From Paenibacillus sp. AN1007 (GTDB taxonomy: Bacteria; Bacillota; Bacilli; Paenibacillales; Paenibacillaceae), in contig NZ_CP159992.1 in assembly GCF_040702995.1 (NCBI RefSeq), forward strand, positions 1,637,501 to 1,701,500: 64,000 nucleotides of DNA, in the 5' to 3' direction. This document shows positions 1 to 64,000 of the stretch, one piece after another. How positions within the stretch are numbered: position 1 is the first letter of the stretch; the number at the start of each line of letters is the position of its first letter. The notes under the pieces were generated by a model. It made no database searches, was not told the origin of the DNA, and worked only from the letters and a program-made list of their open reading frames with translations. The translations under genes and the position numbers were made by a program.

Positions 1-1
1 C

Positions 2-799
2 TGGTTTAATCCGTTCCGCGGAACAAACTCGGCAGCAGCATCCAATCTGGCTGCAAACCATGTTTCCAAGCTTCATCCTGACTGGATGGTCAATGCATCG
101 GGCAAATTATACATTAATCCGGGTATCCCGGAAGCCAGACAGCATATTATCGATACCATTATGGAAGTTGTGAATAATTACAAAGTGGATGGTGTACATT
201 TGGACGACTACTTCTATCCATCCAACGTCACTTTCAATGATGATGCAGCATTTAAAACATACAACACGTTAAACACAACAGACCGTGCGGCATGGCGTCG
301 TGATAATATCAATCAGTTTGTGCAGCAGCTTGGACAGAGCATTCACCAAGTAAAAGCAAATGTAGAGTATGGTATCAGTCCATTTGGTGTCTGGAGGAAC
401 AAAGCCAATGATCTGACCGGTTCGGATACCAAAGCAGGTGTCACAGCATACGACAGTATGAATGCTGACGTTAGGACTTGGATCAAACAGGGATGGATCG
501 ACTATGTTGCCCCTCAAGTATACTGGAGCATGACTTTGAACGCTGCGAGATACGACAAAGTTGTGGATTGGTGGGTCAATGAGGTAGCGAATACCAATGT
601 AAAACTATACATCGGCCATGCTCCTTATAAACTGGGAACGCCGGAGATTGGATGGCAGACTTCTCAGGAAATTATTGACCAGCTAACCTATAACGAGAAA
701 TACCCATCAATCGGTGGAGACATCTATTTCAGTTCACAATATCTTACGAAAAATCCGCTGGGTATCGTTGAACGACTAAAAGCATATTACGGGCAGTAG
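2..799 (+). CDS. GHL10-type (DUF187, YngK-like) glycoside hydrolase, C-terminal part
   Basis: The frame is already open at base 2, so the start lies left of the window; 265 residues are visible. The stretch reads like the second half of the GHL10/DUF187 TIM-barrel family (B. subtilis YngK), secreted or surface proteins thought to act on glycans. Visible family blocks are WFNPFR at the left edge, INPG, the acidic motif GVHLDDYFYP, YGISPFGVWRN, DYVAPQVYW and a late YIGHAPYKLG. The paired Asp of LDDY is the likely catalytic region. Substrate cannot be inferred. It ends about 65 bases before a strong hairpin terminator, so it is not co-transcribed with the patatin gene beyond it. Family assignment is fairly sure; function is inference. 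Confidence 0.8.
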   Translation, partial: WFNPFRGTNSAAASNLAANHVSKLHPDWMVNASGKLYINPGIPEARQHIIDTIMEVVNNYKVDGVHLDDYFYPSNVTFNDDAAFKTYNTLNTTDRAAWRRDNINQFVQQLGQSIHQVKANVEYGISPFGVWRNKANDLTGSDTKAGVTAYDSMNADVRTWIKQGWIDYVAPQVYWSMTLNAARYDKVVDWWVNEVANTNVKLYIGHAPYKLGTPEIGWQTSQEIIDQLTYNEKYPSIGGDIYFSSQYLTKNPLGIVERLKAYYGQ

Positions 800-862
800 G
801 AGACAAAGCCGCCTTTTTCATTTTGCATGAACCTGCTGTTCCGCATTTATAGTTATATGACC

Positions 863-924
863 AACCCCTGTTCTCATAAAGTGGCAGTAGAACGCAAGGC
901 TGCCTGGAGAACGGGGGTTTTTTG
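863..924 (+). terminator. Long hairpin terminator after the glycosidase gene
   Basis: AACCCCtGTTCTC pairs with GAGAACgGGGGTT. An inner GGCAG/CTGCC stem extends it, and TTTTTT follows directly. The U-tract ends only two or three bases before the GTG used by the next gene. Confidence 0.75.
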
Positions 925-926
925 TT

Positions 927-1928
927 GTGTTAATTAACGGAGTGTTTGAGGGTGGAGGCGTTAAAGGGATTTCACTTGCCGGTGCTGTTCAGGGAGCACA
1001 GAATTGCGGTGTTCAATTCAATCGGGTTGCAGGCACATCTTCTGGTTCAATTGTGGCAGCACTTCTTGCTGCGGGGTACCTTGCAGAAGAGATGAAAGAG
1101 ATCATTGAAAGGACGCCTTTTGTTTCGCTACTGCAGCGGTCACCTATATTTAACACACGCTGGATTGGTCCAGCGGCAAGACTTTTCTTGAAAAAGGGGC
1201 TTTATTCGGGAGAAGCTCTGGAGTCGTGGATCAGCAGCATGCTGGCACAAAAAGGGATTCGAACGTTTGCCGATTTACCGCCAGGCAAGCTGCTTATTAC
1301 AGCGTCTGATATATCGAACGGAAATATTCTTGTACTGCCTGACGATATCCGGAGATTTGGTATCGAACCTACGAAACTGGAGGTTGCCAAGGCCGTACGT
1401 ATGAGCTGCAGCATACCGTATTTTTTTGACCCGGTTATCATCCGTAAATCACCAGTCATGTCCAAAGGATTACCGTTTCAGGATCAGTTTGTCTACGTCG
1501 TGGACGGAGGGCTGCTGAGTAATTTCCCACTCTGGTTGTTTGATGGAGAGCGCTCGGAGTCAGGCAGAGAGAGTATACCCGTGGTCGGGTTCAAGATGGT
1601 CGGTAAAACAGAAGTGGAGCCTACGCGAATCAAAGGGCCGCTAACCATGCTGCAGGCACTTGTCGAGACGATGCTGACTGCTCATGATGAACGTTACATT
1701 GAGCAGATCAACCGGTTTCGTACGGTCAAAATTCCTACGCTTGGCATTAAACCGACACAATTTAATCTTTCCGTTCAGGACAGTACAAACTTATATCGAT
1801 CGGGCGTCGTTTCAGGTATGGATTTTTTCAGTACGTGGAATACGAAGACGTATAATGAGCAGCTGGAGAAACAGCGAAAAGAACATCGCAAGAAACAGGC
1901 GGAAGCACCGCCGCTGGTTCACATGTAA
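927..1928 (+). CDS. yqhO: Patatin-like phospholipase (YqhO family)
   Basis: A 333-residue patatin-fold lipid acyl hydrolase. The N-terminus carries the oxyanion motif EGGGVKGI (residues 8-15), followed by the nucleophile elbow GTSSGS and the dyad Asp in VDGGLLSNFPLW. That is the complete Ser-Asp dyad set of bacterial patatins. Position beside yqhP-yqhQ-yqhR matches B. subtilis yqhO. The only usable start is GTG at 927, since the oxyanion motif begins seven codons later. This start has no proper Shine-Dalgarno sequence and sits right after a terminator U-tract; the GGGGG at about 913 is the only purine run at a workable distance. The protein lacks a signal peptide and is probably cytoplasmic. 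The physiological lipid substrate is unknown. Confidence 0.85.
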   Translation: MLINGVFEGGGVKGISLAGAVQGAQNCGVQFNRVAGTSSGSIVAALLAAGYLAEEMKEIIERTPFVSLLQRSPIFNTRWIGPAARLFLKKGLYSGEALESWISSMLAQKGIRTFADLPPGKLLITASDISNGNILVLPDDIRRFGIEPTKLEVAKAVRMSCSIPYFFDPVIIRKSPVMSKGLPFQDQFVYVVDGGLLSNFPLWLFDGERSESGRESIPVVGFKMVGKTEVEPTRIKGPLTMLQALVETMLTAHDERYIEQINRFRTVKIPTLGIKPTQFNLSVQDSTNLYRSGVVSGMDFFSTWNTKTYNEQLEKQRKEHRKKQAEAPPLVHM

Positions 1929-1932
1929 GACT

Positions 1933-1973
1933 TAAAAAAGCAATCCTCCTTCGTTAAGGAGAATTGCTTTTTG
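1933..1973. terminator. Bidirectional terminator between convergent yqhO and yqhP
   Basis: AAAAAGCAAT, mismatch, CTCCTT, loop cgtt, AAGGAG, mismatch, ATTGCTTTTT. It has A-runs on the left and T-runs on the right, so it can stop transcription from both sides. Confidence 0.85.
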
Positions 1974-2021
1974 GGTTTTACTTTTAGCATAAAATAGATA
2001 CATCAACAACGAAAGGGCAAA

Positions 2022-2369
2022 TTAATGATACTTGGGAATGTCCTCTTCGCTGTTTTTCCCTTTTTGGCCTTGAATGACCTGGAACGGATAATCTTTGCGT
2101 TTTTTGGATGAACTGCTTTTTCTGGCGGTGACATTATTCTGCGCATTCACTTTAGCCATCGTTTTCGCCGAAGGTTTGATCCTTGGTGTGTTGGCTTTTC
2201 GTGACCAGCGGGCAGGCGGGTATTTGTACAGCAGGAACACAACTCCGAACACAATCAGGGGGATGAGGATACTGGATAATGAGGCTCTACCCAATAAACC
2301 GATAACCCCAAGAGCAGCCAGTACAATGAATGCCCAAAATACAATTGCCTGCTTATTCATATCATTCAC
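2022..2369 (-). CDS. yqhP: YqhP-like small membrane protein
   Basis: 115 residues. Two hydrophobic segments (about residues 7-27 and 32-48) are followed by the sequence FLLYKYPPARW and a strongly basic, Ser/Lys-rich cytoplasmic tail (RKSSSSKKRK). Its ATG overlaps the stop of yqhQ, so the two are translationally coupled. The call rests on this position, which equals B. subtilis yqhP, and on the two-helix plus basic tail architecture. The sequence itself is poorly conserved. No molecular function is known. Confidence 0.6.
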   Translation of the reverse strand: MNDMNKQAIVFWAFIVLAALGVIGLLGRASLSSILIPLIVFGVVFLLYKYPPARWSRKANTPRIKPSAKTMAKVNAQNNVTARKSSSSKKRKDYPFQVIQGQKGKNSEEDIPKYH

Positions 2370-3367
2370 CCTTTCACAGGATCAAGTGTTACTGCAGGAA
2401 CTTCGGTTGTGGCCGAAACGTTGGCAAGCTTGGCGTCCAGTTCACGCATGCGGTTAAATGATGCAATGGATACTTCAACCTGGGCATTGGTCGGTTCTTT
2501 GGTTGTGAGCAGCTGCAGCCAGAGACCCGGATATCCCAGATAACGCAGCACAGGAATATCGCGAAGCGAGTTCGTAATCTTAAGCAGCTCAAAAGAGATG
2601 CCCAGCACGACTGGCAGCAGGAGCAGACGCTGACCCATCCGTTCCCACAGGTTATCATAAGTGAAGACGGAATACAGGAAGATACCGATAATAACGGTCA
2701 GCATGATAAAGCTGCTTCCACAACGGTAGTGCAGTCTGCTGTATTTCTGTACATTTTCAGGCGTCAATTCTTCTCCAGCCTCGTATGCACTAATGACCTT
2801 ATGCTCTGCTCCATGATATTGAAACAAACGTTTAATCATGGGTGTCTGCGAGATTAACCACAGATAAGCGAGTAACAGAATCAGTTTGATGCCGCCTTCC
2901 AATAAATTATGCAGAAATTGATTGTCGAATACATTTTTAAATAAGAAGTCTTCGATCACGACTGGAAGCAGTGTCAGCACAATTTTTCCAAAAAGGAAGG
3001 ACAGAATCGCTACAGCCGTTACGCCAATGATCATGCTAAGGCTCCAGCCGGACCCTTGTTTCTCTTGTTGTTTAGCTTTTTCTTCCGGTTCCAATTCATC
3101 ATCAGCATAAGCATCAGCAGAATAATTGAGATGTTTGCTGCCTTTGACACTCGAATCTATAATGCTGACAATTCCGCGCAGTAAAGGAATCCGCCGCAAT
3201 TTCATGACCCAGGTCTTGTCTTGCTTGGGAACTTCCAGATACGTAATTTCGCCGTCTTTTCTACGAACAGCAGTAACGTTGACGTGTTTTCCGCCAAACA
3301 TTACGCCTTCGATGACAGCTTGCCCCCCGTAGCTGACAGGCTTGGATTGTTGAGGCAAATTATTCAC
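2366..3367 (-). CDS. yqhQ: DUF1385 family membrane protein YqhQ
   Basis: A 333-residue member of DUF1385. Diagnostic blocks are the N-terminal GGQAVIEGVMFGGKHVNVTAVRRKDGEI and the central YHGAEHKVISAYEAGEELTPENVQKYSRLHYRCGSSF, which holds conserved His, Glu and Cys residues. Hydrophobic segments surround the central block, indicating a multi-pass membrane protein. It is the first gene of a two-gene minus-strand unit with yqhP and is divergent from yqhR, with about 200 bases between them. The family is widespread in Firmicutes and has been tied to envelope or metal-related roles, but no reaction is established. Confidence 0.88.
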   Translation of the reverse strand: MNNLPQQSKPVSYGGQAVIEGVMFGGKHVNVTAVRRKDGEITYLEVPKQDKTWVMKLRRIPLLRGIVSIIDSSVKGSKHLNYSADAYADDELEPEEKAKQQEKQGSGWSLSMIIGVTAVAILSFLFGKIVLTLLPVVIEDFLFKNVFDNQFLHNLLEGGIKLILLLAYLWLISQTPMIKRLFQYHGAEHKVISAYEAGEELTPENVQKYSRLHYRCGSSFIMLTVIIGIFLYSVFTYDNLWERMGQRLLLLPVVLGISFELLKITNSLRDIPVLRYLGYPGLWLQLLTTKEPTNAQVEVSIASFNRMRELDAKLANVSATTEVPAVTLDPVKG

Positions 3368-3571
3368 CTTCCTATTCTGTTCTAAGCCTTTACAGTGAAA
3401 GGCAGTTTAATATCCTTATTGTATCGAATTTTGAGAGCAATTTCTAGTTTATGAGCCAATCCGCCGGAGAAGCTGTTAAGATTGTCCTGTTTTGAACATA
3501 CTACGCCCTAGAACTATGAAAAAAATGTTTAATATTGTGTTTGCAATCTTGCGAAAAAGGAGACATCAACG

Positions 3572-4192
3572 ATGGCAGATCATAATCAAGAAGAAACATT
3601 AACTAATCATCACCATGGAGAACATGAAGAAAAAATAGATCAGCGAGAGCAGCGACAGCGTCCGCAAAAACGCGATAATAACCTGATGCAGCGTCGTTCC
3701 GTACCTAAACAGGGGGATGCACACTATTATACGAATCCTTTTTCATTTGCATTGGAGCTGGGATTCTTTGCTGGTTTGATCTGGGGAGGCATTCACTGGC
3801 TGTTCCATGTGCTGCATTTTACCGTGGTCCCGATTGGTTTTCTGGCGGAGCCGTTTTTCAAACATGCATATATTTATACTGCCGCAGGTCACTTGACAGG
3901 GTGGCTGTGTTTTATCGTATTTTCTATCTTTGCTTCGCTTTTATATACCTTTACGATTCGAAAGTTAAAAGGTCCGTTTCCTGGCATGGTCTATGGCCTG
4001 GTCTGGTGGTTAATCCTTTTTATTCTGCTTGGTCCTAAACTCGGAATGATGAAGCCGATAAATCGTTTAACTTGGGATTCGATCTTTACGGAAATCTGTT
4101 TCTTTTTGCTCTGGGGGTTGTTTATTGGTTACACCGTTGCGATGGAGTACACGGACGAACGGAAACGGGAGCCGGAGCACGCTGGAGCCTAG
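3572..4192 (+). CDS. yqhR: YqhR-type integral membrane protein
   Basis: 206 residues, start ATG preceded by AAGGAGACA. The first 55 residues are hydrophilic with a His/Glu/Gln-rich stretch (NHHHGEHEEKIDQREQRQRP). About four membrane helices follow (roughly 62-85, 100-125, 135-152, 165-190). It lies just upstream of aroQ, as yqhR does in B. subtilis, and the family is annotated only as a conserved membrane protein. The His-rich head could bind metal, which is speculation. Assignment rests mainly on synteny plus topology. Confidence 0.7.
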   Translation: MADHNQEETLTNHHHGEHEEKIDQREQRQRPQKRDNNLMQRRSVPKQGDAHYYTNPFSFALELGFFAGLIWGGIHWLFHVLHFTVVPIGFLAEPFFKHAYIYTAAGHLTGWLCFIVFSIFASLLYTFTIRKLKGPFPGMVYGLVWWLILFILLGPKLGMMKPINRLTWDSIFTEICFFLLWGLFIGYTVAMEYTDERKREPEHAGA

Positions 4193-4269
4193 ACGCAAAA
4201 AAGCTTCTCAATCTGGTAACGGCTGTGTTAAAATAGCAGATGGTTATTTGCAGAGAGGGTGGAGCAGCG

Positions 4270-4713
4270 ATGAAACGAATTATTGTGATCAATGGCCCGA
4301 ACCTGAACATGCTTGGTGTTCGTGAACCAGGCATTTATGGAACGCTTAGTCTGAAGGATATTGAAGACAAAATTCGCAGACAGGCTGAAGAACTGGGAGT
4401 CTCCATCGCTTTTTATCAATCCAACCATGAAGGGGACATTATTGACCGCATTCATGCCGCAATGGGTGAGGCAGATGGTATCATGCTGAATGCCGGGGCG
4501 TTTACCCATTACAGTTATGCGATAAGGGATGCAATCAATGCCGTGAAAGTTCCTACCGTGGAAGTTCATCTATCCAACATTCATGCACGCGAAGCGTTCA
4601 GACATCATTCAGTGCTTGCAGCAGAAACGATCGGGCAGATTGCCGGATTTGGCGAAGTGAGCTATGAACTGGGATTGCTGGCTCTTGTGCGTCATCTGGA
4701 CAAACAAACCTGA
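4270..4713 (+). CDS. aroQ: 3-dehydroquinate dehydratase, type II
   Basis: 147 residues, the normal size for the type II dodecameric enzyme that removes water from 3-dehydroquinate in the shikimate pathway. Signature sequences are INGPNLNMLGVREPGIYG at the N-terminus, NAGAFTHYSYAIRDA in the middle and the active-site loop HLSNIHAREAFRHHS, which holds the catalytic His. An upstream in-frame ATG at 4240 would add ten unrelated residues. The ATG at 4270 is chosen because it follows GAGGGTGGAG at good distance and gives the family N-terminus. It heads the aroQ-papB-efp run. Confidence 0.95.
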   Translation: MKRIIVINGPNLNMLGVREPGIYGTLSLKDIEDKIRRQAEELGVSIAFYQSNHEGDIIDRIHAAMGEADGIMLNAGAFTHYSYAIRDAINAVKVPTVEVHLSNIHAREAFRHHSVLAAETIGQIAGFGEVSYELGLLALVRHLDKQT

Positions 4714-4751
4714 GCCGGGAACCCGGGAATGTGAAGAAAGAAGGGTTACCG

Positions 4752-5825
4752 ATGGAAAACAAACGAGTACACAAGTTACGTGAGGCAATGGCTGCGCGTG
4801 GACTAAAAGCAATGCTGATTACAAATCCGATTAACCGTCGTTATATGACGGGCTTTACCGGTTCTGCGGGATATGTGCTTATCACGGAGCAGGAAGCTTA
4901 TCTGCTGACTGATTTCCGTTATATGACGCAGGCGCCTCAGCAGGCAAAAGGATTTAACGTTGTGGAACATGGCGCCAAACCGATGGATTCCGTACGCGAA
5001 CTGCTCGTATCCGCGAGTATCAGCGAAGTGGGTTTTGAACAAGACTCAGTCACTTTTGGGACGCATGCTGCTTATGCAGAAGCGCTGCAATCCGTTAAAC
5101 TAAAAGCTGTATCCGGCCTTGTCGAAGAGCTTCGTATGTTTAAGGATGCTGAAGAAATTGCTGTAATGCAGCGGGCTGCGGATTTGGCAGATGCCACATT
5201 CAGCCACGTTTTGCAATTTGCGAAACCGGGCATGACTGAACGTGAAGTCGATTTGGAAATGGAATTTTTCATGCGTAAGCATGGGGCAGCCAGTTCTTCG
5301 TTTGACACGATTGTCGCATCAGGTGAACGTTCTGCGATGCCTCACGGCGTTGCAAGCAGCAAAGTGATCGGCCAGGACGAATTGATTACATTTGACTTTG
5401 GCGCGCTGCTCGATGGATACTGTTCAGATCTGACACGTACGATTGCAACGGGGAATCCAGTACCTGAACTGCGTAAGATCTACGATATCGTACTGGAAGC
5501 ACAATTACATACGCTGGAGAACCTGAAACCAGGTATGACCGGACGGGAAGCGGATGCACTTGCTCGGGATATCATTGCAGGTTATGGATATGGAGAACAG
5601 TTTGGACACAGCACAGGCCACGGTCTGGGGATGGAAGTCCATGAATCTCCTCGTTTGTCCAAGCTTAGCGATGATGTATTGAAACCGGGAATGGTAGTTA
5701 CCGTTGAGCCGGGAATTTACATCGATGGTCTTGGCGGCGTACGAATTGAAGATGACGTTGTGATTACCGAAACAGGTATCCATATTCTTACGAAATCGGA
5801 CAAAAAGTTCACCGTTATTGGCTAA
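4752..5825 (+). CDS. papB: Xaa-Pro dipeptidase/aminopeptidase, M24B family (PapB/YqhT)
   Basis: 357 residues in two domains: a creatinase-like N-terminal domain ([22 protein letters not shown]) and a pita-bread metallopeptidase domain. The five metal ligands are visible in order: [13 protein letters not shown] (two Asp), [14 protein letters not shown] (His), VVTVEPGIY (Glu) and [11 protein letters not shown] (Glu). The enzyme hydrolyses Xaa-Pro bonds in the cytoplasm. Its place directly before efp is conserved in Bacilli, though its link to EF-P is only one of position. Start at 4752 is preferred over 4731 because the extra codons overlap the AAAGAAGGG ribosome binding site. Confidence 0.92.
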
Positions 5826-5866
5826 CATACCCAAACACTTTTTACTTATATCAGGAGGGATTTTTT

Positions 5867-6424
5867 GTGATTTCAGTTAACGATTTTAAAACAGGCTTGA
5901 CCGTACAAGTAGACAATGATATCTATACCGTACTTGACTTCCAACACGTAAAACCAGGTAAAGGCGCAGCTTTTGTACGTTCCAAGTTAAAAAACCTTCG
6001 TAATGGTAACACGGTTGAAAAAACGTTCCGTGCAGGTGAAACGATCGGTCGTGCGATCATTGAAAACCGCGGCGTATCGTATCTGTATGCAAGTGGTTCC
6101 GAGCACACGTTTATGGACAACGAAACATACGATCAATTCACGTTGACAAGCGATCAATTGGAATGGGAACTGAACTTCCTCAAAGAAAACATGAACGTGA
6201 AAATCATTAGTTACCAAGGTGAAATCCTGGGTATCGACCTGCCTACAAGCGTTGAGCTGAAAGTTATTGAAACAGAGCCAGGCGTTAAAGGTAACACAGC
6301 ACAAGGCGCTACGAAAAACGCGAAAGTGGAAACAGGTCTGAATGTACAAGTTCCTTTGTTCATCAATGAAGGCGACGTGCTTCTGATTGATACACGCGAA
6401 GGGAAATACTCTTCCCGTGCGTAA
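5867..6424 (+). CDS. efp: Translation elongation factor P
   Basis: 185 residues, GTG start behind CAGGAGGGA. EF-P enters the ribosome E site and rescues stalls at polyproline. The domain I tip loop reads [13 protein letters not shown], so the modified residue is Lys32, as in B. subtilis where it carries 5-aminopentanol, rather than the Arg of some Proteobacteria. The C-terminal OB domain ends in [24 protein letters not shown], the standard EF-P end. A clear terminator follows, so the aroQ-papB-efp unit closes here. Confidence 0.97.
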
Positions 6425-6457
6425 CTTTCACTTGCTGTAAGCTTGAATTCACGAATC

Positions 6458-6494
6458 AAAACCCTTTGCCATGCATATGGCAGAGGGTTTTTTT
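6458..6494 (+). terminator. Intrinsic terminator after efp
   Basis: AAACCCTTTGCCAT, loop gcat, ATGGCAGAGGGTTT with one mismatch, followed by TTTT. Confidence 0.9.
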
Positions 6495-6615
6495 GAAAAA
6501 AGATTAGCCTATCAGGCGCTTTCGTAATATACTGGGTTAAAGTCATTTCTCGTAGAGAATAATGACGAAAGATATCAATTGATGCATACTGCACAAGGTA
6601 GGGAGTGGATTTGCG

Positions 6616-7869
6616 TTGTCATTGTACGTCATGAAATTTGGGGGCAGCTCGGTCGGAGATACAGAACGCATGAAGCGTGTAGCCGGACGTGTTGTAGAAA
6701 AAGCGGATGAAGGACACCAATGTGTCGTCGTGGTTTCGGCCATGGGGGATACTACAGATGATTTGATTGATCAGGCGAAGCTGCTGAATAGTGATTTGCC
6801 TGCTCGTGAAATGGATATGCTGCTGACGACAGGGGAACAAATTTCAATCTCCTTATTATCCATGGCCATTCAGGCACTTGGACGCAAGGCCGTATCTTTT
6901 ACAGGATGGCAGGCAGGGTTCCGAACAGAACCGGTTCACGGTAAAGCTCGGATTCAGGATATCCGTCCTGAGCGTGTCAAAGCTGCACTCGCTGAAGGAA
7001 ATATCGTTATTGTTGCCGGTTTCCAAGGCATGACGGAAGACGGCGAGATCACCACACTGGGCCGCGGGGGATCGGATACTACAGCTGTTGCACTTGCAGC
7101 GGCCATTCAAGCAGATGCTTGTGAGATCTATACGGATGTGGATGGTATCTATTCTACAGACCCGAGGATCGTCAAAGTGGCACGCAAACTGAAAGAAATT
7201 TCCTACGACGAAATGCTGGAGCTTGCAAATTTGGGAGCCGCGGTACTGCACCCGCGTGCGGTTGAGTACGCGAAGCATTCCGGTGTACCTTTAATTGTAA
7301 GATCAAGCTTTAATCATAATGAAGGAACGGTTGTGAAGGAGGAAGCGGCAATGGAACAAGGCGTGGTGGTAAGTGGAATTGCTTATGATAAGAATGTAGC
7401 TCGTATCAGCATTTTGGGAGTACCGGATGTTCCAGGTGTTCTCGCTGAAGTATTTGGCGAACTGGCATCTGCTCAGCTGGATGTGGACATTATCGTGCAG
7501 AGCGGAGTCCAGGATGGTAAAGCAGACTTTTCATTCTCGGTCGCACTGTCTGATCGTGAGAAGGCGCTGCATGTCATTGAAGGGCTGCACAGCCGGCTGC
7601 CTTACCGTGAAGTAACTTCCGAAGAGAATCTGGTGAAAATTTCAATTGTTGGCGCAGGTATGGTGAGTCATCCAGGCGTGGCAGCCAAAATGTTCAAAGT
7701 GATCTCCGGTGAAGGCGTGAGCATCAAAATGGTCAGCACGTCTGAGATCAAAGTATCCTGTGTTATTGACGGGGAAAAACTTCATGATGTGATTAAAGCG
7801 CTGCATACAGCGTATGATCTTGATACTGCAGAGCAAGCAGTTATCGGCGGACCGCAAGTTCGCAGATAA
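6616..7869 (+). CDS. lysC: Aspartokinase (LysC, class II with internal beta subunit)
   Basis: 417 residues, TTG start behind TAGGGAGTGG. It phosphorylates aspartate in the lysine/threonine/methionine pathway. The kinase domain shows VMKFGGSSVGD, the TTGEQIS block, GRGGSDTTAVALAAA and YTDVDGIYSTDPR. Two ACT regulatory domains occupy roughly residues 265-410 (ISILGVPDVPGVLAEVF and KISIVGAGMVSHPGVAAKMF). An in-frame ATG at codon 246 has its own strong ribosome binding site, matching the overlapping alpha/beta design of B. subtilis aspartokinase II. About 120 bases separate it from the efp terminator, too few for a lysine riboswitch. The gene has its own terminator. Confidence 0.93.
   Translation: MSLYVMKFGGSSVGDTERMKRVAGRVVEKADEGHQCVVVVSAMGDTTDDLIDQAKLLNSDLPAREMDMLLTTGEQISISLLSMAIQALGRKAVSFTGWQAGFRTEPVHGKARIQDIRPERVKAALAEGNIVIVAGFQGMTEDGEITTLGRGGSDTTAVALAAAIQADACEIYTDVDGIYSTDPRIVKVARKLKEISYDEMLELANLGAAVLHPRAVEYAKHSGVPLIVRSSFNHNEGTVVKEEAAMEQGVVVSGIAYDKNVARISILGVPDVPGVLAEVFGELASAQLDVDIIVQSGVQDGKADFSFSVALSDREKALHVIEGLHSRLPYREVTSEENLVKISIVGAGMVSHPGVAAKMFKVISGEGVSIKMVSTSEIKVSCVIDGEKLHDVIKALHTAYDLDTAEQAVIGGPQVRR
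7336..7353 (+). promoter_or_regulatory. Internal Shine-Dalgarno and ATG for the aspartokinase beta subunit
   Basis: AAGGAGG at 7337-7343 precedes ATG 7351, codon 246 of lysC and in frame. In B. subtilis aspartokinase II the beta subunit starts at the same codon number, so a separate regulatory subunit of 172 residues is expected. Confidence 0.85.
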
Positions 7870-7891
7870 TCTATAGAACAGATATAATATG

Positions 7892-7935
7892 AAAAGGTGC
7901 ACCGCTGCCAATCCGGCAGCAGTACACCTTTTTTT
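7892..7935 (+). terminator. Intrinsic terminator after lysC
   Basis: AAAAGGTGcACcGCTGCC, loop aatc, GGCAGCaGTaCACCTT followed by seven T in all. The convergent comB-like gene ends six bases beyond it. Confidence 0.9.
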
Positions 7936-7941
7936 GTTGAA

Positions 7942-8691
7942 TTACAGACGACTGCATATGCGGCCCCCACGTGATTTACGGTAAGGCATTAACTGATTTC
8001 CTTCTCTCATCTCCGGTACACAATCCAGCAGATTTAATTGGGAACAGTAAGCGACATCGTGCATCTCTCCCAGCTGATCCAGTTTTCGTGCACTGGATGA
8101 TGTTCGAACCAAGTCGCTAATCCTATCCTGACATTGGGATACGGCTTGATGAAGTATGATACCAAGATCATTCAGCTGCAGTGGAGAACGGGTCTGACGA
8201 TATAATTCTTCAATAATGCATCCAGCACATAAACCATCCTCTAATGCAAAATCATCCTGCTCTCCTGCGCATAATAAGAGAATGTCCCGCTGCAATTCGA
8301 TAAGAGCAGCGGCAACAGCTTTTACATTTAAGAAGGAACCTGCGAGAACATGCCTTGCTTTGGTCGCTTTGATCAAAGCTCTCGTGCCGTCTGTTGTGGT
8401 CAGGATAATCATTTTATGTGCGATGTCGCTGCTCATATATTCATAGGGGGAATTCCCCGCATCGAATCCGGTTATTTTTTTGTCAAAACGTTCACCACCC
8501 CGAATGCTGTTGCGAACCATCATCTGTTTCGCTTGCGGAACCGTCTCTGCAGCGATAACGCCTGCGGCCTGATGGGCAAGGGCGGTTACAATCGTACTTG
8601 TTGTCCGCAAAACATCAATAACTACCACACTTCGCCCCTCAATATCTATGGTACGCACTTCATTTACACTGCCTACAACGTCGACGCGCAC
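7942..8691 (-). CDS. ComB-family protein (2-phosphosulfolactate phosphatase-like)
   Basis: 249 residues of the ComB fold. Recognisable blocks are VVVIDVLRTTSTI, NSIRGGERFDKKITGFDAGNSPYEY, IILTTTDGTRAL and LLCAGEQDDFALEDGLCAG. The founding archaeal member dephosphorylates 2-phosphosulfolactate in coenzyme M synthesis. In Bacillus relatives the enzyme is linked to sulfolactate made in spores, so a spore-related role is plausible here, beside spoIIIA. GTG at 8691 is chosen as start because AGAGGAG lies nine bases upstream; the TTG at 8700 would abut that site. It converges on lysC and diverges from spoIIIA. The exact substrate is not proven by sequence. Confidence 0.82.
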   Translation of the reverse strand: MRVDVVGSVNEVRTIDIEGRSVVVIDVLRTTSTIVTALAHQAAGVIAAETVPQAKQMMVRNSIRGGERFDKKITGFDAGNSPYEYMSSDIAHKMIILTTTDGTRALIKATKARHVLAGSFLNVKAVAAALIELQRDILLLCAGEQDDFALEDGLCAGCIIEELYRQTRSPLQLNDLGIILHQAVSQCQDRISDLVRTSSSARKLDQLGEMHDVAYCSQLNLLDCVPEMREGNQLMPYRKSRGGRICSRL

Positions 8692-8859
8692 AACCCACAA
8701 CTCCTCTCAACTTCCAGGTCATGCTGCACCTGCTTCATAACCCGAACGGTAAAACATTCTGCAAGCACTATATGCATGCATGCCTAGACAGGTGCCTAGA
8801 ACAAGGCTCTATGATTTCGGCTCTCATTCATAATCGTGAAGAAATGATAGATTTCAGCG

Positions 8860-8887
8860 TCATAAAATGAATGTACAGGCATAAACT
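8860..8887 (+). promoter_or_regulatory. Sigma-E-like promoter of the spoIIIA operon
   Basis: TCATAAA (8860-8866), a 13-base spacer, then CATAAACT (8880-8887). These resemble the sigma-E -35 (ATA core) and the -10 CATACAAT. The spoIIIAA ATG is 63 bases downstream, behind TTGGAGGAG. The remaining 8701-8859 stretch shows nothing else distinctive. Confidence 0.6.
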
Positions 8888-8950
8888 TGAGATATGAACA
8901 AGCATCAGAAGTGAAATCCATATGAAATATAAAGTTGGAGGAGCCTACTC

Positions 8951-9955
8951 ATGAAAGTGAAATGGAGGGATCTTTTTCCGGAACCCATCCGAACGATTCT
9001 TGGCAGAATGCCGCCCGCTCTATTGGAACAAGTGGAAGAAGTCCGCATTCGAGAAGGCAGGCCTTTGGAAATTAATGCGGGAAACAACTATCACTTCCTT
9101 ACACCAGAAGGCGAACCGACGGGAAAACCCGAGGAGGCCTATGTTCCTCAAAAAGAAGTAACCCACAGACTGCTGGATCTGATAAGTAATCATTCTCTGT
9201 ACACCTTGGAGGAAGAACTGCGAAAAGGATTCATCACGATCCCGGGAGGGCATCGAATCGGGCTTGCTGGCCGGACGGTGCTTAGCGGAGGGCGTGTAGA
9301 ATATTTACGGGATATCAACGGGTTTAATGTCCGTGTTGCCCGGGAAGTGCAGGGCATTGCTGACCCCATCCTTCCATATCTGCTCGATATGAAAAGTGGA
9401 CTGGTGATGCATACGCTGATTCTTTCGCCGCCGCAGCAGGGCAAAACCACATTACTGCGAGATTTGGCTAGACAGATCAGCAGCGGCACGAAGCTGACGG
9501 CAGGCAGTGAACTGAGACAGGGGATATACCCTCGTCTGAAAGTTGGCATTGTGGATGAACGTTCCGAAATTGCTGGTAGTTACAAAGGGGTTCCCGGTTT
9601 CGATGTAGGTCCACGTACAGATGTCATGGATGGGTGTCCAAAGGCGGAAGGAATGATGATGATGCTTCGCTCCATGTCACCCGATGTCTTGATTGTGGAC
9701 GAAATTGGACGGGCAGAGGACGCCGAAGCGGTTATGGAAGCTCTGCATGCAGGAGTTTCCGTCATTGCAACTGCCCACGGGCGGGATCTCTCCGAGCTGT
9801 CTGCGAGACCTGCCTTGAGAACATTGATTGCAGAGCAGATGTTTCAGCGATATGTACAGCTGCAGCGGACGAGCAGAGGCACAAGCTTCCGACTGGCGGA
9901 CGGCAAAATGCGTGGACTGCAGCAGGCCGGCGCAGGAGGTGAAGCCTATGGTTAA
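8951..9955 (+). CDS. spoIIIAA: Stage III sporulation protein AA, secretion-type ATPase
   Basis: 334 residues. This is the ATPase of the SpoIIIA-SpoIIQ channel that joins mother cell and forespore. It carries a Walker A-type loop LSPPQQGKTTLLRD (about residues 158-171), a Walker B stretch DVLIVDEIGR and the later TAHG motif typical of the GspE/SpoIIIAA ATPase superfamily. It starts the eight-gene operon, with spoIIIAB overlapping its last 8 bases. Length is close to the B. subtilis protein (about 307) with a slightly longer N-terminal region. Confidence 0.96.
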   Translation: MKVKWRDLFPEPIRTILGRMPPALLEQVEEVRIREGRPLEINAGNNYHFLTPEGEPTGKPEEAYVPQKEVTHRLLDLISNHSLYTLEEELRKGFITIPGGHRIGLAGRTVLSGGRVEYLRDINGFNVRVAREVQGIADPILPYLLDMKSGLVMHTLILSPPQQGKTTLLRDLARQISSGTKLTAGSELRQGIYPRLKVGIVDERSEIAGSYKGVPGFDVGPRTDVMDGCPKAEGMMMMLRSMSPDVLIVDEIGRAEDAEAVMEALHAGVSVIATAHGRDLSELSARPALRTLIAEQMFQRYVQLQRTSRGTSFRLADGKMRGLQQAGAGGEAYG

Positions 9956-10466
9956 TACCTTTGGCGCAGTGCTTATTCTATTGGCCAGCACACTCGCCGG
10001 ATTTTACAAGGCCAGGCAGTATGCTTTGCGGCCAAGGCAGCTGCGTGAGCTGATCGCTGCGCTGCAGCGGCTGATGACAGAGATTAATTATGGCTTAACG
10101 CCGCTCCCTGACGCGATGACCAAGATGGGGGCTCAGACGAAAGAACCGATAAGAACCCTTTTTTTGCACGCAGCTGCACAGATGGAACCCCCTCATGGGC
10201 TCACAGCCCGGGAAAGTCTTCAGGCCGGTGTAGAACAAACATGGGGAAGATCTGCGATGAAGTCAGACGAACGGGAAGTCATGCTGCAGTTAAGTTTCAG
10301 CCTTGGCACCAGTGATCGTCAGGATCAGACCAAACATATTTCGTTAGCCATTCAGCAACTCATGCATGAGGAATCCCGCGCACAGGCCGATCAAGTAAAG
10401 TACGAACGAATGAGCCGCAGCCTGGGGATGCTTGTCGGAGCGTTAATCGTCATTCTGATCTTCTGA
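9948..10466 (+). CDS. spoIIIAB: Stage III sporulation protein AB
   Basis: 172 residues, almost the same size as the B. subtilis protein. The N-terminus MVNTFGAVLILLASTLAGFYKA is a membrane anchor. The soluble helical part (RPRQLRELIAALQRLMTEINYGLTPLPDAM) resembles the GspF-like domain reported for SpoIIIAB, and the C-terminus ends in a second hydrophobic segment LGMLVGALIVILIF. ATG at 9948 follows GGAGGTGAAG and overlaps the end of spoIIIAA. An upstream extension of the frame has no family match. Confidence 0.95.
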   Translation: MVNTFGAVLILLASTLAGFYKARQYALRPRQLRELIAALQRLMTEINYGLTPLPDAMTKMGAQTKEPIRTLFLHAAAQMEPPHGLTARESLQAGVEQTWGRSAMKSDEREVMLQLSFSLGTSDRQDQTKHISLAIQQLMHEESRAQADQVKYERMSRSLGMLVGALIVILIF

Positions 10467-10495
10467 AATAGCCGGGATAGCGAGGTGCCAAGGTC

Positions 10496-10699
10496 ATGAA
10501 TTTAGAAGTGAACGCAATCTTTCAAATTGCGGGCATTGGGATCATTATAGCAATGATTCATACCGTACTGAAACAAATGGGAAAGGAAGATATGGCTCAC
10601 TGGGTGACCGTAATCGGATTTGTCGTTGTACTGTTCATGGTTGTCCGAATGCTGGACAGCCTGCTGCAGGAGATTAAATCCATATTTCTTTTTCAATGA
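10496..10699 (+). CDS. spoIIIAC: Stage III sporulation protein AC
   Basis: 67 residues with two membrane helices (about 8-24 and 32-52). It is the smallest membrane subunit of the SpoIIIA complex, and the size equals the B. subtilis protein. The end LLQEIKSIFLFQ is typical of the family. It sits 29 bases after spoIIIAB behind AGGTGCCAAGG. Confidence 0.94.
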   Translation: MNLEVNAIFQIAGIGIIIAMIHTVLKQMGKEDMAHWVTVIGFVVVLFMVVRMLDSLLQEIKSIFLFQ

Positions 10700-10730
10700 A
10701 AACGGTCATAAAGCCGGATGGTGGTGACCC

Positions 10731-11120
10731 GTGGAGATTATTCAAGTTGTCGGTCTGGCACTCATTGCAACCGTATTGATTCTGGTCATTAAAGAACAAA
10801 AGCCGATGTTTGCCTTTCTGATTGCAGCAGCGACGGGTGTTGTCATCTTTATGCTGCTGATTGGCAAGATCGGTGCAGTCATTGAGGTGCTGAAACGTCT
10901 TGCTGAAAACTCAGGTATGGAGAGCATTTATCTGAAAACTGTATTGAAGATTATAGGCATTGCCTACATTGCTGAATTCGGAGCGCAGATTGTCAGGGAC
11001 GCGGGACAGGAAAGCATTGCATCCAAGATTGAACTGGCTGGCAAAGTGTTGATACTTGTTCTCGCGATTCCGATCATCAGCATTATTATCGAAACCGTCA
11101 TGAAATTAATGCCGGTGTAG
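10731..11120 (+). CDS. spoIIIAD: Stage III sporulation protein AD
   Basis: 129 residues, GTG start behind GGATGGTGGTG. It is a polytopic protein with about four hydrophobic segments and a conserved middle, ENSGMESIYLKTVLKIIGIAYIAEFGAQIVRDAGQ, that marks the SpoIIIAD/SpoIIIAC family. It is part of the inner membrane base of the feeding-tube channel. Length agrees with the usual 130. Confidence 0.95.
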   Translation: MEIIQVVGLALIATVLILVIKEQKPMFAFLIAAATGVVIFMLLIGKIGAVIEVLKRLAENSGMESIYLKTVLKIIGIAYIAEFGAQIVRDAGQESIASKIELAGKVLILVLAIPIISIIIETVMKLMPV

Positions 11121-11140
11121 AAAGGGCGTGCGGACAACGG

Positions 11141-12331
11141 ATGAAATGGCTGCATAACAAGCCGCACTGGCGCCTCATGATTGTGCTGATGGTCTGTCTG
11201 ATGTTTGGTGCGATCGGACAGGTTGCGGCCAGCACACCCTCTAACGAGTGGATGCAGCAGCAGGCCGATCAGCTTCCGAAGGATCAGGTGGAGAAGTATT
11301 GGGACCAGTTGATGAAGCAGTATGGCGGATTTTTTCCCGAAGGGAAAACACCATCATTTATGGATATGCTGATTCCAGGTAATGAAGGGTTCAGTCTGAA
11401 ATCGGTATTTACGGCAGTAGGTACGTTTATGCTGCATGAGGTTTTGTATAACGGCAAACTTCTGGTCACCATCGTCATGTTAACGGTACTAAGCATGATC
11501 TTGGAGACGTTACAGACAGCGTTTGAGAAAAACAATATCAGCAAAATTGCCTATGCGATCTGTTATTTGGTCATTATTATCATTGCAATCAACAGCTTCA
11601 GCGTAGCCATTGGTTATGCAAAAGAAGCTATATCCAGCATGATCAACTTTATGATGGCGATGGTCCCGCTTTTATTCACACTGCTGGCTTCGATGGGGAA
11701 TGTCGTCACCGTTTCGGTGACTCACCCACTGATCATATTCATGATCCATCTTGTAAGTACACTGATTCATCTGCTGGTGTTCCCGCTGCTCTTTTTCTCA
11801 GCTGTCCTCCACCTGGTAAGTTCGCTCTCTGACAAATACAAGTTAACACAGATGGCTGATCTGCTGCGAAACATCAGTGTTGCCCTGCTCGGCATTCTGC
11901 TGACGATGTTCCTGGGTGTCATTTCAGTACAGGGAGCCTCGGGATCCGTTGCGGATGGTGTGAGTCTAAAGGCAGCGAAATACATTGCAGGAAACTTTGT
12001 ACCTGTTGTCGGCAGGACATTTGCAGATGCCACAGACACGGTAATTACAGCATCTCTGCTGGTCAAAAACGCAATTGGATTGACCGGTGTCATTATTATT
12101 TTGTTTCTGTGTGCGTTTCCGGCCATCAAAATTCTGGTACTCGCCTTGATTTACAACGTAACCGGGGCAATTATGCAGCCGCTGGGAGACACACCGATCG
12201 TAGAGTGCCTGCAGGCGATTGGTAAAAGCATGATTTATGTATTTGCCGCGCTGGCCGCGGTGGGACTAATGTTTTTCCTCGCTATTACGATTTTGCTGAC
12301 CGCAGGTAACTTGACTGTCATGATGCGCTGA
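11141..12331 (+). CDS. spoIIIAE: Stage III sporulation protein AE
   Basis: 396 residues. An N-terminal signal sequence (MKWLHNKPHWRLMIVLMVCLMFGAIGQVAA) and a short outside domain are followed by seven to eight membrane helices. The block GVISVQGASGSVADGVSLKAAKYIAGNFVPVVGRTFADATD is strongly conserved in SpoIIIAE. It is the largest membrane component of the spoIIIA complex and is compared with export-gate proteins. Spacing of 20 bases from spoIIIAD keeps it in the operon. Confidence 0.96.
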   Translation: MKWLHNKPHWRLMIVLMVCLMFGAIGQVAASTPSNEWMQQQADQLPKDQVEKYWDQLMKQYGGFFPEGKTPSFMDMLIPGNEGFSLKSVFTAVGTFMLHEVLYNGKLLVTIVMLTVLSMILETLQTAFEKNNISKIAYAICYLVIIIIAINSFSVAIGYAKEAISSMINFMMAMVPLLFTLLASMGNVVTVSVTHPLIIFMIHLVSTLIHLLVFPLLFFSAVLHLVSSLSDKYKLTQMADLLRNISVALLGILLTMFLGVISVQGASGSVADGVSLKAAKYIAGNFVPVVGRTFADATDTVITASLLVKNAIGLTGVIIILFLCAFPAIKILVLALIYNVTGAIMQPLGDTPIVECLQAIGKSMIYVFAALAAVGLMFFLAITILLTAGNLTVMMR

Positions 12332-12365
12332 CCGGCTGCATGTGCAGAGAAAGGGGATGGAGAGG

Positions 12366-13208
12366 ATGGGGTGGCTGAGCAGCTGGCTGCAGGATCTGAT
12401 CATGATCGTTTTGCTGGCAACGTTTGTGGATATGCTGCTTCCGAATCGTTCCATGGAAAGGTACGTCAAGCTTGTGCTGAGCCTTCTCATCCTGCTGACC
12501 CTGTTATCACCTATAACCAAACTGCTGCGGAGTGATCCGGTAGGCGAGTTGAAACGAGCGATGACAGCAATGGATGCTCCGAAAGATGATCATACCTCTT
12601 TGGAGCAGATTCTGGCTCAGGGGAAGCGGATGCAGGCAAGTGAACAGCAGCAGTCACTAAAGTGGACGGCCAAGGAACTCGCTAACGTCATGAAAGAGCA
12701 GATCGAAGAAAATACTGGCGCCAAAGTTCAGTCTGTCGAGGTACGGCTGGCGATGAAAAAACAGGAATCCGATACAGAATCAGCTTCCTCAGTTGAACTT
12801 CCTGTTATTCAACATGTTGTGGTTGAGCTGGCTGGGGAGTTGGAAAATTCGGAGGTGGATTCGGGAACGGCAGAGCCTGTGAATAGTTCTCCGATTTCAG
12901 AAACGAAAGATCGGGCAAAGCAGAATGAAATGCAGCCCGGCAATCCACCGATCCGGATTGATCCGATTGAAGTCACGAAGGTGCAGGTTGAAACGGATGT
13001 GGAGGATTTAAAAAGCCCTCAAACATCTTCTGGTCCTAATCCCGCCCCACCTGTTACCCGCAGCTCTGGTGAAGGTTCCGACGCACAGCAAACAAGTACT
13101 GCAAGCTCTGAGCATGCTGTACAGATTATTTCACTGCTCAAAGAGAATTGGAAGATTGACGCCACTCAAGTCCAAGTGACCGAGACCAAAACTGCAGCGG
13201 TGCTCTGA
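12366..13208 (+). CDS. spoIIIAF: Stage III sporulation protein AF, long form
   Basis: 280 residues against about 206 in B. subtilis. Two N-terminal membrane helices (WLSSWLQDLIMIVLLATFVDMLLP and VKLVLSLLILLTLLSPI) precede a soluble ring-building domain (QIEENTGAKVQSVEVRLAMK). The extra length is a Ser/Pro/Glu-rich stretch at about residues 155-250. The conserved C-terminus then returns (IISLLKENWKIDATQVQVTET). ATG at 12366 gives the family N-terminus and stands nine bases from AAAGGGG; the upstream GTG at 12342 is less likely. Function: mother-cell ring protein of the channel. Confidence 0.92.
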   Translation: MGWLSSWLQDLIMIVLLATFVDMLLPNRSMERYVKLVLSLLILLTLLSPITKLLRSDPVGELKRAMTAMDAPKDDHTSLEQILAQGKRMQASEQQQSLKWTAKELANVMKEQIEENTGAKVQSVEVRLAMKKQESDTESASSVELPVIQHVVVELAGELENSEVDSGTAEPVNSSPISETKDRAKQNEMQPGNPPIRIDPIEVTKVQVETDVEDLKSPQTSSGPNPAPPVTRSSGEGSDAQQTSTASSEHAVQIISLLKENWKIDATQVQVTETKTAAVL

Positions 13209-13223
13209 GAAGGAGGGAATCCG

Positions 13224-13862
13224 ATGAAACAATGGTTCAAAAAGCTGGAAACCTGGATGGGTGGTGGTGAGGGAGGGGCTAAGCGAAGCCAAACGTTGCG
13301 ATGGCTGATCGTTCTGGGACTGATCGGTGTAGGCATTATGCTGTTTAATTCCTTTGTTAACGTCAAAAAAATTGATTCCGAGAACATCGGCAGAGAACCG
13401 CCTGAGCAGGTGACTTCAATGTCAGCCGTTCAGAATGATTTGCTGGAGGAGAATCCTTTTCAAGCGATTGAAATGGCATTTGAAGACAAGGTCAAAGGGG
13501 TACTGGAGAACATTGTCGGCGTAGGTACGGTTGATGTGATGGTTACGGTGGATTCCACGGAAGAATTGGTCGTGCAGCGGAACGTAAAAGATTCACAGCA
13601 GCTGACCGAAGAGACGGATGCTAACGGCGGCAAAAGGCATATGACGCAGTACACGCGTGACGGTGAAATTATTACGTATGAAATATCAGGGGATCAGACG
13701 CCGATTGTTACGAAAAAGTTGAAACCACAGATTCGTGGTGTGCTGGTCGTAGCGAAAGGTGCAGAGAACAAGGTTGTGAAAGACCTGATTACAGATGCTG
13801 TTGAAAAAGGTTTAAATGTCGCGGCGTACCGGATTTCGGTTGTTCCGCGCAAGCAGGATTAA
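13224..13862 (+). CDS. spoIIIAG: Stage III sporulation protein AG
   Basis: 212 residues with a short cytoplasmic head, one membrane helix (about 33-51, WLIVLGLIGVGIMLFNSF) and a soluble domain. The soluble part contains the ring-building motif region LENIVGVGTVDVMVTVDSTEELVVQRN and the ending RGVLVVAKGAENKVVKDLITDAVEKGLNVAAYRISVVPRKQD. SpoIIIAG forms a large oligomeric ring facing the intermembrane space. Size and end match the family. Confidence 0.96.
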   Translation: MKQWFKKLETWMGGGEGGAKRSQTLRWLIVLGLIGVGIMLFNSFVNVKKIDSENIGREPPEQVTSMSAVQNDLLEENPFQAIEMAFEDKVKGVLENIVGVGTVDVMVTVDSTEELVVQRNVKDSQQLTEETDANGGKRHMTQYTRDGEIITYEISGDQTPIVTKKLKPQIRGVLVVAKGAENKVVKDLITDAVEKGLNVAAYRISVVPRKQD

Positions 13863-13899
13863 ACAATCCGTGTAACCCCATTTAGAGGAGGATATTCTA

Positions 13900-14742
13900 A
13901 TGAATAACAAACGTCAAACGATATGGCTTGTCTCCATGCTGAGCCTGATGGTTATTTTATCCGCATACTATCTTTTTACGGAAGATTCAGGCCCTGTTAA
14001 TCCCCCTGTCGCTGACAGTCAGCAGGTGGACGGTATGAAACAGGGTGAAGCCAAGGAAACAGCTGGCCTCCTGGACCCGACGGATGGCCTGGTGATCAAT
14101 GAAGTCGTGGATAGCGGCAAGGTTACGGATGATGCAAGTGCAGCAGACCCCGCTGGAAATGCCGCGGGCACAGAGGGACAGGAAGCGGGTAATACGGAGA
14201 AAACACCGGCTGCTGAGCAGGGTGTTAAAGAAGGCGAAAGCGATAAAAAGACAGATGGAGCCGCTGAACAGGGCACAACAGCTGTACCTGAAACAGGAAA
14301 TAAAACAGATGGCAAAACGGAGGGCGGCACAGCCAAATCAGACGAGGAAGTGCTCAAGGAGATGGAGCAGCAAAACACGGCTGTATCAGCCAGCAGTCAG
14401 TTCCAGAACTATCAGTGGCAGCGTGAGGAAAACAACAATCGCAAGTATGAGGAACTGATGACCGTGGCAGGTGACCTGAGCAAAACTCCGGAAGAAAATG
14501 CAAAAGCGACAGAGGAGCTGCGTGCACTGGAAGACAAGGAAGCTAAAATTACAGGCATCGAAGAAACGCTCTCCCAACAGTATGCCAATGCAATCGTTCA
14601 GGAGGAAGCTGACAAGTATAAAGTGGTGGTCCTGAGTGATAAACTGGATGTTAAACAGGCGGTTTCCATTGTGGATCTCGTTATGAAAGAATTGTCCGTG
14701 TCGCAAAACAAAATTAGTGTGCAGTATGTCACAGAACAATAA
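13900..14742 (+). CDS. spoIIIAH: Stage III sporulation protein AH, long linker
   Basis: 280 residues against about 218 in B. subtilis. One N-terminal membrane helix (WLVSMLSLMVILSAYYLF) is followed by a low-complexity Gly/Glu/Thr/Lys stretch from about residue 70 to 150, then the EscJ/YscJ-like ring domain. That domain runs from QRNNNRKYEELMTVAG-type sequence to the end VKQAVSIVDLVMKELSVSQNKISVQYVTEQ. SpoIIIAH binds SpoIIQ across the septum. The ribosome binding site AGAGGAGGA is near perfect. The repeat-rich linker is the variable part of the protein. Confidence 0.95.
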   Translation: MNNKRQTIWLVSMLSLMVILSAYYLFTEDSGPVNPPVADSQQVDGMKQGEAKETAGLLDPTDGLVINEVVDSGKVTDDASAADPAGNAAGTEGQEAGNTEKTPAAEQGVKEGESDKKTDGAAEQGTTAVPETGNKTDGKTEGGTAKSDEEVLKEMEQQNTAVSASSQFQNYQWQREENNNRKYEELMTVAGDLSKTPEENAKATEELRALEDKEAKITGIEETLSQQYANAIVQEEADKYKVVVLSDKLDVKQAVSIVDLVMKELSVSQNKISVQYVTEQ

Positions 14743-14759
14743 TCTGAAATGTGATATGG

Positions 14760-14803
14760 AAGCCCCGGGAGCTTGTTCGACTCTCGGGCTCTTTCCATTT
14801 TTA
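14760..14803 (+). terminator. Probable terminator after spoIIIAH
   Basis: AGCCCcGGGAG pairs with CTCtCGGGCT; the U-tract is short and mixed (ctttccattttt). It marks the boundary to accBC. Confidence 0.6.
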
Positions 14804-14810
14804 ACGATTA

Positions 14811-14819
14811 TGATATAAT
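14811..14819 (+). promoter_or_regulatory. Extended -10 promoter of accBC
   Basis: TGATATAAT is an extended -10 (TGnTATAAT) without a good -35. The accB ATG is 56 bases downstream. Confidence 0.55.
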
Positions 14820-14875
14820 ACTAAAAGCCATATGACCGTCCTAGTGAGACTGGCATGATGCCGAAGGAGTGAATA

Positions 14876-15349
14876 ATGGAAATGTTTAAATTGAGTGAAA
14901 TTAAAGAACTGATTAAATTGGTTGATGAAAGTTCCGTTCAGGAATTGGAAATTGAAAATGAAGGATCGCGTTTGTCGATTCGCAAACCGGGTAAAACGGA
15001 GTATGTGCAGGCTGCTGCTGTACAACCGCAAGTCATTGCTGCACCTCAGGTACAGCCTACTGCTGCTGTTGTGAGCGAGGCTGCTCCGCAAGCCGATACA
15101 ACAAGTCATTTACATAAAATTGTATCTCCGATGGTGGGTACATTTTACAGAGCTTCCTCACCGGAAGCGGGTCCTTTCGTGAGTGTGGGTGATAAAGTTG
15201 TTGAGAAAACAACGGTATGCATCATCGAAGCCATGAAGCTGATGAACGAGCTTGATGCCGACATCAAAGGAGAAATCGTTGAAGTACTGGTTGAAAATGG
15301 ACAGCTTGTCGAATATGGACAACCACTGTTCCTGGTGAAACCGGAATAA
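14876..15349 (+). CDS. accB: Biotin carboxyl carrier protein of acetyl-CoA carboxylase
   Basis: 157 residues. An N-terminal helical domain ([34 protein letters not shown]) and an Ala/Pro/Gln-rich hinge lead to the biotinyl domain. That domain contains [19 protein letters not shown] and the biotinylation motif EAMKLMNE, whose Lys carries biotin. It shuttles carboxyl groups between AccC and the AccAD transferase in fatty acid synthesis. Ribosome binding site GAAGGAGTG. It forms an operon with accC. Confidence 0.97.
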
Positions 15350-15404
15350 CGGTTATAACGGCTTTATATCAGCCGCATGAGCTTCGAAGGAGGACAATAA
15401 CGAA

Positions 15405-16748
15405 ATGAAATTTCATAAAATATTGATTGCCAATCGCGGCGAGATTGCAGTACGCATCATTCGTGCTTGCCGTGAGCTTGGCATATCGACAGTGGCTGTG
15501 TACTCGGAAGCGGACAAGGATTCGCTTCATGTCCGTCTTGCAGACGAAGCATACTGTATCGGACCAACACTGTCCAAAGACAGTTATCTTAACTTTACGA
15601 ACCTGATGAGTGCAGCTACGCTGACGGAATGTGATGCCATTCACCCGGGATACGGCTTTTTGGCCGAAAATGCTGATTTTGCGGAAATCTGTGATTCCTG
15701 CAACATTACATTCATTGGTCCTTCACCGGAAGCGATCACTAAAATGGGTGACAAGGCCGTAGCCAAACAAACCATGAAAGATGCAGGCGTGCCTGTCATT
15801 CCTGGATCGGACGGCCTTGTAGAAACAACGGAAGAAGCGATTATGATTGGCCGTGATATCGGTTATCCTGTCATTATCAAAGCTACAGCTGGTGGCGGTG
15901 GTAAAGGGATTCGGATCGCTGAGGACGAGGAGCAGTTGGTAAAACAGATTACGGCTGCGCAGCAGGAGGCCCAGAAAGCATTCGGTAATGCTGGCGTTTA
16001 TCTGGAAAAATTCCTGACAGGCATGAAACACGTTGAAATTCAAATTATGGCAGACAAGCATGGCAATGCCGTGCACCTTGGCGAGCGTGACTGCTCGGTT
16101 CAACGTCGTCGTCAGAAGCTCGTTGAGGAAGCACCTTGTCCCGTTCTGAACGAGGAAGTGCGTTCCCTCATGGGAGAAGCTGCCGTTCGTGCTGCACTTG
16201 CGGTAAATTACTCTGGAGCGGGTACTCTAGAATTTCTGCTCAGTCCCAATGGCGAGTTCTACTTTATGGAGATGAATACGCGTATTCAGGTCGAGCATCC
16301 GGTCACCGAAATGGTAACAGGTGTAGACCTGATTCAAGAAATGATCTCTGTTGCTGAAGGGAATCCGCTCTCTTTCCGTCAGGAAGACGTAGTCATTAAC
16401 GGATGGTCAATTGAATGCCGGATTAACGCTGAAGATCCTGCCCGGAACTTCATGCCTGCACCTGGCAAGATCGGTTTTTACCTTGCACCAGGCGGTCCTG
16501 GGGTACGTGTGGACAGTGCGGCATATCCTGGTTACACGATCTCACCTTTTTACGATTCCATGATCGCGAAACTGATCGTTTGGGGTGCGACACGGGATGA
16601 GGCCATTGCCAAAATGAAGCGTGCCCTCGCAGAGTTTGCTATTGAAGGCATCTCGACAACCATTCCTTTTCATCAGAAGCTTCTGGAGCATCCTACGTTT
16701 ATTCGCGGAGATTTCGATATTAAATTTCTTGAGGAAAACGAGATTTAA
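15405..16748 (+). CDS. accC: Biotin carboxylase subunit of acetyl-CoA carboxylase
   Basis: 447 residues, the normal size. The ATP-grasp enzyme carboxylates biotin on AccB using bicarbonate. Visible motifs are [22 protein letters not shown] at the N-terminus, the glycine-rich ATP loop [14 protein letters not shown], the active-site block [38 protein letters not shown] and the C-terminal [13 protein letters not shown]. Ribosome binding site GAAGGAGGA. It is the last gene of the accBC unit before a separate promoter. Confidence 0.97.
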
Positions 16749-16766
16749 CAGTCATATTGGGCTTGT

Positions 16767-16795
16767 TTGTCATAATGCAGCCCAAATGATATAGT
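16767..16795 (+). promoter_or_regulatory. Sigma-A promoter upstream of the Asp23 gene
   Basis: TTGTCA (16767-16772), 17-base spacer, TATAGT (16790-16795). It would give a 5-prime leader of about 160 bases. Confidence 0.65.
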
Positions 16796-16817
16796 ATGTA
16801 ATAATAAGAGCGCATGT

Positions 16818-16909
16818 CTCCTGCACAGGATAAGCCGCACATCAGTGGATGGCTGCAGGAGTTCCGGTAAAGCCGGACCGGAAGGGTTCTAAGCCTGATG
16901 TTAAGAACC
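16818..16909 (+). other. Structured 5-prime leader with three tandem hairpins
   Basis: Three consecutive stems lie between the promoter and the Asp23-family ATG. The first is CTCCTGCA/TGCAGGAG (16818-16825 with 16854-16861). The second is TTCCGGT/ACCGGAA (16862-16868 with 16877-16883). The third is GGTTCT/AGAACC (16885-16890 with 16904-16909). No U-tract follows, so it is not a simple terminator. It may be a regulatory leader or small RNA; I do not recognise it as a known riboswitch. Confidence 0.45.
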
Positions 16910-16963
16910 AGCGCCCTGACGGATGGCCGCAAACTTATCTCGCGAAAGGTGTGTTAAACATTT

Positions 16964-17374
16964 ATGAGTACACTACCGACAGAATTTGAACGTACGGATA
17001 TCGGTGAAATCCAGATCGCACCTGAAGTTATCGAAGTGATTGCTGGACTTGCAACTGTAGAGGTTAAGGGAGTAGCAGGGATGAGCGGTGGATTTGCAGG
17101 TGGGTTCGCAGAGCTGCTGGGCCGCAAGAACCTTTCTAAAGGGGTTAAGGTTGAAGTAGGTCAACGCGAAGCTGCTGTGGATGTTTCCGTCATTATCGAA
17201 TATGGATACCGTCTGCCGCAGGTTGCCACTGAAATTCAGCAAAACGTGAAACGCTCCATCGAGAACATGACAGGACTTAACGTGAACGAAGTGAATGTGC
17301 ACATCCATGACGTGCAGTTCAAAAGTGCTGAAAAAGTGGAAGAGATCGACCTGAACACGCAGCGCGTAAAATAA
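16964..17374 (+). CDS. yqhY: Asp23/Gls24 family envelope stress protein (YqhY)
   Basis: 136 residues of the Asp23 family. Key blocks are IQIAPEVIEVIAGLATVEVKGVAGMSGGF, KGVKVEVGQREAAVDVSVIIEYGYRLPQVATEIQ and the end MTGLNVNEVNVHIHDVQF. YqhY lies with accBC in B. subtilis too, and loss of it there disturbs fatty-acid synthesis control, so its place after accC is meaningful. Here it has its own promoter and a long structured leader. It is followed by two membrane partners, an AmaP-like anchor and a DUF2273 protein, suggesting a membrane-tethered stress complex. Confidence 0.93.
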   Translation: MSTLPTEFERTDIGEIQIAPEVIEVIAGLATVEVKGVAGMSGGFAGGFAELLGRKNLSKGVKVEVGQREAAVDVSVIIEYGYRLPQVATEIQQNVKRSIENMTGLNVNEVNVHIHDVQFKSAEKVEEIDLNTQRVK

Positions 17375-17387
17375 AAAAGACAGATTT

Positions 17388-17412
17388 CCCCCGGCACTTC
17401 TGTCGGGGGTTA
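17388..17412 (+). terminator. Hairpin after the Asp23 gene, partial terminator
   Basis: CCCCCGGCA, loop cttc, TGTCGGGGG with one G-T wobble. The tail is only TTAT, so read-through to the AmaP gene is likely. Confidence 0.5.
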
Positions 17413-17522
17413 TCCCGTCTTGGACATGTCTCAGGTGGTCCTCCTGCACTGGACAAGGATAGATATGTTATGCTATTCAGCAGGTTAAGCAATGTGAGTG
17501 AGCAAGGGAGGCTGTGCAGTTC

Positions 17523-18062
17523 GTGGCTAAAATACTGGATCGGCTTCTGTTGTTTATATACAGCATAAGCGTAGGCGCAATATCGGCAGCGGTTATCTTA
17601 CTGATTAGCGGCGTGCTGCCATACGAATTGAATTACCAGCAGGAACAAAACGTTATTGTGGCTTCCATTGTCGCAGCAGCGGTTTTGTTTGTCCTGAGTT
17701 TACGTTTTTTCTACATCTCGATTCGGCGTGAGCGCGGTTCGCTGCCGTCTGTGGATCAGCGTACCGAGTTTGGAGATGTACAGATATCAATGGAGACGAT
17801 TGAAAATCTCTGTATGAAAGCCACTTCCCGCTTTCGCGGAGTACGTGATGTCAAAGCACGCATTCGCGTGGTTGAGTCAGGACTGGAGATCAAGATTCGT
17901 GCTGTTGTGGATGGGGAGACTCCTATTCCGGCGCTGACGACGGATCTTCAGAAGGCGATACATGATCATGTGCAGGAGATTACGGGAATTCCGGTTTCTT
18001 TTGTAACTGTGTATATCGCTAATGTGACCCAGGCGCCTAACTACAAGAGCCGCGTGGAATGA
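17523..18062 (+). CDS. amaP: Alkaline shock response membrane anchor protein AmaP
   Basis: 179 residues. Two membrane helices (about 4-30 and 45-68, ending FFYISIRRERG) are followed by a soluble Asp23-like domain (TEFGDVQISMETIENLCMKATSRFRGVRDVKARIRV and ITGIPVSFVTVYIANV). AmaP anchors Asp23 to the membrane in Staphylococcus, and the neighbouring Asp23 and DUF2273 genes fit this. GTG at 17523 is preferred: AAGGGAGG ends eleven bases before it, but only two bases before the alternative GTG at 17514. Confidence 0.88.
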   Translation: MAKILDRLLLFIYSISVGAISAAVILLISGVLPYELNYQQEQNVIVASIVAAAVLFVLSLRFFYISIRRERGSLPSVDQRTEFGDVQISMETIENLCMKATSRFRGVRDVKARIRVVESGLEIKIRAVVDGETPIPALTTDLQKAIHDHVQEITGIPVSFVTVYIANVTQAPNYKSRVE

Positions 18063-18076
18063 GGTGAGTTTCACTG

Positions 18077-18310
18077 ATGTTGTGGAAAGAGATTTGGGAT
18101 AACTATAAGGGACGGATTCTCGGCATTGCCTTTGGTATCCTATTAGGGTTTCTTTATGTATGGATCGGTTTTTGGGATATGTTGTTCTTTGCACTCTTGG
18201 TGTTCATCGGTTATACGTTTGGCAGACGAAGCGATGCGAAGCTGGGCTCGTTTATTCCCTGGGGGGAGTTGCGGCAGTGGCTTGGGGATCGCTGGCGTCC
18301 GTTCAAATAA
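18077..18310 (+). CDS. DUF2273 small membrane protein
   Basis: 77 residues of DUF2273, with two close membrane helices (about 14-31 and 33-48; GRILGIAFGILLGFLYVWIGFWDMLFFALLVFIGYTFGRR) and a hydrophilic Trp-rich tail. DUF2273 proteins are found beside asp23 and amaP in many Firmicutes. Spacing of 14 bases from amaP with GAGGTGAG indicates co-transcription. Function within the Asp23 complex is unknown. Confidence 0.85.
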   Translation: MLWKEIWDNYKGRILGIAFGILLGFLYVWIGFWDMLFFALLVFIGYTFGRRSDAKLGSFIPWGELRQWLGDRWRPFK

Positions 18311-18319
18311 ACCTATCAG

Positions 18320-18403
18320 AACCCTGCAATATGTTTCTTCCGAAAATAGAACTGTAGTTTGAGCTGCCCGATTTTCGGAGGAAACGTTTTGCAGGTTTTT
18401 TTG
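18320..18403 (+). terminator. Long two-part terminator after the Asp23 module
   Basis: The outer stem GAACCCTGCAA pairs with TTTGCAGGTT with one bulge. The inner stem GTTTCtTCCGAAAAT pairs with ATTTTCGGAgGAAAC. Seven T follow. It cleanly ends the module before nusB. Confidence 0.88.
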
Positions 18404-18524
18404 TGAAAAGAGATCGCAATATCAGAGAGGTCCCATGGGTATCCTGAATAGGTAACGAAGTGGTTCCTCGAATTTAAAATAAGCATGATGACGCTCGAGA
18501 AATGAGCGCTGCAGGAGGCAGGAC

Positions 18525-18977
18525 ATGAAAAGACGTTTGGCAAGGGAAATTGCAGTACAAAGTCTGTATCAGATGGAAATGAACGAAGTAGGTGCAGCTG
18601 AAGCGGTTAATATGCTGATCAATGAAGCGGCTGAGGAAAATGAGACCGATGTGGTTATCCGCGACGCCGATGTGATGCGCAGCTACGTTACCGAATTGGT
18701 GCATGGAGCATGGAGCCACAAAGAAGCGATTGACGGATTGCTTGTAGATTATTTAAAAGGCTGGCAGCTGAGTCGTTTATCACGTGTAGATCGTCAAATT
18801 TTACGTTTGTCTACGTATGAAATGGTATTCCGTGATGACGTTCCGGCTAAAGTTTCTGTCAATGAAGCGATTGAACTGTCGAAGTATTTCGGTACAGATG
18901 AATCAGGCAAGTTCGTCAACGGTGTTCTTGGCCGCATGATTCAGGAAGTAGACAGCATCAAGCAAAAATTGTCCTAA
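18525..18977 (+). CDS. nusB: Transcription antitermination factor NusB
   Basis: 150 residues with the all-helical NusB fold. The N-terminus is MKRRLAREIAVQSLYQMEMNE; the core has WQLSRLSRVDRQILRLSTYEMVFRDDVPAKVSVNEAIELSKYFGTDESGKFVNGVLGRM, nearly identical to the family signature. It binds boxA RNA with NusE (S10) in rRNA antitermination. Ribosome binding site GCAGGAGGCAGG. It heads the nusB-folD-xseA-xseB-ispA run. Confidence 0.97.
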   Translation: MKRRLAREIAVQSLYQMEMNEVGAAEAVNMLINEAAEENETDVVIRDADVMRSYVTELVHGAWSHKEAIDGLLVDYLKGWQLSRLSRVDRQILRLSTYEMVFRDDVPAKVSVNEAIELSKYFGTDESGKFVNGVLGRMIQEVDSIKQKLS

Positions 18978-19074
18978 GGAACAAGTTTGAATGACACGAT
19001 AGGCAGCTTATCATGTGAGGTTACATCCAGATCGTTTTATCTAATATATGTTCATATAAGGGAGAGAGAGTCCA

Positions 19075-19932
19075 ATGACAGCATCTATTATTAACGGTAA
19101 AGAAGTATCCCAAGAGCTCCGCGCAAGCATGACCGCAGAAGTAAAACAGCTTGGCGAACAGGGCGTAACACCTGGTCTGGCTGTTGTGCTCGTCGGCGAG
19201 GACCCGGCTTCTCAAGTTTATGTGCGTAATAAGGAAAAAGCATGTCATGACCTCGGTTTCTATTCCGAAGTGCATCGTTTGGATGCGGATACGTCTCAGG
19301 CTGATCTGCTTACTTTGGTGGACAAGCTGAACAATCAAAAATCCATTCATGGTATTCTGGTGCAGCTTCCGCTCCCAAGTCACATTGAAGAGAAAGCGGT
19401 CATTGATGCGATTGCTGTTGAGAAAGATGTGGATGGATTTCATCCTGTTAATGTAGGAAACCTTGTAATTGGAGATGACAGCCTGCTGCCTTGTACTCCT
19501 GCGGGTGTCATTGAATTGATCAAACGCACGGGGCTGGAGATGTCCGGTAAACATGCGGTAGTTATCGGTCGCAGTAACATTGTGGGCAAACCGGTATCCC
19601 TGCTGCTTCAGCGTGAAAATGCAACGGTGACCATGTGCCATTCTCGTACAGCTAATATGAAAGAAATTACGCGTCAGGCAGATATTCTAGTTGTGGCAAT
19701 CGGGCGTGCCAACTTTGTGGATGCTTCATACGTAAAACCGGGTGCGGTTGTCATTGATGTCGGGATGAATCGTCTGGATAACGGTAAACTCGCAGGTGAT
19801 GTGGATTTTGAAAGTGTAAAAGAGGTCTCCGGACCAATTACACCTGTTCCCGGCGGCGTAGGCCCGATGACGATTACCATGCTGATGCAGAACACTCTGA
19901 TCGCGGCTAAGCGCGCTCACGGATTGGCCTAG
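19075..19932 (+). CDS. folD: Methylenetetrahydrofolate dehydrogenase/cyclohydrolase
   Basis: 285 residues, the standard length. The bifunctional enzyme interconverts 5,10-methylene- and 10-formyl-tetrahydrofolate with NADP. Motifs are [18 protein letters not shown] (catalytic Tyr and Lys), [37 protein letters not shown], the dinucleotide site [17 protein letters not shown] and the end [18 protein letters not shown]. Ribosome binding site AAGGGAGAGAG. Confidence 0.98.
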
Positions 19933-19942
19933 GGTTTTGTCT

Positions 19943-21307
19943 GTGGCAGATCAGAAAATATACTCTATTAAAGACCTGAATCGATATATCCGAATGAAGC
20001 TGGAATCGGATCAGGTTCTGTCGGACGTCTGGCTGCGCGGAGAGATTTCCAATTTCACGCATCACTCCAGCGGACACATGTATTTTACGTTAAAGGATAA
20101 AGACAGCCGAATCAAATCCATCATGTTTGCATCCCATAATCAGCGTTTGCCCTTTGTACCGAAAGAGGGTGCGAGGGTTATCGCGCGTGGGAATGTGTCG
20201 GTGTATGAGCGGGACGGGCAGTATCAATTTTATGCGACACATATGCAGCCAGATGGGATAGGCAGTCTGTATCTCGCTTATGAACAGCTGAAAAAGAAAC
20301 TGGAGGACGAAGGGGTGTTTTCCCCAGCGCGTAAGAGACCTATTCCGCGATATCCACATACGATCGGTGTTGTCACTTCTCCTACCGGAGCTGCCGTTCG
20401 TGACATTATGATTACGCTGCAGCGGAGGTATCCGTCGGCCAGAGTTGTGTTATATCCGGTACTTGTTCAGGGGAAAGGGGCAGCTCCCTCCATTGTGAAA
20501 GCGATAGGGAACCTGAACGCTATGGGTGAAGCAGATGTAATGATTGTAGGCCGGGGCGGCGGGTCATTGGAAGAGCTTTGGGCCTTTAATGAAGAGATCG
20601 TAGCCCGTGCAATTGCGGCTTCGACCATTCCGGTGATCTCTGCGGTCGGACATGAAACAGATTTTACCATTGCAGACTTTGCTGCGGATTTACGTGCTGC
20701 CACGCCGACGGCGGCTGCGGAACTTGCTGTACCGAATCGTGCTGAATTATTGGAACAGATCGGGCAAAGACAGCGTCAGCTGCAGAACAGCCTGCGGCAG
20801 CGTGCAGTCTATCATCGTGAACGGCTGGCTCGTCTGCAGCGCTCTCCAGTCCTTGTGCATCCACGCAGAACGCTGATGCAGCATACAGAGCGCCTGGATA
20901 TGCTCCAGCAGCGCCTGCAGCGAAGTGTGGATACGCGGATGAAATGGACGGGGGAAAAGCAGGAAAGGCTCCGTGCCGCCCTGCAGCGCTTTAACCCTCG
21001 TGACCAGGTGAATACCGCTCACCGGGACAATGCAGCAGCTCGCAGACAGCTTGAACTCGCAATCCGTTCGATTACACGCAGCAAGCAGCAGCAGTGGAAG
21101 TCACTTGTGCGGCACCTTGATGCGCTTAGTCCGCTAAAGGTGATGTCTCGTGGTTATAGTCTTGTGTATGACGAGCAGGAGCAGCGTTTGATCAAATCGT
21201 TAAAAGATGTGCAGCCAGGAGATTCAGTCAAGATCAAATTAGCGGACGGACAGCTCGACTGTCAGGTCTGGGGAATGAAGGAGGATAACAACATCCATGG
21301 CGAATGA
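19943..21307 (+). CDS. xseA: Exodeoxyribonuclease VII large subunit
   Basis: 454 residues. An N-terminal OB domain (VWLRGEISNFTHHSSGHMYFTLKDKDSRIKSIMF) is followed by the catalytic domain with GVVTSPTGAAVRDI, VGRGGGSLEELWAFNEEIVARAI, PVISAVGHETDFTIADFAADLRAATPTAAAELA, then a coiled-coil arm (about 270-380). It degrades single-stranded DNA with XseB. GTG at 19943 is chosen with TAGGG eight bases upstream; TTG at 19937 would be too close. It overlaps xseB by 11 bases. Confidence 0.97.
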   Translation: MADQKIYSIKDLNRYIRMKLESDQVLSDVWLRGEISNFTHHSSGHMYFTLKDKDSRIKSIMFASHNQRLPFVPKEGARVIARGNVSVYERDGQYQFYATHMQPDGIGSLYLAYEQLKKKLEDEGVFSPARKRPIPRYPHTIGVVTSPTGAAVRDIMITLQRRYPSARVVLYPVLVQGKGAAPSIVKAIGNLNAMGEADVMIVGRGGGSLEELWAFNEEIVARAIAASTIPVISAVGHETDFTIADFAADLRAATPTAAAELAVPNRAELLEQIGQRQRQLQNSLRQRAVYHRERLARLQRSPVLVHPRRTLMQHTERLDMLQQRLQRSVDTRMKWTGEKQERLRAALQRFNPRDQVNTAHRDNAAARRQLELAIRSITRSKQQQWKSLVRHLDALSPLKVMSRGYSLVYDEQEQRLIKSLKDVQPGDSVKIKLADGQLDCQVWGMKEDNNIHGE

Positions 21308-21554
21308 ACCGGAACTGAATTTTGAAGAGGCAATGGCGGCATTGGAAGACATCGTAGGACAGCTTGAGCATGGAGATGTACCTCTGGAGCAGGCGATTGA
21401 TTTGTTTCAGCGCGGCATGAAGCTCTCCCAGTTATGCGGCCTGAAGCTGGAACAAGTGGAACGCAAGATCGAGATGATCGTAGAAGAAGATGGAGAGCTT
21501 CGCAAGAAGCCTTTTGGCACGGCAGAGGAAGAGAGCGGTGAGATTCATGAGTAA
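21297..21554 (+). CDS. xseB: Exodeoxyribonuclease VII small subunit
   Basis: 85 residues. The signature NFEEAMAALEDIVGQLEHGDVPLEQAIDLFQRGMKLSQLCGLKLEQVERKIEMI covers nearly the whole family helical hairpin. Several copies bind each XseA. Its ribosome binding site GAAGGAGG lies inside the end of xseA, and its stop overlaps the ATG of ispA, indicating coupled translation. Confidence 0.96.
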   Translation: MANEPELNFEEAMAALEDIVGQLEHGDVPLEQAIDLFQRGMKLSQLCGLKLEQVERKIEMIVEEDGELRKKPFGTAEEESGEIHE

Positions 21555-22452
21555 CCGTCCTTCGTTCGAAGCCTATCTTCAGGAGATTACAGGTGAAATT
21601 ACTGAAGCGTTGAAGCACATTCTGCCAGAGCACTGGGATGTGCCTCGTTCACTGACGGAAGCGATGCAGTATTCTTTAATGGCCGGAGGCAAGCGCCTTC
21701 GTCCGCTTCTGGTCGTTGCTGCGGCGGAAGCCTTCGGTGCGGAGCGTAAAGCTGCGATGCCGGCAGCCTGCGCCGTGGAGATGGTTCATACATACTCCTT
21801 GATCCACGACGACCTGCCTGCTATGGATAATGATGATTATCGCAGGGGAAAATTAACGAATCACAAAGTTTATGGTGAAGCGACAGCCATCCTTGCGGGT
21901 GATGCGCTGCTGACCCATGCTTTTTACAGCATCGTGCAAGCGGGACGTCAAAACGGAATACGCGCTGAAGCGCTGTTAGCTATTGTTGAAGATTTGGCTG
22001 AGCTTGCGGGAGCAAGAGGCATGGTAGGTGGTCAGGTTGCCGATATGGAAGGCGAGCAGGGCATGACCGATTTATCTCAGCTCCAATACATTCATCTGCA
22101 TAAAACAGGTGATTTGATTGTCTTCTCCCTGCTTGCAGGGGCACGTATCGGCGGAGCGTCAGAAGGACAGCTGGAGGCGCTTCGGGTATTTGGGCGTGAT
22201 CTGGGACTGGCGTTCCAGATTCAGGATGATATCTTGGACCTGACGGGCGACGAGCAGAAGATGGGCAAAAAAACGCAAAGTGATGTGAATCAGCAGAAGG
22301 TAACTTACCCTTACTTTATCGGCATGGAAGCTTCGGCTGCCGAGGTGAAGACACTCACGCAATCCGCTAAAGATGCGCTTGAACGAGCACAACTGCCAGA
22401 TGCTTCCCGGTTATTGGAGATTGCAGATTACCTGATGAGTCGTGATCATTAA
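21547..22452 (+). CDS. ispA: Farnesyl diphosphate synthase (polyprenyl synthetase)
   Basis: 301 residues. It condenses DMAPP/GPP with IPP to farnesyl diphosphate. The first Asp-rich motif is DDLPAMDNDD (about 88-97), the second is QIQDDILD (about 224-231), and GGKRLRPLL marks the IPP site. The two residues before the first Asp-rich motif, and the short chain-length region, are typical of short-chain synthases. ATG 21547 overlaps the xseB stop; a frame extension upstream lies within xseB. dxs follows, linking precursor supply and prenyl chain formation. Confidence 0.95.
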   Translation: MSNRPSFEAYLQEITGEITEALKHILPEHWDVPRSLTEAMQYSLMAGGKRLRPLLVVAAAEAFGAERKAAMPAACAVEMVHTYSLIHDDLPAMDNDDYRRGKLTNHKVYGEATAILAGDALLTHAFYSIVQAGRQNGIRAEALLAIVEDLAELAGARGMVGGQVADMEGEQGMTDLSQLQYIHLHKTGDLIVFSLLAGARIGGASEGQLEALRVFGRDLGLAFQIQDDILDLTGDEQKMGKKTQSDVNQQKVTYPYFIGMEASAAEVKTLTQSAKDALERAQLPDASRLLEIADYLMSRDH

Positions 22453-22637
22453 CATCTACCGGGTGATTCAAAGTGAAACTGACAGTGTAATGAATGTAAT
22501 GGCCTTCTGATGCCCATTAACAAAGACTTATGCAATAATTCAGGAATACATAATACAGAGTCGTTGGAATATATACTTGAAGCGAATCATTCGTAATCAG
22601 GTTCGGCAGGCTGTAAATTATGATTCTTGTTGATTTA

Positions 22638-22646
22638 TGGTATAAT
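22638..22646 (+). promoter_or_regulatory. Extended -10 promoter before dxs
   Basis: TGGTATAAT is a perfect extended -10 element, 84 bases upstream of the dxs GTG. No good -35 is present. The rest of the 277-base gap is AT-rich with no other clear signal. Confidence 0.55.
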
Positions 22647-22729
22647 GGTTCAATGTTATTCCATCAATTACGCATACTAAATGATAAATGTTCAATAAAC
22701 AAACATTCTAGGAAAGCGGGGAGATTCTC

Positions 22730-24637
22730 GTGCTGCTTCCACAAATTAAACAACCCAGTGATCTAAAGGTGATGTCCCAGGATGATCTTGTCCTTTTGTC
22801 GGCAGAAATCCGGCAGTTTCTCATTGAGAAGCTGTCCGTTACGGGCGGACATCTTGCACCAAACTTAGGAGTGGTTGAGCTCACGGTGGCCCTGCACTAC
22901 TGCTACAATAGTCCAACAGATAAAATGATTTTTGATGTAGGGCATCAGGCATATGTGCATAAAGTTTTGACAGGGCGCATGGATCGTTTTGATACGCTGC
23001 GTCAACAGAACGGATTATGCGGATTTGTCAAACGGAACGAAAGTGAACATGACGTATGGGAAGCCGGACACAGCAGCACTTCATTGTCAGCTGCCATGGG
23101 AATGGCTCTGGCTCGTGACCTTAAAGGGGAAGAGAACCAAGTCATTGCCATTATTGGTGATGGAGCACTTACAGGTGGTATGGCATTTGAGGCACTTAAC
23201 CATATCGGTCATGAGCAGCGCAAACTGATGGTTATTTTGAATGACAATGAAATGTCCATCGCTCCCAATGTGGGAGCCATGCACAAATATTTGAGTAAAA
23301 TTCGTTCAGATCGTCATTATCTGAAAGCAAAAGATGATGTAGAAGGGATTCTCAAAAAAATTCCGGCTATTGGCGACCGTCTGGCGAAGTCGGCGAGCTG
23401 GATTAAGGACAGCGTCAAATATATGATGGTTCCAGGAGTGCTTTTTGAAGAACTGGGCTTCACGTACTTGGGTCCTATTGATGGGCATGATATACCACAG
23501 CTGATTGAAGCGTTCAAACAGGCTGACAATGTAGATGGACCTGTAATGGTTCACGTGCTTACAACGAAGGGCAAAGGTTACCAACCTGCTGAAGCCGATT
23601 CCCATAAGTGGCATGGCATTTCACCCTATAAAATTGAATCAGGTCAGGTGCTGAAAGCCGTCGGAAAACCGATGTACACGGAAGTGTTTGGTCAGACACT
23701 CATTGAACTCGCCAAAGAGGACCAGCGCATCGTTGCTGTAACACCTGCGATGCCTACGGGCTCGGGGCTTATTCCCTTCAGCAAGGAGTTTCCGGACCGT
23801 ATGATTGATGTAGGTATTGCTGAACAGCATGCAGCCACCATGTGTGCCGCGCTGGCAATGGAGGGGCTGAAACCTGTCTACGCTGTATACTCCACGTTTA
23901 TGCAGCGTGCATATGACCAAATCGTTCATGACATCTGTCGTCATAATGCAAATGTGATATTTGCAATCGATCGTGCAGGGTTCGTTGGCCCCGACGGAGA
24001 GACTCATCAAGGGGTATACGATGTCGCGTTTATGCGTCACATTCCGAATATTGTACTGATGATGCCAAAAGATGAGAATGAACTGCGTCATATGATGAAA
24101 ACGGCGCTTGATTATAACGAAGGGCCTATTGCCTACCGTTACCCGCGTAACAATGTGGTTGGTGTGCCTTTGGATGATGTACTGGTCCCTATTCCGATCG
24201 GCTCTTGGGAACAACTGCGACCAGCAGAGGGTTATGCCATTATTGCCTCAGGGTCAATGGTGCAGTTGGCTGAGGAAGCTGCAGATACGGTGAAACGAGA
24301 AGGAATGAATGCTGGTGTAATCAATGCGCGTTTCCTCAAACCGCTGGATGAACAAATGCTGCGTGACCTGGCAGTTCGGGGCACGAAGCTGATTGTGCTG
24401 GAGGAGACATCCCAAGCAGGCAGTATGGGAAGTGCGGTATTGGAATTTTATGCTGAACAGGGAATGCATGATGTTCAAGTGCATCTGATGGGCATTCCGG
24501 ATCGCTTTATCGAGCATGGCAGCATCAAGGAACAGCGTGAGGAAGTTGGACTTACGGTGGAGAATGTATGTGCTGAACTGCGCAAAATGGCCGTTCAATC
24601 TTCATACGGAATGTCCAAAACACGTTTCCCTTCCTAA
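22730..24637 (+). CDS. dxs: 1-deoxy-D-xylulose-5-phosphate synthase
   Basis: 635 residues, GTG start behind GCGGGGAG. It is the thiamine-diphosphate enzyme that joins pyruvate and glyceraldehyde-3-phosphate, the first step of the MEP isoprenoid pathway. Visible parts are [13 protein letters not shown], the TPP-binding [18 protein letters not shown] with [12 protein letters not shown], the transketolase middle domain [45 protein letters not shown] and the C-terminal domain. Full length. Pairing with ispA upstream is conserved in Firmicutes. Confidence 0.98.
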
Positions 24638-24681
24638 TAGAGGAATCAACGTAATGAATTATCAGCGGATAGGAGAAAGAC

Positions 24682-25527
24682 ATGTCACTCCCGAAAGAAC
24701 GAATTGATGTGCTGCTGGTGGAACAGGGCTACTACGAGAGCCGTGAGAAGGCAAAGGCCGCAATCATGGCTGGACTGGTGTATGCCAACAATGAGCCTAT
24801 TGAAAAAGCAGGCATGAAAATTCCCAGGGACGCCGAACTGAAAGTGAAAGGTTCGGTTCATCCTTATGTAGGCCGAGGCGGACTAAAGCTCGAAAAAGCG
24901 ATTCGTCACTTCGGACTCGATATGAATAAACTTGTCATGCTGGATATAGGATCATCCACTGGCGGTTTTACAGACTGTGCTCTACAGCATGGTGCATCCC
25001 ACGTGTACGCCATTGACGTCGGATATAACCAGTTGGACTGGTCATTGCGTAATGATGAGCGGGTCACCGTTATGGAACGCACAAATTTCCGATACGTCAC
25101 ACCTGAGGATCTGAGCGGTCCTGTGCCTAACTTTGCGAGTATTGACGTCTCCTTTATTTCGCTGCGAATTATTCTACCGCCGCTGTTAGCTCTGCTGCAG
25201 CAGCCTGCAGATATTGTGGCTTTAATCAAACCGCAATTCGAAGCTGGTCGGGATAAAGTGGGTAAATCAGGCGTCGTCCGTGATCCAAAGGTGCACAAGG
25301 ATGTGCTGCAGATGATGCTTCACTTCGGGTGTCAGCTTGGTTTGAACCTGAAAGGTTTGACATTCTCACCGATTACAGGTGGAGAGGGTAACATTGAATT
25401 TCTTGCACACTGGCGTCTGGAAGCACCAGAGGCCGCACAACCAGAGCAGGACAAGTCTTCACTTGATGCACTTGCAGAGCAGGTGGCGAAGGAAGCTTCA
25501 CATACGTTTACCGGAAACTCATCATAG
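24682..25527 (+). CDS. tlyA: TlyA family S4-domain/FtsJ-like methyltransferase
   Basis: 281 residues. An N-terminal S4 RNA-binding domain (RIDVLLVEQGYYESREKAKAAIMAGLVYANN) is followed by an FtsJ/RrmJ-type methyltransferase domain with the SAM motif MLDIGSSTGGFTDCALQHGASHVYAIDVGYNQL, the Asp of IDVSFISLRIILP and the Lys-containing LIKPQFEAGRDKVGKSGVVRDP. TlyA proteins 2-prime-O-methylate rRNA in actinobacteria; the Firmicute members (YqxC) are less studied. Position before argR and recN is the conserved one. Confidence 0.94.
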   Translation: MSLPKERIDVLLVEQGYYESREKAKAAIMAGLVYANNEPIEKAGMKIPRDAELKVKGSVHPYVGRGGLKLEKAIRHFGLDMNKLVMLDIGSSTGGFTDCALQHGASHVYAIDVGYNQLDWSLRNDERVTVMERTNFRYVTPEDLSGPVPNFASIDVSFISLRIILPPLLALLQQPADIVALIKPQFEAGRDKVGKSGVVRDPKVHKDVLQMMLHFGCQLGLNLKGLTFSPITGGEGNIEFLAHWRLEAPEAAQPEQDKSSLDALAEQVAKEASHTFTGNSS

Positions 25528-25615
25528 GATGGGTTTCTTTTCGCTTGAAAGATGATGTTTTGGGATAAAGGAAAACGGTTGTTCGATCTCGAATATGTCA
25601 TCGAGGTGAGCAGTG

Positions 25616-26101
25616 ATGAATGGTCAATATGACACCATTGTAATTGGTGTATTTGCTGTCTGTTTGATCGTATGGTTGTTTATCGGACTGCGAAACTGGT
25701 TGAATCGCCCCATCCCCGTAAGTCTGGCAGAACTGCAGCTCAATGAGAATATACAAGATTCGCCTGCCTTGATTTTACTTGAAGCGAATGGATATGACGT
25801 GATCGGTGGTAAAATGAAAGTACCTCTTGCCTTTGAGGCGAATGAGTCCGTATTATACAGCAGGTTATTTATTGATTATGTTGCGGAGCGTGAGGAAGCC
25901 AGATATTTAGTCAAAACATCGCGTCGCAGACAGCCGCTCGAACTGAGTGGACCTGCCGTGAGAGATCGTCTGCTCCCTTACCTTTTATTGTATCCAGGAT
26001 GTGAAGGGCTGCTGTATGTAGACATTGAACATTCCGATATTATTGTAATCAGACTCATGGATTATCAGGAAGAAGTGTATGATGGAGAGGATCTGGACTA
26101 A
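25616..26101 (+). CDS. Conserved hypothetical single-pass membrane protein
   Basis: 161 residues, not recognised as a named family. One N-terminal membrane helix (DTIVIGVFAVCLIVWLFIGLRNWL) is followed by a soluble domain. That domain begins LAELQLNENIQDSPALILLEANGYDVIGGKMKVPL and ends in an acidic tail (EEVYDGEDLD). The soluble part with YSRLFIDYVAEREEARYLVKTSR looks like a small mixed alpha/beta domain. It lies between tlyA and argR in the same direction. ATG 25616 follows GAGGTGAG; a GTG just before gives one more residue. Confidence 0.7.
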   Translation: MNGQYDTIVIGVFAVCLIVWLFIGLRNWLNRPIPVSLAELQLNENIQDSPALILLEANGYDVIGGKMKVPLAFEANESVLYSRLFIDYVAEREEARYLVKTSRRRQPLELSGPAVRDRLLPYLLLYPGCEGLLYVDIEHSDIIVIRLMDYQEEVYDGEDLD

Positions 26102-26185
26102 TATATAGTAAGCATGAGACAGGTGTGGGACAGCATTGCGGTGAAAATCCCGCTTAATTGCAATAACATTTTATTGGAGGCATGT

Positions 26186-26635
26186 ATGAAAGGACAACGA
26201 CATATTAAGATTCGTGAAATTATAAGCCAAAACGAAATTGAAACTCAGGATGATCTGGTGGAAGCGCTGCGTCAATCGGGTTTTCAGGTGACACAGGCCA
26301 CGGTATCTCGTGATATTAAAGAGCTCCTGTTAATCAAGATTCCGATGGATGATGGGCGATATAAATATTCGCTGCCGACAGACCAGCGCTACAATCCGAT
26401 TCAAAAACTCAAGCGTGCCTTGGTGGACAATTTTCTGCACATTGATCATACAAACAATCTCGTGGTTATGAAATGTTTGCCGGGAACAGCAAACTCCATT
26501 GCAGCACTGCTTGATAATATTGAATGGACCGAAGTGATGGGTACGATCTGTGGGGATGATACCATCCTTATTATCTGCCGCACAGAAGATAACAGCGTTA
26601 CTGTCATCGAGCGGATCATGGGATACATTGCTTAA
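26186..26635 (+). CDS. argR: Arginine repressor ArgR/AhrC
   Basis: 149 residues, equal to B. subtilis AhrC. The N-terminal winged helix ([47 protein letters not shown]) carries the SRDI recognition motif. The C-terminal hexamerisation and arginine-binding domain has the [11 protein letters not shown] motif and the [14 protein letters not shown] stretch. It represses arginine synthesis and activates catabolism. ATG 26186 follows TTGGAGG by five bases; an upstream ATG adds 24 residues without family support. Confidence 0.97.
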
Positions 26636-26658
26636 ATCAGCCGGAGGTGTTTTTGCAG

Positions 26659-28377
26659 ATGTTAGTTACATTATCGATTCGCAATCTGGCCGTGGTGGAG
26701 GAAGTGGATGTTGTCTTTCATCCGGGATTTCATGTTTTATCCGGGGAAACCGGTGCAGGTAAATCCATTATTATAGATGCTCTTGGTTTGATTGCGGGTG
26801 GCCGGAGTTCAGCCGATCTGATCAGATATGGATGCGACAAGGCAGAGATGGAAGCGCTGTTTGAGATGGAACCCAGTCATCCGGTATGGAGCACACTGGA
26901 ACAGCTCGGTATTCATTGTGAGCCCGAGGAGCATCTTGTCATCCGGCGCGAATTGAACATACAGGGAAAAAGTACGTCCCGTATTAACGGGCAGCTTGTT
27001 AATTTGACGATGCTGCGTGAAGTTGGGGAGAAGCTGATCAATATTCATGGTCAGCATGAGCACCAGAGTCTGCTGCGTGCAGAAAGCCATCTCGGGCTGC
27101 TGGATACGTACGGCTCTGAATTTATCGGCCCGGTTAAAGCGAGATATCAAGAGCGTTACAGCAAATTTATCGCTGCCGAGAAAGAATTGCGAGCGCTCCA
27201 AGAGTCAAGCCAGCGGGCTTACCAGCTGCTGGATATGTATCGCTTTCAGCTTGAGGAAATCGCTGCGGCCAGTCTTGCCCGCGGTGAAGATGAATTACTC
27301 GGCGAAGAACGGGTCAAACTATCCCATAGTGAGAAAATGATGGACAGCGTTGCTGGTGCTTATGAACTGCTGAATGGACAGCGAGGATTGGAAGCGGTTA
27401 GCATAGCTCTATCCCGAATTGAAGATATTTCTGGTTATGACAGCAAAGGATTACAGCCGATTGTAGAGCAGCTGCAGTCTGCCTTTTATCAATTGGAGGA
27501 TGCAGCGTTTCAGCTTCGAGACTACCGGGAACGGATCGAATTTAATCCGGGCCGGCTGGAGGAAGTGGAACAGCGATTGAACTTGATCTCTGGACTGAAA
27601 CGCAAATACGGAGACAGTGTTGAACACATTTTAAATTACTACGAACAGATCAGTCACGAAACGGACCAGCTCGAAAACAAGGATGAACGTTTGGAAAAGC
27701 TTCGTTCGGAACGTGATAAACTGCTGCTGCTCGTGATGGAGTCAGCTGAGGAACTGAGCAGAGTGCGCAAGCAGTGCGCCGAAGAGCTGGCTGCTCAGGT
27801 GGAGAGTGAACTTAAGGATCTGCAGATGGAACGGACTTCACTCCGTGTTCAGATTGTACCTGCTGAAGATCCGAAGGGCATTGAATGGAATGGACGCCGC
27901 ATTCGATTCAGCCGTCAGGGGGCTGACAATGCAGAATTTCTGATTTCACCGAACCCTGGAGAACCTCTTCGTCCACTGGGCAAAATCGCTTCCGGTGGTG
28001 AATTGTCTAGAATTATGCTGGCAATGAAGAGCATTTTTGCTCGTCATGACCGAATTCCGGTATTGATTTTTGACGAGGTGGATACAGGGGTCAGCGGCCG
28101 GGCAGCCCAATCCATTGCGGAGAAGCTTCATCGTTTGTCTTCAACATGCCAGGTTTTCTCCATAACACATCTTCCTCAAGTGGCCTGCATGGCAGATCAT
28201 CAGTACCTGATTGAAAAGCATGTTTATGACGGGCGTACGATGACTCAAGTTGAATCGCTGTCTGAGCAAGGGCGAGTGAAAGAATTGGCACGTATGCTCG
28301 GTGGTGTGGAAATTACAGAAAAAACACTGCATCATGCGCAGGAAATGCTGAATCTGGCGGAAGCCAAAAAAGGGTGA
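26659..28377 (+). CDS. recN: DNA repair protein RecN
   Basis: 572 residues of the SMC-like ATPase that organises double-strand break repair. Head motifs are LSGETGAGKSIIIDALGLIAGGRS (Walker A), the Q-loop-like GQHEHQSLL, the signature ASGGELSRIMLAMKSI and IFDEVDTGVSGRAAQ (Walker B). A coiled coil runs from about residue 150 to 380. ATG 26659 matches the family N-terminus MLVTLSIRNLAVVEEV and has GGAGGTG nine bases upstream; GTG at 26647 overlaps that site. Confidence 0.96.
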   Translation: MLVTLSIRNLAVVEEVDVVFHPGFHVLSGETGAGKSIIIDALGLIAGGRSSADLIRYGCDKAEMEALFEMEPSHPVWSTLEQLGIHCEPEEHLVIRRELNIQGKSTSRINGQLVNLTMLREVGEKLINIHGQHEHQSLLRAESHLGLLDTYGSEFIGPVKARYQERYSKFIAAEKELRALQESSQRAYQLLDMYRFQLEEIAAASLARGEDELLGEERVKLSHSEKMMDSVAGAYELLNGQRGLEAVSIALSRIEDISGYDSKGLQPIVEQLQSAFYQLEDAAFQLRDYRERIEFNPGRLEEVEQRLNLISGLKRKYGDSVEHILNYYEQISHETDQLENKDERLEKLRSERDKLLLLVMESAEELSRVRKQCAEELAAQVESELKDLQMERTSLRVQIVPAEDPKGIEWNGRRIRFSRQGADNAEFLISPNPGEPLRPLGKIASGGELSRIMLAMKSIFARHDRIPVLIFDEVDTGVSGRAAQSIAEKLHRLSSTCQVFSITHLPQVACMADHQYLIEKHVYDGRTMTQVESLSEQGRVKELARMLGGVEITEKTLHHAQEMLNLAEAKKG

Positions 28378-28497
28378 AACGAACGACTGGCGTAATGTTT
28401 GACAGTAATAAAAGCCTGGGGGCAGGGTTATCTTATAGGTACGCAATTGGCGACCACCTTTCGTCAAGCGAAAGAAGCAAAGGGAGTGTGACAGCCA

Positions 28498-29826
28498 TTG
28501 AATTCCCCCCTCAGGAAAAAAATGCTAGGTCTTTTATTTGCCTTCTTTCTATGTGTACTCAGTCAGGTCATTCAGCCGATGCAAAGTTATGCTTCCCTGC
28601 CTGATGAAGTTCAGGTGTTTGCGGGCAGGCAGGCAGACGTAAGGCTGGCAGTACCTGCAGCTTCAAGTGCAGTTGTTGATAGACCCGATATCGTTGGATT
28701 GGATCATCAATCCGCGTTGAAGGTTACTCGGCAGCAGCCTCTGCATCTTCATCCTCAGCAGACAGGACATGCCAAACTGACCTTGAAATTATGGGGTAAG
28801 ATCCCTGTTAAAACGGTCAATGTGAACGTAATTCCTGATCTGCGTGTTGTTCCCGGGGGTCAAACGATTGGCGTCAAAGTTAAATCTGCAGGTATCCTCG
28901 TTGTCGGACATCATCTCGTGCGCTCCAATCCGGATGAGCGAAAATCACCAGGCGAAGCCGCGGGTATCAAACTAGGTGACTTGATTACTCATATGGATGG
29001 CAAACGTCTGGATGGTGTAGCTGGCGTGGCTGAAGCCGTTGAACTTGCTGGTAAACGTAATCAAAGTATTCATGTTGTGTTGAAGCGCGGCAGCGAAACG
29101 ATCAAGACCAAGCTGACTCCAGCGTATGATGCGGAAGACAAAGCCTGGAGACTTGGTCTTTACATTCGTGATTCAGCAGCGGGTGTAGGCACTCTCACCT
29201 TCTATGCACCTGATCAAGGGGTATATGGGGCGTTAGGACATGTTATTACGGATATGAATACACAAACGTCTATCGTTGTGGGCAGCGGACAGATCGTGCA
29301 GTCTAACGTGACCTCCATTTCAAAAAGTGAAACGGGTGATCCCGGTGAAAAAAGAGCTCATTTTCTTAAAGAAAGCAAAATTCTAGGTAATATCGAACGT
29401 AATACAGCATTCGGCATCTTCGGTAAAATGTCTCAAAATCCCGAACACAGTCTGTATTCACAGGGCATCCCCGTCGCTTTTTCACACGAGGTGAAGGAAG
29501 GTCCCGCTGAAATTCTGACTGTGGTGGATGGGCAGCAGGTAGAACGTTTCTCCATTGATATTGTACATGTTGCCGATCAATCGGAGCCAGCAACGAAAGG
29601 ACTCGTACTACGTATTACTGATCCCAAGCTGATCGATAAAACGGGCGGCATTGTCCAAGGCATGAGCGGCAGCCCTATCGTCCAAGATGGCAAGTTAATT
29701 GGAGCGGTAACACATGTGTTTGTAAATGATCCGAAATCCGGTTATGGATGCTTTATTGAGTGGATGCTTCAGGATGCCGGTGTTATGATGAGAAAAAACC
29801 AAGCGAAAAACCTTAAGGCTGGATAA
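28498..29826 (+). CDS. spoIVB: SpoIVB peptidase, forespore signalling protease
   Basis: 442 residues. An N-terminal hydrophobic export segment (MLGLLFAFFLCVLSQVIQ) is followed by a PDZ domain (about 120-225; SPGEAAGIKLGDLITHMDGKRL) and the S55 serine peptidase domain. The catalytic His is in YGALGHVITD and the Ser in QGMSGSPIVQDGKLIGAV. SpoIVB is secreted from the forespore and triggers pro-sigma-K processing. The start is TTG with AAGGGAG 12 bases upstream, which is weak and may limit synthesis. Its end overlaps the terminator. Confidence 0.95.
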   Translation: MNSPLRKKMLGLLFAFFLCVLSQVIQPMQSYASLPDEVQVFAGRQADVRLAVPAASSAVVDRPDIVGLDHQSALKVTRQQPLHLHPQQTGHAKLTLKLWGKIPVKTVNVNVIPDLRVVPGGQTIGVKVKSAGILVVGHHLVRSNPDERKSPGEAAGIKLGDLITHMDGKRLDGVAGVAEAVELAGKRNQSIHVVLKRGSETIKTKLTPAYDAEDKAWRLGLYIRDSAAGVGTLTFYAPDQGVYGALGHVITDMNTQTSIVVGSGQIVQSNVTSISKSETGDPGEKRAHFLKESKILGNIERNTAFGIFGKMSQNPEHSLYSQGIPVAFSHEVKEGPAEILTVVDGQQVERFSIDIVHVADQSEPATKGLVLRITDPKLIDKTGGIVQGMSGSPIVQDGKLIGAVTHVFVNDPKSGYGCFIEWMLQDAGVMMRKNQAKNLKAG

Positions 29827-29846
29827 ACAGCTTTAAGGTTTTTTTG
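29806..29846 (+). terminator. Terminator overlapping the end of spoIVB
   Basis: AAAAACCTTAAgGCTG, loop gataaa, CAGCtTTAAGGTT then TTTTT. The left arm lies in the last codons of spoIVB. Confidence 0.9.
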
Positions 29847-29929
29847 TCGAAAGTAAACATATTATATCGGTTGTTGAAATAAAATATTTATTATAAAGGA
29901 TCAAGAAAAAAAAATAAAGAAAAATAATT

Positions 29930-29967
29930 TTCGACAGAAGGAATTTCACTTGGCGTGTCGAAAATTT
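29930..29967 (+). promoter_or_regulatory. spo0A promoter with 0A boxes and sigma-H-like elements
   Basis: An inverted 0A box TTCGACA (29930-29936) and a direct box TGTCGAA (29956-29962) flank a sigma-H-like -35, AGGAATT (29939-29945). Fourteen bases later is GAAAAT (29960-29965) in the -10 position, where GAAT would be ideal. A third TGTCGAA (29845-29851) overlaps the spoIVB terminator tail. The layout fits autoregulation by Spo0A-P, as in B. subtilis. Confidence 0.65.
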
Positions 29968-30029
29968 AACGTGTAAGGAAATGTACGAAATTGTAAAAGA
30001 CGAGGTTCAAATAAAAGGAGGATACCGTT

Positions 30030-30848
30030 TTGCAAAAAATTGAGGTACTGCTGGCCGATGATAACCGTGAATTTACGAATTTGCTTGCCGAATATATATC
30101 CGAGCAGGAAGATATGGAAGTAACCGGTATTGCATACAATGGTGAAGAAGTACTGCAGCTGCTGGAACAAACTCGGGATGTACCGGATGTGCTCATTCTG
30201 GACATTATCATGCCTCATCTGGATGGACTCGGTGTGCTGGAGCGCCTGCGCAGCCTGAATCTGTCTCCGCAGCCGAAAGTGATTATGCTCACCGCTTTCG
30301 GTCAGGAAAACATCACACAGCGTGCCGTGCAGCTCGGAGCTTCCTACTACATTTTGAAGCCGTTTGACATGGAAGTTCTGGCGAACCGCGTACGTCAGCT
30401 TGTGGGCACGCAAACGACAATGTCAACAAGCAGCGGCTCGTCCTCTTCCTCGATGTTTATGAACAAATCCAATGTCGTACCGATGGGTAAACACAAAAAT
30501 CTGGATGCCAGCATCACGTCAATCATACATGAAATCGGAGTTCCTGCGCATATTAAAGGATATCAGTATTTGCGTGAAGCGATTACGATGGTCTACAACA
30601 ATATCGAAATTTTGGGAGCGATCACCAAAACGCTGTATCCGGCCATTGCCGAAAAATTCAAAACGACGCCGTCCCGCGTCGAACGTGCCATCCGTCACGC
30701 GATTGAAGTGGCATGGACACGCGGCAACATCGACAGCATCAGCCACCTGTTTGGCTACACGATCAACATCAGCAAGTCCAAGCCGACAAATAGCGAATTC
30801 ATCGCGATGGTCGCTGACAAGCTCAGAATTGAGCATAAGGTGAGCTGA
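30030..30848 (+). CDS. spo0A: Sporulation master response regulator Spo0A
   Basis: 272 residues, TTG start behind AAAAGGAGG. The receiver domain (1-125) has the acidic pair Asp10-Asp11, phospho-acceptor Asp58 in [12 protein letters not shown] and Lys in YYILKPFD. After a Ser-rich hinge ([10 protein letters not shown]), the Spo0A C-terminal effector domain shows the helix-turn-helix region [26 protein letters not shown] and the ending [16 protein letters not shown]. Slightly longer than B. subtilis (267) because of the hinge. Confidence 0.98.
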
Positions 30849-30866
30849 AAGGATCAGGAATAAAGT

Positions 30867-30930
30867 ATAAAAAGCGCACTTCTCCATTCATTCGTCTATA
30901 GACGATCAAGGAGGGGTGCGTTTTGATTTT
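30867..30930 (+). terminator. Terminator after spo0A
   Basis: AAAAGCGCACttCTCC pairs with GGAGgGGTGCGTTTT; the inner palindrome CGTCTATAGACG extends it and TTTTGATTTT follows. Confidence 0.85.
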
Positions 30931-31153
30931 AATTAGCAAAAATGCAATATATGTACACCGACCATAATCGGATAACGTCAAAGTCGTTTTTAGATATCGT
31001 GACTATTTACATGGAATTGTGCAAGTTCGAGTGTGGTATTGGTATTCTTTTATAAAAATTTACCTAACGTTAACGCTTTTTTAGGTAGAAAGTGGTACGA
31101 TGTGTCCACAGATAGATCAAAAGTGACAGGGTTGATGATGAGGCGAGGAGTTG

Positions 31154-32119
31154 ATGGTTGTGTTTACTCAAATAGGTGAAATTGCTGAACCGATTCCAGT
31201 CGTACTGCCTGAAACCAAGTGTGATGCCTTATATCAGCTGTTTACATCAAATCCGAATCTGGAAGGTGCAGCGGTTACAGGAAAAAAAGGCATATCATTA
31301 ATGATGCGAACCCGGTTCTTTCAACAGATCGGTACACAATACGGTTACAACCTGTATATGGGGCGCCCTGTAAAGCTGCTTATGAACGTGAATGCTCTGG
31401 TCGTGGATTACTCGGAACAGATTACAGATGTAAGTGTCGCAGCGATGAAGCGCGAGGAGGCTGACCTGTATGATCTGGTTCTGGTAACATCTGGGGAACG
31501 ATTCCACGGAGCGGTAAGTATCCGGCGGCTGCTTCTGGCAGTTGCAGATGTTCGAGCTGAAATGGCCAGCTTTATGAATCCGCTAACTGGACTTCCCGGT
31601 AATCGAATTATTGATGATCGATTAGTTCAGGTACTTCAGCAGGACCAGTTCAGTGTTCTCTACATTGACCTGGATCAGTTCAAATCATATAACGATAGTT
31701 ACGGATTCAAAATGGGAGACGACCTTATACAGGCCACAGCCGGTTTACTGCGTGAGCATTTTGGTGTATCGGAAGGTTTTCTAGGCCATATTGGTGGCGA
31801 TGATTTTATCGTGATTTTGAACCATCACCAGTACAAACAGGTCTGTGAAGAGGTGATTTCCCGGTTTGAGAAGTTGAAGCAGAGCTTCTACAACGAACAG
31901 GACTGGAGCAACCAGTATGTGATAGGCGAAGGTCGATCTGGATTGAACAGACCTATTCCTTTGGTATCTGTATCAATTGCTGTAGTGACCAATCTCTATC
32001 AACGGTATGGTAACATCAATCAAATTGTACATGAAGCTGCAGGTGTGAAAAAAAGCTGTAAATCCATCAACGGCAGCATTATCTGTTCGAATGACATGAA
32101 AGTTCAAAAAGTTACCTAG
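31154..32119 (+). CDS. CBS-pair and GGDEF domain protein
   Basis: 321 residues. The N-terminal 135 residues look like a CBS-pair-type sensor (EPIPVVLPETKCDALYQLFTSNPNLEGAAVTGKKGISLMMR and LVTSGERFHGAVSIRRLLLA). Residues 142-300 are a GGDEF domain beginning NPLTGLPGNRIIDD. The active-site loop is GGDDF (214-218) instead of GGDEF or GGEEF, so diguanylate cyclase activity is uncertain. It has no membrane segment and stands alone after spo0A. ATG 31154 follows GGCGAGGAG. The 220-base region before it holds no clear promoter beyond AT-rich sequence. Confidence 0.85.
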   Translation: MVVFTQIGEIAEPIPVVLPETKCDALYQLFTSNPNLEGAAVTGKKGISLMMRTRFFQQIGTQYGYNLYMGRPVKLLMNVNALVVDYSEQITDVSVAAMKREEADLYDLVLVTSGERFHGAVSIRRLLLAVADVRAEMASFMNPLTGLPGNRIIDDRLVQVLQQDQFSVLYIDLDQFKSYNDSYGFKMGDDLIQATAGLLREHFGVSEGFLGHIGGDDFIVILNHHQYKQVCEEVISRFEKLKQSFYNEQDWSNQYVIGEGRSGLNRPIPLVSVSIAVVTNLYQRYGNINQIVHEAAGVKKSCKSINGSIICSNDMKVQKVT

Positions 32120-32367
32120 TTATTATGAAACTTACGCTATAAACCGCTAAGCTAAAATTGGCGGAGAGGATATAAGTATACATACAAGACAGGATCATCT
32201 CTGTGTAGGTATATAAGATGATGTTTATCTGTTTCTTACTGTTGGAGCTTAAGTGTTTTTTAGTGTTCAAGGAACTAATATCCAATGAGACATCTCGAAA
32301 TCACTCCCCCGTCACCTTATCCAATTACAAATCGATTTTGAGTACTCAATTACAACAACAGTTTCTA
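32120..32367. other. Intergenic region upstream of the iron island
   Basis: About 250 bases with no gene of convincing length and no terminator hairpin with a U-tract. An activator site for the regulator downstream could lie here, but I see no clear repeat. Confidence 0.4.
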
Positions 32368-32404
32368 TTGCACAAATTAACATATTAATTGATAATGATT
32401 ATCA
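32368..32404 (+). promoter_or_regulatory. Promoter with perfect Fur operator, AraC-SBP copy 1
   Basis: -35 TTGCAC (32368-32373), 17-base spacer, -10 GATAAT (32391-32396). The perfect 7-1-7 Fur operator TGATAATGATTATCA (32390-32404) covers the -10, so iron-loaded Fur would block it. The ATG lies 55 bases downstream. Confidence 0.85.
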
Positions 32405-32458
32405 AAAAAAGAAGGGAAGCAAAGATATAATCTATATAAAAGGAGTAGGGTTAGTATC

Positions 32459-34411
32459 ATGTGGAATGAATATTATATACTCTGGAATTATGCCGCAGTG
32501 AATATAGCAGATATTCGTTATGTGGAATTTAGAGCGTATGAAGAGATGAAATATAAATTTCCATCACATACCTTTATTCTCACTTTTCAGGGTAATGCTG
32601 GAGTGATAATTGATAATGTGAATTATGAAGTGAATCGGATTTATGTTCTCCATGGGGGAAAGGGGAGTGAATTGGTTATTCAAGCAGGAGAAGCCGGCTT
32701 ACGATTGTATTACTTGATGTATAGGGCCGAACTGCCTAGAGCGGGAAGAGATTATCTGCAAAAGATAATGGATCGTACCAATCCGTTTCAGATGAATTTT
32801 GGCCTTTCACCAGACAAGCCAACCATGTTATATGAGCAGTTGAAACAGATGCATATTTTGTGGAATTCAAAAAAAATGGATCAACATTTTCAGGCCAAAA
32901 GTTTGTTCTTTTCCTTTGTGGAGCAGATATTATCACAGATTTCTTCTGGATCAAAACACAATCGGAGTGCTAAGGAACAGGCCAACAAAATCATGAAAAT
33001 TATAGAATCTTCTTACACACAGCCACTCACGCTTCATGCTTTGGCAGAAATGGTAAACACCAGTCCAAGAAGTTTGTCACGCAAGTTTAAGCAGTCGGTT
33101 GGTACCAGTCCCATCGATTACCTTATCCAGTTTCGTTTATTCAAAGCCAAAGAGATGCTGCTGGAAACCGACGCCACACTGGATGAAATTGCGGCAGGGA
33201 TTGGTTATCCGGATGGTTATTATTTAGGACGTATGTTCAAGAAACATACAGGGCTTTCTCCTATGCAATTCAAGAAAAAATCCTCCATTCCTCTGCATTG
33301 GCCAGATTTGACATCAACCTTGTCTGGAAATGATATTTCCAAAGGTACAGGTAGGAAGTATGTTTATGGTGATGATGATAATCATTATCAATATAAACAT
33401 GGAGGATTCATTCATATGAACAGACAAACAAGAACCGGAATGTTGCTTAGTATGCTTCTAATTCTTACTTTATTGGTCAGTGCCTGCTCAGCAAGTGGCG
33501 CCAATAGTATCGGGGGAGAACCATCAGGAAGCAATGGTTCCCAGACCAAAGTAACAGCGGAGAACCAAAGCAAGACATCTAAAGTACGCACGGTTTCAAC
33601 GATGAAGGGGAGTATCACCATCCCAGATGAACCTAAACGGATTGTGGTTGATCTGTATTTGGGAAGCCTTATTGCTTTGGGAATCAAGCCAGTGGGTACA
33701 CCCGAATTAAATCTCAAGAATCCTTATTTTATTGATTCGCTTGAAGGTGTTCAAAATATTGGGGAATATGAAACGATTTCTCTTGAAAAAGTGTTAGAAC
33801 TTGAACCCGATTTGATTGTGACAGGCAATCCTGAATTATATGACTCGTTTAGCAAAATAGCACCTACCCTTGTTATTCCTTATGGAGAATTCAAAAACAC
33901 TCACGAAGAAATCACCTATTTCGGTGAAGTGCTGAATAAAAAAGAAGAATCCAAAGCCTGGTTAGCTAATTATGATGCTAGAATTGCAGATGCCAAGAAG
34001 CGTGTCAGTGAAGCAATCGATGCATCTGCCGAAGTGTCGGTGATGCAGTTCAATGAAAAAGCTCCATTAGCCTTTGGTGATAATTTTGGTCGCGGAGGTC
34101 AGGCCGTTTATAGCGCACTTGGTTTGAATCCCCCTCCTGATAAAAAAGAGATTTTAATGAAGGAGCAGCTGGTAGAAGTTTCAGCAGAAGCGATCCCGGA
34201 ATTTGCTGGAGACTACATTATTCTAACGGCAGATGACCTAACGCTGGAAGATTTAAAAAACAAAGCAGTCTGGAGTTCTCTGGATGCAGTTAAGAACGAT
34301 CGTGTATTTATATGGAGCCAGGATCGTTCATGGTATTTTGACCCGATTGCAACATTAGATCAAACAGAGGAGCTGGCTGCTTGGTTTACAGAGATTTCGG
34401 GAAAAGAATAA
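32459..34411 (+). CDS. AraC-type regulator fused in frame to siderophore-binding lipoprotein, copy 1
   Basis: One uninterrupted 650-residue frame. Residues 1-150 are a cupin-like AraC sensor domain. Residues 172-273 are two helix-turn-helix units (LTLHALAEMVNTSPRSLSRKF and LDEIAAGIGYPDGYYLGRMFKKHTGLSP). Residues 274-319 form a linker whose segment DNHYQYKHGGF is the translation of a Fur operator and Shine-Dalgarno sequence. Met320 then begins a lipoprotein signal with lipobox VSAC (Cys343), followed by a FecB/FeuA-like iron-siderophore binding domain to residue 650. Domain order matches B. subtilis Btr, which senses bacillibactin in the cytoplasm but lacks such a signal. Whether the cell makes the fusion, the two parts, or both cannot be told from sequence. 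No permease genes adjoin. Confidence 0.85.
   Translation: MWNEYYILWNYAAVNIADIRYVEFRAYEEMKYKFPSHTFILTFQGNAGVIIDNVNYEVNRIYVLHGGKGSELVIQAGEAGLRLYYLMYRAELPRAGRDYLQKIMDRTNPFQMNFGLSPDKPTMLYEQLKQMHILWNSKKMDQHFQAKSLFFSFVEQILSQISSGSKHNRSAKEQANKIMKIIESSYTQPLTLHALAEMVNTSPRSLSRKFKQSVGTSPIDYLIQFRLFKAKEMLLETDATLDEIAAGIGYPDGYYLGRMFKKHTGLSPMQFKKKSSIPLHWPDLTSTLSGNDISKGTGRKYVYGDDDNHYQYKHGGFIHMNRQTRTGMLLSMLLILTLLVSACSASGANSIGGEPSGSNGSQTKVTAENQSKTSKVRTVSTMKGSITIPDEPKRIVVDLYLGSLIALGIKPVGTPELNLKNPYFIDSLEGVQNIGEYETISLEKVLELEPDLIVTGNPELYDSFSKIAPTLVIPYGEFKNTHEEITYFGEVLNKKEESKAWLANYDARIADAKKRVSEAIDASAEVSVMQFNEKAPLAFGDNFGRGGQAVYSALGLNPPPDKKEILMKEQLVEVSAEAIPEFAGDYIILTADDLTLEDLKNKAVWSSLDAVKNDRVFIWSQDRSWYFDPIATLDQTEELAAWFTEISGKE
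33336..33405 (+). promoter_or_regulatory. Internal promoter, Fur operator and Shine-Dalgarno inside copy 1
   Basis: TTTCCA (33336-33341), 17 bases, TATGTT (33359-33364) is a moderate promoter. The perfect Fur operator TGATAATCATTATCA (33376-33390) sits at the expected transcription start. GGAGG (33401-33405) precedes ATG 33416 by ten bases. All of it is also coding sequence of the upstream frame. Confidence 0.75.
33416..34411 (+). CDS. Iron-siderophore-binding lipoprotein, internal start in copy 1
   Basis: Alternative product of 331 residues starting at codon 320 of the larger frame. The signal peptide is MNRQTRTGMLLSMLLILTLL with lipobox VSAC at positions 21-24. A Ser/Gly-rich tether and a class III periplasmic-binding fold follow: ITIPDEPKRIVVDLYLGSLIALGIKPVGT, LEKVLELEPDLIVTGNPELYDSFSKIAPTLVIPYG and the late DRVFIWSQDRSWYFDPIATLDQ. 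Such proteins deliver ferric siderophores to FeuBC/FecCD-type permeases, not present nearby. The dedicated operator and ribosome binding site suggest it is also made alone when iron is scarce. Confidence 0.8.
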   Translation: MNRQTRTGMLLSMLLILTLLVSACSASGANSIGGEPSGSNGSQTKVTAENQSKTSKVRTVSTMKGSITIPDEPKRIVVDLYLGSLIALGIKPVGTPELNLKNPYFIDSLEGVQNIGEYETISLEKVLELEPDLIVTGNPELYDSFSKIAPTLVIPYGEFKNTHEEITYFGEVLNKKEESKAWLANYDARIADAKKRVSEAIDASAEVSVMQFNEKAPLAFGDNFGRGGQAVYSALGLNPPPDKKEILMKEQLVEVSAEAIPEFAGDYIILTADDLTLEDLKNKAVWSSLDAVKNDRVFIWSQDRSWYFDPIATLDQTEELAAWFTEISGKE

Positions 34412-34589
34412 ACGATATAAAATGCGGATAAGATTAAATATCCGATTGCTTATTTTTACAATAGAGTGTATACCCTGGGTAATCTCCCCGTTCATTTTGA
34501 GTGCGGCTGTTTCAGCATCGTTATCGAATACGATTCAATCAAATTTTGTCTTTCCCTCTAGGTAGAATCAATTCCACTCTAAATTTCAG

Positions 34590-34628
34590 TTGATAATGAA
34601 AATTATTATCACTTATAATTGGTATACT
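34590..34628 (+). promoter_or_regulatory. Promoter with Fur operator, AraC-SBP copy 2
   Basis: -35 TTGATA (34590-34595), 18 bases, -10 TATAAT (34614-34619), with a second extended -10 TGGTATACT (34620-34628). The spacer is filled by a 19-base Fur site (34592-34610) that differs from GATAATGATAATCATTATC at two bases. The ATG is about 100 bases downstream. Confidence 0.85.
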
Positions 34629-34721
34629 GTAGTGAACCGTTATTACTCACATTTTTTATCAATTTGGGAGAATGATGAGCTTGTAAACTCTATAGAGTGA
34701 GATAGGATTGGAGAGTATTTG

Positions 34722-36695
34722 ATGCAATTAGACGAACAGATGAAATGCTGGAATCAAGCCGCAGTTAAGGTTCTGGATATCCGTCGAATCGTTATGGAGA
34801 GAGGAGCACAACTGAGTTCCTATTTACTTCCGGCAAATGGATTTATATATACGATTCGGGGATCCGCTCAACTTCAATTAGATGGACAAGCATACCAGGC
34901 GGAGCCATTTTACATGCTTCATGGAGCGAAAGGATCTTCACTGGATATCCAAGCGAATGCAGATTTTGAATATATTCTGCTTTATTACAGAGCATTCCTT
35001 GCCTTTCCTCGTTTTCGAAAAAAAATGTTATTGGCACAGCCCCAGGCTGCACCGTTCTCCTTGCAGTATGGATTTACACCGAGTAATCCACTGGGGCTGT
35101 TACGATATCTTAGTGAGATGGAGAAAGCATGGGCGCAGTCAAGCCATTTAAATCTGCTTCATACTAAAAGTTTGTTTTATCAGTTCATTCATGAGTTGAT
35201 GGTTCAACTGTCTGCACAGGAGGTTCAAACAGAACTTGCGGACCCTGTAAAACAAACCATTCGTTACATCCAGAATCATTACAGAGAGCAGGTTACACTT
35301 GATTTGCTAGCAGAGCAATTTAATTACAGCTCTCGTCATTTATCCATGCGATTTAAAAGAAAGACGGGTTATAGTCCCATCGATTACTTAATTCAGACAC
35401 GAATCGGAAGGGCTAGGGAATTACTCGTGCGCTCTGATGCAAAGCTCGCTTCTATCGCAGCAGAGGTTGGTTATTCGGACGTGTACTACTTCAGCCGTAT
35501 TTTCAAGAAATATGTAGGCATGTCTCCAAGTCTATATCAAAAGAAGATGAGGGAAGAAGGACGAGCTGAAGATCGTCCATTGCATTTATCCGAATCGTCC
35601 ATTGGCTGGAACTTGAAGTCGAGCTATATTGATTATGATAATCATTATCAATATAAAGACGGAGGGTTTACATCGATGAAAAGAAAAAAAACAAGTTCCA
35701 GCATGATCATGATTGCATTGTTAAGTTTAACGATGCTTCTTGCGGCCTGTTCTTCGGGGACGGCAGCTAATCAATCTGCCGGTGCAGGAACGAGTACGAA
35801 TTCCAATAACAGTAATCAGGCAGTAACTTCAGAGACGGGAAGTCAAGTAAACAAAGATAATGAAACACGTACTATCTCAACAATAAAAGGTGATGTGATT
35901 GTTCCAGCTAATCCGGAACGGGTTGTTGTGCTGTATCTCCAGGGGGATGTGGTTGCACTCGGGGTTAAGCCAATCGCTACATCAGATGTATATGATGGGG
36001 CTGCTTACAAGGGTGAGCTTGAAGGTGTGGATTCACTCGGAACCTGGTTCGAACCAAACCCTGAAGCGATCATTGACCTTAATCCAGACCTGATTATTGT
36101 TCCGTCGGAAGAAACATATGACACTTTGAAAAATATCGCACCTACGGTGTATATTCCATATGAGAAAATGACAACAGAAGAACGGCTTCACAGCATAGCC
36201 AGCATCTTTGGCAAAGAAAAGGAAGCTGAAATCTTGATTAACAACCTGAACAGCAAGGTGGAAGATGGGAAGAAAAAACTTGCAGACGCAGGTATATTGG
36301 ATAAAACCATTTCTATTATCGAAGGTGGTTTGAAGAGCATGGTCGTTGTGGAAAGTAAGCAGTTTGGCCGTGGTTCTCAGGTAGTATATGAGTATCTGGA
36401 AATGAAAGCTCCTGAGGTGCTACAAGATAAAATTGATGTAATTTCAGAAGCGGCAGGTTCTACGATTTCTATGGAAGTACTTCCTGAATATATAGGTGAC
36501 TATGTGTTTCGCTCAGTTTATAAAGGGGCAGACAATCTGACGAACAACCCTATATGGCGCAGCATCCCGGCAGTAAAAGAAGGTCGGCTGATCGAGATTG
36601 ATTTTGATTTTTTCTATTATTCAGATGTATATTCAATCAATAAACAACTCGATTTTGTTGTAGATAAACTGTTAGCTGCTCCAAAAGTCCACTAA
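34722..36695 (+). CDS. AraC-type regulator fused in frame to siderophore-binding lipoprotein, copy 2
   Basis: 657 residues, a diverged paralogue of the preceding gene with the same plan. It has a cupin-like sensor domain (1-150), an AraC helix-turn-helix pair (VTLDLLAEQFNYSSRHLSMRF and LASIAAEVGYSDVYYFSRIFKKYVGMSP), and a linker containing DYDNHYQYKDGGF. A lipoprotein signal then begins at Met319 with lipobox LAAC (Cys343), followed by an iron-siderophore binding domain. No stop codon separates the two halves, and the internal ATG is the same number of bases from the frame start as in copy 1. ATG 34722 is chosen after TTGGAGAG; TTG one codon earlier is possible. A Btr-like siderophore sensor is the best family comparison. 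Confidence 0.85.
   Translation: MQLDEQMKCWNQAAVKVLDIRRIVMERGAQLSSYLLPANGFIYTIRGSAQLQLDGQAYQAEPFYMLHGAKGSSLDIQANADFEYILLYYRAFLAFPRFRKKMLLAQPQAAPFSLQYGFTPSNPLGLLRYLSEMEKAWAQSSHLNLLHTKSLFYQFIHELMVQLSAQEVQTELADPVKQTIRYIQNHYREQVTLDLLAEQFNYSSRHLSMRFKRKTGYSPIDYLIQTRIGRARELLVRSDAKLASIAAEVGYSDVYYFSRIFKKYVGMSPSLYQKKMREEGRAEDRPLHLSESSIGWNLKSSYIDYDNHYQYKDGGFTSMKRKKTSSSMIMIALLSLTMLLAACSSGTAANQSAGAGTSTNSNNSNQAVTSETGSQVNKDNETRTISTIKGDVIVPANPERVVVLYLQGDVVALGVKPIATSDVYDGAAYKGELEGVDSLGTWFEPNPEAIIDLNPDLIIVPSEETYDTLKNIAPTVYIPYEKMTTEERLHSIASIFGKEKEAEILINNLNSKVEDGKKKLADAGILDKTISIIEGGLKSMVVVESKQFGRGSQVVYEYLEMKAPEVLQDKIDVISEAAGSTISMEVLPEYIGDYVFRSVYKGADNLTNNPIWRSIPAVKEGRLIEIDFDFFYYSDVYSINKQLDFVVDKLLAAPKVH
35602..35665 (+). 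promoter_or_regulatory. Internal promoter, Fur operator and Shine-Dalgarno inside copy 2
   Basis: TTGGCT (35602-35607), 17 bases, TATATT (35625-35630) is a good sigma-A pair. The perfect Fur operator TGATAATCATTATCA (35636-35650) begins at the predicted start point. GGAGG (35661-35665) lies ten bases before ATG 35676. The operator plus seven following bases are identical to copy 1. Confidence 0.8.
35676..36695 (+). CDS. Iron-siderophore-binding lipoprotein, internal start in copy 2
   Basis: Alternative 339-residue product. A basic head MKRKKTSSS, a hydrophobic core and lipobox LAAC (Cys at position 25) form a classical lipoprotein signal. The Asn/Ser/Thr-rich tether is followed by the binding-protein fold: VIVPANPERVVVLYLQGDVVALGVKPIAT, EAIIDLNPDLIIVPSEETYDTLKNIAPTVYIPY and IEGGLKSMVVVESKQFGRGSQVVYEYL. 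It differs from copy 1 in the C-terminal lobe, so the two may bind different siderophores. Its own Fur-controlled promoter lies inside the regulator coding region. Confidence 0.8.
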   Translation: MKRKKTSSSMIMIALLSLTMLLAACSSGTAANQSAGAGTSTNSNNSNQAVTSETGSQVNKDNETRTISTIKGDVIVPANPERVVVLYLQGDVVALGVKPIATSDVYDGAAYKGELEGVDSLGTWFEPNPEAIIDLNPDLIIVPSEETYDTLKNIAPTVYIPYEKMTTEERLHSIASIFGKEKEAEILINNLNSKVEDGKKKLADAGILDKTISIIEGGLKSMVVVESKQFGRGSQVVYEYLEMKAPEVLQDKIDVISEAAGSTISMEVLPEYIGDYVFRSVYKGADNLTNNPIWRSIPAVKEGRLIEIDFDFFYYSDVYSINKQLDFVVDKLLAAPKVH

Positions 36696-36747
36696 TTCAT
36701 GAAAGAATGTCATTAAAAGAGTATTTATGAACGTTTATAAATATGCA

Positions 36748-36800
36748 TTGTAATTTCAACAGATTTCCATTAAACTTAAACGATAATGAGAATCAATATC
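36748..36800 (+). promoter_or_regulatory. Promoter and Fur operator of the reductase gene
   Basis: TTGTAA (36748-36753), 17 bases, TAAACT (36771-36776), then a 19-base Fur site (36782-36800) differing from GATAATGATAATCATTATC at two bases. It is the fifth Fur site in 4.4 kb. Confidence 0.75.
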
Positions 36801-36845
36801 ACAAAAATCAACATTTTGATTCGAATGGATGGAGGTCCTGTAGAG

Positions 36846-37883
36846 ATGAAACCAGAATTGGAGCTTTATGATGTAACGATAATCGGAGGCGGCCCTGCGG
36901 GCATGTACTCTGCTTTTTATAGCGGTATGCGGGATATGAAAACCAAATTGATTGAGGCACGCGACAGACTAGGAGGACGAATGCTGTTTTATCCAGAGAA
37001 AATGATCTGGGATGTCGGTGGCGTGACTCCAATCCTCTGTGAAGATCTGATTAAGCAGCTTGAACAGCAGGCTCGCACGTTCGATCCCACGCTGGTGTTC
37101 GGGCAGCAAATCGAAGGGTTCGAGCGTCAAGCTGACGGAACGATTCTGTTAACAGCTGCTGGCGGTGAACAGCACTGGACTCGAACGGTTATTATGGCTA
37201 TCGGATACGGTATTTATAAGATGGCCAAGCTGGAGCTTGATGGAGCAGATCGTTATGAAGTGTCGAATTTGCACTACACGGTGCAGGAGCTGGAGCCTTT
37301 CCGGGGCAAACGAGTTCTGATTTCTGGTGGAGGAGATTCAGCTGTAGACTGGGCAAACGAACTGGAGAGTCTGGCCCAGCAGGTAACGGTAGTGCATCGA
37401 CGGGATCACTTCGGCGGGCTGGAGCGGAACGTGCTGCGTATGAAGGAATCTTCGGTCGACGTACGAACTCCTTATGCAATTGAGAAGCTGCACAGTTTGA
37501 GCGGTGATATGATCGAACAGGTAACCATCACACACATGGAGACTGGAGAGACCAAGATGCTTGAAGTCGACGCAGTTATCGTTAATCATGGCATGAAGAG
37601 TGATTTTGGTCCGATCCGTGATTGGGGACTAGATCTGGGTGAATGGCATGTCAGCACAACGGATAGGCTGCAGACCAATATTCCAGGTGTTTTTGCTGCA
37701 GGTGATTTTGTGGATTATGGAAGTAAGCTGTATCTGATCGCAGGTACGTTTACAGATGCTGCACTTGCTGTTAATAGTGCCAAGCTGTATATGGACCCGG
37801 AGGCCGAGAAAGTGGCATATGTATCTTCTCATAACAGCCGCTTCAAAGAGAAAAACAAAGCGCTTGGCGTTGTGGAGGAGTAA
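36846..37883 (+). CDS. Ferredoxin/flavodoxin--NADP+ reductase, YcgT/YumC type
   Basis: 345 residues of the thioredoxin-reductase-like FNR family. The FAD site is [20 protein letters not shown], the NADPH site [20 protein letters not shown], and the C-terminal FAD block [40 protein letters not shown]. The CxxC redox pair of thioredoxin reductase is missing, which fits a ferredoxin reductase. B. subtilis ycgT is Fur-regulated, and this gene also has a Fur site, so it may supply electrons for iron release from siderophores. ATG 36846 follows GGAGG by ten bases; an upstream ATG at 36786 lies inside the operator. Confidence 0.88.
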
Positions 37884-37898
37884 TGATTATAGAGCAGG

Positions 37899-37932
37899 AT
37901 AACTTCGGAATTTTTCCGAGGTTATTTTTTTG
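37899..37932 (+). terminator. Terminator closing the iron island
   Basis: ATAACtTCGGAA, loop ttt, TTCCGAgGTTAT followed by TTTTTT. Confidence 0.9.
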
Positions 37933-38126
37933 CATTTTACGGGTATGAAGATGGTAGAACTGCACAAGATAGAACAGGCTCTGAATTGAAGGGCAGCTGT
38001 AAACCGATTATAATCAAGATCTATAACAAGCATCCGTGATCTAAAACAGCTTTCACTGCTGAGCGGTATGGCAGTCAGACGACTCTCGAACCGGATTACA
38101 ATAGGACAAGAGTGGAGTGCGGTATT

Positions 38127-38780
38127 ATGAAAAAAAGTTCACCACCCCGGCCGCAAAAGGTTATGTTGGTGCAGCACTGGTTTAAAAAAGTAAATAAAAA
38201 ACGTATTAAATGGTCCGCGGTGTATTTTGCCACTGCTGGAGCACTGCACCGTCTATTGGTGGAAGGGCGTCGCCAGCGGGCAGCAGTGAAAAGACAGCAG
38301 CAGGACATGCCTCTCAGCACATTAAAGTCAATGAAGCTTGAACCAGGGGACATTTTATATACACCAAGTTCGGAATCCACGTATTATGCCGGGCATATGG
38401 GCATTGTCGGTCTGGATGGCAAAGTGTATCATGTGCACCCTTACGGACCGGTTTTTGCCGATACGCTCGACTGGTATCTTACGCGTTTTTATGAGGGAGA
38501 CCGCTTTATCGTATTTCGCACCAAACTCCGTCAGGTCGGAACTCGGGCAGCGGAGTGGGTTCAGGAGAATTACGAACAGGTGAGGTTTTATCGTTTGCAA
38601 ACGAATCTTCTTAGTATAGAACAAAACTATTGTTCCAAATTTATTTATCAAGCGTATAAGTTTACATCCGGATTAGACCTTTGGGAGCGAAAGTTTGCCA
38701 AAATGAAGCAGGGATTCATTTACCCGTTTCGCATCGAACGTTCATCTAACTTGGACGTACTGGGTACATTTTATAAATAA
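38127..38780 (+). CDS. YiiX/YycO-like permuted papain-fold protein
   Basis: 217 residues. The block LEPGDILYTPSSESTYYAGHMGIVGLDGKVYHVHP carries the catalytic-type His, and NYCSKFIYQAYKFTSG carries the Cys. This circularly permuted order (His before Cys) is typical of the NlpC/P60-like YiiX/YebB/YycO group of amidases or lipid-modifying enzymes. The N-terminus is basic and has no convincing signal peptide. It stands alone between two terminators. Start ATG 38127 follows GTGGAG; a GTG at 38112 is an alternative. Substrate unknown. Confidence 0.72.
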   Translation: MKKSSPPRPQKVMLVQHWFKKVNKKRIKWSAVYFATAGALHRLLVEGRRQRAAVKRQQQDMPLSTLKSMKLEPGDILYTPSSESTYYAGHMGIVGLDGKVYHVHPYGPVFADTLDWYLTRFYEGDRFIVFRTKLRQVGTRAAEWVQENYEQVRFYRLQTNLLSIEQNYCSKFIYQAYKFTSGLDLWERKFAKMKQGFIYPFRIERSSNLDVLGTFYK

Positions 38781-38789
38781 GTTCCGTAG

Positions 38790-38850
38790 AAAAACCGACG
38801 CAGCAGCTGTTTCTCTTGTGAAGAGAAGGCGGGCACTGTCGGTTTTTTTT
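38790..38850 (+). terminator. Terminator after the YiiX-like gene
   Basis: AAAACCGACG pairs outwardly with GTCGGTTTT; the inner TTCTCTT/AAGAGAA stem has loop gtg; eight T end it. Confidence 0.85.
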
Positions 38851-39318
38851 AATATGTACTGAGATTATAACAGGAAAAACACTCAAAACGTCGAATAAAA
38901 ATATGAGATGCACACGCACAACTTGGAATCGTATACATAACAGGTGGCACAATGGTTCAAGCCAAGGATTAAAAAACGACGACAAGGCAGGCGAACAGGA
39001 AACAGTGAAGCTAACATGAAATGACAGGGCTTCTTACGACGATTTTGGCAGCAGTAAAGCGTAGTGAAGCTATCGGACTACACTCCTAATGAGGAGAGGA
39101 GGTACTACTGACCCATTTACAATAAGATGTATGAAGCATATTGCACGAGGCGACTTCAGAGGGAAATGTTACAGATGTATGCAGTTCTTGTAAGTCTTCG
39201 ACAGCCAATAGAGGCATGTTCCCCATTTAATAAGAAGAAATGCGCTCAGAAACAACATTATTTTGATTTATGCGCGTTTTTGTAGTACATTAGCAAATGT
39301 ATTCGAAGGAGGATTCTA
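38851..39318. other. 468-base intergenic region without recognised gene
   Basis: No reading frame here has a family match or good ribosome binding site. It contains a small CTCCT/AGGAG hairpin around 39084-39097 and an AAGGAGG at 39307-39313 that serves the next gene. No tRNA or known riboswitch was recognised. Confidence 0.4.
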
Positions 39319-39795
39319 ATGTACTCAGGAAGACAAGACGATACTTTATACATCATGACCTACACCTTAAATAGCGGTATCAAGGGTACGGTTCCACTGT
39401 CTAATAAGCAGATTGTTGAGTGGCTCGATTGTTATAGAAATGAGAAGCGCTTTGTAACTGAAATCGGCAAAGAGTTTTTTGGATTAAACGCAGGCCTGGT
39501 TGCCGACTTTAAGGTTCAAAATCATCTGTCTGATTATCAGCAGACGATTATGCCTACACAGCAGCAGGATAACCTGGAACGTTTGTCCAGTGCTTATAAA
39601 TCCACCGAGCTATTGATGAAGATTGATTGTAAATGCGGCACAGCTTACGTCACGGAATCTCCTTATAAACGTACCAAATGGTACTGCACGAAATGTAAAG
39701 AGATCGTATTCCTGGATGCAAAAAAAGGAATGGTAGAAACGTCACGTGGCGACGCATATTACATGACCAACAAATATTTTGTTTCCCGTGACTAG
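39319..39795 (+). CDS. Zinc-ribbon protein of unknown function
   Basis: 158 residues, start ATG behind GAAGGAGG. The N-terminal part (MTYTLNSGIKGTVPLSNKQIVEWLDCYRNEKRFVTEIGKEFFGL) is not recognised. Residues about 103-130 hold CKCGTAYVTES and WYCTKCKE, which look like a four-Cys zinc ribbon. The C-terminus has VETSRGDAYYMTNKYFVSRD. No membrane segment or signal. It is a monocistronic gene with its own terminator and a long upstream region. I can offer no function. Confidence 0.65.
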   Translation: MYSGRQDDTLYIMTYTLNSGIKGTVPLSNKQIVEWLDCYRNEKRFVTEIGKEFFGLNAGLVADFKVQNHLSDYQQTIMPTQQQDNLERLSSAYKSTELLMKIDCKCGTAYVTESPYKRTKWYCTKCKEIVFLDAKKGMVETSRGDAYYMTNKYFVSRD

Positions 39796-39811
39796 CGGGA
39801 AGTGATTGGAG

Positions 39812-39837
39812 AGCATCGCATACAGCGGTGCTTTTTT
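39812..39837 (+). terminator. Terminator after the zinc-ribbon gene
   Basis: AGCAtCGC, loop ataca, GCGgTGCT then TTTTT. Confidence 0.85.
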
Positions 39838-39908
39838 GTGCCTGTTTTATCAAAACCACTCGGCAGCACGCATGACATGTTTATGCATGTGATGTATAAA
39901 TTGTTGTA

Positions 39909-39933
39909 ATAAAAAAGCCCAATTGGGCTTTTA
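39909..39933 (-). terminator. Terminator after tdk
   Basis: AAAAAAGCCC, AATT, GGGCTTTTAT. On the minus strand GGGC is followed by TTTTTT, so it ends the thymidine kinase transcript; it may also work on the plus strand. Confidence 0.85.
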
Positions 39934-39947
39934 TGCTAAGTGCTGCA

Positions 39948-40547
39948 TCAGGACGGGCATTCCACTTTGTGCGGAGGAATAAAGCAGCAGCGGCAGCGGG
40001 GCTCATAAGCCTCCGAATCGCCAATCATGACGACTGGACCTAGAGTAACGGGTTCCCCGTTGACAATCCGCTGTGTAAAAGCAGCATCCGGGCTGCCGCA
40101 GACTGCGCAGAACGCGGATAGTTTCTCAATATCATCGGCCATAGCGAGCAGCCCTCCAATATATCCGAATTCTTTGCCGCGATAATCCATGTTCAGTCCA
40201 TCAACAATCACATGTTTGCCGCAGTAGGCCAGTTCGGAGACAAGTTCCATAATCGCACTGCTGAAAAATTGAACTTCATCAAAGGCAACAACATCGGCAT
40301 CTATGGTCTGATTCAGAATGGTCTCTACGGATTCCGGCGTTAACTGCCGGGGAATGGAATGGGCAGGAAGTCTATAACCAATCCGGCTCACGATCTCATC
40401 CTGAGCGAAACGATCATCCTCGGCTGGTTTGTAGGCAACGACCTTTTTACGGCCAAATTGAATAAGCTTCTGACAACGGCGAATAAGTTCACCGGATTTT
40501 TCGCTGAACATGGGTCCAGTAATTACAGTAATACGTCCAGTTTGCAC
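39948..40547 (-). CDS. tdk: Thymidine kinase with altered P-loop
   Basis: 199 residues of the type II (TK1) family, salvaging thymidine to dTMP. Family marks are AYKPAEDDRF, the catalytic Glu region VVAFDEVQFFSS, the Cys pair in FCAVCGSPDAAFTQR and a C-terminal CRCC. The P-loop reads GPMFSEKSGELIRR (11-24): the final Gly expected before the Lys (GPMFSGKS/T) is Glu16. This could weaken ATP binding. GTG 40547 is chosen because AGAGGAG stands ten bases upstream and gives the usual length. Confidence 0.88.
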   Translation of the reverse strand: MQTGRITVITGPMFSEKSGELIRRCQKLIQFGRKKVVAYKPAEDDRFAQDEIVSRIGYRLPAHSIPRQLTPESVETILNQTIDADVVAFDEVQFFSSAIMELVSELAYCGKHVIVDGLNMDYRGKEFGYIGGLLAMADDIEKLSAFCAVCGSPDAAFTQRIVNGEPVTLGPVVMIGDSEAYEPRCRCCFIPPHKVECPS

Positions 40548-40723
40548 GGTGCTGCTACTCCTCTCGCATACGGAATTCAAAAAAAGCGACCTTTACAGAT
40601 TACCACATCTTCTTTGGAAAGAGCCAGAACTAATATGAACCGGTTTGTGTTACTATATGGATTGTTACGATGTTGGTTCCGAAATCCGAAATCAACGTAG
40701 TTATTGGAAAAGAGGTGTAACGA

Positions 40724-40936
40724 ATGAACGAAGCATTAACCTCACTGAAGCAGCGTTATGAAGAACTGAATAAACAGGGCAGACTGGATGAGGCCGCTCA
40801 GACTTTATTTACGGAGCTGATGTCGGAGGCTGAACGGCTGCAGGCGAGCAACCTGACGCTGCGCAGAACGATTCTAAAGTCCTCCTCCAAGGAGTCCCGT
40901 ATGTCTACCAAACTGCGAGACGCTTTATATGAGTGA
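40724..40936 (+). CDS. Small coiled-coil protein, unknown
   Basis: 70 residues, start ATG behind AAAGAGGTG. The charged heptad-like sequence (LKQRYEELNKQGRLDEAAQTLFTELMSEAERLQ) predicts one or two helices, probably a coiled coil. The rest is Ser/Arg-rich (SSSKESRMSTKLRDALYE). No family recognised. It lies alone between divergent tdk and the convergent channel gene. Confidence 0.6.
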   Translation: MNEALTSLKQRYEELNKQGRLDEAAQTLFTELMSEAERLQASNLTLRRTILKSSSKESRMSTKLRDALYE

Positions 40937-40957
40937 AAATGGAAAATGATGCGGAAA

Positions 40958-41305
40958 TTACTCCGCGTCTTCTTCTGTTTTTAATCTGCGGGGGAACAGA
41001 ATACCTGCGGTTATTCTTGCAATCATGGCAAAGGTAAGGCCAATGCCCGCGAACATGTAGATCACAGTAAAAGCTTTGCCGAATCCGGTCGAGGGTACAA
41101 AATCGGGATGTCCTACGGTCGTTAGAGTAACGGCACAGAAATACAGGGCATCAATCCAGTGAAGTCCTTCCACGCGTGTGTAAAATAGGGTGCCTGAGAG
41201 CAGGGTTGCAGCAGTTAATACGAATAAAGCCACAAATTTCGGGTCCTTGAACGCATGAAAAATGCCTTTGAGCAGACGTTTTAAGGTCAGTAAAAAGGAA
41301 ACCAT
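40958..41305 (-). CDS. Two-helix ion channel with degenerate selectivity filter
   Basis: 115 residues with the Ion_trans_2 layout. A first helix (FVALFVLTAATLLSGTLFY) and a pore helix (HWIDALYFCAVTLTTV) lead to the filter and a second helix (GKAFTVIYMFAGIGLTFAMIARITAGILF). The filter reads TVGHPDF (63-69) where potassium channels have TVGYGDF, so potassium selectivity is doubtful. The short basic-acidic tail has no RCK/TrkA-N domain. The subunit would need to assemble as a tetramer. Confidence 0.8.
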   Translation of the reverse strand: MVSFLLTLKRLLKGIFHAFKDPKFVALFVLTAATLLSGTLFYTRVEGLHWIDALYFCAVTLTTVGHPDFVPSTGFGKAFTVIYMFAGIGLTFAMIARITAGILFPRRLKTEEDAE

Positions 41306-41337
41306 CGTAATCCATCCTGTCTTTGTTAAATGTGAAA

Positions 41338-41372
41338 ATAAAAAAGCCCGGAATTATGAACTGCTTCCGGGT
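41338..41372 (-). terminator. Terminator overlapping the end of the DUF2627 gene
   Basis: On the minus strand CCCGGAA pairs with TTCCGGG through a 14-base loop and is followed by CTTTTTTATT. Confidence 0.75.
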
Positions 41373-41665
41373 GTTTCAACCTGTTCGGGCTGTTTTTTCG
41401 AGCGAAAACGGGGGCCTACATAATTGCGTTTACGGTCACGAAACAGAATCCAGCCGCCCAGAAAACTCATGCCTGCAGCAAAAAGAAGAAGTCCTCCCAG
41501 GAACGATAGCCACTGGAAGCCGGGAGCAATCAGGTCGTTTCCATGCTCAGCGTAATACAGAAATAGGGCATCTTTCATCATAAGAAACCCCTTCATGGCC
41601 ATTAAGCCAGGGATGACGAGTACAATAATCGCGAGAAACCGCGCAAAGACTATCTTTGTATTCAT
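41354..41665 (-). CDS. yqzF: DUF2627 membrane protein (YqzF-like)
   Basis: 103 residues with two membrane helices (about 8-26 and 53-73) and a basic Lys/Arg-rich tail after FRDRKRNYVGPRF. It has the DUF2627 pattern IPGLMAMKGFLMMKDALFLYY and FLGGLLLFAAGMSFLGGWILFRDRKRN. In B. subtilis this family gene lies beside the bkd cluster, as here. Function unknown. Confidence 0.82.
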   Translation of the reverse strand: MNTKIVFARFLAIIVLVIPGLMAMKGFLMMKDALFLYYAEHGNDLIAPGFQWLSFLGGLLLFAAGMSFLGGWILFRDRKRNYVGPRFRSKKQPEQVETPGSSS

Positions 41666-41779
41666 AGCATTATACCCTTTCTGTCAAATAGACATAAGTT
41701 AAAGGTTACGCTTACAGAGAATTCCTGCTTATATCATAGCTTGGAATGCACGGACTGTCCATGCGGGAATGGTCAAATT

Positions 41780-41808
41780 TTGAGTTGACTGCCCAAGGAG
41801 AGTACAAT
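41780..41808 (+). promoter_or_regulatory. Probable promoter of the bkd operon
   Basis: TTGAGT (41780-41785), 17 bases, TACAAT (41803-41808). The lpdV ATG is about 170 bases downstream. No sigma-54 -24/-12 element (TGGCAC-N5-TTGCA type) was seen in the 41666-41976 gap, unlike the SigL-dependent B. subtilis operon. A weak CodY-like overlap at 41776 is below what I would call. Confidence 0.55.
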
Positions 41809-41976
41809 GTGATATAGGGAGCATGCAATGAATCAAGATATCAACATCATTTTATTGTTATTTATTTAAGCTGAACTATTTTTCTACACGTCAGAGCTGC
41901 TGGAGTGGACTGTGTAAAATCACTTTAGGTCAAATGATATCTTTCAAAAAATTGAGTATATAGAGGAGAAATAGAG

Positions 41977-43401
41977 ATGCCAATACCATGTGATGTTGCC
42001 ATACTGGGCGGAGGAACGGGAGGATATGTTGCTGCCATTCGTGCCGCGCAGCTGGGGAAAAAGGTCGTTATTATCGAGAAGGACAAGCTGGGCGGAACCT
42101 GCCTTCACCGGGGCTGTATTCCAAGCAAGGCACTGCTGAAGAGTGCTGAAATGTACGCCGAAATCCTGGATAGCGAGAGCTACGGTATTGAGACCACTGG
42201 AGCAGCGCTGGTATTTCCAAAGGTGCAGGCACGCAAGGATGCCATTGTGGACCAGCTGCATAAGGGTGTCCAGTATTTGATGCAAAAAAATAAAATCGAG
42301 GTTGTACACGCCAAGGGACGTGTAATCGGGCCCTCTATCTTCTCCCCGCAAAGCGGTGCGGTGGCTGTGGAGTTTGAGGATGGCGAGATGGATACCGTCG
42401 TTCCAACGAACCTGATTATTGCTACTGGCTCACGTCCGCGCATGCTGCCAGGTCTTGAGCCGGATGGAAGATATATTATGAGCAGTGACGAAGCGCTGCG
42501 CATGGATGAGCTGCCTGGCTCGATCCTCATTGTAGGCGGCGGCGTGATCGGACTGGAATGGGCCTCGATGCTGAATGATTTTGGCGTGGTTGTGACGGTA
42601 ATTGAGGCGGCAGACAATGTGCTGCCCGCAGAGGATGAGGACGTGGCCAAGGAAATGCAGCGTTTGCTGGGCAAACGGGGAGTGCGTTTCCTGACGGGTG
42701 CCAAACTGATCACGGACAGCTATCGCACCGAGGATCAGAGCGTTCACGTCGATGTGCAGCTTGCAGGAGACAACCTGGAAACGCTGACTGCTGACAAGAT
42801 GCTTGTGTCTATCGGACGTCAAGCTAACGTCGAAAATATCGGGCTTGAGAATACAGATATCAAAGTAGAGCGGGGCTATATTACGGTTAACAAATACTTG
42901 CAGACTGGAGAAGGACATATCTATGCGATTGGTGACTGCATCGGCGGGCTGCAGCTTGCACATGCCGCAAGTCACGAAGGCATACTTGCGGTGAATCATC
43001 TCGCTGGCGAGAGTGTGCATCCGGTAGAAACACATCGTATTCCGCGGTGCGTATATACACGTCCGGAAGCGGCAAGCATTGGTTTCACCGAGAAGGAAGC
43101 CAGAGAACGCGGATACGAAATCAAAACCGGCAAATTTCCGTTCCAAGCGATAGGTAAATCTCTAATTCACGGAAGCCGGGACGGGTTCGTGAAGGTGATT
43201 GCTGACAACAAAACGAATGATATATTGGGGGTACATATGATTGGCACCCATGTTACGGAACTGATTGCGGAAGCTTCATTGGCCCAGATGCTGGATGCCA
43301 CGCCATGGGAGGTTGGACAAACCATTCATCCGCACCCTTCGTTGTCGGAAATTATGGGTGAAGCCATGCTGGCCGTGGACGGAAAAGCGATTGGAATGTA
43401 A
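41977..43401 (+). CDS. lpdV: Dihydrolipoyl dehydrogenase of the branched-chain complex
   Basis: 474 residues, the E3 flavoprotein. The FAD site is VAILGGGTGGYVAAIRAAQLGKKVVIIE, the redox disulfide GGTCLHRGCIPSKALL, the NAD site ILIVGGGVIGLEWASMLNDFGV, then IYAIGDCIGGLQLAHAASHEG and the catalytic His-Glu region HPHPSLSEIMGEA. It reoxidises the E2 dihydrolipoamide. Together with the three genes after it, it forms the complete branched-chain 2-oxoacid dehydrogenase, which makes starters for branched fatty acids. Ribosome binding site GAGGAGAAATAGAG. Confidence 0.95.
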   Translation: MPIPCDVAILGGGTGGYVAAIRAAQLGKKVVIIEKDKLGGTCLHRGCIPSKALLKSAEMYAEILDSESYGIETTGAALVFPKVQARKDAIVDQLHKGVQYLMQKNKIEVVHAKGRVIGPSIFSPQSGAVAVEFEDGEMDTVVPTNLIIATGSRPRMLPGLEPDGRYIMSSDEALRMDELPGSILIVGGGVIGLEWASMLNDFGVVVTVIEAADNVLPAEDEDVAKEMQRLLGKRGVRFLTGAKLITDSYRTEDQSVHVDVQLAGDNLETLTADKMLVSIGRQANVENIGLENTDIKVERGYITVNKYLQTGEGHIYAIGDCIGGLQLAHAASHEGILAVNHLAGESVHPVETHRIPRCVYTRPEAASIGFTEKEARERGYEIKTGKFPFQAIGKSLIHGSRDGFVKVIADNKTNDILGVHMIGTHVTELIAEASLAQMLDATPWEVGQTIHPHPSLSEIMGEAMLAVDGKAIGM

Positions 43402-43541
43402 GCCCGGACAAGATGGTGAGAAAGGTCCTTTCCTTTTTTGGGCAAAAAGGATTATAATAAGGTTAAGCCAAGTCTTAGTACCAGGTTATAAGATCGGGTA
43501 GTAATACTTGCAAAGGCTCTGATTAAAAGGAGGTACCTCAT

Positions 43542-44570
43542 ATGAGTTCACAAGGTACTGCAGATGCGGTTCATCGACATCAACAGCTGGGACTTAGCGA
43601 TGGAGAAGTTTTAGATATGTATAAATACATGCTGCTTGCACGCAAGTTTGACGAGCGCTGCCTGCTTCTGCAGCGAGCTGGCAAAATCAACTTTCACGTA
43701 TCCGGTGTAGGTCAGGAGGCTGCTCAAGTTGGTGCGGCTTTTGGTCTGGATCGAGAACACGATTATTATTTACCTTATTACCGCGATTACGGTTTCGTTA
43801 TGGCCGTAGGCATGACCCCGCGTGAGCTGATGCTGTCTGCATTTGCGAAGGCGGAAGACCCGAACAGCGGCGGACGGCAGATGCCAGGACACTTTGGACA
43901 CAAAAAGCTGCGCATCGTTACAGGCTCCAGTCCGGTTACCACACAGGTTCCTCATGCGGTAGGCTTTGCCCTTGCTGCCAAAATGCAGAAGAAAAAGTTT
44001 GTTTCTTTTGTTACATTCGGTGAAGGTTCGAGCAACCAGGGTGATTTCCATGAAGGAGCTAACTTTGCAGGTGTACACAAGCTGCCTGTCATTATCATGT
44101 GTGAGAACAACCAATATGCCATTTCCGTTCCTGTTCATAAGCAGCTGAGCGGCAAGATTTCTGATCGTGCACTGGGATATGGTTTTCCGGGACTGCGCGT
44201 AGATGGTAATGATGCACTTGAGGTATATGCGGCAGTGAAGGAAGCGCGTCAGCGTGCGATCGCAGGTGAAGGGCCAACATTGATCGAAGCGATGATGTAC
44301 CGTTTGTCACCTCACTCCACTTCGGACAATGATCTGGCCTATCGGACCAAAGAAGAAGTTGAGGAGAACTGGAAGAAAGACGGCGTGCTTCGGATGAAAA
44401 ATTATTTGATTGAATGCGGCATCTGGGATGAAGCCCGGGATGCGGATCTGGCTTCCCAGCTTGCGCTGGAAATGAAGGAAGCAACTGAATACGCAGACAA
44501 TGCGCCATATCCGAAACCTGAGGATACGCTGACGCATGTCTATGCGGACAGCGAAGAAGGGGGACGGTAA
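43542..44570 (+). CDS. bkdAA: Branched-chain 2-oxoacid dehydrogenase E1 alpha
   Basis: 342 residues. The thiamine diphosphate-binding motif spans FGEGSSNQGDFHEGANFAGVHKLPVIIMCENN, and the regulatory phosphorylation-loop region YRLSPHSTSDNDLAYR identifies the branched-chain rather than the pyruvate enzyme. It follows lpdV after 140 bases and sits three bases from bkdAB. Ribosome binding site AAGGAGGTACC is perfect. An inverted repeat lies in the gap before it. Confidence 0.95.
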   Translation: MSSQGTADAVHRHQQLGLSDGEVLDMYKYMLLARKFDERCLLLQRAGKINFHVSGVGQEAAQVGAAFGLDREHDYYLPYYRDYGFVMAVGMTPRELMLSAFAKAEDPNSGGRQMPGHFGHKKLRIVTGSSPVTTQVPHAVGFALAAKMQKKKFVSFVTFGEGSSNQGDFHEGANFAGVHKLPVIIMCENNQYAISVPVHKQLSGKISDRALGYGFPGLRVDGNDALEVYAAVKEARQRAIAGEGPTLIEAMMYRLSPHSTSDNDLAYRTKEEVEENWKKDGVLRMKNYLIECGIWDEARDADLASQLALEMKEATEYADNAPYPKPEDTLTHVYADSEEGGR

Positions 44571-44572
44571 TC

Positions 44573-45559
44573 ATGGCTATGATGGAATATATTGATGCTA
44601 TCCGTCTCGCAATGAAAGAAGAGATGGAGCGCGATGAGAATGTATTTGTTCTAGGCGAGGACGTCGGTGTAAAAGGCGGCGTGTTCACCACAACCAAAGG
44701 GCTGCAGGATCAGTTTGGCGAGATGCGCGTCATGGATACGCCATTGTCTGAATCTGCAATTGCTGGTGTGGCCATCGGTGCAGCGATGTACGGCATGAAG
44801 CCGATTGCGGAAATGCAGTATTCGGATTTTATGCTGCCCGCCACGAATCAGATTATTAGTGAAGCAGCTAAAATTCGCTACCGCTCTAACAATGACTGGA
44901 GCTGTCCGATCGTAATCCGTGCGCCAATCGGCGGCGGCATTTTTGGCGGACTGTATCACTCCCAATGTCCGGAATCCATTTTCTTTGGTACACCAGGACT
45001 CAAAATTATTGCTCCTTACTCGGCGTATGACGCCAAAGGACTGCTCAAAGCGGCTGTGCGCGATCCTGACCCTGTCCTCTTTTTTGAAAATAAAAAGTGT
45101 TACAAGCTGATTAAGGAAGATGTGCCTGAGGATGACTATATCGTTCCCATCGGTAAGGCGAACGTGCTTCGTGAAGGAGCCGATATTACGGTGATCGGGT
45201 ACAGTCAACCGCTGCATTTTGTCATGCAGGCCGCTGAGGAGTTGGAACGTGAAGAGGGCATCACAGCACATGTACTGGATCTGCGTACACTGCAGCCGCT
45301 CGATCGTGAAGCGATTATTGCTTCCGCCCGGTTAACAGGTAAGGTGCTGATTGTACACGAAGATAACAAAACGGGTGGTGTGGGCGCAGAGGTTGCCGCA
45401 ATCATCAGCGAGGAATGTTTGTTTGATCTGGACGCGCCTATTCAGCGTCTGTGCGGCCCTGATGTACCAGCGATGCCAATCAGCCCGACGATGGAGAAAT
45501 TTTACATGCTGAGCAAGGATAAAGCCAAAACAGCCATGCGCGAACTTGCCGAGTATTAA
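44573..45559 (+). CDS. bkdAB: Branched-chain 2-oxoacid dehydrogenase E1 beta
   Basis: 328 residues. The transketolase pyrimidine-binding domain has FVLGEDVGVKGGVFTTTKGLQDQFGEMRVMDTPLSESAIAGVAIGAAMYGMKPIAEMQYSDF; the C-terminal domain has DITVIGYSQPLHFVMQAAEEL and LDLRTLQPLDREAI. It forms the alpha2-beta2 heterotetramer with BkdAA and decarboxylates the 2-oxo acids of Val, Leu and Ile. Confidence 0.96.
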   Translation: MAMMEYIDAIRLAMKEEMERDENVFVLGEDVGVKGGVFTTTKGLQDQFGEMRVMDTPLSESAIAGVAIGAAMYGMKPIAEMQYSDFMLPATNQIISEAAKIRYRSNNDWSCPIVIRAPIGGGIFGGLYHSQCPESIFFGTPGLKIIAPYSAYDAKGLLKAAVRDPDPVLFFENKKCYKLIKEDVPEDDYIVPIGKANVLREGADITVIGYSQPLHFVMQAAEELEREEGITAHVLDLRTLQPLDREAIIASARLTGKVLIVHEDNKTGGVGAEVAAIISEECLFDLDAPIQRLCGPDVPAMPISPTMEKFYMLSKDKAKTAMRELAEY

Positions 45560-45596
45560 TAGATGAAGAAAGATTAAAGTTTGGAGTGATAAATCA

Positions 45597-47069
45597 ATGG
45601 CTGAACGTATGAAATGGATCGAGGTCATTATGCCGCAGCTCGCGGAATCCCTGGTCTCGGCTACCATAGGCAAATGGTTGAAAAAACCGGGTGACCGTGT
45701 GGAACAGTACGAGCCAATCTGTGAAGTCATCACGGATAAAGTGAACGCCGAAATTCCATCTACGGTAGATGGGATTATGGGTGACCTTTTGGTCGAAGAG
45801 GGTACCACAATTGCTGTAGGTGAAGCAATCTGCCGCATGCAGGTCGCTGCTTCGGATGAGGATACAGCTGAACAAATAACATCTGCTGCTGGTCAGGGGG
45901 AGCAAGTAGAGCAAACCCAGGTACGGCATAACGCAGGTCAATCTCCTGCTGCAGTTTCAAACAACGCTGCATATGATCCGAATCAGCCGATGCGCCATCG
46001 GTATTCCCCGGCAGTGCAGTCTTTGGCAGCAGAACATGGACTGAATCTGCAGCATATTCAGGGCACGGGTGCGGGCGGGCGAATTACGCGTAAAGACGTC
46101 CTCGCCTTTGCTGGACAGGGTGTTCAGGCGGCGAATGCATCAGCAGAGTCTGTACAGACCTCTCCGGTAAATCGTCAGGCAGCCCAGTCTGCATCATCTT
46201 CTCCGTTCAGTGGAATCAGTCGCGATTCAGGTGTTGCTTCGGGTTCTAATGGCACAGCGGGACAGACGGTTCCTGCATCCGATGTGGGAGTTCCCGTGCG
46301 TCATTCCGGAATCCACCTGACGGAAAGCCCGAAAATTCCGCAGATCGAAGTGGAAGGCGGCGGCCAGGGAAGATCAGAGTATTTTATCGATGTTACTCCT
46401 GTGCGTAATGCAATTGCACGAAATATGCGTCAAAGTGTATCCGAAATCCCTCACGCATGGACGATGATTGAAGTGGACGTCACCAATCTCGTTATGCTGC
46501 GCAACAAGTTGAAGGATGAGTTCAAACGGAAAGAAGGCATTAACCTGACCTATCTTTCATTTATGATGAAGGGTGTCGTCAATGCGATCAAAGATTACCC
46601 GATCATGAACTCCGTATGGGCGGTCGACAAAATTATCGTGAAGCGGGATATCAATCTGTCCATGGCTGTAGGTACGGAGGATTCCGTGCTTACACCGGTA
46701 ATCAAGCACGCGGATCAGCGTAATATCGCAGGTCTCGCTCGTGAGATTGATGACCTGGCCCGCAAAACCCGTGAAGGCACGCTGAAGCTGGATCATATGC
46801 AGGGCGGTACGTTTACGGTAAACAACACGGGTTCATTTGGTTCCATCCTGTCTCAGCCGATTATCAACTACCCACAGGCGGCGATCCTTACATTTGAATC
46901 CATTGTGAAAAAACCGGTTGTCATTAACGATATGATCGCAGTGCGTTCTATGGCTAACCTGTGCTTGTCTCTCGATCACCGGATTCTGGATGGTGTGATC
47001 TGCGGACGGTTTTTACAGCGGGTTAAAGAGAATCTGGAAGGGTACAACATGGAAACGAAAGTGTATTAA
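45597..47069 (+). CDS. bkdB: Branched-chain 2-oxoacid dehydrogenase E2 (acyltransferase)
   Basis: 490 residues. The lipoyl domain (about 5-80) has the lipoylation site EVITDKVNAEIPS. The E3/E1-binding domain lies at about 130-170 (YSPAVQSLAAEHGLNLQHIQGTGAGGRITRKDVLAF). A long Ala/Ser/Gln/Gly-rich linker leads to the catalytic domain from about 258, with HAWTMIEVDVTNLV and the active-site LSLDHRILDGVICGRFL. It is the core of the complex and the likely target of the adjacent LipB. Confidence 0.96.
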   Translation: MAERMKWIEVIMPQLAESLVSATIGKWLKKPGDRVEQYEPICEVITDKVNAEIPSTVDGIMGDLLVEEGTTIAVGEAICRMQVAASDEDTAEQITSAAGQGEQVEQTQVRHNAGQSPAAVSNNAAYDPNQPMRHRYSPAVQSLAAEHGLNLQHIQGTGAGGRITRKDVLAFAGQGVQAANASAESVQTSPVNRQAAQSASSSPFSGISRDSGVASGSNGTAGQTVPASDVGVPVRHSGIHLTESPKIPQIEVEGGGQGRSEYFIDVTPVRNAIARNMRQSVSEIPHAWTMIEVDVTNLVMLRNKLKDEFKRKEGINLTYLSFMMKGVVNAIKDYPIMNSVWAVDKIIVKRDINLSMAVGTEDSVLTPVIKHADQRNIAGLAREIDDLARKTREGTLKLDHMQGGTFTVNNTGSFGSILSQPIINYPQAAILTFESIVKKPVVINDMIAVRSMANLCLSLDHRILDGVICGRFLQRVKENLEGYNMETKVY

Positions 47070-47089
47070 GTTTATGATAGAATGACGGG

Positions 47090-47121
47090 AAAGTGTATGT
47101 GCCTTGGGCCGTGCACTTTTC
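47090..47121 (+). terminator. Weak terminator-like hairpin after bkdB
   Basis: AAAGTG at 47090 pairs with CACTTT at 47114, with further TG.GCC/GGC pairing inside; only four T follow. Confidence 0.35.
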
Positions 47122-47184
47122 TGGCTGTCTAGAGACTGACGTAACTTCATATATTAAACCATGGGCAGAAGGATGTGGGGAAAC

Positions 47185-47892
47185 ATGGGCAAACCGCTGA
47201 ATGTGGCATACATACCGATGCTGGATTATGAGGCGGCATGGAATCTTCAGAAATCAATTGTGCAGCAGCTGGACGAAGGTGAAGGTCCCGAACGGATGCT
47301 CCTGCTGCAGCATCCCCCAACCTATACGATTGGATCACAGAATCATCCGGAGCATCTGCTTTGGAGTGAAGAAGAGCTGAAAGCACAGGGAATTTCTTTG
47401 TTTCAAATTGACCGAGGCGGTGATATTACTTATCATGGGCCGGGTCAACTGGTGGGTTATCCTTTATTGGTGCTTGGCCGGGATGAAGAACTCGATCTTC
47501 ATGGATATCTGCGCAAGCTGGAACAGGTAATCATGGATTATCTTGCCGATCAGGGCGTGGAATCCGGCCGTAAAGAGGGATACACAGGTGTGTGGATTGG
47601 TGATCTGAAGATTGCTGCCATTGGCATCAAATTTAACCGGTGCAGGCATCGACGTGGTTTTGTGACGAGTCACGGGTTTGCGTTTAACATTACTTCTGGC
47701 ATTCAGCTTGCGGGATTTCGAGGTATTGTTCCGTGCGGAATTGAACAGTATGGTGTGACATCTCTGGAAGATATCACGGGGAAGTCATACGCAGTTGAGC
47801 AGGTTGCCCGGGATATTGTGCCTTATTTTCAGCGTATATTCTCGTACGATCTGATATGGGTTGCTGAAAAAGAAGCCCTCCAGCGTCTGTAG
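47185..47892 (+). CDS. lipB: Octanoyl/lipoyl transferase LipB
   Basis: 235 residues. The family motif RGGDITYHGPGQLVGYPLL (78-95), the lysine in GVWIGDLKIAAIGIK and the acyl-accepting Cys184 in GIVPCGIEQYG are all present. The enzyme moves octanoate from acyl carrier protein to E2 or GcvH. The motif normally read as AIGxxxSRWxTxHGFAFN has extra residues here (GIKFNRCRHRRGFVTSHGFAFN), an insertion of about five. ATG 47185 follows GTGGGGAAA; the ATG at 47161 has no ribosome binding site. Bacillus uses LipM/LipL instead, so lipB supports Paenibacillus. Confidence 0.9.
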   Translation: MGKPLNVAYIPMLDYEAAWNLQKSIVQQLDEGEGPERMLLLQHPPTYTIGSQNHPEHLLWSEEELKAQGISLFQIDRGGDITYHGPGQLVGYPLLVLGRDEELDLHGYLRKLEQVIMDYLADQGVESGRKEGYTGVWIGDLKIAAIGIKFNRCRHRRGFVTSHGFAFNITSGIQLAGFRGIVPCGIEQYGVTSLEDITGKSYAVEQVARDIVPYFQRIFSYDLIWVAEKEALQRL

Positions 47893-47923
47893 ACAGAGCG
47901 TCCGTAAGGCTTCAGGTTAGTGA

Positions 47924-48025
47924 CTATCCAAACAGCAGCGGTTCCAGCGCGATGAAAATAGTGGAGCCAATCATAGCGGCCAGCATGAGATAGATCACAA
48001 TTTTGAACCATTTCTTATTTTGCAT
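47924..48025 (-). CDS. prli42: Prli42-like stressosome miniprotein
   Basis: 33 residues: a basic start MQNKKWFK, one membrane helix (IVIYLMLAAMIGSTIFIAL) and a short end. An AAAGGAG ribosome binding site stands ten bases before the ATG. The sequence resembles Prli42, the membrane miniprotein that anchors the stressosome in Listeria and is found across Firmicutes (basic head followed by YLML). It is convergent with lipB and divergent from the M20 peptidase gene. Confidence 0.75.
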   Translation of the reverse strand: MQNKKWFKIVIYLMLAAMIGSTIFIALEPLLFG

Positions 48026-48106
48026 GAAGAGAGAACTCCTTTCAGACCTTTTGAACAAGCCATAGTACCTGTATTGTACCGTATCTACGATAGGGAGGAA
48101 AGTCTA

Positions 48107-49237
48107 ATGATTAATGAACAGCGTGTAATTCAGCAGTTTATGGAACTGGTACAGATTGATAGTGAGACGAAAAATGAACAGAATATATCCAAGGTATTAA
48201 AAGAACAATTCGAGGGTCTTGGTCTTCGCGTCTACGAGGACGATACGATGAACGAGACCGGGCATGGCGCGGGCAATCTGGTCGTTACGATGGATGCCGC
48301 AGGCGTGGAAGGGGCCGAGCCGATGTTCTTCACATGTCACATGGACACGGTAACCCCTGGACAGGGGATCAAACCGGAGCTGGGCGAGGATGGATGGATT
48401 CGCAGTGATGGTACAACGATTCTTGGAGCGGATGACAAGGCGGGGATTGCGGCATTGTTTGAAGCCATCCGTGTCATTCAGGAGAACAGCATTCCGCATG
48501 GCAAAATCCAGTTTGTGATTACAGTCGGTGAAGAATCCGGCCTTGTTGGTGCTCGCGCTATGAATCCGAAGGATATCGATGCTGCCTTTGGATATGCGCT
48601 GGATTCCAACGGAGCAGTGGGAACAATCTGCGTGGCTGCCCCGGCAAGAGCTGAGATTCAGATGAAAATTTATGGCAAGTCAGCCCATGCCGGTGTGAAT
48701 CCGGAAGATGGAATCAGTGCAATCCAGGTTGCGGCCAAAGCGATTGCAGCGATGAAGCTTGGACGTATTGATCATGAAACGACAGCGAATATTGGAAAGT
48801 TCCAAGGCGGCTCTGCGCTGAACGTTGTATGTGACTTCGTCCAGATTGATGCAGAGGCTCGCAGTATTGTGCAGGAGAAGATTGAGGAGCAGATTGCTCA
48901 AATGCGTGAAGCGCTGGAGACAACATGCCGCAAATACGGTGCAACAGCAGAGTTCCGCAGTGAAATTAAGTATCCTGCATTTGGCTTCCATGACGACCAT
49001 GAGGTTGTGCAGCTTGCACAGCGGGCGATCCGCGGCCTTGGTCTGGAAACAAACACGTTTGCTTCCGGCGGCGGCAGTGATGCCAACATTTTTAACGGTT
49101 TCGGCATTCCTACGGTGAATCTGGCTGTGGGGTATGAAAATATTCACACAACCAAAGAACGCATTCGCGCGGCCGACATAGTGAAACTGTCTCAAGTGGT
49201 GATCGCAATTGTACAGGAAACGGCAAAAGACAAATAA
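48107..49237 (+). CDS. yqjE: M20 family tripeptidase-like protein (YqjE, PepT-related)
   Basis: 376 residues of the M20B di-zinc aminopeptidases. Metal ligands are visible in FFTCHMDTVTPG (His, with Asp), GADDKAGIAALFEA (bridging Asp), VGEESGLVGA (Glu-Glu) and ALDSNGAVG (Asp), with a distal His in NLAVGYENIHTTKERI. It likely removes N-terminal residues from short peptides in the cytoplasm. ATG 48107 follows AGGGAGGAAAG; an upstream ATG lies near the divergent small gene. Position before nudF corresponds to B. subtilis yqjE. Confidence 0.92.
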   Translation: MINEQRVIQQFMELVQIDSETKNEQNISKVLKEQFEGLGLRVYEDDTMNETGHGAGNLVVTMDAAGVEGAEPMFFTCHMDTVTPGQGIKPELGEDGWIRSDGTTILGADDKAGIAALFEAIRVIQENSIPHGKIQFVITVGEESGLVGARAMNPKDIDAAFGYALDSNGAVGTICVAAPARAEIQMKIYGKSAHAGVNPEDGISAIQVAAKAIAAMKLGRIDHETTANIGKFQGGSALNVVCDFVQIDAEARSIVQEKIEEQIAQMREALETTCRKYGATAEFRSEIKYPAFGFHDDHEVVQLAQRAIRGLGLETNTFASGGGSDANIFNGFGIPTVNLAVGYENIHTTKERIRAADIVKLSQVVIAIVQETAKDK

Positions 49238-49301
49238 GCGATCGGAATAATTGACCGTATATTAGATGTTGTAACCGCAGCTTTGGCTGAAAAAGAACAG
49301 G

Positions 49302-49338
49302 AAGTCCGAATTCGGTGCAGACCGGGTTCGGACTTTTT
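49302..49338 (+). terminator. Terminator after yqjE
   Basis: AAGTCCGAA pairs with TTCGGACTT across a 16-base loop, then TTT. Confidence 0.85.
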
Positions 49339-49352
49339 GAACAACGGTGGGA

Positions 49353-49490
49353 CTAGCTCTTGCGCCCAGCCAGCATGTCGACCAGTTTCGTTTCGGGACC
49401 CCATTCACGCATCCACTGTCTAAGAATAAGCTGTACTTGTCTGGCTTGTCCGACCACATGTGCCGATTCAGGTGTGAGATAACTTTTCAT
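49353..49490 (-). CDS. mciZ: MciZ-like inhibitor of FtsZ ring formation
   Basis: 45 residues. B. subtilis MciZ is a 40-residue mother-cell peptide that caps FtsZ filaments during sporulation. The starts agree: MK, a Pro near position 7, then VGxAxx and a helix with Leu-Arg/Lys-(Gln/Glu)-(Trp/Tyr) (here VVGQARQVQLILRQWMREWG). Its location beside nudF on the opposite strand is that of B. subtilis mciZ. AAGGGGGA stands about ten bases before the ATG. I see no unambiguous sigma-E promoter upstream. Confidence 0.7.
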   Translation of the reverse strand: MKSYLTPESAHVVGQARQVQLILRQWMREWGPETKLVDMLAGRKS

Positions 49491-49636
49491 TCGGTGAGTC
49501 CCCCTTGTTTCTCGCAGTACGCGTAAGACTTGTACAAACGATAAAATTCTTATAGGCTCACCATATGCCTGAAATCACTACATTATACATTTCAGTTCGA
49601 TTAACCCATCACAAAGGAAACGGAGTTGAACTACAC

Positions 49637-50230
49637 ATGAAATCCCAAACATCTGCTTCATCCATTTACGCCCCGCAGCCGGCAAACCCCAAGCTGGATG
49701 AGGTGACTGTGTCCACCAAACCGATCTTTGAAGGAAAAGTGATCTCGCTCCAAGTTGACACCGTTAAGCTCCCGAACGGACAAACGGCGACCCGGGAGAT
49801 CATCAAACATCCAGGAGCAGTAGCCGTACTGGCCTTGAAGGGAGATCGCATGCTGGTTGTGGATCAATACCGTCAGGCGATGGGACGTACGGAAGTGGAA
49901 ATTCCTGCGGGCAAGCTTGACCCGGGCGAGCAGCCAGAGGTGGCAGCGGCACGTGAACTGAAAGAAGAAACGGGATATGCAGCTAAATCACTGCGCCATC
50001 TGCGGTCTTTTTACACTTCACCAGGTTTTGCTGATGAAATCATCCACCTTTACATTGCCGAAGAACTGGAAGCGGGAGATATGGCACTGGATGAAGACGA
50101 GTTTCTTGAAGTATCCGAAATTACGCTGGATGAAGCATACAAGCTGATGGACGAGAATCGGATTAGTGATGCCAAAACGATGATGGCTGTATATGCGTGG
50201 GATATTTACAGAACGACAGGACGGTTTTAA
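49637..50230 (+). CDS. nudF: ADP-ribose pyrophosphatase (Nudix), NudF
   Basis: 197 residues. The full Nudix box is GKLDPGEQPEVAAARELKEETGY, with the following YTSPGFADEIIHLYIAEEL loop typical of ADP-ribose hydrolases. The N-terminal dimerisation strand EVTVSTKPIFEGKVISLQVDTVKLPNG agrees. It splits ADP-ribose to AMP and ribose-5-phosphate. ATG 49637 follows AAAGGAAACGGAG; the upstream ATG gives an unsupported extension. The stop is two bases from the next start. Confidence 0.94.
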   Translation: MKSQTSASSIYAPQPANPKLDEVTVSTKPIFEGKVISLQVDTVKLPNGQTATREIIKHPGAVAVLALKGDRMLVVDQYRQAMGRTEVEIPAGKLDPGEQPEVAAARELKEETGYAAKSLRHLRSFYTSPGFADEIIHLYIAEELEAGDMALDEDEFLEVSEITLDEAYKLMDENRISDAKTMMAVYAWDIYRTTGRF

Positions 50231-50232
50231 TC

Positions 50233-51441
50233 ATGCAAAATCAGGAGGGAACAGCGGCATTGTGGGAGCCCTGTTATACGGATCTGCATATCCATATCGG
50301 GCGCACCTCCCGTGGTGAGGCGGTTAAGATCAGCGGCAGTCGCGATCTGACTTTCGAGAATATTGCCCGCGAGGCATCTGCTCGTAAAGGGATTCATCTG
50401 CTGGGTGTTATCGACTGCCATTCCCCGGTGGTGCAGAGGGATATTGAAGAACTGCTGGAGAACGGTACGATGTCTGAAGTTGAAGGTGGAGGCATAGCGT
50501 ATCAGGACACAACCATTCTGCTGGGCACAGAGATCGAGCTGCGTGAACCCGAAATGCGAGAATTTCACATGCTCGCCTACTTCCGGGATCTGAGTACAAT
50601 GAAATCTTTTACAGCCTGGATGAAGAAGTATATGAAAAATGTAAACCTCAGTTCCCAGCGGGTATACGTACCGGCTCTTGAGATGCAGGCGGAGATCAAG
50701 GCGCGCGGCGGTCTGATTATACCCGCTCATGTATTTACGCCGCATAAAGGCATTTATGGCAGCACAGCGCCGCGTATGGCAGATGTTCTGGATACGAGCC
50801 TTATCGATGCCGCCGAGCTGGGGTTAAGCTCGGATTCCTCTATGGCGAGTTACATTCGCGAAATGGATCGGATGCCTTTTGTGACCAACTCGGATGCGCA
50901 TTCTCTTGGGAAAATCGGAAGGGAATATAATGAACTGCAGATTGCAGCCCCTTCCTTTGACGAATTCCGGATGGCGCTGCGTAGAGAAGAAGGAAGATAC
51001 ATTGCGGCCAATTATGGCTTGAATCCAAGACTCGGCAAGTATCACCGGACATATTGTGCAGCCTGCGGCAGCGTTATGGATGAACAGGATTTATCTGCAG
51101 AGCGGTGTCCGCTTTGCGGCAGTCAGAAGCTGGTTCAAGGGGTGCTGGATCGTATTCTAGGGATTGCAGACCGGGAACAACCGGAGCTCCCTGCTGATAG
51201 GCCGCCTTATCATTATCAGGTTCCACTGGAATTCATTCCTGGGCTGGGCAGAGCCAAGCTGCGTCAGCTGCTGGATCGGTTTGGTACAGAGATGGCTGTG
51301 CTGCACCGTACAGATGAAGACCAGTTGGCCGAAGTGGTTGGACCGGTACTTGCTGAGCTGATTGTTGCCGCTCGGAATGGGCAGCTGGCGTTGTCCTCAG
51401 GTGGTGGAGGGACGTATGGCAAGGTTACAGCGAAAGAGTAA
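50233..51441 (+). CDS. yqxK: Endonuclease Q family protein (YqxK, PHP domain)
   Basis: 402 residues. The PHP-type metal site begins YTDLHIHIGRTSRG and continues with DCHSP, GTEIELRE, IPAHVFTPHKGIYG and FVTNSDAHSLGKIG, giving the His/Asp/Glu ligand set. A zinc motif CAACGSVMDEQDLSAERCPLCG (near 280-300) and a helix-hairpin-helix-like region (FIPGLGRAKLRQLLDRFGTEMAVLH) follow. This is the EndoQ layout; EndoQ nicks DNA at deaminated bases in archaea and some Bacillus. Start ATG 50233 is translationally coupled to nudF. Confidence 0.88.
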   Translation: MQNQEGTAALWEPCYTDLHIHIGRTSRGEAVKISGSRDLTFENIAREASARKGIHLLGVIDCHSPVVQRDIEELLENGTMSEVEGGGIAYQDTTILLGTEIELREPEMREFHMLAYFRDLSTMKSFTAWMKKYMKNVNLSSQRVYVPALEMQAEIKARGGLIIPAHVFTPHKGIYGSTAPRMADVLDTSLIDAAELGLSSDSSMASYIREMDRMPFVTNSDAHSLGKIGREYNELQIAAPSFDEFRMALRREEGRYIAANYGLNPRLGKYHRTYCAACGSVMDEQDLSAERCPLCGSQKLVQGVLDRILGIADREQPELPADRPPYHYQVPLEFIPGLGRAKLRQLLDRFGTEMAVLHRTDEDQLAEVVGPVLAELIVAARNGQLALSSGGGGTYGKVTAKE

Positions 51442-51594
51442 TACAGGTTCTAACGAGTGGTTCGCATTGGGGAAATAACAATTAGGACAAGAGGTCATAC
51501 GAGCGAGTCCCGGTTCATATGCTGAATTATAAGGATGTTCAAGTTTATAATAACTCCTTGCATCAGGATAACCGGAAAGGGGACTCGTACCTGT

Positions 51595-52224
51595 ATGCGT
51601 TCTTCCTATTTTACGTTTAAAGGACAAACCTCGTTATATGTATTCGTAGCTGTCTTGTTTCTGGTCGGTGTGATCTTCGGCGCATTGATGGTCAATGCCT
51701 TGTCTCTGGAACAGCGGCAGGATCTTGAAGGATATTTGGGTAACTTTTTTATGACGGTTCAGCATAGTTCCCAAGGCGTCGAAAGCACAGCCTATTGGGA
51801 TATCGCTATGCTGCATCTGAAATGGGTCGGGCTGATCTTTATTCTCGGTTTGTCTGTTGTAGGTTTACCCGGCATACTTGTGCTGGATTTTCTGAAAGGT
51901 GTACTGATCGGCTTTACAGTGGGTTACCTTGTTGGGCAGTACTCGTGGAAAGGGCTGCTGTTTGCACTTGTATCCGTAGCTCCGCATAATTTGTTCGTCA
52001 TTCCGATTCTGCTGATCTGCAGTGTGGCTGCAATGACGTTCTCGTTATATATCATTCGTAATCGCGTTTTGATGCACCGTGCACCAGGTAGGCAGAGACC
52101 CTTTGCTTCCTATATTATTTTAACAGTGGTTATGGCTGTACTGCTGCTCGGCGTAGCATCTTTTGAGACCTGGGTTACCCCCGCAATGATGCGTTGGGTC
52201 ACACCCATGCTGCTTCCTGTCTAG
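51595..52224 (+). CDS. spoIIM: Stage II sporulation protein M
   Basis: 209 residues with five to six membrane helices, part of the DMP (SpoIID-M-P) engulfment machine, where SpoIIM anchors the others. The conserved block FLKGVLIGFTVGYLVGQYSWKGLLFALVSVAPHNLFVIPILL marks the SpoIIM family. ATG 51595 follows AAAGGGGACT; the frame extends upstream without support. Gene order yqxK-spoIIM-fur is conserved with B. subtilis. Confidence 0.95.
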   Translation: MRSSYFTFKGQTSLYVFVAVLFLVGVIFGALMVNALSLEQRQDLEGYLGNFFMTVQHSSQGVESTAYWDIAMLHLKWVGLIFILGLSVVGLPGILVLDFLKGVLIGFTVGYLVGQYSWKGLLFALVSVAPHNLFVIPILLICSVAAMTFSLYIIRNRVLMHRAPGRQRPFASYIILTVVMAVLLLGVASFETWVTPAMMRWVTPMLLPV

Positions 52225-52247
52225 CTTGCACTGGATGCCCTAAAATG

Positions 52248-52277
52248 TTGACTTTGATATTGAACTCCCCCTATAAT
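52248..52277 (+). promoter_or_regulatory. Sigma-A promoter of fur
   Basis: TTGACT (52248-52253), 18 bases, TATAAT (52272-52277), a near-consensus promoter. No Fur operator is seen here, so autoregulation is not evident. Confidence 0.75.
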
Positions 52278-52331
52278 GAAAAGAGTGGGTTAAGTTGCAG
52301 TGTGCAGTGATTTCCTAGGGGGAGGGAGAAA

Positions 52332-52799
52332 ATGGAAGCACGGATCGATAAAATTAAGCAGCAACTACAGTCCCAAGGATATAAATTAACGCCCCAGCGG
52401 GAAGCCACCGTAAGAGTACTTTTAGAGAATGAAGAAGATCATCTGAGTGCAGAGGATGTTTTCATGCTCGTTAAAGAAAAGGCTCCCGAAATCGGTCTGG
52501 CAACCGTGTACCGTACCCTCGAACTGCTGAGTGAGCTGCATGTTGTAGAGAAAATCAACTTCGGCGACGGTGTAGCGCGTTATGATCTACGCGGAGATAC
52601 ATCCAAGCATCACCATCATCACTTAATCTGCGTACAGTGCGGAAGTATGGATGAAATTCGTGAGGACTGGCTTGGTCCGCTTGAAGAACGACTGGAGCGG
52701 GAATTTAACTTTTCGGTAGTAGATCACCGACTGGACTTTCATGGAATTTGTTATCGTTGTAAAGCTAAAAATGAACAAAAGCCCAAAGATGAAGAATAA
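52332..52799 (+). CDS. fur: Ferric uptake regulator Fur
   Basis: 155 residues. The winged-helix domain has QGYKLTPQREATVRVLLENEEDHLSAEDVFMLVKEKAPEIGLATVYRTLELL. The metal-binding part has DTSKHHHHHLICVQCGSMDEI, and a second Cys pair is GICYRCKA, giving the structural zinc site. The HHHHH run and position next to spoIIM match Fur rather than PerR or Zur. Its targets in this window are the five Fur operators between 32.3 and 36.8 kb. Ribosome binding site GGGGGAGGG. Confidence 0.95.
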   Translation: MEARIDKIKQQLQSQGYKLTPQREATVRVLLENEEDHLSAEDVFMLVKEKAPEIGLATVYRTLELLSELHVVEKINFGDGVARYDLRGDTSKHHHHHLICVQCGSMDEIREDWLGPLEERLEREFNFSVVDHRLDFHGICYRCKAKNEQKPKDEE

Positions 52800-52812
52800 C
52801 ATAGCCTATCTT

Positions 52813-52850
52813 CAAGCTCTCACCGGCGGTTTTGACGGGGGAGCTTTTTT
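52813..52850 (+). terminator. Terminator after fur
   Basis: AAGCTCtCaCCG pairs with CGGgGGAGCTT across gcggttttga, then TTTT. Confidence 0.85.
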
Positions 52851-52959
52851 GGTCCCGCACCCCGTGTGAGGTTCGAACGGGCATGGCATATTCCCGAGTT
52901 CACGGACATACCCTGTTTCAAGGACTATACTGGACTTGAATAGGGAAGGGGACATTCCA

Positions 52960-53202
52960 ATGATTATATCTGTGCGGAGAGGGCTCCGTTTTATACGATT
53001 TATTGTATTCTTTGCCGGTTTGGTATATCTGTTCTATCACGTACTGGATCTGTTTAACGGCTGGATCTCACCCGTGGATCAGTATCAAATGCCAACCGGC
53101 AATGCGGTTAAAGTATTTCAGGAAACGGATTGGCCAGGCATTGGAGAAGCACGTCCTACGATGACGGAGCGTCTTCGTCTCTTCTATTGGTACGGAGAAT
53201 AG
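52960..53202 (+). CDS. yqzK: DUF4227 membrane protein (YqzK)
   Basis: 80 residues with one membrane helix near the N-terminus (FIRFIVFFAGLVYLFYHVLDLF) and a conserved outside tail SPVDQYQMPTGNAVKVFQETDWPGIGEARPTMTERLRLFYWYGE. The family is DUF4227, found between fur and xerD in Bacilli. ATG 52960 follows AAGGGGA. Function unknown. Confidence 0.88.
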   Translation: MIISVRRGLRFIRFIVFFAGLVYLFYHVLDLFNGWISPVDQYQMPTGNAVKVFQETDWPGIGEARPTMTERLRLFYWYGE

Positions 53203-53302
53203 CTGCCATTATGGCATTATGGAGATTAGCTCCGGCAGCGAAGGATGCAAATACGGAAGCAGCCTGCCGGTTGGCATTGCTGTCAGATGAGGAGTGTCGT
53301 AC

Positions 53303-54193
53303 ATGAATCAGACCATACACGCCTATGCTTTATACCTGGAAGAAGATAAGGGAATGTCGAGCAGCACCATGGAATCGTATCTTCGAGATGTGGACAAGTT
53401 CGTGGAATTTGTGAGAAAAGAATACGGAATCCGCGCAGCGGGAGAGGTTAGGCGAACCCATGTTGTGCTGTTTGTCGGTCAGCTCAAGCAGGATGGCCGG
53501 GCGAATGCAACGATTGCCCGCAGCATCGTATCTCTAAGATCTTATTTTCATTTTCTGATGCGGCGCGGTGAGATTGTGCAGGACCCTACATTTGATGTGG
53601 AAGCACCCAAGGCTGACAAGACGCCCCCTCAAGTACTTACCATTCAGGAAATCGAGCTGCTGCTTGCCGCCCCTGATGTCAGCTCACCACAAGGCGTTCG
53701 AGATCGGGCCATGCTGGAGCTTCTGTATGCCACCGGTATTCGGGTCTCGGAGCTGATCGCGCTTGATGTACGGGACGTACAGCCGGGGATGCGCTTTATC
53801 AGGTGCGGCGGGGCGGGTAAAGAACGTATTCTTCCGATTGGTGCTCCGGCTGCCCACTGGGCAAAAGTGTACATGGATGAGTTTCGTGATCAACTCCTCA
53901 AGACCGGAACGGACGAGCAGGCACTGTTTGTGAATGTATCTGGCAGACGGTTAACCCGGCAGGGATTCTGGAAATTGCTGAAGAAAGCCGCAGTGGACGC
54001 TGGCATTTCGGGCGAGATTACGCCGCACACGCTGCGCCATTCCTTTGCAGCTCACCTGATTGCAAACGGAGCAGACACCCGGGCTGTCCAGGACATGCTT
54101 GGTCATGTAGAACAGCCCGGCCAGCAGTACAGTCAGCATGGGCGTAAAACGATGAAAGAAATTTATGAAACCCATCATCCGCGGGCAAAATAA
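53303..54193 (+). CDS. xerD: Tyrosine recombinase XerD with unusual active-site motifs
   Basis: 296 residues. XerD resolves chromosome dimers at dif together with XerC/CodV. The N-terminal SAM-like domain and most catalytic residues are present: Arg147 (TGIRVSEL), His242 and Arg245 (PHTLRHSF), His268 (DMLGH) and Tyr276. Two stretches depart from the family. The beta-hairpin normally read GKGxKER is GGAGKER (169-175), losing the usual catalytic Lys position. GHxxIxTTxxYTHV is GHVEQPGQQYSQHG, one residue shorter. ATG 53303 follows GAGGAGTG. It keeps its normal place between yqzK and punA. Confidence 0.88.
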   Translation: MNQTIHAYALYLEEDKGMSSSTMESYLRDVDKFVEFVRKEYGIRAAGEVRRTHVVLFVGQLKQDGRANATIARSIVSLRSYFHFLMRRGEIVQDPTFDVEAPKADKTPPQVLTIQEIELLLAAPDVSSPQGVRDRAMLELLYATGIRVSELIALDVRDVQPGMRFIRCGGAGKERILPIGAPAAHWAKVYMDEFRDQLLKTGTDEQALFVNVSGRRLTRQGFWKLLKKAAVDAGISGEITPHTLRHSFAAHLIANGADTRAVQDMLGHVEQPGQQYSQHGRKTMKEIYETHHPRAK

Positions 54194-54388
54194 TTTTGGC
54201 GCACAGTCTTCACAATTTGCCGCGGAATGATGTCTCTTTTTAAGCTAAAATATATTCGATACCAACTAAACGCCGTTATACATACGCAGGCTGCATCTTT
54301 AATTGCTTGACAACGCCATGACAGGCGCAGGGCATGTACCTGCTGCTCATAAACGGATCGTTTCAACTCAAGGGAGGAACAACATCTT

Positions 54389-55213
54389 ATGACAGCTTTA
54401 AACCAACAGATGATTACAGAAGCAGCATCGTATATTCAAAGTAAAAGTTCTATCAAGCCTGAGGTTGGTTTGATTCTCGGTTCAGGCCTTGGCGTTCTTG
54501 CTGAACTGATCGAGGATGGCGTGAGCATCGCTTATCAGGACATCCCGCATTTCCCGGTGTCCACTGTAGAAGGACATGAAGGGGAACTGCTCATCGGAAC
54601 CATTCAAGGCCGTCCGGTCGTGATGATGAAGGGGCGCTTTCATATGTACGAAGGTTACGGCCCGGAGCTGACTGCCTTCCCGGTACGTGTTATGAAAGAA
54701 CTGGGCGTAAGCCGTATGCTGGTGACGAATGCAGCGGGTGGAGTTAACACATCTTATCAGGCAGGCGATTTGATGCTGATCTCGGATCATCTGAACCTGA
54801 CTGGCAAAAATCCGTTAATCGGACCAAATGACGCTGCCCTTGGCGTTCGCTTCCCGGATTTATCCGAAGCTTACAGCCGCCGTCTGCGTGCTCTTGCCAA
54901 AGACACGGCGGCTGCTCAAGGATTCAATATACAAGAAGGCGTATATGCTGGCATGCTTGGTCCTAACTATGAAACTCCGGCTGAGATCAGAATGCTTCGT
55001 ACCCTCGGTGCAGATGCTGTAGGCATGTCGACCGTTTCCGAAGTGATCGTAGCCCGTCATGCGGGCCTTGAAGTGCTCGGCATTTCCTGCATCAGCAACA
55101 TGGCTGCGGGGATCCTAGACCAGCCTTTGTCACATGATGAAGTTATGGAAACGACGGAGCGTGTACGCGAAGCTTTCCTGGCCCTAGTGTTGGCGGTTAT
55201 TCCTAAGATGTAA
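54389..55213 (+). CDS. punA: Purine nucleoside phosphorylase
   Basis: 274 residues of the trimeric PNP family that splits guanosine and inosine with phosphate. Family blocks are VGLILGSGLGVLAELIEDG (phosphate site), GHEGELLIGTIQGRPVVMMKGRFHMYEGY, TNAAGGVNTSYQAGDLMLISDHLNL, YAGMLGPNYETPAEIRMLRTLGADAVGMSTVSEVIVARH and the base-binding Asn in CISNMAAGI. In B. subtilis drm (phosphopentomutase) stands between xerD and punA; here it is absent. Ribosome binding site AGGGAGGAAC. Confidence 0.96.
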   Translation: MTALNQQMITEAASYIQSKSSIKPEVGLILGSGLGVLAELIEDGVSIAYQDIPHFPVSTVEGHEGELLIGTIQGRPVVMMKGRFHMYEGYGPELTAFPVRVMKELGVSRMLVTNAAGGVNTSYQAGDLMLISDHLNLTGKNPLIGPNDAALGVRFPDLSEAYSRRLRALAKDTAAAQGFNIQEGVYAGMLGPNYETPAEIRMLRTLGADAVGMSTVSEVIVARHAGLEVLGISCISNMAAGILDQPLSHDEVMETTERVREAFLALVLAVIPKM

Positions 55214-55244
55214 TGAGGAATTGAAGCTGTAATGAGGAATTGAA
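55209..55244 (+). repeat. Tandem 19-base duplication at the punA stop
   Basis: TGTAATGAGGAATTGAA occurs twice with two bases between; the first copy includes the stop codon. It looks like a slippage duplication. Confidence 0.8.
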
Positions 55245-55284
55245 TAATAAACTGAAGGAATCTTCAGTTCGAAGAATTGAACAG

Positions 55285-55333
55285 GGAACAAATCATGGAA
55301 TGGAGTTTTTTCAATGATTTGTTCTCTTTTTTT
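55285..55333 (+). terminator. Terminator after punA
   Basis: GGAACAAATCAT pairs with ATGATTTGTTCT across a 17-base loop, then CTTTTTTT. Confidence 0.88.
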
Positions 55334-55408
55334 ATAATATGACCATAACACTAACTTATCTTTATAACAAAACAGGCTCCACATATTCCAGTCTGGGCAG
55401 GACGTTAA

Positions 55409-55960
55409 TTACATGGAAAGCAGTGATCTAATGTTTGGTTCGATTACATGTGGTTCAGTTATTGTCTCAAATCTTCCCCGCACCTCTCCGTTCCGATCCA
55501 TCAAAAACTTAGTGAAGTTCCACTTGACCCCATGATCCCCGTGAATATCAGGAAAGTTCTCTATAAGAAAATCATTCATCCACTTGCCGCTGTCTGTTTT
55601 GGTATCAAAACCTAGAAATGGCGCTTGTGCGGTTAAAAACTGAAAGATGGGATGGGCGTGCGCCCCTCGCACTTCTATTTTCTCAAACAATGGGAACGTT
55701 AGCTTAAATCGATTTTTACAATTTATTTGCACTTCAAAATTGTCCCCGGGTTCCTTCTCGTTAAACTGGTTACATGGAAACGCAAGAATTTCGAAACCAT
55801 AACGATGATATTTTTCATACAGCTGTTGAAGAGCCTCAAATTGACGAGAGCAGCTGCATTTACTTGCGGTATTAACAACAAGGAGTACTTTACCTCGGTA
55901 TATGGCTAGATCAGCAGGACTGCCATCTATGAAATGAATTTTTTTATCGTAAAAAGACAC
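55409..55960 (-). CDS. Glutathione peroxidase family protein (Cys type)
   Basis: 183 residues. The thioredoxin-fold peroxidase has VLLVVNTASKCSCSRQFEALQQLYEKY, where the first Cys of SKC is the peroxidatic position, then ILAFPCNQFNEKEPGDNFEV (second Cys and Gln) and VKWNFTKFLMDRNGEV (Trp-Asn). The loop after the Cys is SCSRQ instead of the common GxTxQ/GfTpQ. In Bacilli such enzymes use thioredoxin or bacillithiol rather than glutathione. GTG 55960 is chosen with TAGGAG ten bases upstream. It converges on punA. Confidence 0.85.
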   Translation of the reverse strand: MSFYDKKIHFIDGSPADLAIYRGKVLLVVNTASKCSCSRQFEALQQLYEKYHRYGFEILAFPCNQFNEKEPGDNFEVQINCKNRFKLTFPLFEKIEVRGAHAHPIFQFLTAQAPFLGFDTKTDSGKWMNDFLIENFPDIHGDHGVKWNFTKFLMDRNGEVRGRFETITEPHVIEPNIRSLLSM

Positions 55961-56315
55961 TCGGATCACTCTCCTAAAGTATTCAAATCGTGACATATAC
56001 ATCATAATGCAGGATCACTCATTGGAGAAATATATATAAATGATTATATACATAGGTAAATCCTATAAATGATGTTTTCAGGGAGTCGTCTCCGTTTCCG
56101 TTCAGGTGCATGTTCAGGTTTGGGAATATGGGAATGCTCTCTGGACAGGCAATCCTTCTCATTTTACTCGAATACAACAACTGCCTTTTCCTTAAGGTAA
56201 AAAAAGTTAGGGAAAACCTGATTATAATGGAATAATTTACTGTAAACCCGCCGACAATGGTTAGCAGTACATGCGAGGACTAACCACCGAGCTATTCATT
56301 TGAGGAGGGAACCTA
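55961..56315. other. Divergent intergenic region between the peroxidase gene and dacF
   Basis: AT-rich and without a convincing gene. It must hold the dacF promoter, but no clean sigma-F or sigma-G pair could be fixed by eye. TTATAATGG near 56223 is a possible sigma-A -10. Confidence 0.35.
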
Positions 56316-57491
56316 GTGAAAAAAAGAATACTGGCATCGTTCATGACCGTTTGTATGCTGCTGCCCCTGCTGTCATCATCTGCTTTGGCGGAAGAATCAC
56401 CAAAGGCTGCTGGCGGAACGGACCTGGCTCCATCGGCTCGTTCAGCCATTCTGATGGATGCGGATACGGGAACCGTAATATATGAGAAAAACAGTCATGA
56501 TCAGCTGCCACCAGCGAGCATTACTAAAATTATGACGATGCTGCTTACCATGGAAGCGATTGGTTCGGGTAAGCTCAAGTTAACGGATAAGGTAAGAACC
56601 AGTGAGTATGCAGCTTCAATGGGCGGGTCACAGATCTTTCTGGAGCCTGGTGAAGAAATGACGGTGGATGATATGTTGAAAGGCATCGCGATGGCCTCCG
56701 GCAATGATGCATCGGTAGCTATGGCCGAGAAGCTTGGCGGCTCGGAAGAAGCCTTTGTACAGATGATGAATGAGCGTGCACAGGAGCTGGGCATGAAGGA
56801 TACACGTTTTGCCAACGCGAACGGTCTGCCAGTAGATAATCATTATTCCTCTGCGCATGATATCGCGGTGATGAGCCGCGAACTATTGAAACATCAAGGC
56901 ATTACGAAGTACACGGGCGCCTATCAGGACTACCTGCGTAAAGATTCCGACAAGCCATTTTGGCTCGTGAATACGAACAAGCTCGTGCGTTTTTACCAGG
57001 GAGCAGATGGGTTGAAAACGGGGTATACGTCCGAAGCAAAATTCTGTCTGTCGGCTACCGCGTCCAAGGATGGGCTGCGTGTCGTTGCGGTTGTCCTGGG
57101 TGAACCCAATACGAAAACTCGCAACAGCGAAGTATCCTCGATGTTTGATTATGCTTTTGGTCAATATACGATGAAGGCTCTTTATAAAGCAGGAGATCTG
57201 CTGGGCAGTCTGAAGATTGAAAAAGGCGACGTCGCTGAGCTGCCGCTGAATGCGGCCCAAAACTACAGTGTTTTGATGCGCAAAGGGGCCAAGTCCACAG
57301 ATATTCGCCATGAATTAATTGTAGCCAAAGAACTGAAAGCTCCGGTCAAGGCTGGACAGAGCGTTGGCAAGCTCGTCGTTTATCAAGGTAACGAAGTGAT
57401 TAAAGAATTCGACATTCAGGCTCCACAGGACGTGAATAAAGCAGGCTGGTGGAAGCTGTTCAAGCGGACAACCTCCAATTTGTTCGATTAA
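56316..57491 (+). CDS. dacF: D-alanyl-D-alanine carboxypeptidase DacF
   Basis: 391 residues, GTG start behind GAGGAGGGA. A signal peptide (KKRILASFMTVCMLLPLLSSSALA) precedes the S11 peptidase domain with the catalytic triad motifs SITK (in PPASITKIMTML), SGN (MASGNDASVAM) and KTG (GLKTGYTSEAKF). A C-terminal beta domain and amphipathic end (WWKLFKRTTSNLF) follow. DacF trims stem peptides in spore cortex synthesis. The gene stands before spoIIAA, as in B. subtilis. Confidence 0.95.
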   Translation: MKKRILASFMTVCMLLPLLSSSALAEESPKAAGGTDLAPSARSAILMDADTGTVIYEKNSHDQLPPASITKIMTMLLTMEAIGSGKLKLTDKVRTSEYAASMGGSQIFLEPGEEMTVDDMLKGIAMASGNDASVAMAEKLGGSEEAFVQMMNERAQELGMKDTRFANANGLPVDNHYSSAHDIAVMSRELLKHQGITKYTGAYQDYLRKDSDKPFWLVNTNKLVRFYQGADGLKTGYTSEAKFCLSATASKDGLRVVAVVLGEPNTKTRNSEVSSMFDYAFGQYTMKALYKAGDLLGSLKIEKGDVAELPLNAAQNYSVLMRKGAKSTDIRHELIVAKELKAPVKAGQSVGKLVVYQGNEVIKEFDIQAPQDVNKAGWWKLFKRTTSNLFD

Positions 57492-57562
57492 GCGGCAGGA
57501 TGCGCCTTTCTCCTGGTGACTGGAACAATTTTTGTAGTTAAATAGGAGTTTTCTTCTAGTTT

Positions 57563-57600
57563 TGTCGGGGGGCAGGAAAAGCTTTTGGCAGCGTAGAAAT
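57563..57600 (+). promoter_or_regulatory. Possible sigma-H-like promoter and 0A-like site of spoIIA
   Basis: AGGAAAA (57574-57580) fits a sigma-H -35; 15 bases later GAAAT (57596-57600) is near the GAAT -10. TGTCGGG (57563-57569) matches the 0A box TGTCGAA at five of seven bases. Weak but similar in form to the spo0A promoter. Confidence 0.4.
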
Positions 57601-57633
57601 CCTTGTTCAAGACAGGGAGGAGAGTGGGCAAAC

Positions 57634-57987
57634 GTGAACTTGAATGTGGACATGGAGCATCACCGCGGGATTTTGATTGTGCGATTATCCGGGGAACTGG
57701 ATCATCATACAGCTGACATGGTACGAATGCAGATGGATGAAGCGATTCAGCGCAGACAATGCGAGCATCTGGTGCTGAGTTTGAAAGACCTGCAGTTTAT
57801 GGACAGTTCAGGACTAGGTGTTATTTTGGGAAGATACAAGTTGATCAAAAATAAAGGCGGCAAAATGGTCGTCTGCGATGTGAATCCGCCGGTTTACCGT
57901 TTGCTGGAAATGTCGGGATTGTTCAAGATCATGCCGATATACGAAAATGAGGGAACTGCTCTCTCAGGTCTGGAGGTCGTCTCATGA
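57634..57987 (+). CDS. spoIIAA: Anti-sigma F factor antagonist SpoIIAA
   Basis: 117 residues, the same length as B. subtilis. STAS fold: the phosphorylatable Ser is in [14 protein letters not shown], and the N-terminal strand is [22 protein letters not shown]. Unphosphorylated SpoIIAA frees sigma F from SpoIIAB in the forespore. GTG 57634 follows GGGAGGAGAG; the frame runs upstream without support. It overlaps spoIIAB by 4 bases. Confidence 0.96.
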
Positions 57988-58439
57988 ATGAAGGAACAGG
58001 GACAAATTTCATGAATCTGCAATTTGCGGCCAAGTCGGAGAATGAATCGTTTGCACGGGTGACTGTTGCGGCGTTTATCTCTCAGCTTGATCCAACGATG
58101 GACGAGCTCAGTGATCTGAAAACGGTCGTCTCCGAAGCGGTGACCAATAGTATCATCCACGGATACAATAACAATCCGGAAGGTGTCGTGACCATTCAGG
58201 CTGAGATTCGTGACGATATGATCACGATTATTGTAGAGGATCGCGGTGAAGGCATCGAGGATCTTGATCTGGCCAAACAGCCGCTGTATACGTCCAAACC
58301 CGAACTTGAGCGGTCGGGCATGGGCTTTACGATCATGGAAAATTTTATGGATGAATTCGAAGTCAGCAGTGAGCCCGGCAGAGGCACCTCCATCAAGATG
58401 AAAAAAAGGATTGAATCCAAGAAAGCATTGTATAATTAG
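57984..58439 (+). CDS. spoIIAB: Anti-sigma F factor and kinase SpoIIAB
   Basis: 151 residues. GHKL-type kinase: N box [18 protein letters not shown]1 [12 protein letters not shown]2 [18 protein letters not shown] and the end [12 protein letters not shown]. It binds sigma F and phosphorylates SpoIIAA. ATG 57984 stands behind GGAGGTCG inside the spoIIAA end. A second ATG at 58011 gives a length closer to the B. subtilis protein (146) but lacks a ribosome binding site. Confidence 0.96.
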
Positions 58440-58453
58440 GGGTTGGTGTTCTT

Positions 58454-59209
58454 ATGGATGCTGAAGTGAAACCATCTTCACAGACCTATTTGGACGATGC
58501 CGAGGTCAAACGGCTGATTGCGCTCAGTCAGTCGGGTGACCATGAATCACGGGATACGCTGGTGAACTGCAACATCAGACTCGTCTGGTCCGTCGTGCAG
58601 CGTTTTATGAACAGGGGATATGAACCGGAGGATCTGTTCCAGATTGGTTGTATCGGCCTGCTCAAGTCAGTGGACAAGTTCGATCTCAGTTATGACGTAA
58701 AGTTCTCGACGTATGCGGTACCGATGATTATTGGTGAGATTCAGCGTTTTCTGCGGGATGACGGGACCTTGAAGGTCAGTCGTTCGCTGAAAGAAATGGC
58801 CAATAAAGTTCGCAAGAAGAGGGACGAACTGTCCAAACATCTGGATCGACTGCCCACAATTAAGGAAGTTGCTGCTGAACTTGGGGTTACCCCGGAGGAA
58901 GTGGTATTCGCCCAGGAGGCTAACAAACCGCCAACCTCCATTCATGAGACGGTATTCGAGAATGATGGTGATCCCATTACTCTGATGGATCAGATCGCGG
59001 ATGAGTCTCAGGAGAAGTGGTTTGACAAGCTGGCGCTGAATGAAGCAATCGGCGGCCTGAGTGAACGGGAGCGGCTTATCGTGTACCTGAGGTATTACAG
59101 GGATCAGACTCAATCCGAAGTGGCAAGCAGGCTGGGGATATCCCAGGTGCAGGTCTCACGGTTGGAGAAAAAAATACTGCAATCGATTCGCGATCAAATC
59201 GCGCAGTGA
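58454..59209 (+). CDS. sigF: RNA polymerase sigma factor F
   Basis: 251 residues. Region 2 reads VWSVVQRFMNRGYEPEDLFQIGCIGLLKSVDKFDLSYDVKFSTYAVPMIIGEIQRFLRDDG, and region 4 reads LSERERLIVYLRYYRDQTQSEVASRLGISQVQVSRLEKKILQSIR. It directs the first forespore-specific transcription. It is the last gene of the spoIIA operon and is followed by a terminator. Confidence 0.97.
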   Translation: MDAEVKPSSQTYLDDAEVKRLIALSQSGDHESRDTLVNCNIRLVWSVVQRFMNRGYEPEDLFQIGCIGLLKSVDKFDLSYDVKFSTYAVPMIIGEIQRFLRDDGTLKVSRSLKEMANKVRKKRDELSKHLDRLPTIKEVAAELGVTPEEVVFAQEANKPPTSIHETVFENDGDPITLMDQIADESQEKWFDKLALNEAIGGLSERERLIVYLRYYRDQTQSEVASRLGISQVQVSRLEKKILQSIRDQIAQ

Positions 59210-59279
59210 TTCAGGATTGATTCAGGGCTGATTTTATCCACCGGTTTGGGTGTTGATTCATCTTATTACGACAACTAAC

Positions 59280-59312
59280 AACCTCAATTCGCGTTTTTTA
59301 GCGATGAGGTTA
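59280..59312 (+). terminator. Terminator after sigF
   Basis: AACCTCA with inner CGC pairs with GCG and TGAGGTT, loop of Ts; a weak tail ATTTGTCGTTTT follows. Confidence 0.6.
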
Positions 59313-59342
59313 TTTGTCGTTTTAATATTTGTTTGGAGAATG

Positions 59343-59753
59343 TTACTTGAGTTTCTTGGTGAGTATGATTTCTAAAGGTTCGTCCTCAAGAATCAAACAC
59401 CCTGAATCTCGATAGCCTAATTTCCTATAAAAATGCTGCGCCCCTTCATTTGCTAATGTAGACGTCATGACCAAAGGAAAACCCTGCTTCTTCATTTCAT
59501 TTTCCCAAAAAAGAACTGCCTTCGTACCCATTCCTTCATTTCGATGTACATCTTCAATCCAGAGCATATTCATAAAAGGTGTGTTGTCCCAAAAAAAGCT
59601 GTACCGAATCCATCCAATATGGTTCTGCTCTTCATCCTGGATGATAAAGATCTCATCAGCCAAAATTTTCGGTAGGATCAGATTTTCTAAAATATGGTGG
59701 TCCTGCCCTTTAATATATTCGTAGTGTGATTGATCTGCCGTAATGATCTTCAT
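59343..59753 (-). CDS. GNAT family N-acetyltransferase
   Basis: 136 residues. The acetyl-CoA-binding core is LWIEDVHRNEGMGTKAVLFWENEMKKQG (Q/RxxGxG/A form), followed by VMTSTLANEGAQHFYRKLGYRDSG, the usual motif B with NxxAxxFYxKxGF. Ribosome binding site AAGGAG before ATG 59753. It belongs to a minus-strand, AT-rich set lying between sigF and spoVAA. Substrate unknown. Confidence 0.85.
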   Translation of the reverse strand: MKIITADQSHYEYIKGQDHHILENLILPKILADEIFIIQDEEQNHIGWIRYSFFWDNTPFMNMLWIEDVHRNEGMGTKAVLFWENEMKKQGFPLVMTSTLANEGAQHFYRKLGYRDSGCLILEDEPLEIILTKKLK

Positions 59754-59820
59754 GATGGTGGCTCCTTCGTTCTTGAATTCTAAAATTCTGAAAAATATCT
59801 CAGTTGTTAAATGTTTATTT

Positions 59821-60315
59821 TCAAACTTTAAAGTATTGATAGATGAGGGTTAGATTGTCATCTTTCTCCTCTTGTTCGTAAAAATCGATATCGAATGATG
59901 TGTATACATTTTTCCAAAATTGAATTGCAGGGATGTTGTTTATAACTTGACCAACAGCATATCTCCCAGGTAAATGTTCGAACAACGCTTTACATGCAGT
60001 CCTGCCTAAACCCTGCCGGCGATATTTTTTCACGATGAAAAATGAATTCAAAACATAATCAGCAAATTCCTGATTAGAAAACGGGCCGCTTTGAATTAAA
60101 ATGAAACCTATAATTTTTTGATCGTGCAGGCGTATAAAGTACGGTGTTAATCCTTCCTTTTCAAAGAACCAATCCAGTATATCAAATTCGAATAGACCAT
60201 TTTGGGGATTCATCTCTATGTCTTGAATAAATTCGGACAAATCATGAAGGAACAACGTCATTAGATTTTTGAGAATATGTTGATCTGGTTGTTCAGCTTT
60301 TGTAATTAGAATCAC
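59821..60315 (-). CDS. GNAT family N-acetyltransferase
   Basis: 164 residues. The core runs DYVLNSFFIVKKYRRQGLGRTACKALFEHLPGRYAVGQVINNIPAIQFWKNVY, carrying the RRQGLG coenzyme A loop and the NxPAxxFW motif. The N-terminal half (QHILKNLMTLFLHDLSEF) resembles acetyltransferases of the YedL or PF00583 type. AGGAGGGGC ribosome binding site before ATG 60315. Same direction as the neighbouring GNAT gene. Substrate unknown. Confidence 0.83.
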   Translation of the reverse strand: MILITKAEQPDQHILKNLMTLFLHDLSEFIQDIEMNPQNGLFEFDILDWFFEKEGLTPYFIRLHDQKIIGFILIQSGPFSNQEFADYVLNSFFIVKKYRRQGLGRTACKALFEHLPGRYAVGQVINNIPAIQFWKNVYTSFDIDFYEQEEKDDNLTLIYQYFKV

Positions 60316-60408
60316 AAGCCGCCCCTCCTATAAAGTGATTTCTTCAAGGTTAGCAAAGGCGCATCTTAAAAAATATATAAAAAATAATTAGAAAAGTTTG
60401 CTGCACAC

Positions 60409-60445
60409 AAAAAATCACACCATAGAAATATGATGTGATTTTGAT
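60409..60445 (-). terminator. Terminator after the CD3324-family gene
   Basis: On the minus strand AAATCACA and CAT pair with ATG and TGTGATTT with one mismatch, ending in TTTTTTG. Confidence 0.75.
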
Positions 60446-60450
60446 ATACC

Positions 60451-60717
60451 TTACTTTTTTGAATAGATAATTTTTTTGATGCTGTCCCTGGAAAGACAAT
60501 ATTCATCAGAGAGTGCAGCAATCGTTAAACCATCGGAATATTGTTGACGTATTGTCTCATTTCTTTGGCTTAAATATGTGCGGCTTCCCGAATTTTCTCC
60601 CCACTTCTTTCTGCGGCCTTCAGGTATTGGAATGTAAACCATACTGCCTTGAATATATTTCTGTATTTCTATTAATAATTCTTCCGGTAAAATGACATCG
60701 GCGTTTACATATTTCAT
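60451..60717 (-). CDS. CD3324 family protein (Mor-like helix-turn-helix)
   Basis: 88 residues. The family pattern MKYVNADVILPEELLIEIQKYIQGSMVYIP, then GRRKKWGENSGSRTYLSQRNETIRQQYSDG and the C-terminal helix-turn-helix LTIAALSDEYCLSRDSIKKIIYSKK is clear. These small proteins resemble the DNA-binding part of Mor/C transcription activators and are scattered in Firmicute accessory DNA. Ribosome binding site AAGGAG. Target unknown. Confidence 0.82.
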   Translation of the reverse strand: MKYVNADVILPEELLIEIQKYIQGSMVYIPIPEGRRKKWGENSGSRTYLSQRNETIRQQYSDGLTIAALSDEYCLSRDSIKKIIYSKK

Positions 60718-60811
60718 GATCGCTCTGCTCCTTAAAATATAAAATTTAAGGTTGCAAAGCCTATCCTATAAACCATTACCGAAGTTGATATTGAGACGGT
60801 TATTACCTCAG

Positions 60812-60860
60812 CTCCATGCAAACAACCGTCGTTGTTTATAGATCAAGACTTTGCATGGAG
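60812..60860. repeat. Nested inverted repeat
   Basis: CTCCATGCAAA (60812-60822) pairs with TTTGCATGGAG (60850-60860). Inside, AAACAAC (60820-60826) can pair with GTTGTTT (60831-60837) across cgtc. No U-tract. It may be a recombination or regulator site. Confidence 0.65.
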
Positions 60861-60980
60861 CATGCGGGACGTTTACTCATCATCCGGGACCTCACTTTCA
60901 AAAAAGCTTCATAAAAATAACTTTCGAGAATTGTTCCGCGGTTTCCTGCACGTACAGTAATTTTAGGGAGCAGCAGGGAA

Positions 60981-61127
60981 GCAGGCCAGCGGAGGGATGG
61001 AATCGGTAAAAGGAGCGAAGCGAGCGCGTTTATCCCGGGATTTCCTCCTTGAAAAGGAGAGAACGAGAAATCCGGGGATAACCAGCGTCCGGCACCGATC
61101 CATCCCGGGAGCGTCTGGCGCCCCCTC
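60981..61127. repeat. 147-base hairpin repeat, copy 1
   Basis: It is identical to the copy at 61217-61363. Outer arms GCCAG, GGGATGG and ATCGGT pair with ACCGAT, CCATCCC and CTGGC. A middle stem TTATCCC/GGGATTTC pairs with GAAATCC/GGGGATAA with one mismatch. The apex is CTCCTT, gaa, AAGGAG. High GC and palindromic form suggest a dispersed REP/MITE-like element. Confidence 0.85.
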
Positions 61128-61216
61128 CATTATTTTGCTTCCACGAGTATGCTTCCAGCCTCTTCCCCTGCCCGCCGCCCGCAAGTGTCTTCCATTTCTT
61201 TTGGAATACGAGGGAG

Positions 61217-61363
61217 GCAGGCCAGCGGAGGGATGGAATCGGTAAAAGGAGCGAAGCGAGCGCGTTTATCCCGGGATTTCCTCCTTGAAAAGGAGAGAAC
61301 GAGAAATCCGGGGATAACCAGCGTCCGGCACCGATCCATCCCGGGAGCGTCTGGCGCCCCCTC
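61217..61363. repeat. 147-base hairpin repeat, copy 2
   Basis: It is a base-for-base copy of 60981-61127 at a 236-base distance, in the same orientation. The 89 bases between the copies hold no gene. Copy 2 ends 82 bases before spoVAA. Frames that translate through both copies are repeats of one artefact and are not genes. Confidence 0.85.
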
Positions 61364-61445
61364 ATCACTCTTTCCAACTTAAATGTAATAAATTTGCACA
61401 TTCTTCAAATACTAATCTAAATTACGCAGTAAAGGAGTGCTTTGG

Positions 61446-62102
61446 ATGTCCCAGACACCCACTCCAACGGTCTACGTTCGCATGCGCAGTCGCATCCGCA
61501 TTCAGAGAGGGCGAGCGGTTAAACTGCGGAGTATTGCCCATGTACTGGCCTCATCCGAGGAAGAGGAGGACAGGCTGCTGGAGCTGGAACTGCTGCGCCC
61601 CGGACCGGAGGACGGCAACCTGATTCTCATTGACATTCTACAGATTATTCCCCAAATACGGCAGCTGCTGCCGGATGTGAACGTAGAGCTGATGGGATCG
61701 GGACATACATTAGTTGAAGTGATGGCAGGTAATGGCCGGCCTTCGAAATCGCTGTTTATTTTGGTATGGCTGCTGCTGTTTTTTGGCTCGGCTCTGACCA
61801 TTATGAATTTTCATGCCGACGTAAACATGCAGGAGGTTCAGATTCGTATCGTGGAGATGCTGACGGGAGAACGGGATGAGCATCCGTACCTGTTTCAGCT
61901 CGCCTATTCTCTCGGCATTGGCTTTGGTATGGCCGTTTTTTTCAATCATCTGTTTAAGAAAAAATGGAATGAAGAACCTACACCGCTTGAGGTGGAGATG
62001 TTCCTGTATCAGCAAAATGTAGACCAGTTTGTCGTCATCGAAGAGACCGAACGTATGCATGAGCAGCATCGCAGGGAGCTGAACAACGATGAGCGTGCTT
62101 AA
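61446..62102 (+). CDS. spoVAA: Stage V sporulation protein AA
   Basis: 218 residues. An N-terminal soluble domain (TVYVRMRSRIRIQRGRAVKLRSIAHVLA, then LILIDILQIIPQIRQLLPDVNVELMGSGHTLVEV) is followed by two membrane helices (SLFILVWLLLFFGSALTIMNFHADVNM and LFQLAYSLGIGFGMAVFFNHLFKKKW). SpoVAA is part of the dipicolinic-acid channel operon. ATG 61446 follows AAAGGAGTG; GTG at 61437 overlaps it. It overlaps spoVAB by 14 bases. Confidence 0.94.
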   Translation: MSQTPTPTVYVRMRSRIRIQRGRAVKLRSIAHVLASSEEEEDRLLELELLRPGPEDGNLILIDILQIIPQIRQLLPDVNVELMGSGHTLVEVMAGNGRPSKSLFILVWLLLFFGSALTIMNFHADVNMQEVQIRIVEMLTGERDEHPYLFQLAYSLGIGFGMAVFFNHLFKKKWNEEPTPLEVEMFLYQQNVDQFVVIEETERMHEQHRRELNNDERA

Positions 62103-62511
62103 CGGAGCGATCAGCATTGTGCTTGGCATTGCAGGTGGCATTGCAGTGGGGAGTGGTGTCATAGCGCTTATTCTGGTGCTGGACATGATTCCAAGGCTGG
62201 CCCAAGTGACGCAATCCTATGATAAAACTCATTGGTACGAGGGGGCGCTCATCGGAGGTTCGTTACTGGGAACGGTAGCGGATTTCTGGCATTGGAAGAT
62301 GCATGGGGTCATGCTGTTAAGTCCCATTGTGGGACTGTTCTGCGGTGTATTTATCGGTCTGCTGGCTGCAGCGCTGACGGAAGTGTTAAATGTGCTGCCC
62401 GTACTGGCGAAAAGGCTGGGGATGAGATCGTACTTGTTTGGACTGCTGCTCGCGATGATCCTGGGCAAAATGACAGGTTCGTTGTTCGACTTTTTAATAT
62501 ACCAGCGGTAA
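62089..62511 (+). CDS. spoVAB: Stage V sporulation protein AB
   Basis: 140 residues, the size of the B. subtilis protein, with four membrane helices. Blocks are GIAGGIAVGSGVIALILVLDMIPRLAQVTQS, GALIGGSLLGTVADFW and SPIVGLFCGVFIGLLAAALTEVLNVLPVLAKRL. The start lies inside spoVAA. It is a membrane component of the SpoVA set for DPA uptake into the forespore. Confidence 0.94.
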   Translation: MSVLNGAISIVLGIAGGIAVGSGVIALILVLDMIPRLAQVTQSYDKTHWYEGALIGGSLLGTVADFWHWKMHGVMLLSPIVGLFCGVFIGLLAAALTEVLNVLPVLAKRLGMRSYLFGLLLAMILGKMTGSLFDFLIYQR

Positions 62512-62541
62512 AGCGGCACGACAGGTTAAAGGAGGATGGAC

Positions 62542-64000
62542 ATGGACGAACATACGGAGCGCACGGGTCTTGACCATGAAGGCGGTATTACGGAAGACAT
62601 GATGCATAAGTCGGCTTACGAGATCCAGAAGGAAGAAGAGAAGAGAGCATATCAGAAAAAGAAACAAAACGAGATGTCCGACAGCATTGAGGAATCTGTG
62701 CAGTATTGGCAGCAGAACGATGACATCTCCCCGCGCATGAGTGAAAACAAAAACACACTCAAGCAGGTGCTCGGTCTAGGTGAATCCTTTGATGTGGACA
62801 TGAGGGAGATGGTACTGGGCGGCAAACATGTTGGATTGCCTGCTCACGGGTTTTGCCAAAGATGAGATTTTGCTTGAAGTGTTAAAAAGGTTAACCTACC
62901 TTTCACCCGATCAGATATCGGAGCACGCACTGAAGTCCTATTTTGAATGTTATATCCCCCATATCCAGGTGGAACGGGTAGAAAGGATGAGCGCTGTCAT
63001 CAACAAGGTACTAACCGGGATGAGCGCTATGTTTGTGGAAGGAGATCGCTCTGTTCTCATTATGGATACCCGGAGTTATCCGGTCCGATCGCCTGAGGAG
63101 CCGTCGCTTGAACGTGTGGTTCGCGGATCACGGGATGGCTTTACTGAAACGTTGCTGACCAATGTAACGCTGGTGCGCCGCAGAATACGTGACCCTGGAC
63201 TGAAATTTGAAATCATGCAGGTAGGGCGGAGAACACAAACCGATGTATGTGTTGTATATATTGATGATATTGTTGATAAGGTGCAGGTTGATTCGGTACG
63301 CGAAAAAATACTGCGGATTGATATCGACGGCATACCGGCTGCCGACAAGCAGCTGGAAGAGGCGATTATCAACAAAGGATGGAATCCGTTCCCGCTGGTT
63401 CGGTATTCGGAACGTCCTGACGTTACGGCTTCCCACCTGCTGGAAGGTCGCGTCGTTATTTTTGTAGATACATCCCCCAGCGTGATGATCCTGCCCACAA
63501 CCTTTTTTGATCTATGTGAGCATGCAGAGGAGAACAGACAAACCGCTCTTATGGGAACCTATCTGCGATGGGTACGTTTTGCAGGTATTCTGATCTCTCT
63601 GTTTCTACTCCCGCTGTGGATGCTTATGGTCATTGAACCTTCCCTTAAACCGATCGGACTTGATTTTATTGGTCCTCAGGAAAATGTGAAATTACCGATT
63701 ATCGTGCAGTTTCTCCTCATCGAACTGGGTGTAGATCTATTACGGATGGCAGCCGTGCATACACCGACACCGCTCGCTTCGGCCATGGGTTTGATCGCGG
63801 CAATTCTGGTTGGAGATATTGCGGTAAAGACAGGTTATTTTGTCAATGAAGTTGTGCTCTATATGGCCATTGCGGCGATTGGAATGTTTGCCACACCGAG
63901 TTACGAGTTAGGGCTTGCGAATCGACTGGTCAGGCTGCTGCTGCTTATTGCGGTTGCAATATTTAAAGTGCCAGGCTTGGTGGTTGGAACAACACTTCTC
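62542..64000 (+). pseudogene. spoVAF: SpoVAF (GerA-like) reading frame, apparently frameshifted and cut by the window edge
   Basis: ATG 62542 (behind AAAGGAGG) opens the first frame, with LKQVLGLGESFDVDMREMVLGGKHVGL, and ends at a stop at 62865. The downstream plus-one frame is open from about 62828 to 64000 and continues GFAKDEILLEVLKRLTYLSPDQISEHALKSYF. It then has GDRSVLIMDTRSYPVRSPEEPSLERVVRGSRDGFTETLLTNVTLVRRRIRDPGLKFE and three or more membrane segments. Together they give a normal SpoVAF/GerA-type protein. The break may be an extra T in TTTT (62851-62854) or an indel in 62831-62842. It may be a true mutation, an assembly error or recoding. Confidence 0.75.

Follow-up and report, generated by a model that had tools for sequence, protein, structure and literature searches.

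The window, meaning the whole 64,000-nucleotide stretch of Paenibacillus sp. AN1007 DNA that was analysed, contains two tandem open reading frames (copies 1 and 2; Table 1), each of which combines an AraC-type DNA-binding domain (HTH_18) with a Peripla_BP_2 siderophore-binding domain, as identified by Pfam searches. The two domains are separated by a linker of about 45 residues in both copies, followed by a signal peptide of the lipoprotein type whose lipobox is intact; lipobox residues A342 and C343 of copy 1 are invariant. Copy 1 shares the Peripla_BP_2 fold, the type II signal peptide and the lipobox cysteine with siderophore-binding lipoproteins, and the best solved relative of its binding domain is the iron-hydroxamate binding protein FhuD (3hxp, E 8e-44); since the closest solved relatives of this domain bind ferric hydroxamates, the ligand of copy 1 may reasonably be guessed to be a hydroxamate. 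In the AlphaFold model of the long form of copy 1, the AraC and binding domains are predicted confidently, residues 277-330 have pLDDT values below 50, and the signal peptide is predicted as a helix (residues 325-343) flanked by disordered stretches. The 6.64-Mb chromosome carries five full-length AraC-lipoprotein fusions. No permease gene was found between positions 31500 and 38000, around both copies. Behind copy 2, a ferredoxin/thioredoxin-reductase-like gene (Pyr_redox_2; 36786-37883) carries a Fur-like box at 36787 with two mismatches; an unfused AraC relative (L210) likewise has a Fur box and a reductase of similar type behind it, an arrangement that suggests a functional link. A Fur-family gene is located at 52374-52739 of the window, and the genome encodes five Fur-family proteins.

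Table 1. Features of the two AraC-lipoprotein genes and their start regions (window positions).
Feature	Position	Strand	Basis or detail
5' Fur box, copy 1, TGATAATGATTATCA	32390..32404	+	0 mismatches; upstream of long ORF
Long ORF, copy 1: AraC regulator, linker, lipoprotein signal peptide, siderophore-binding protein	32459..34411	+	650 aa
AraC-type DNA-binding domain (HTH_18), copy 1	33041..33277	+	residues 195-273; Pfam E 2.2e-22
Linker, copy 1, predicted disordered	33287..33415	+	residues about 277-319; AlphaFold, stop count
-35 element TTTCCA, putative internal promoter, copy 1	33336..33341	+	sequence; TTG spacing in clades
-10 element TATGTT, putative internal promoter, copy 1	33359..33364	+	predicted transcription start near 33371
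Junction Fur operator, copy 1, 21 bp	33370..33390	+	perfect 7-1-7 core 33376-33390; in-frame coding as DDDNHYQ
Shine-Dalgarno GGAGG, internal start, copy 1	33401..33405	+	sequence; Shine-Dalgarno score comparison
Nested short gene, siderophore-binding lipoprotein, copy 1	33416..34411	+	331 aa; ATG is residue 320 of long protein; conserved ATG spacing
Lipoprotein signal peptide, lipobox VSAC, copy 1	33416..33487	+	Cys is residue 343 of long protein
Peripla_BP_2 substrate-binding domain, copy 1	33656..34321	+	residues 400-621; Pfam E 5.1e-26
5' Fur box, copy 2, TGAAAATTATTATCA	34597..34611	+	1 mismatch; upstream of long ORF
Long ORF, copy 2, architecture as copy 1	34719..36695	+	658 aa; Pfam
Internal promoter, copy 2, TTGGCT-17-TATATT	35602..35630	+	generic promoter scan; pattern shared by ortholog group
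Junction Fur operator, copy 2	35630..35650	+	perfect core 35636-35650; Fur pattern scan
Shine-Dalgarno GGAGG and internal ATG (35676), copy 2	35661..35678	+	sequence

An earlier note on this DNA had read a complete iron-controlled start region into the regulator frame of copy 1; the promoter TTTCCA-17-TATGTT, the perfect 7-1-7 operator at 33376-33390, GGAGG and the ATG at 33416 are all found where it had placed them, and the entire region lies within the open 650-codon frame 32459-34411, where it is translated as YVYGDDDNHYQYKHGGFIHM. The operator core, TGATAATCATTATCA, fits the 7-1-7 model of the Fur operator (PMC11353095) without mismatch, and it overlaps a second 7-1-7 match that begins at 33370 with two mismatches; together they form a classical 21-bp two-dimer Fur box. 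Accordingly, the copy 1 junction contains the TGATAATNATTATCA inverted repeat, in two overlapping copies, that defines a Fur operator, and it matches 18 of the 19 letters of GATAATGATAATCATTATC. Such sites are concentrated here: the window contains 17 Fur-like sites at up to three mismatches compared to 4.7 in shuffled sequences, none of 100 shuffles reaching 17, and of the 12 perfect Fur sites in the 6.64-Mb genome three fall within the 3.3-kb region of both copies, whereas a reversed control pattern has no perfect site in the same genome. In 210-nt control stretches from open reading frames of the same family, a best match with at most one mismatch occurred in only 0.4%.

The junction operator is a general feature of related fusions. 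A main set of 158 distinct fused open reading frames from Paenibacillus and related genera, representing 31 clades at 60% identity, was compiled with a filter of at most three mismatches in the best junction match, which lost no signal-peptide fusion of the preceding sets; under this filter the junction Fur box is present in 158/158, always in the single codon phase T|GAT|AAT|NAT|TAT|CA, with no mismatch in 76, one in 66, two in 9 and three in 7 (at most one in 142/158). A shift of this phase to TGA|TAA would bring stop codons into the frame. The lipobox cysteine is likewise found in all 158. Two further fusions came to light after the main set was built: L217 (minus strand, 583-2493) has the signal peptide and is still fused, with no good in-phase junction Fur box, and in L219 signal peptide and Fur box are both degenerate. 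Two of the genome's own five fusions, L033 and L034 (G000:C1:5993969-5995885 and 5584516-5586402), have eroded junction Fur boxes (three mismatches) and have kept Shine-Dalgarno, ATG, lipobox and fusion; their control may have changed.

Conservation of the operator is visible at the DNA level. Across 31 clade representatives, its 14 letters (central base excluded) show a conservation of 0.93-0.97 regardless of codon position, whereas the linker around them is only 0.40-0.45 conserved, the level of near-random DNA. NAY codons (Asp, Asn, His, Tyr) in the operator end in T in 107/110 cases compared to 73.8 expected from the same genes (p 2e-15), a count slightly biased toward T-ending codons by locating the operator through its best match. 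This bias does not affect the synonymous-site comparison within ortholog groups, which the earlier note had proposed and which came out in its favor: the six operator codons show zero synonymous differences in three ortholog groups of 24, 21 and 15 sequences, compared to ORF-wide means of 0.38, 0.31 and 0.30, and only 1.4-2.2% of six-codon windows are as low. The letters G2 and C14 set Fur boxes apart from PerR and Zur boxes; at the junction operator they are conserved at 0.97 and 1.00 among the 31 clades.

These patterns bear on the proposal that DDDNHYQY has been kept as a protein motif and that T-rich codons have produced the resemblance to a Fur box as a side effect. The peptide is indeed similar in many clades, and a linker motif, SIV...RY, also recurs; yet the synonymous sites of the operator codons are frozen, and residues change where Fur tolerates it, mainly at the central base (H/D/Y, first codon base 0.65 conserved), and as IDY, while the DNA stays Fur-like. 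The operator-encoded stretch is moreover predicted to be disordered, which argues against a structural motif, and fusions that lack the signal peptide also lack the DDDNHYQY stretch. Frozen synonymous sites, the predicted disorder and the link with the signal peptide together led to the rejection of the protein-motif reading as very improbable.

The operator lies, in silico, directly 3' of a conserved TTGnnn-17-TATnnT promoter pattern. With 8 of 12 consensus letters, the copy 1 promoter falls below the threshold of a generic promoter scan, and the case for it is a comparative one. Since a scan at fixed positions gave further high offsets that overlapped the operator itself, the promoter was tested by spacing instead. 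A Tyr codon occurs 11-20 nt 5' of the operator, and in 24/24 clades that have this Tyr the next codon ends in T, the best-scoring Tyr codon having been used, a selection that qualifies this count; the residue after this Tyr varies (I, S, V, T, P, H, N), and its third base is always T, compared to 24% (213/884) of the codons that follow Tyr elsewhere. TTG is found exactly 17 bp upstream of TATnnT in 20/24 clades. The weak promoter call of the earlier note is thus backed by relatives, with TATnnT in 24/24 and TTG at 17 bp in 20/24 clades. The distance between promoter and operator varies by 3, 6 or 9 nt among clades and the 17-bp spacing of TTG and TATnnT holds, which looks like the pattern expected of a sigma-A promoter sliding within the reading frame.

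Downstream of the operator, an ATG follows after 25 nt in 22/31 clades and after 31 nt in four. The mean Shine-Dalgarno score at these junction ATGs is 4.73 compared to 2.50 at 447 other in-frame ATGs (p 3e-15); given the peptide, however, the Shine-Dalgarno is no stronger than under synonymous recoding (Fisher p 0.82), because the peptides GG, EGD and KGA force Shine-Dalgarno-like codons. The dual constraint that the earlier note had claimed for the start region is thus shown for the operator and the -10 element, but not for the Shine-Dalgarno taken by itself. L037, a lipoprotein gene of this genome that stands free rather than in a fusion, has the same Fur-25-ATG geometry. In silico, the short gene has the attributes of an in-frame nested gene: a shared frame, its own ribosome-binding site and start codon, and its own promoter. 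The earlier note had called such dual constraint unusual; the start region that it described is real, but far from being confined to this locus, the arrangement is the norm in the AraC-lipoprotein family of Paenibacillales.

Matches to this family occur in 50/60 genomes of the genus and 72/151 genomes of the order, and most among the matches listed are full-length frames without stops; one search had the junction peptide among its six seeds, and the genus, order and AraC-only searches were independent of that peptide. A search at E 1e-45 of 299 genomes that belong to the phylum but not to Paenibacillales found no fusions, only SBP-like matches, and a plasmid collection yielded mainly Btr-like and separate genes. 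For the AraC-only search, which was designed against circularity, the AraC part of copy 2 alone was the query against 40 genomes of the genus; 96 of its 101 best matches (E up to 6e-37) lie in open frames of at least 620 aa. The five unfused exceptions are three broken copies (L206, L208, L209), an AraC gene alone (L210) and a linker frameshift in a good genome (L207:592-2426), which unlinks AraC and lipoprotein, leaves both readable and leaves the internal Fur box, Shine-Dalgarno and ATG intact.

This survey bears on whether the short lipoprotein alone matters and the in-frame fusion is accidental, nothing selecting for a stop in the regulator tail. The otherwise near-random sequence of the linker and the unlinked halves of L207, with their intact internal start, would fit such an accident. 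Yet one representative each of the first 20 clades gave no in-frame stop in 1005 linker codons, about 1e-32 by chance at linker composition if neutral, compared to 40 and 121 stops in the other two frames; linker length changes only by whole codons within uninterrupted frames; and 96/101 AraC matches remain fused. An accidental fusion is accordingly quite improbable; judging from these reading frames, the fusion itself is under selection, and the linker resembles a free tether whose reading frame has to remain open and whose DNA also carries the short gene's promoter. In a tree of the binding domains, Btr-like domains separate (100/100 support); the other half contains fused and free lipoproteins intermingled, which forces at least six changes between fused and not fused. 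The fused domain is therefore a lipoprotein-type domain that has been linked to, or released from, its regulator on several occasions.

The operator is linked to the signal peptide. AraC-SBP fusions without a signal peptide, comprising 18 Btr-like proteins as well as L214 and L215, have no junction operator; it follows that the operator tracks the start of an exportable lipoprotein, present where one starts and absent otherwise, with L217 and L219 as the apparent exceptions. The Btr-like loci (L180-L199) adjoin a separate lipoprotein gene that is mostly preceded by a Fur-like site. L214 (L214:553-2451) and L215 (minus strand, 574-2451) belong to the present AraC subfamily and lack both signal peptide and junction Fur box; each is located beside a separate, divergent lipoprotein gene, a natural swap of architecture.

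Upstream of the long gene, a 5' Fur box at up to two mismatches was found in 118/158 fused genes; 5' and junction boxes occur together in 19/31 clades, and a junction box without a clear 5' box in 10/31. In the two window copies, Fur boxes at both start regions make it likely that the long and short starts share an iron signal. The earlier suggestion that one metal signal sets the levels of both products is thus plausible for these copies; it is not general, since 10/31 clades lack a clear 5' box. The same note had suggested that Fur at the junction could act as a roadblock for transcripts from the upstream promoter. Repressor roadblocks exist (PMC4132739), and in the 10/31 clades with no clear Fur box other than that at the junction a roadblock could give the long transcript iron control; the conserved promoter, Shine-Dalgarno and ATG at fixed spacing would, however, be superfluous for a roadblock alone. 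A roadblock as the main role of the junction operator is therefore unlikely; it can be an extra effect.

Taken together, the locus is best explained, with a probability of about 0.78, as a nested, in-frame, Fur-controlled lipoprotein gene that would give rise to a long and a short protein. The long gene, from 32459, would encode the AraC-type regulator, the disordered linker and the siderophore-binding lipoprotein; the short gene in its 3' half would encode the lipoprotein alone, from a sigma-A-type promoter (33336-33364), its own ribosome-binding site and the ATG at 33416, with the Fur operator (33370-33390) covering about +1 to +20. Iron-loaded Fur represses promoters that are overlapped by its box (PMC11353095). 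With plentiful iron, Fur would thus shut off the internal promoter; in the window copies it would probably do the same to the promoter that precedes the long gene. Under iron shortage both promoters would be on, the internal one yielding the lipoprotein alone and the upstream one the AraC-lipoprotein fusion. The short product would sit at the cell surface as a lipoprotein and capture a ferric siderophore; in the long product, the identical binding domain would be tied to a DNA-binding domain. Most likely, the long form acts as a sensor-activator that recognizes the ligand bound by its lipoprotein counterpart. It would thus be a single-gene equivalent of Btr and FeuA, a sensor and a lipoprotein encoded by separate genes; Btr senses ferric bacillibactin.

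The fusion could be either a cytosolic, Btr-like sensor of imported siderophore or inserted into the membrane via its signal peptide, as a tethered or cleaved regulator. In the latter version, the long form would be a membrane-tethered regulator or a self-cleaving polyprotein, with the signal peptide in the membrane, AraC on its inner side and the binding protein on its outer side; the lipoprotein may then be freed by signal peptidase II, AraC, left on a membrane stub, could perhaps be released by a site-2 protease, and export would report to the regulator. A folded AraC domain of 275 residues before the signal peptide would be an unusual Sec substrate, which counts against this version, whereas signal peptide and lipobox are intact in 158/158 fusions of the main set, the signal peptide is predicted as a helix (325-343) between disordered stretches, and site-2 proteases act on lipoprotein signal peptides (PMC10202637), all of which count for it. 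As a caveat, the short form needs the lipobox anyway, and its conservation is therefore no proof that the long form uses it. Membrane tethering or self-cleavage is thus possible but somewhat doubtful.

A regulated promoter, operator and ribosome-binding site kept in translated sequence over more than 30 diverged gene clades would be a clear-cut example of one stretch of DNA that carries two codes. The arrangement also suggests a compact way of keeping a regulator matched to its receptor: one binding domain, one gene. There is perhaps an even chance that this represents a widespread bacterial design, in which one open reading frame encodes a transcription activator together with its own exported ligand receptor, the receptor's full iron-regulated promoter is contained in the linker codons, and the same binding domain serves as intracellular or membrane-tethered sensor and as surface receptor. 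Standard annotation labels such genes as a single AraC or binding protein and so would overlook both their second product and their internal iron switch, in dozens of genomes with several copies each.

The components of this arrangement are known singly, as intragenic Fur sites, in-frame internal starts and AraC-SBP fusions. A search of open-access papers, whose silence is weak evidence, returned nothing relevant on AraC-lipoprotein fusions in Paenibacillus, and the papers searched contained no earlier description of the combination, a lipoprotein gene under Fur control that lies in frame within the gene of its own regulator and is kept over 31 clades. The closest known system is Btr (YbbB) with FeuA, which resembles the window genes in having the AraC domain N-terminal to a siderophore-binding domain within one protein, in its Fur regulation and in its linked, Fur-controlled lipoprotein; Btr is annotated as an AraC regulator with a FeuA-like domain, adjoining feuA (PMC3896406). 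In contrast to the window proteins, which have a signal peptide and lipobox between the two domains, Btr-like fusions have neither signal peptide nor junction Fur box, and their lipoprotein is a separate gene. The window proteins score 87.4 and 118 bits against the Btr model NF049932, through the AraC part only and below its cut-off of 900, and their SBP domains fall outside the Btr branch (100/100). FhuD/FeuA-type lipoproteins share Peripla_BP_2, the lipobox and, as in L037, the Fur box 25 nt before the ATG; here, however, promoter, operator and ribosome-binding site are translated within the coding sequence of the fused upstream regulator. AerR of Rhodobacter capsulatus is likewise made as long and short proteins from one frame via an internal start (PMC6199135); short AerR arises by internal translation initiation, whereas the short form here would also have a Fur-controlled promoter and carries a signal peptide that would send it to another compartment. 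Finally, ChIP-seq of Fur in Bacillus subtilis placed 29/70 putative sites within genes, most of them without regulatory effect and not described as promoters of nested genes (PMC6212828); in contrast to these, the site within the AraC-lipoprotein genes is kept across 31 clades together with promoter, Shine-Dalgarno and start codon.

Follow-up and report, generated by a model that had tools for sequence, protein, structure and literature searches.

The closest known protein to those described here is Btr (YbbB) of Bacillus subtilis, a one-component regulator of the AraC type that carries a FeuA-like binding domain. Btr is cytosolic, has no known internal signal peptide, and activates a separate gene, feuA. 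In siderophore clusters, 229 of 6,023 Peripla_BP_2 genes were reported to carry another domain, which was HTH_18 in 98.7% of those, and the number of such binding-protein genes per siderophore cluster was reported to be highest in Paenibacillus, at 29:1 (PMC13293324). The domain pair has therefore already been counted; the nested gene arrangement was not found described. Where that paper's text was searched, it contains no reading in terms of an internal start, a lipobox, a nested operator or a gene within a gene, and no description of the nested layout was found in the openly accessible literature, most subscription papers being outside the scope of the search.

The window, i.e., the whole stretch of DNA that was analyzed, covers 64 kb of a chromosome of 6.64 Mb, and genes at least 80% identical to those of the window were found in Paenibacillus species, e.g., P. 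amylolyticus and P. xylanexedens. In it lie two tandem relatives, copy 1 and copy 2, each an uninterrupted ORF (Table 1); for copy 2, the ATG at 34722 is a likelier start than position 34719. Pfam placed HTH_18/HTH_AraC in the N-terminal half and Peripla_BP_2 in the C-terminal half of both ORFs, and in both copies a ribosome site, an ATG and a lipoprotein signal lie in frame between the AraC and receptor halves. The AlphaFold model (mean pLDDT 79.7) starts with an N-terminal β cupin-like domain and the double-HTH helices; residues 282-330 form a linker without order, residues 327-343 a helix, and a disordered tail follows. The C-terminal domain was confidently modelled and matches FhuD2, FtsB and YfiY. 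The criteria for a FhuD-like siderophore-binding lipoprotein (Peripla_BP_2 fold plus lipobox) were met, as were those for an AraC/XylS regulator (double HTH plus a direct-repeat site with its halves about two helical turns apart). Both copies also met the Btr criterion of an AraC HTH and a Peripla_BP_2 domain within a single protein. The further Btr criterion, a cytosolic protein with no signal peptide separating the domains, was not fulfilled, given the signal helix (327-343) and the lipobox. Against the Btr equivalog model, NCBIfam NF049932 (531 aa, curated cut-off 900), the two copies scored 87 and 118 bits, and classing them as Btr was rejected. Elsewhere in the same genome (G000; L074, L081, L083, L085 and L214) are shorter AraC-SBP fusions of 550-615 aa that resemble Btr and lack both the linker and the lipobox, some of them adjoining separate SBP genes.

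The predicted domain order is compatible with that of CadC/ToxR-like transmembrane one-component regulators, in which a cytoplasmic DNA-binding domain is followed by one membrane segment and an outer sensor, but the topology and stability of the segment have not been shown. The hydrophobic segment numbers only about 16 residues, fewer than would be expected of a permanent membrane anchor, and cleavage of the fusion at the lipobox is therefore a possible alternative.

Table 1. Features of the two fused ORFs; positions are those of the window.
Feature	Copy	Position	Strand	Remarks
Fur box upstream of fused ORF	1	32390-32404	+	perfect 7-1-7
Fused ORF	1	32459-34411	+	650 aa; AraC regulator, internal lipoprotein signal, Peripla_BP_2
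AraC-type direct repeat	1	33304-33337	+	22-bp pitch; motif score 16.9 bits
Internal promoter, −10	1	33359-33364	+	TATGTT; geometry as in copy 2
Internal Fur box	1	33376-33390	+	same sequence as copy 2; in frame as (D)DNHYQ
Ribosome site	1	33401-33405	+	GGAGG; ATG at 33416
Internal lipoprotein CDS	1	33416-34411	+	begins MNRQTRTGMLLSMLLILTLLVSAC
Fur box upstream of fused ORF	2	34597-34611	+	1 mismatch
Fused ORF	2	34719-36695	+	658 aa; cupin plus double AraC HTH, linker, signal peptide/lipobox, siderophore-binding domain
AraC operator half-site 1	2	35573-35582	+	TCGTCCATTG
AraC operator half-site 2	2	35595-35604	+	TCGTCCATTG; 22 bp from half-site 1; overlaps −35
Internal promoter, −35	2	35602-35607	+	TTGGCT
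Internal promoter, −10	2	35625-35630	+	TATATT; 17-nt spacer from −35
Internal Fur box	2	35636-35650	+	TGATAATCATTATCA; perfect 7-1-7; in frame as (D)DNHYQ
Ribosome site	2	35661-35665	+	GGAGG; 10-nt gap, then ATG 35676-35678
Internal lipoprotein CDS	2	35676-36695	+	begins MKRKKTSSSMIMIALLSLTMLLAAC; lipobox Cys codon 35748-35750

A sequence-only reading of this DNA had proposed that the same Fur operator is embedded in both copies, in copy 2 together with promoter hexamers, GGAGG, a ten-base gap and an ATG. The operator is indeed identical in the two copies, and the shared sequence extends into its flank as a 23-nt run (33375-33397 = 35635-35657); the other copy 2 elements were likewise found in place. 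That reading had also called the copy 2 promoter "even better". This holds only relative to copy 1, which has a poor −35 as well as a different −10. The −35/−10 hexamers alone are no commoner than in shuffled sequence (12 found vs. 13.9 expected). The hexamers were dropped as stand-alone evidence, and support for the internal promoter rests on the comparative evidence given below.

The Fur regulon criterion, a 7-1-7 box at a promoter, was met in copy 2, where the perfect box begins 5 nt past the −10. Fur-like sites with no more than three mismatches numbered 17 in the window, vs. 4.7 ± 2.4 in shuffles, and of the 12 perfect Fur boxes in the whole 6.64-Mb genome, 3 lie inside 3.3 kb at this locus. 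Fur boxes also precede the long ORFs, here and, with up to two mismatches, in 152 of 209 cases. Right as it was about the operator, the sequence-only reading overlooked these upstream boxes, the AraC repeat that overlaps the −35, and the breadth of the nested layout. Downstream of copy 2, overlapping imperfect Fur boxes (36781-36801) stand ahead of a pyridine-nucleotide oxidoreductase gene (ferredoxin-NADP reductase-like; 36831-37883). The B. pumilus genes bpj08410-08430, for ferredoxin-NADP reductase 2, an HTH regulator and a binding protein, are all listed as members of the Fur regulon (PMC3896406), a parallel which suggests that the neighborhood is conserved.

The two copies are only distantly alike, with 36% protein identity and 48% codon-aligned DNA identity. 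In a sliding plot, identity was 68-78% over the operator and 27-45% on either side, so the diverged flanks that had been described are real and a recent duplication, which would not confine the peak to the operator, is excluded. Synonymous divergence was then compared among orthologues. For 36 copy 2 orthologues, pS stood at 0.54 in each of the two AraC regions, fell to 0.187 over the operator/promoter and to 0.055 over the Fur box, was 0.089 between SD and ATG, and climbed back to 0.50 for the signal peptide and 0.56 for the receptor; divergence over the Fur box is thus about ten-fold below that of the flanks (0.055 vs. 0.54). Twelve copy 1 orthologues gave the same pattern more weakly, with 0.50 in AraC, 0.22 in the operator/promoter, 0.15 in the Fur box, 0.40 from the SD to the ATG, 0.30 in the signal peptide and 0.49 in the receptor. 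Codon use within the box, assessed in 62 divergent clusters, was GAT in 45/45 cases, AAT in 52/54, CAT in 40/40, TAT in 53/54 and CAA in 45/46; outside the box, the CAA share in the same genes was 44%. The most variable residue of the box is His, Asp, Tyr or Asn (CAT, GAT, TAT or AAT), a variation that falls on the unconstrained base at the center of the 7-1-7 site. The synonymous dip, the codon bias and this residue variation support selection on the internal Fur box region as DNA and not on the peptide alone, as had been proposed from the two copies.

Searches at the levels of genus, family, order and class gave mostly long matches without an internal stop. From these loci a set of 191 long-linker fused ORFs was extracted; the lipobox is present in all of them and an in-frame Fur box in 190 at up to three mismatches (175 at up to one), always in a single codon phase, GAT-AAT-CAT-TAT-CA. 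Wider sampling yielded, across the Bacilli, 236 distinct fused ORFs with a lipobox, 224 of them with a Fur box of no more than two mismatches in the identical phase. In 107 non-redundant linkers, the ATG mostly lies 22-23 codons from the lipobox Cys, and a ribosome site is present in 97. Because the sets of 191 and 236 ORFs had been chosen as fused, the search was redone with the AraC half alone as query. A fused-length frame was present in all but five of about 150 among the matches listed. Of the exceptions, L220 and L223 are read as decaying copies with a frameshift, L222 has a broken receptor frame, L221 has a fragmentary receptor, and L219 has neither receptor nor Fur box. Frameshifted or truncated fusions occur in a few genomes (L220, L223, L206, L208 and L030), a point against the reading proposed below. 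At L206, L208 and L030 a stop or frameshift breaks the AraC half but spares both the promoter region of the linker and the frame of the receptor, a natural separation of the products.

Upstream of the Fur box, the linkers carry a direct repeat. In the 107 non-redundant linkers the mean best match was 6.96/9 for a lag of 22, as against some 4.7 for the others (z 10.4), and because 22 is not divisible by three, codon periodicity cannot explain the repeat. The fitted motif is GATnnTCCATT-N10-GATnnTCCATT. Its distance to the −10 is fixed in 99 of the 107 linkers, and in 103 of them the repeat scores above the 99th percentile of codon-shuffled linkers. When the 64 kb were scanned with the motif, the two linkers ranked top, at 30.0 bits for copy 2 and the lower score of Table 1 for copy 1; the next site scored 11.3. 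Upstream of the long ORF, the direct repeat was found at none of 105 loci. A whole-genome pattern search with the copy 2 repeat gave an exact match only in its own linker, plus one three-mismatch match in the linker of a paralogue. Since a reversed control also gave one match, the latter is weak, and a second regulon target was rejected.

Does the repeat vary together with the protein presumed to bind it? For half-site 1, once the linker itself is set aside, 8 of the 10 top protein columns belong to the pair of AraC recognition helices (p 6e-10), and for half-site 2 the figure is 6 of 10 (p 2e-6). Control DNA from the spacer, upstream and downstream showed no recognition-helix enrichment; the 10 bp between the half-sites showed a weak one (4 of 10 columns, p 8e-4). 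These p-values ignore the tree, and related sequences were used, the control DNA being the safeguard. A distance-based test in which overall divergence was controlled gave a partial r of 0.49 between repeat and recognition helices, vs. a null maximum of 0.23 (0 of 500 entropy-matched column sets reached 0.49) and 0.001 for control DNA. In these alignments, then, the repeat covaries with both AraC recognition helices; binding by AraC is itself inferred, there being no binding data.

Given the observed layout, its conservation, the DNA-level selection, the repeat and its covariation, we consider it likely that each copy is a nested, self-regulating gene with two products. Fur binding and repression, AraC activation, the two products, membrane topology and ligand sensing are inferred only, without transcript, protein or binding data. 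In the proposed mechanism, an upstream Fur-controlled promoter would have the whole frame read, giving an AraC regulator (cupin plus double HTH) joined to a siderophore-binding domain, and the hydrophobic lipoprotein-signal segment would tether this fusion to the membrane so that AraC lies on the inner side and the receptor on the outer. AraC would bind the 22-bp-spaced repeat in its own coding linker and switch on a SigA-type promoter just downstream, which Fur would repress at the embedded box. Translation from the internal ATG would yield only the receptor, a conventional lipoprotein serving uptake. When iron is scarce, Fur would leave the upstream and internal boxes, the AraC part would perhaps be informed by the outer receptor domain, and the combination of iron starvation (Fur off) and the matching siderophore (AraC on) would produce more receptor. 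With somewhat more reserve, we lean towards a widespread nested-gene class of the Bacilli, in which a membrane-spanning AraC protein with the receptor as its outer sensor is made along with a free receptor lipoprotein, and which is a self-contained cassette of protein, AraC operator, promoter and Fur site, multiplied into paralogues with matched operators.

It might instead be that two ordinary neighbors, araC and a Fur-regulated lipoprotein gene, lost the intervening stop codon by chance and that the fusion is functionless. Unfused pairs with the same repeat are known in relatives (L241-L246), and the broken copies L206, L208 and L030 keep the receptor while the AraC part decays. We nevertheless regard chance stop loss as improbable: the linker frame is open in 107/107 linkers across 15 lengths, whereas only 32% of them are open in frame +1 and not one in frame +2, and the AraC-half search, unselected for fusion, gave fused frames for nearly all of the matches listed. 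Another possibility is that the fused polypeptide is the sole product, inserted in the membrane and cut at the lipobox by signal peptidase II into a receptor lipoprotein and a membrane-held AraC. The lipobox kept in all long-linker fusions and the positive residues ahead of the hydrophobic helix would fit such processing, but processing alone would leave unexplained why synonymous divergence dips ten-fold across the operator, promoter, Fur box and ribosome site, and why a ribosome site and ATG keep a constant distance of 22-23 codons from the Cys, and we think it rather unlikely that this is the whole story. Lipobox cleavage can, however, coexist with an internal promoter. Both the functionless fusion and the single processed polypeptide are disfavored because neither accounts for the protected frame together with the synonymous dip.

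The stretch could also be kept for the peptide YDNHYQYK, e.g., as a metal-binding linker, with the Fur match a by-product, and this Asp/His/Tyr-rich peptide is in fact conserved in most copies. Yet its codons are near-invariant at synonymous sites, the pS there is low, as given above, and the residue varies just where the box has its free base; these findings rule out conservation for the peptide only, and we give that explanation almost no weight. If the nested two-product reading is true, a single DNA stretch serves as protein linker, AraC operator, promoter, Fur operator and ribosome site, and the single 650-aa "AraC regulator" call of gene finders conceals a receptor gene in each copy. Given the Paenibacillus ratio of 29:1 reported in PMC13293324, such cassettes may be the means by which this genus copies or re-tunes its siderophore receptors. 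The matched operators and helices would be a natural data set on AraC-DNA recognition.

Relatives without the complete arrangement bear on its history. Both the lipobox and the internal start are gone from the fusions L250 and L256-L258, whose Fur box is degraded, and most of these fusions keep the repeat. In the AraC tree, which is midpoint-rooted and of uncertain rooting, they are placed near lipobox-bearing fusions, and loss could therefore give rise to cytosolic forms of the Btr kind. It is possible that they are fossils of the nested gene en route to a Btr-like cytosolic regulator, and they would then mark a route to Btr-type regulators. The same tree does not decide whether the unfused state is ancestral. 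At L245, a second SBP ORF downstream is a lipoprotein frame without AraC which retains the linker-like stretch QQSSIENGKPIEYTFDDENRFQ, as if it were the fused gene minus its regulator half.

Known systems can be set beside the fusions. The unfused araC-sbp pairs of other Bacilli (L241-L246) resemble them in gene order and in the 22-bp repeat at the junction, which in L241-L243, from another family of Bacilli, straddles the araC stop codon; they differ in having separate frames and, mostly, no Fur box. Since these distant pairs keep the repeat, fusion is not required for AraC control, which weighs against the proposed reading. Btr shares with the fusions an AraC HTH N-terminal to Peripla_BP_2, an iron/siderophore setting and membership of the Fur regulon, but in the fusions the receptor is nested in the regulator's frame, and lipobox, promoter, Fur box and operator are all intragenic. 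Siderophore-binding lipoproteins of the FhuD/FeuA type match the C-terminal half of the fusions in fold and lipoprotein signal; unlike the nested receptor, they normally have a gene of their own, whose promoter lies outside coding sequence.
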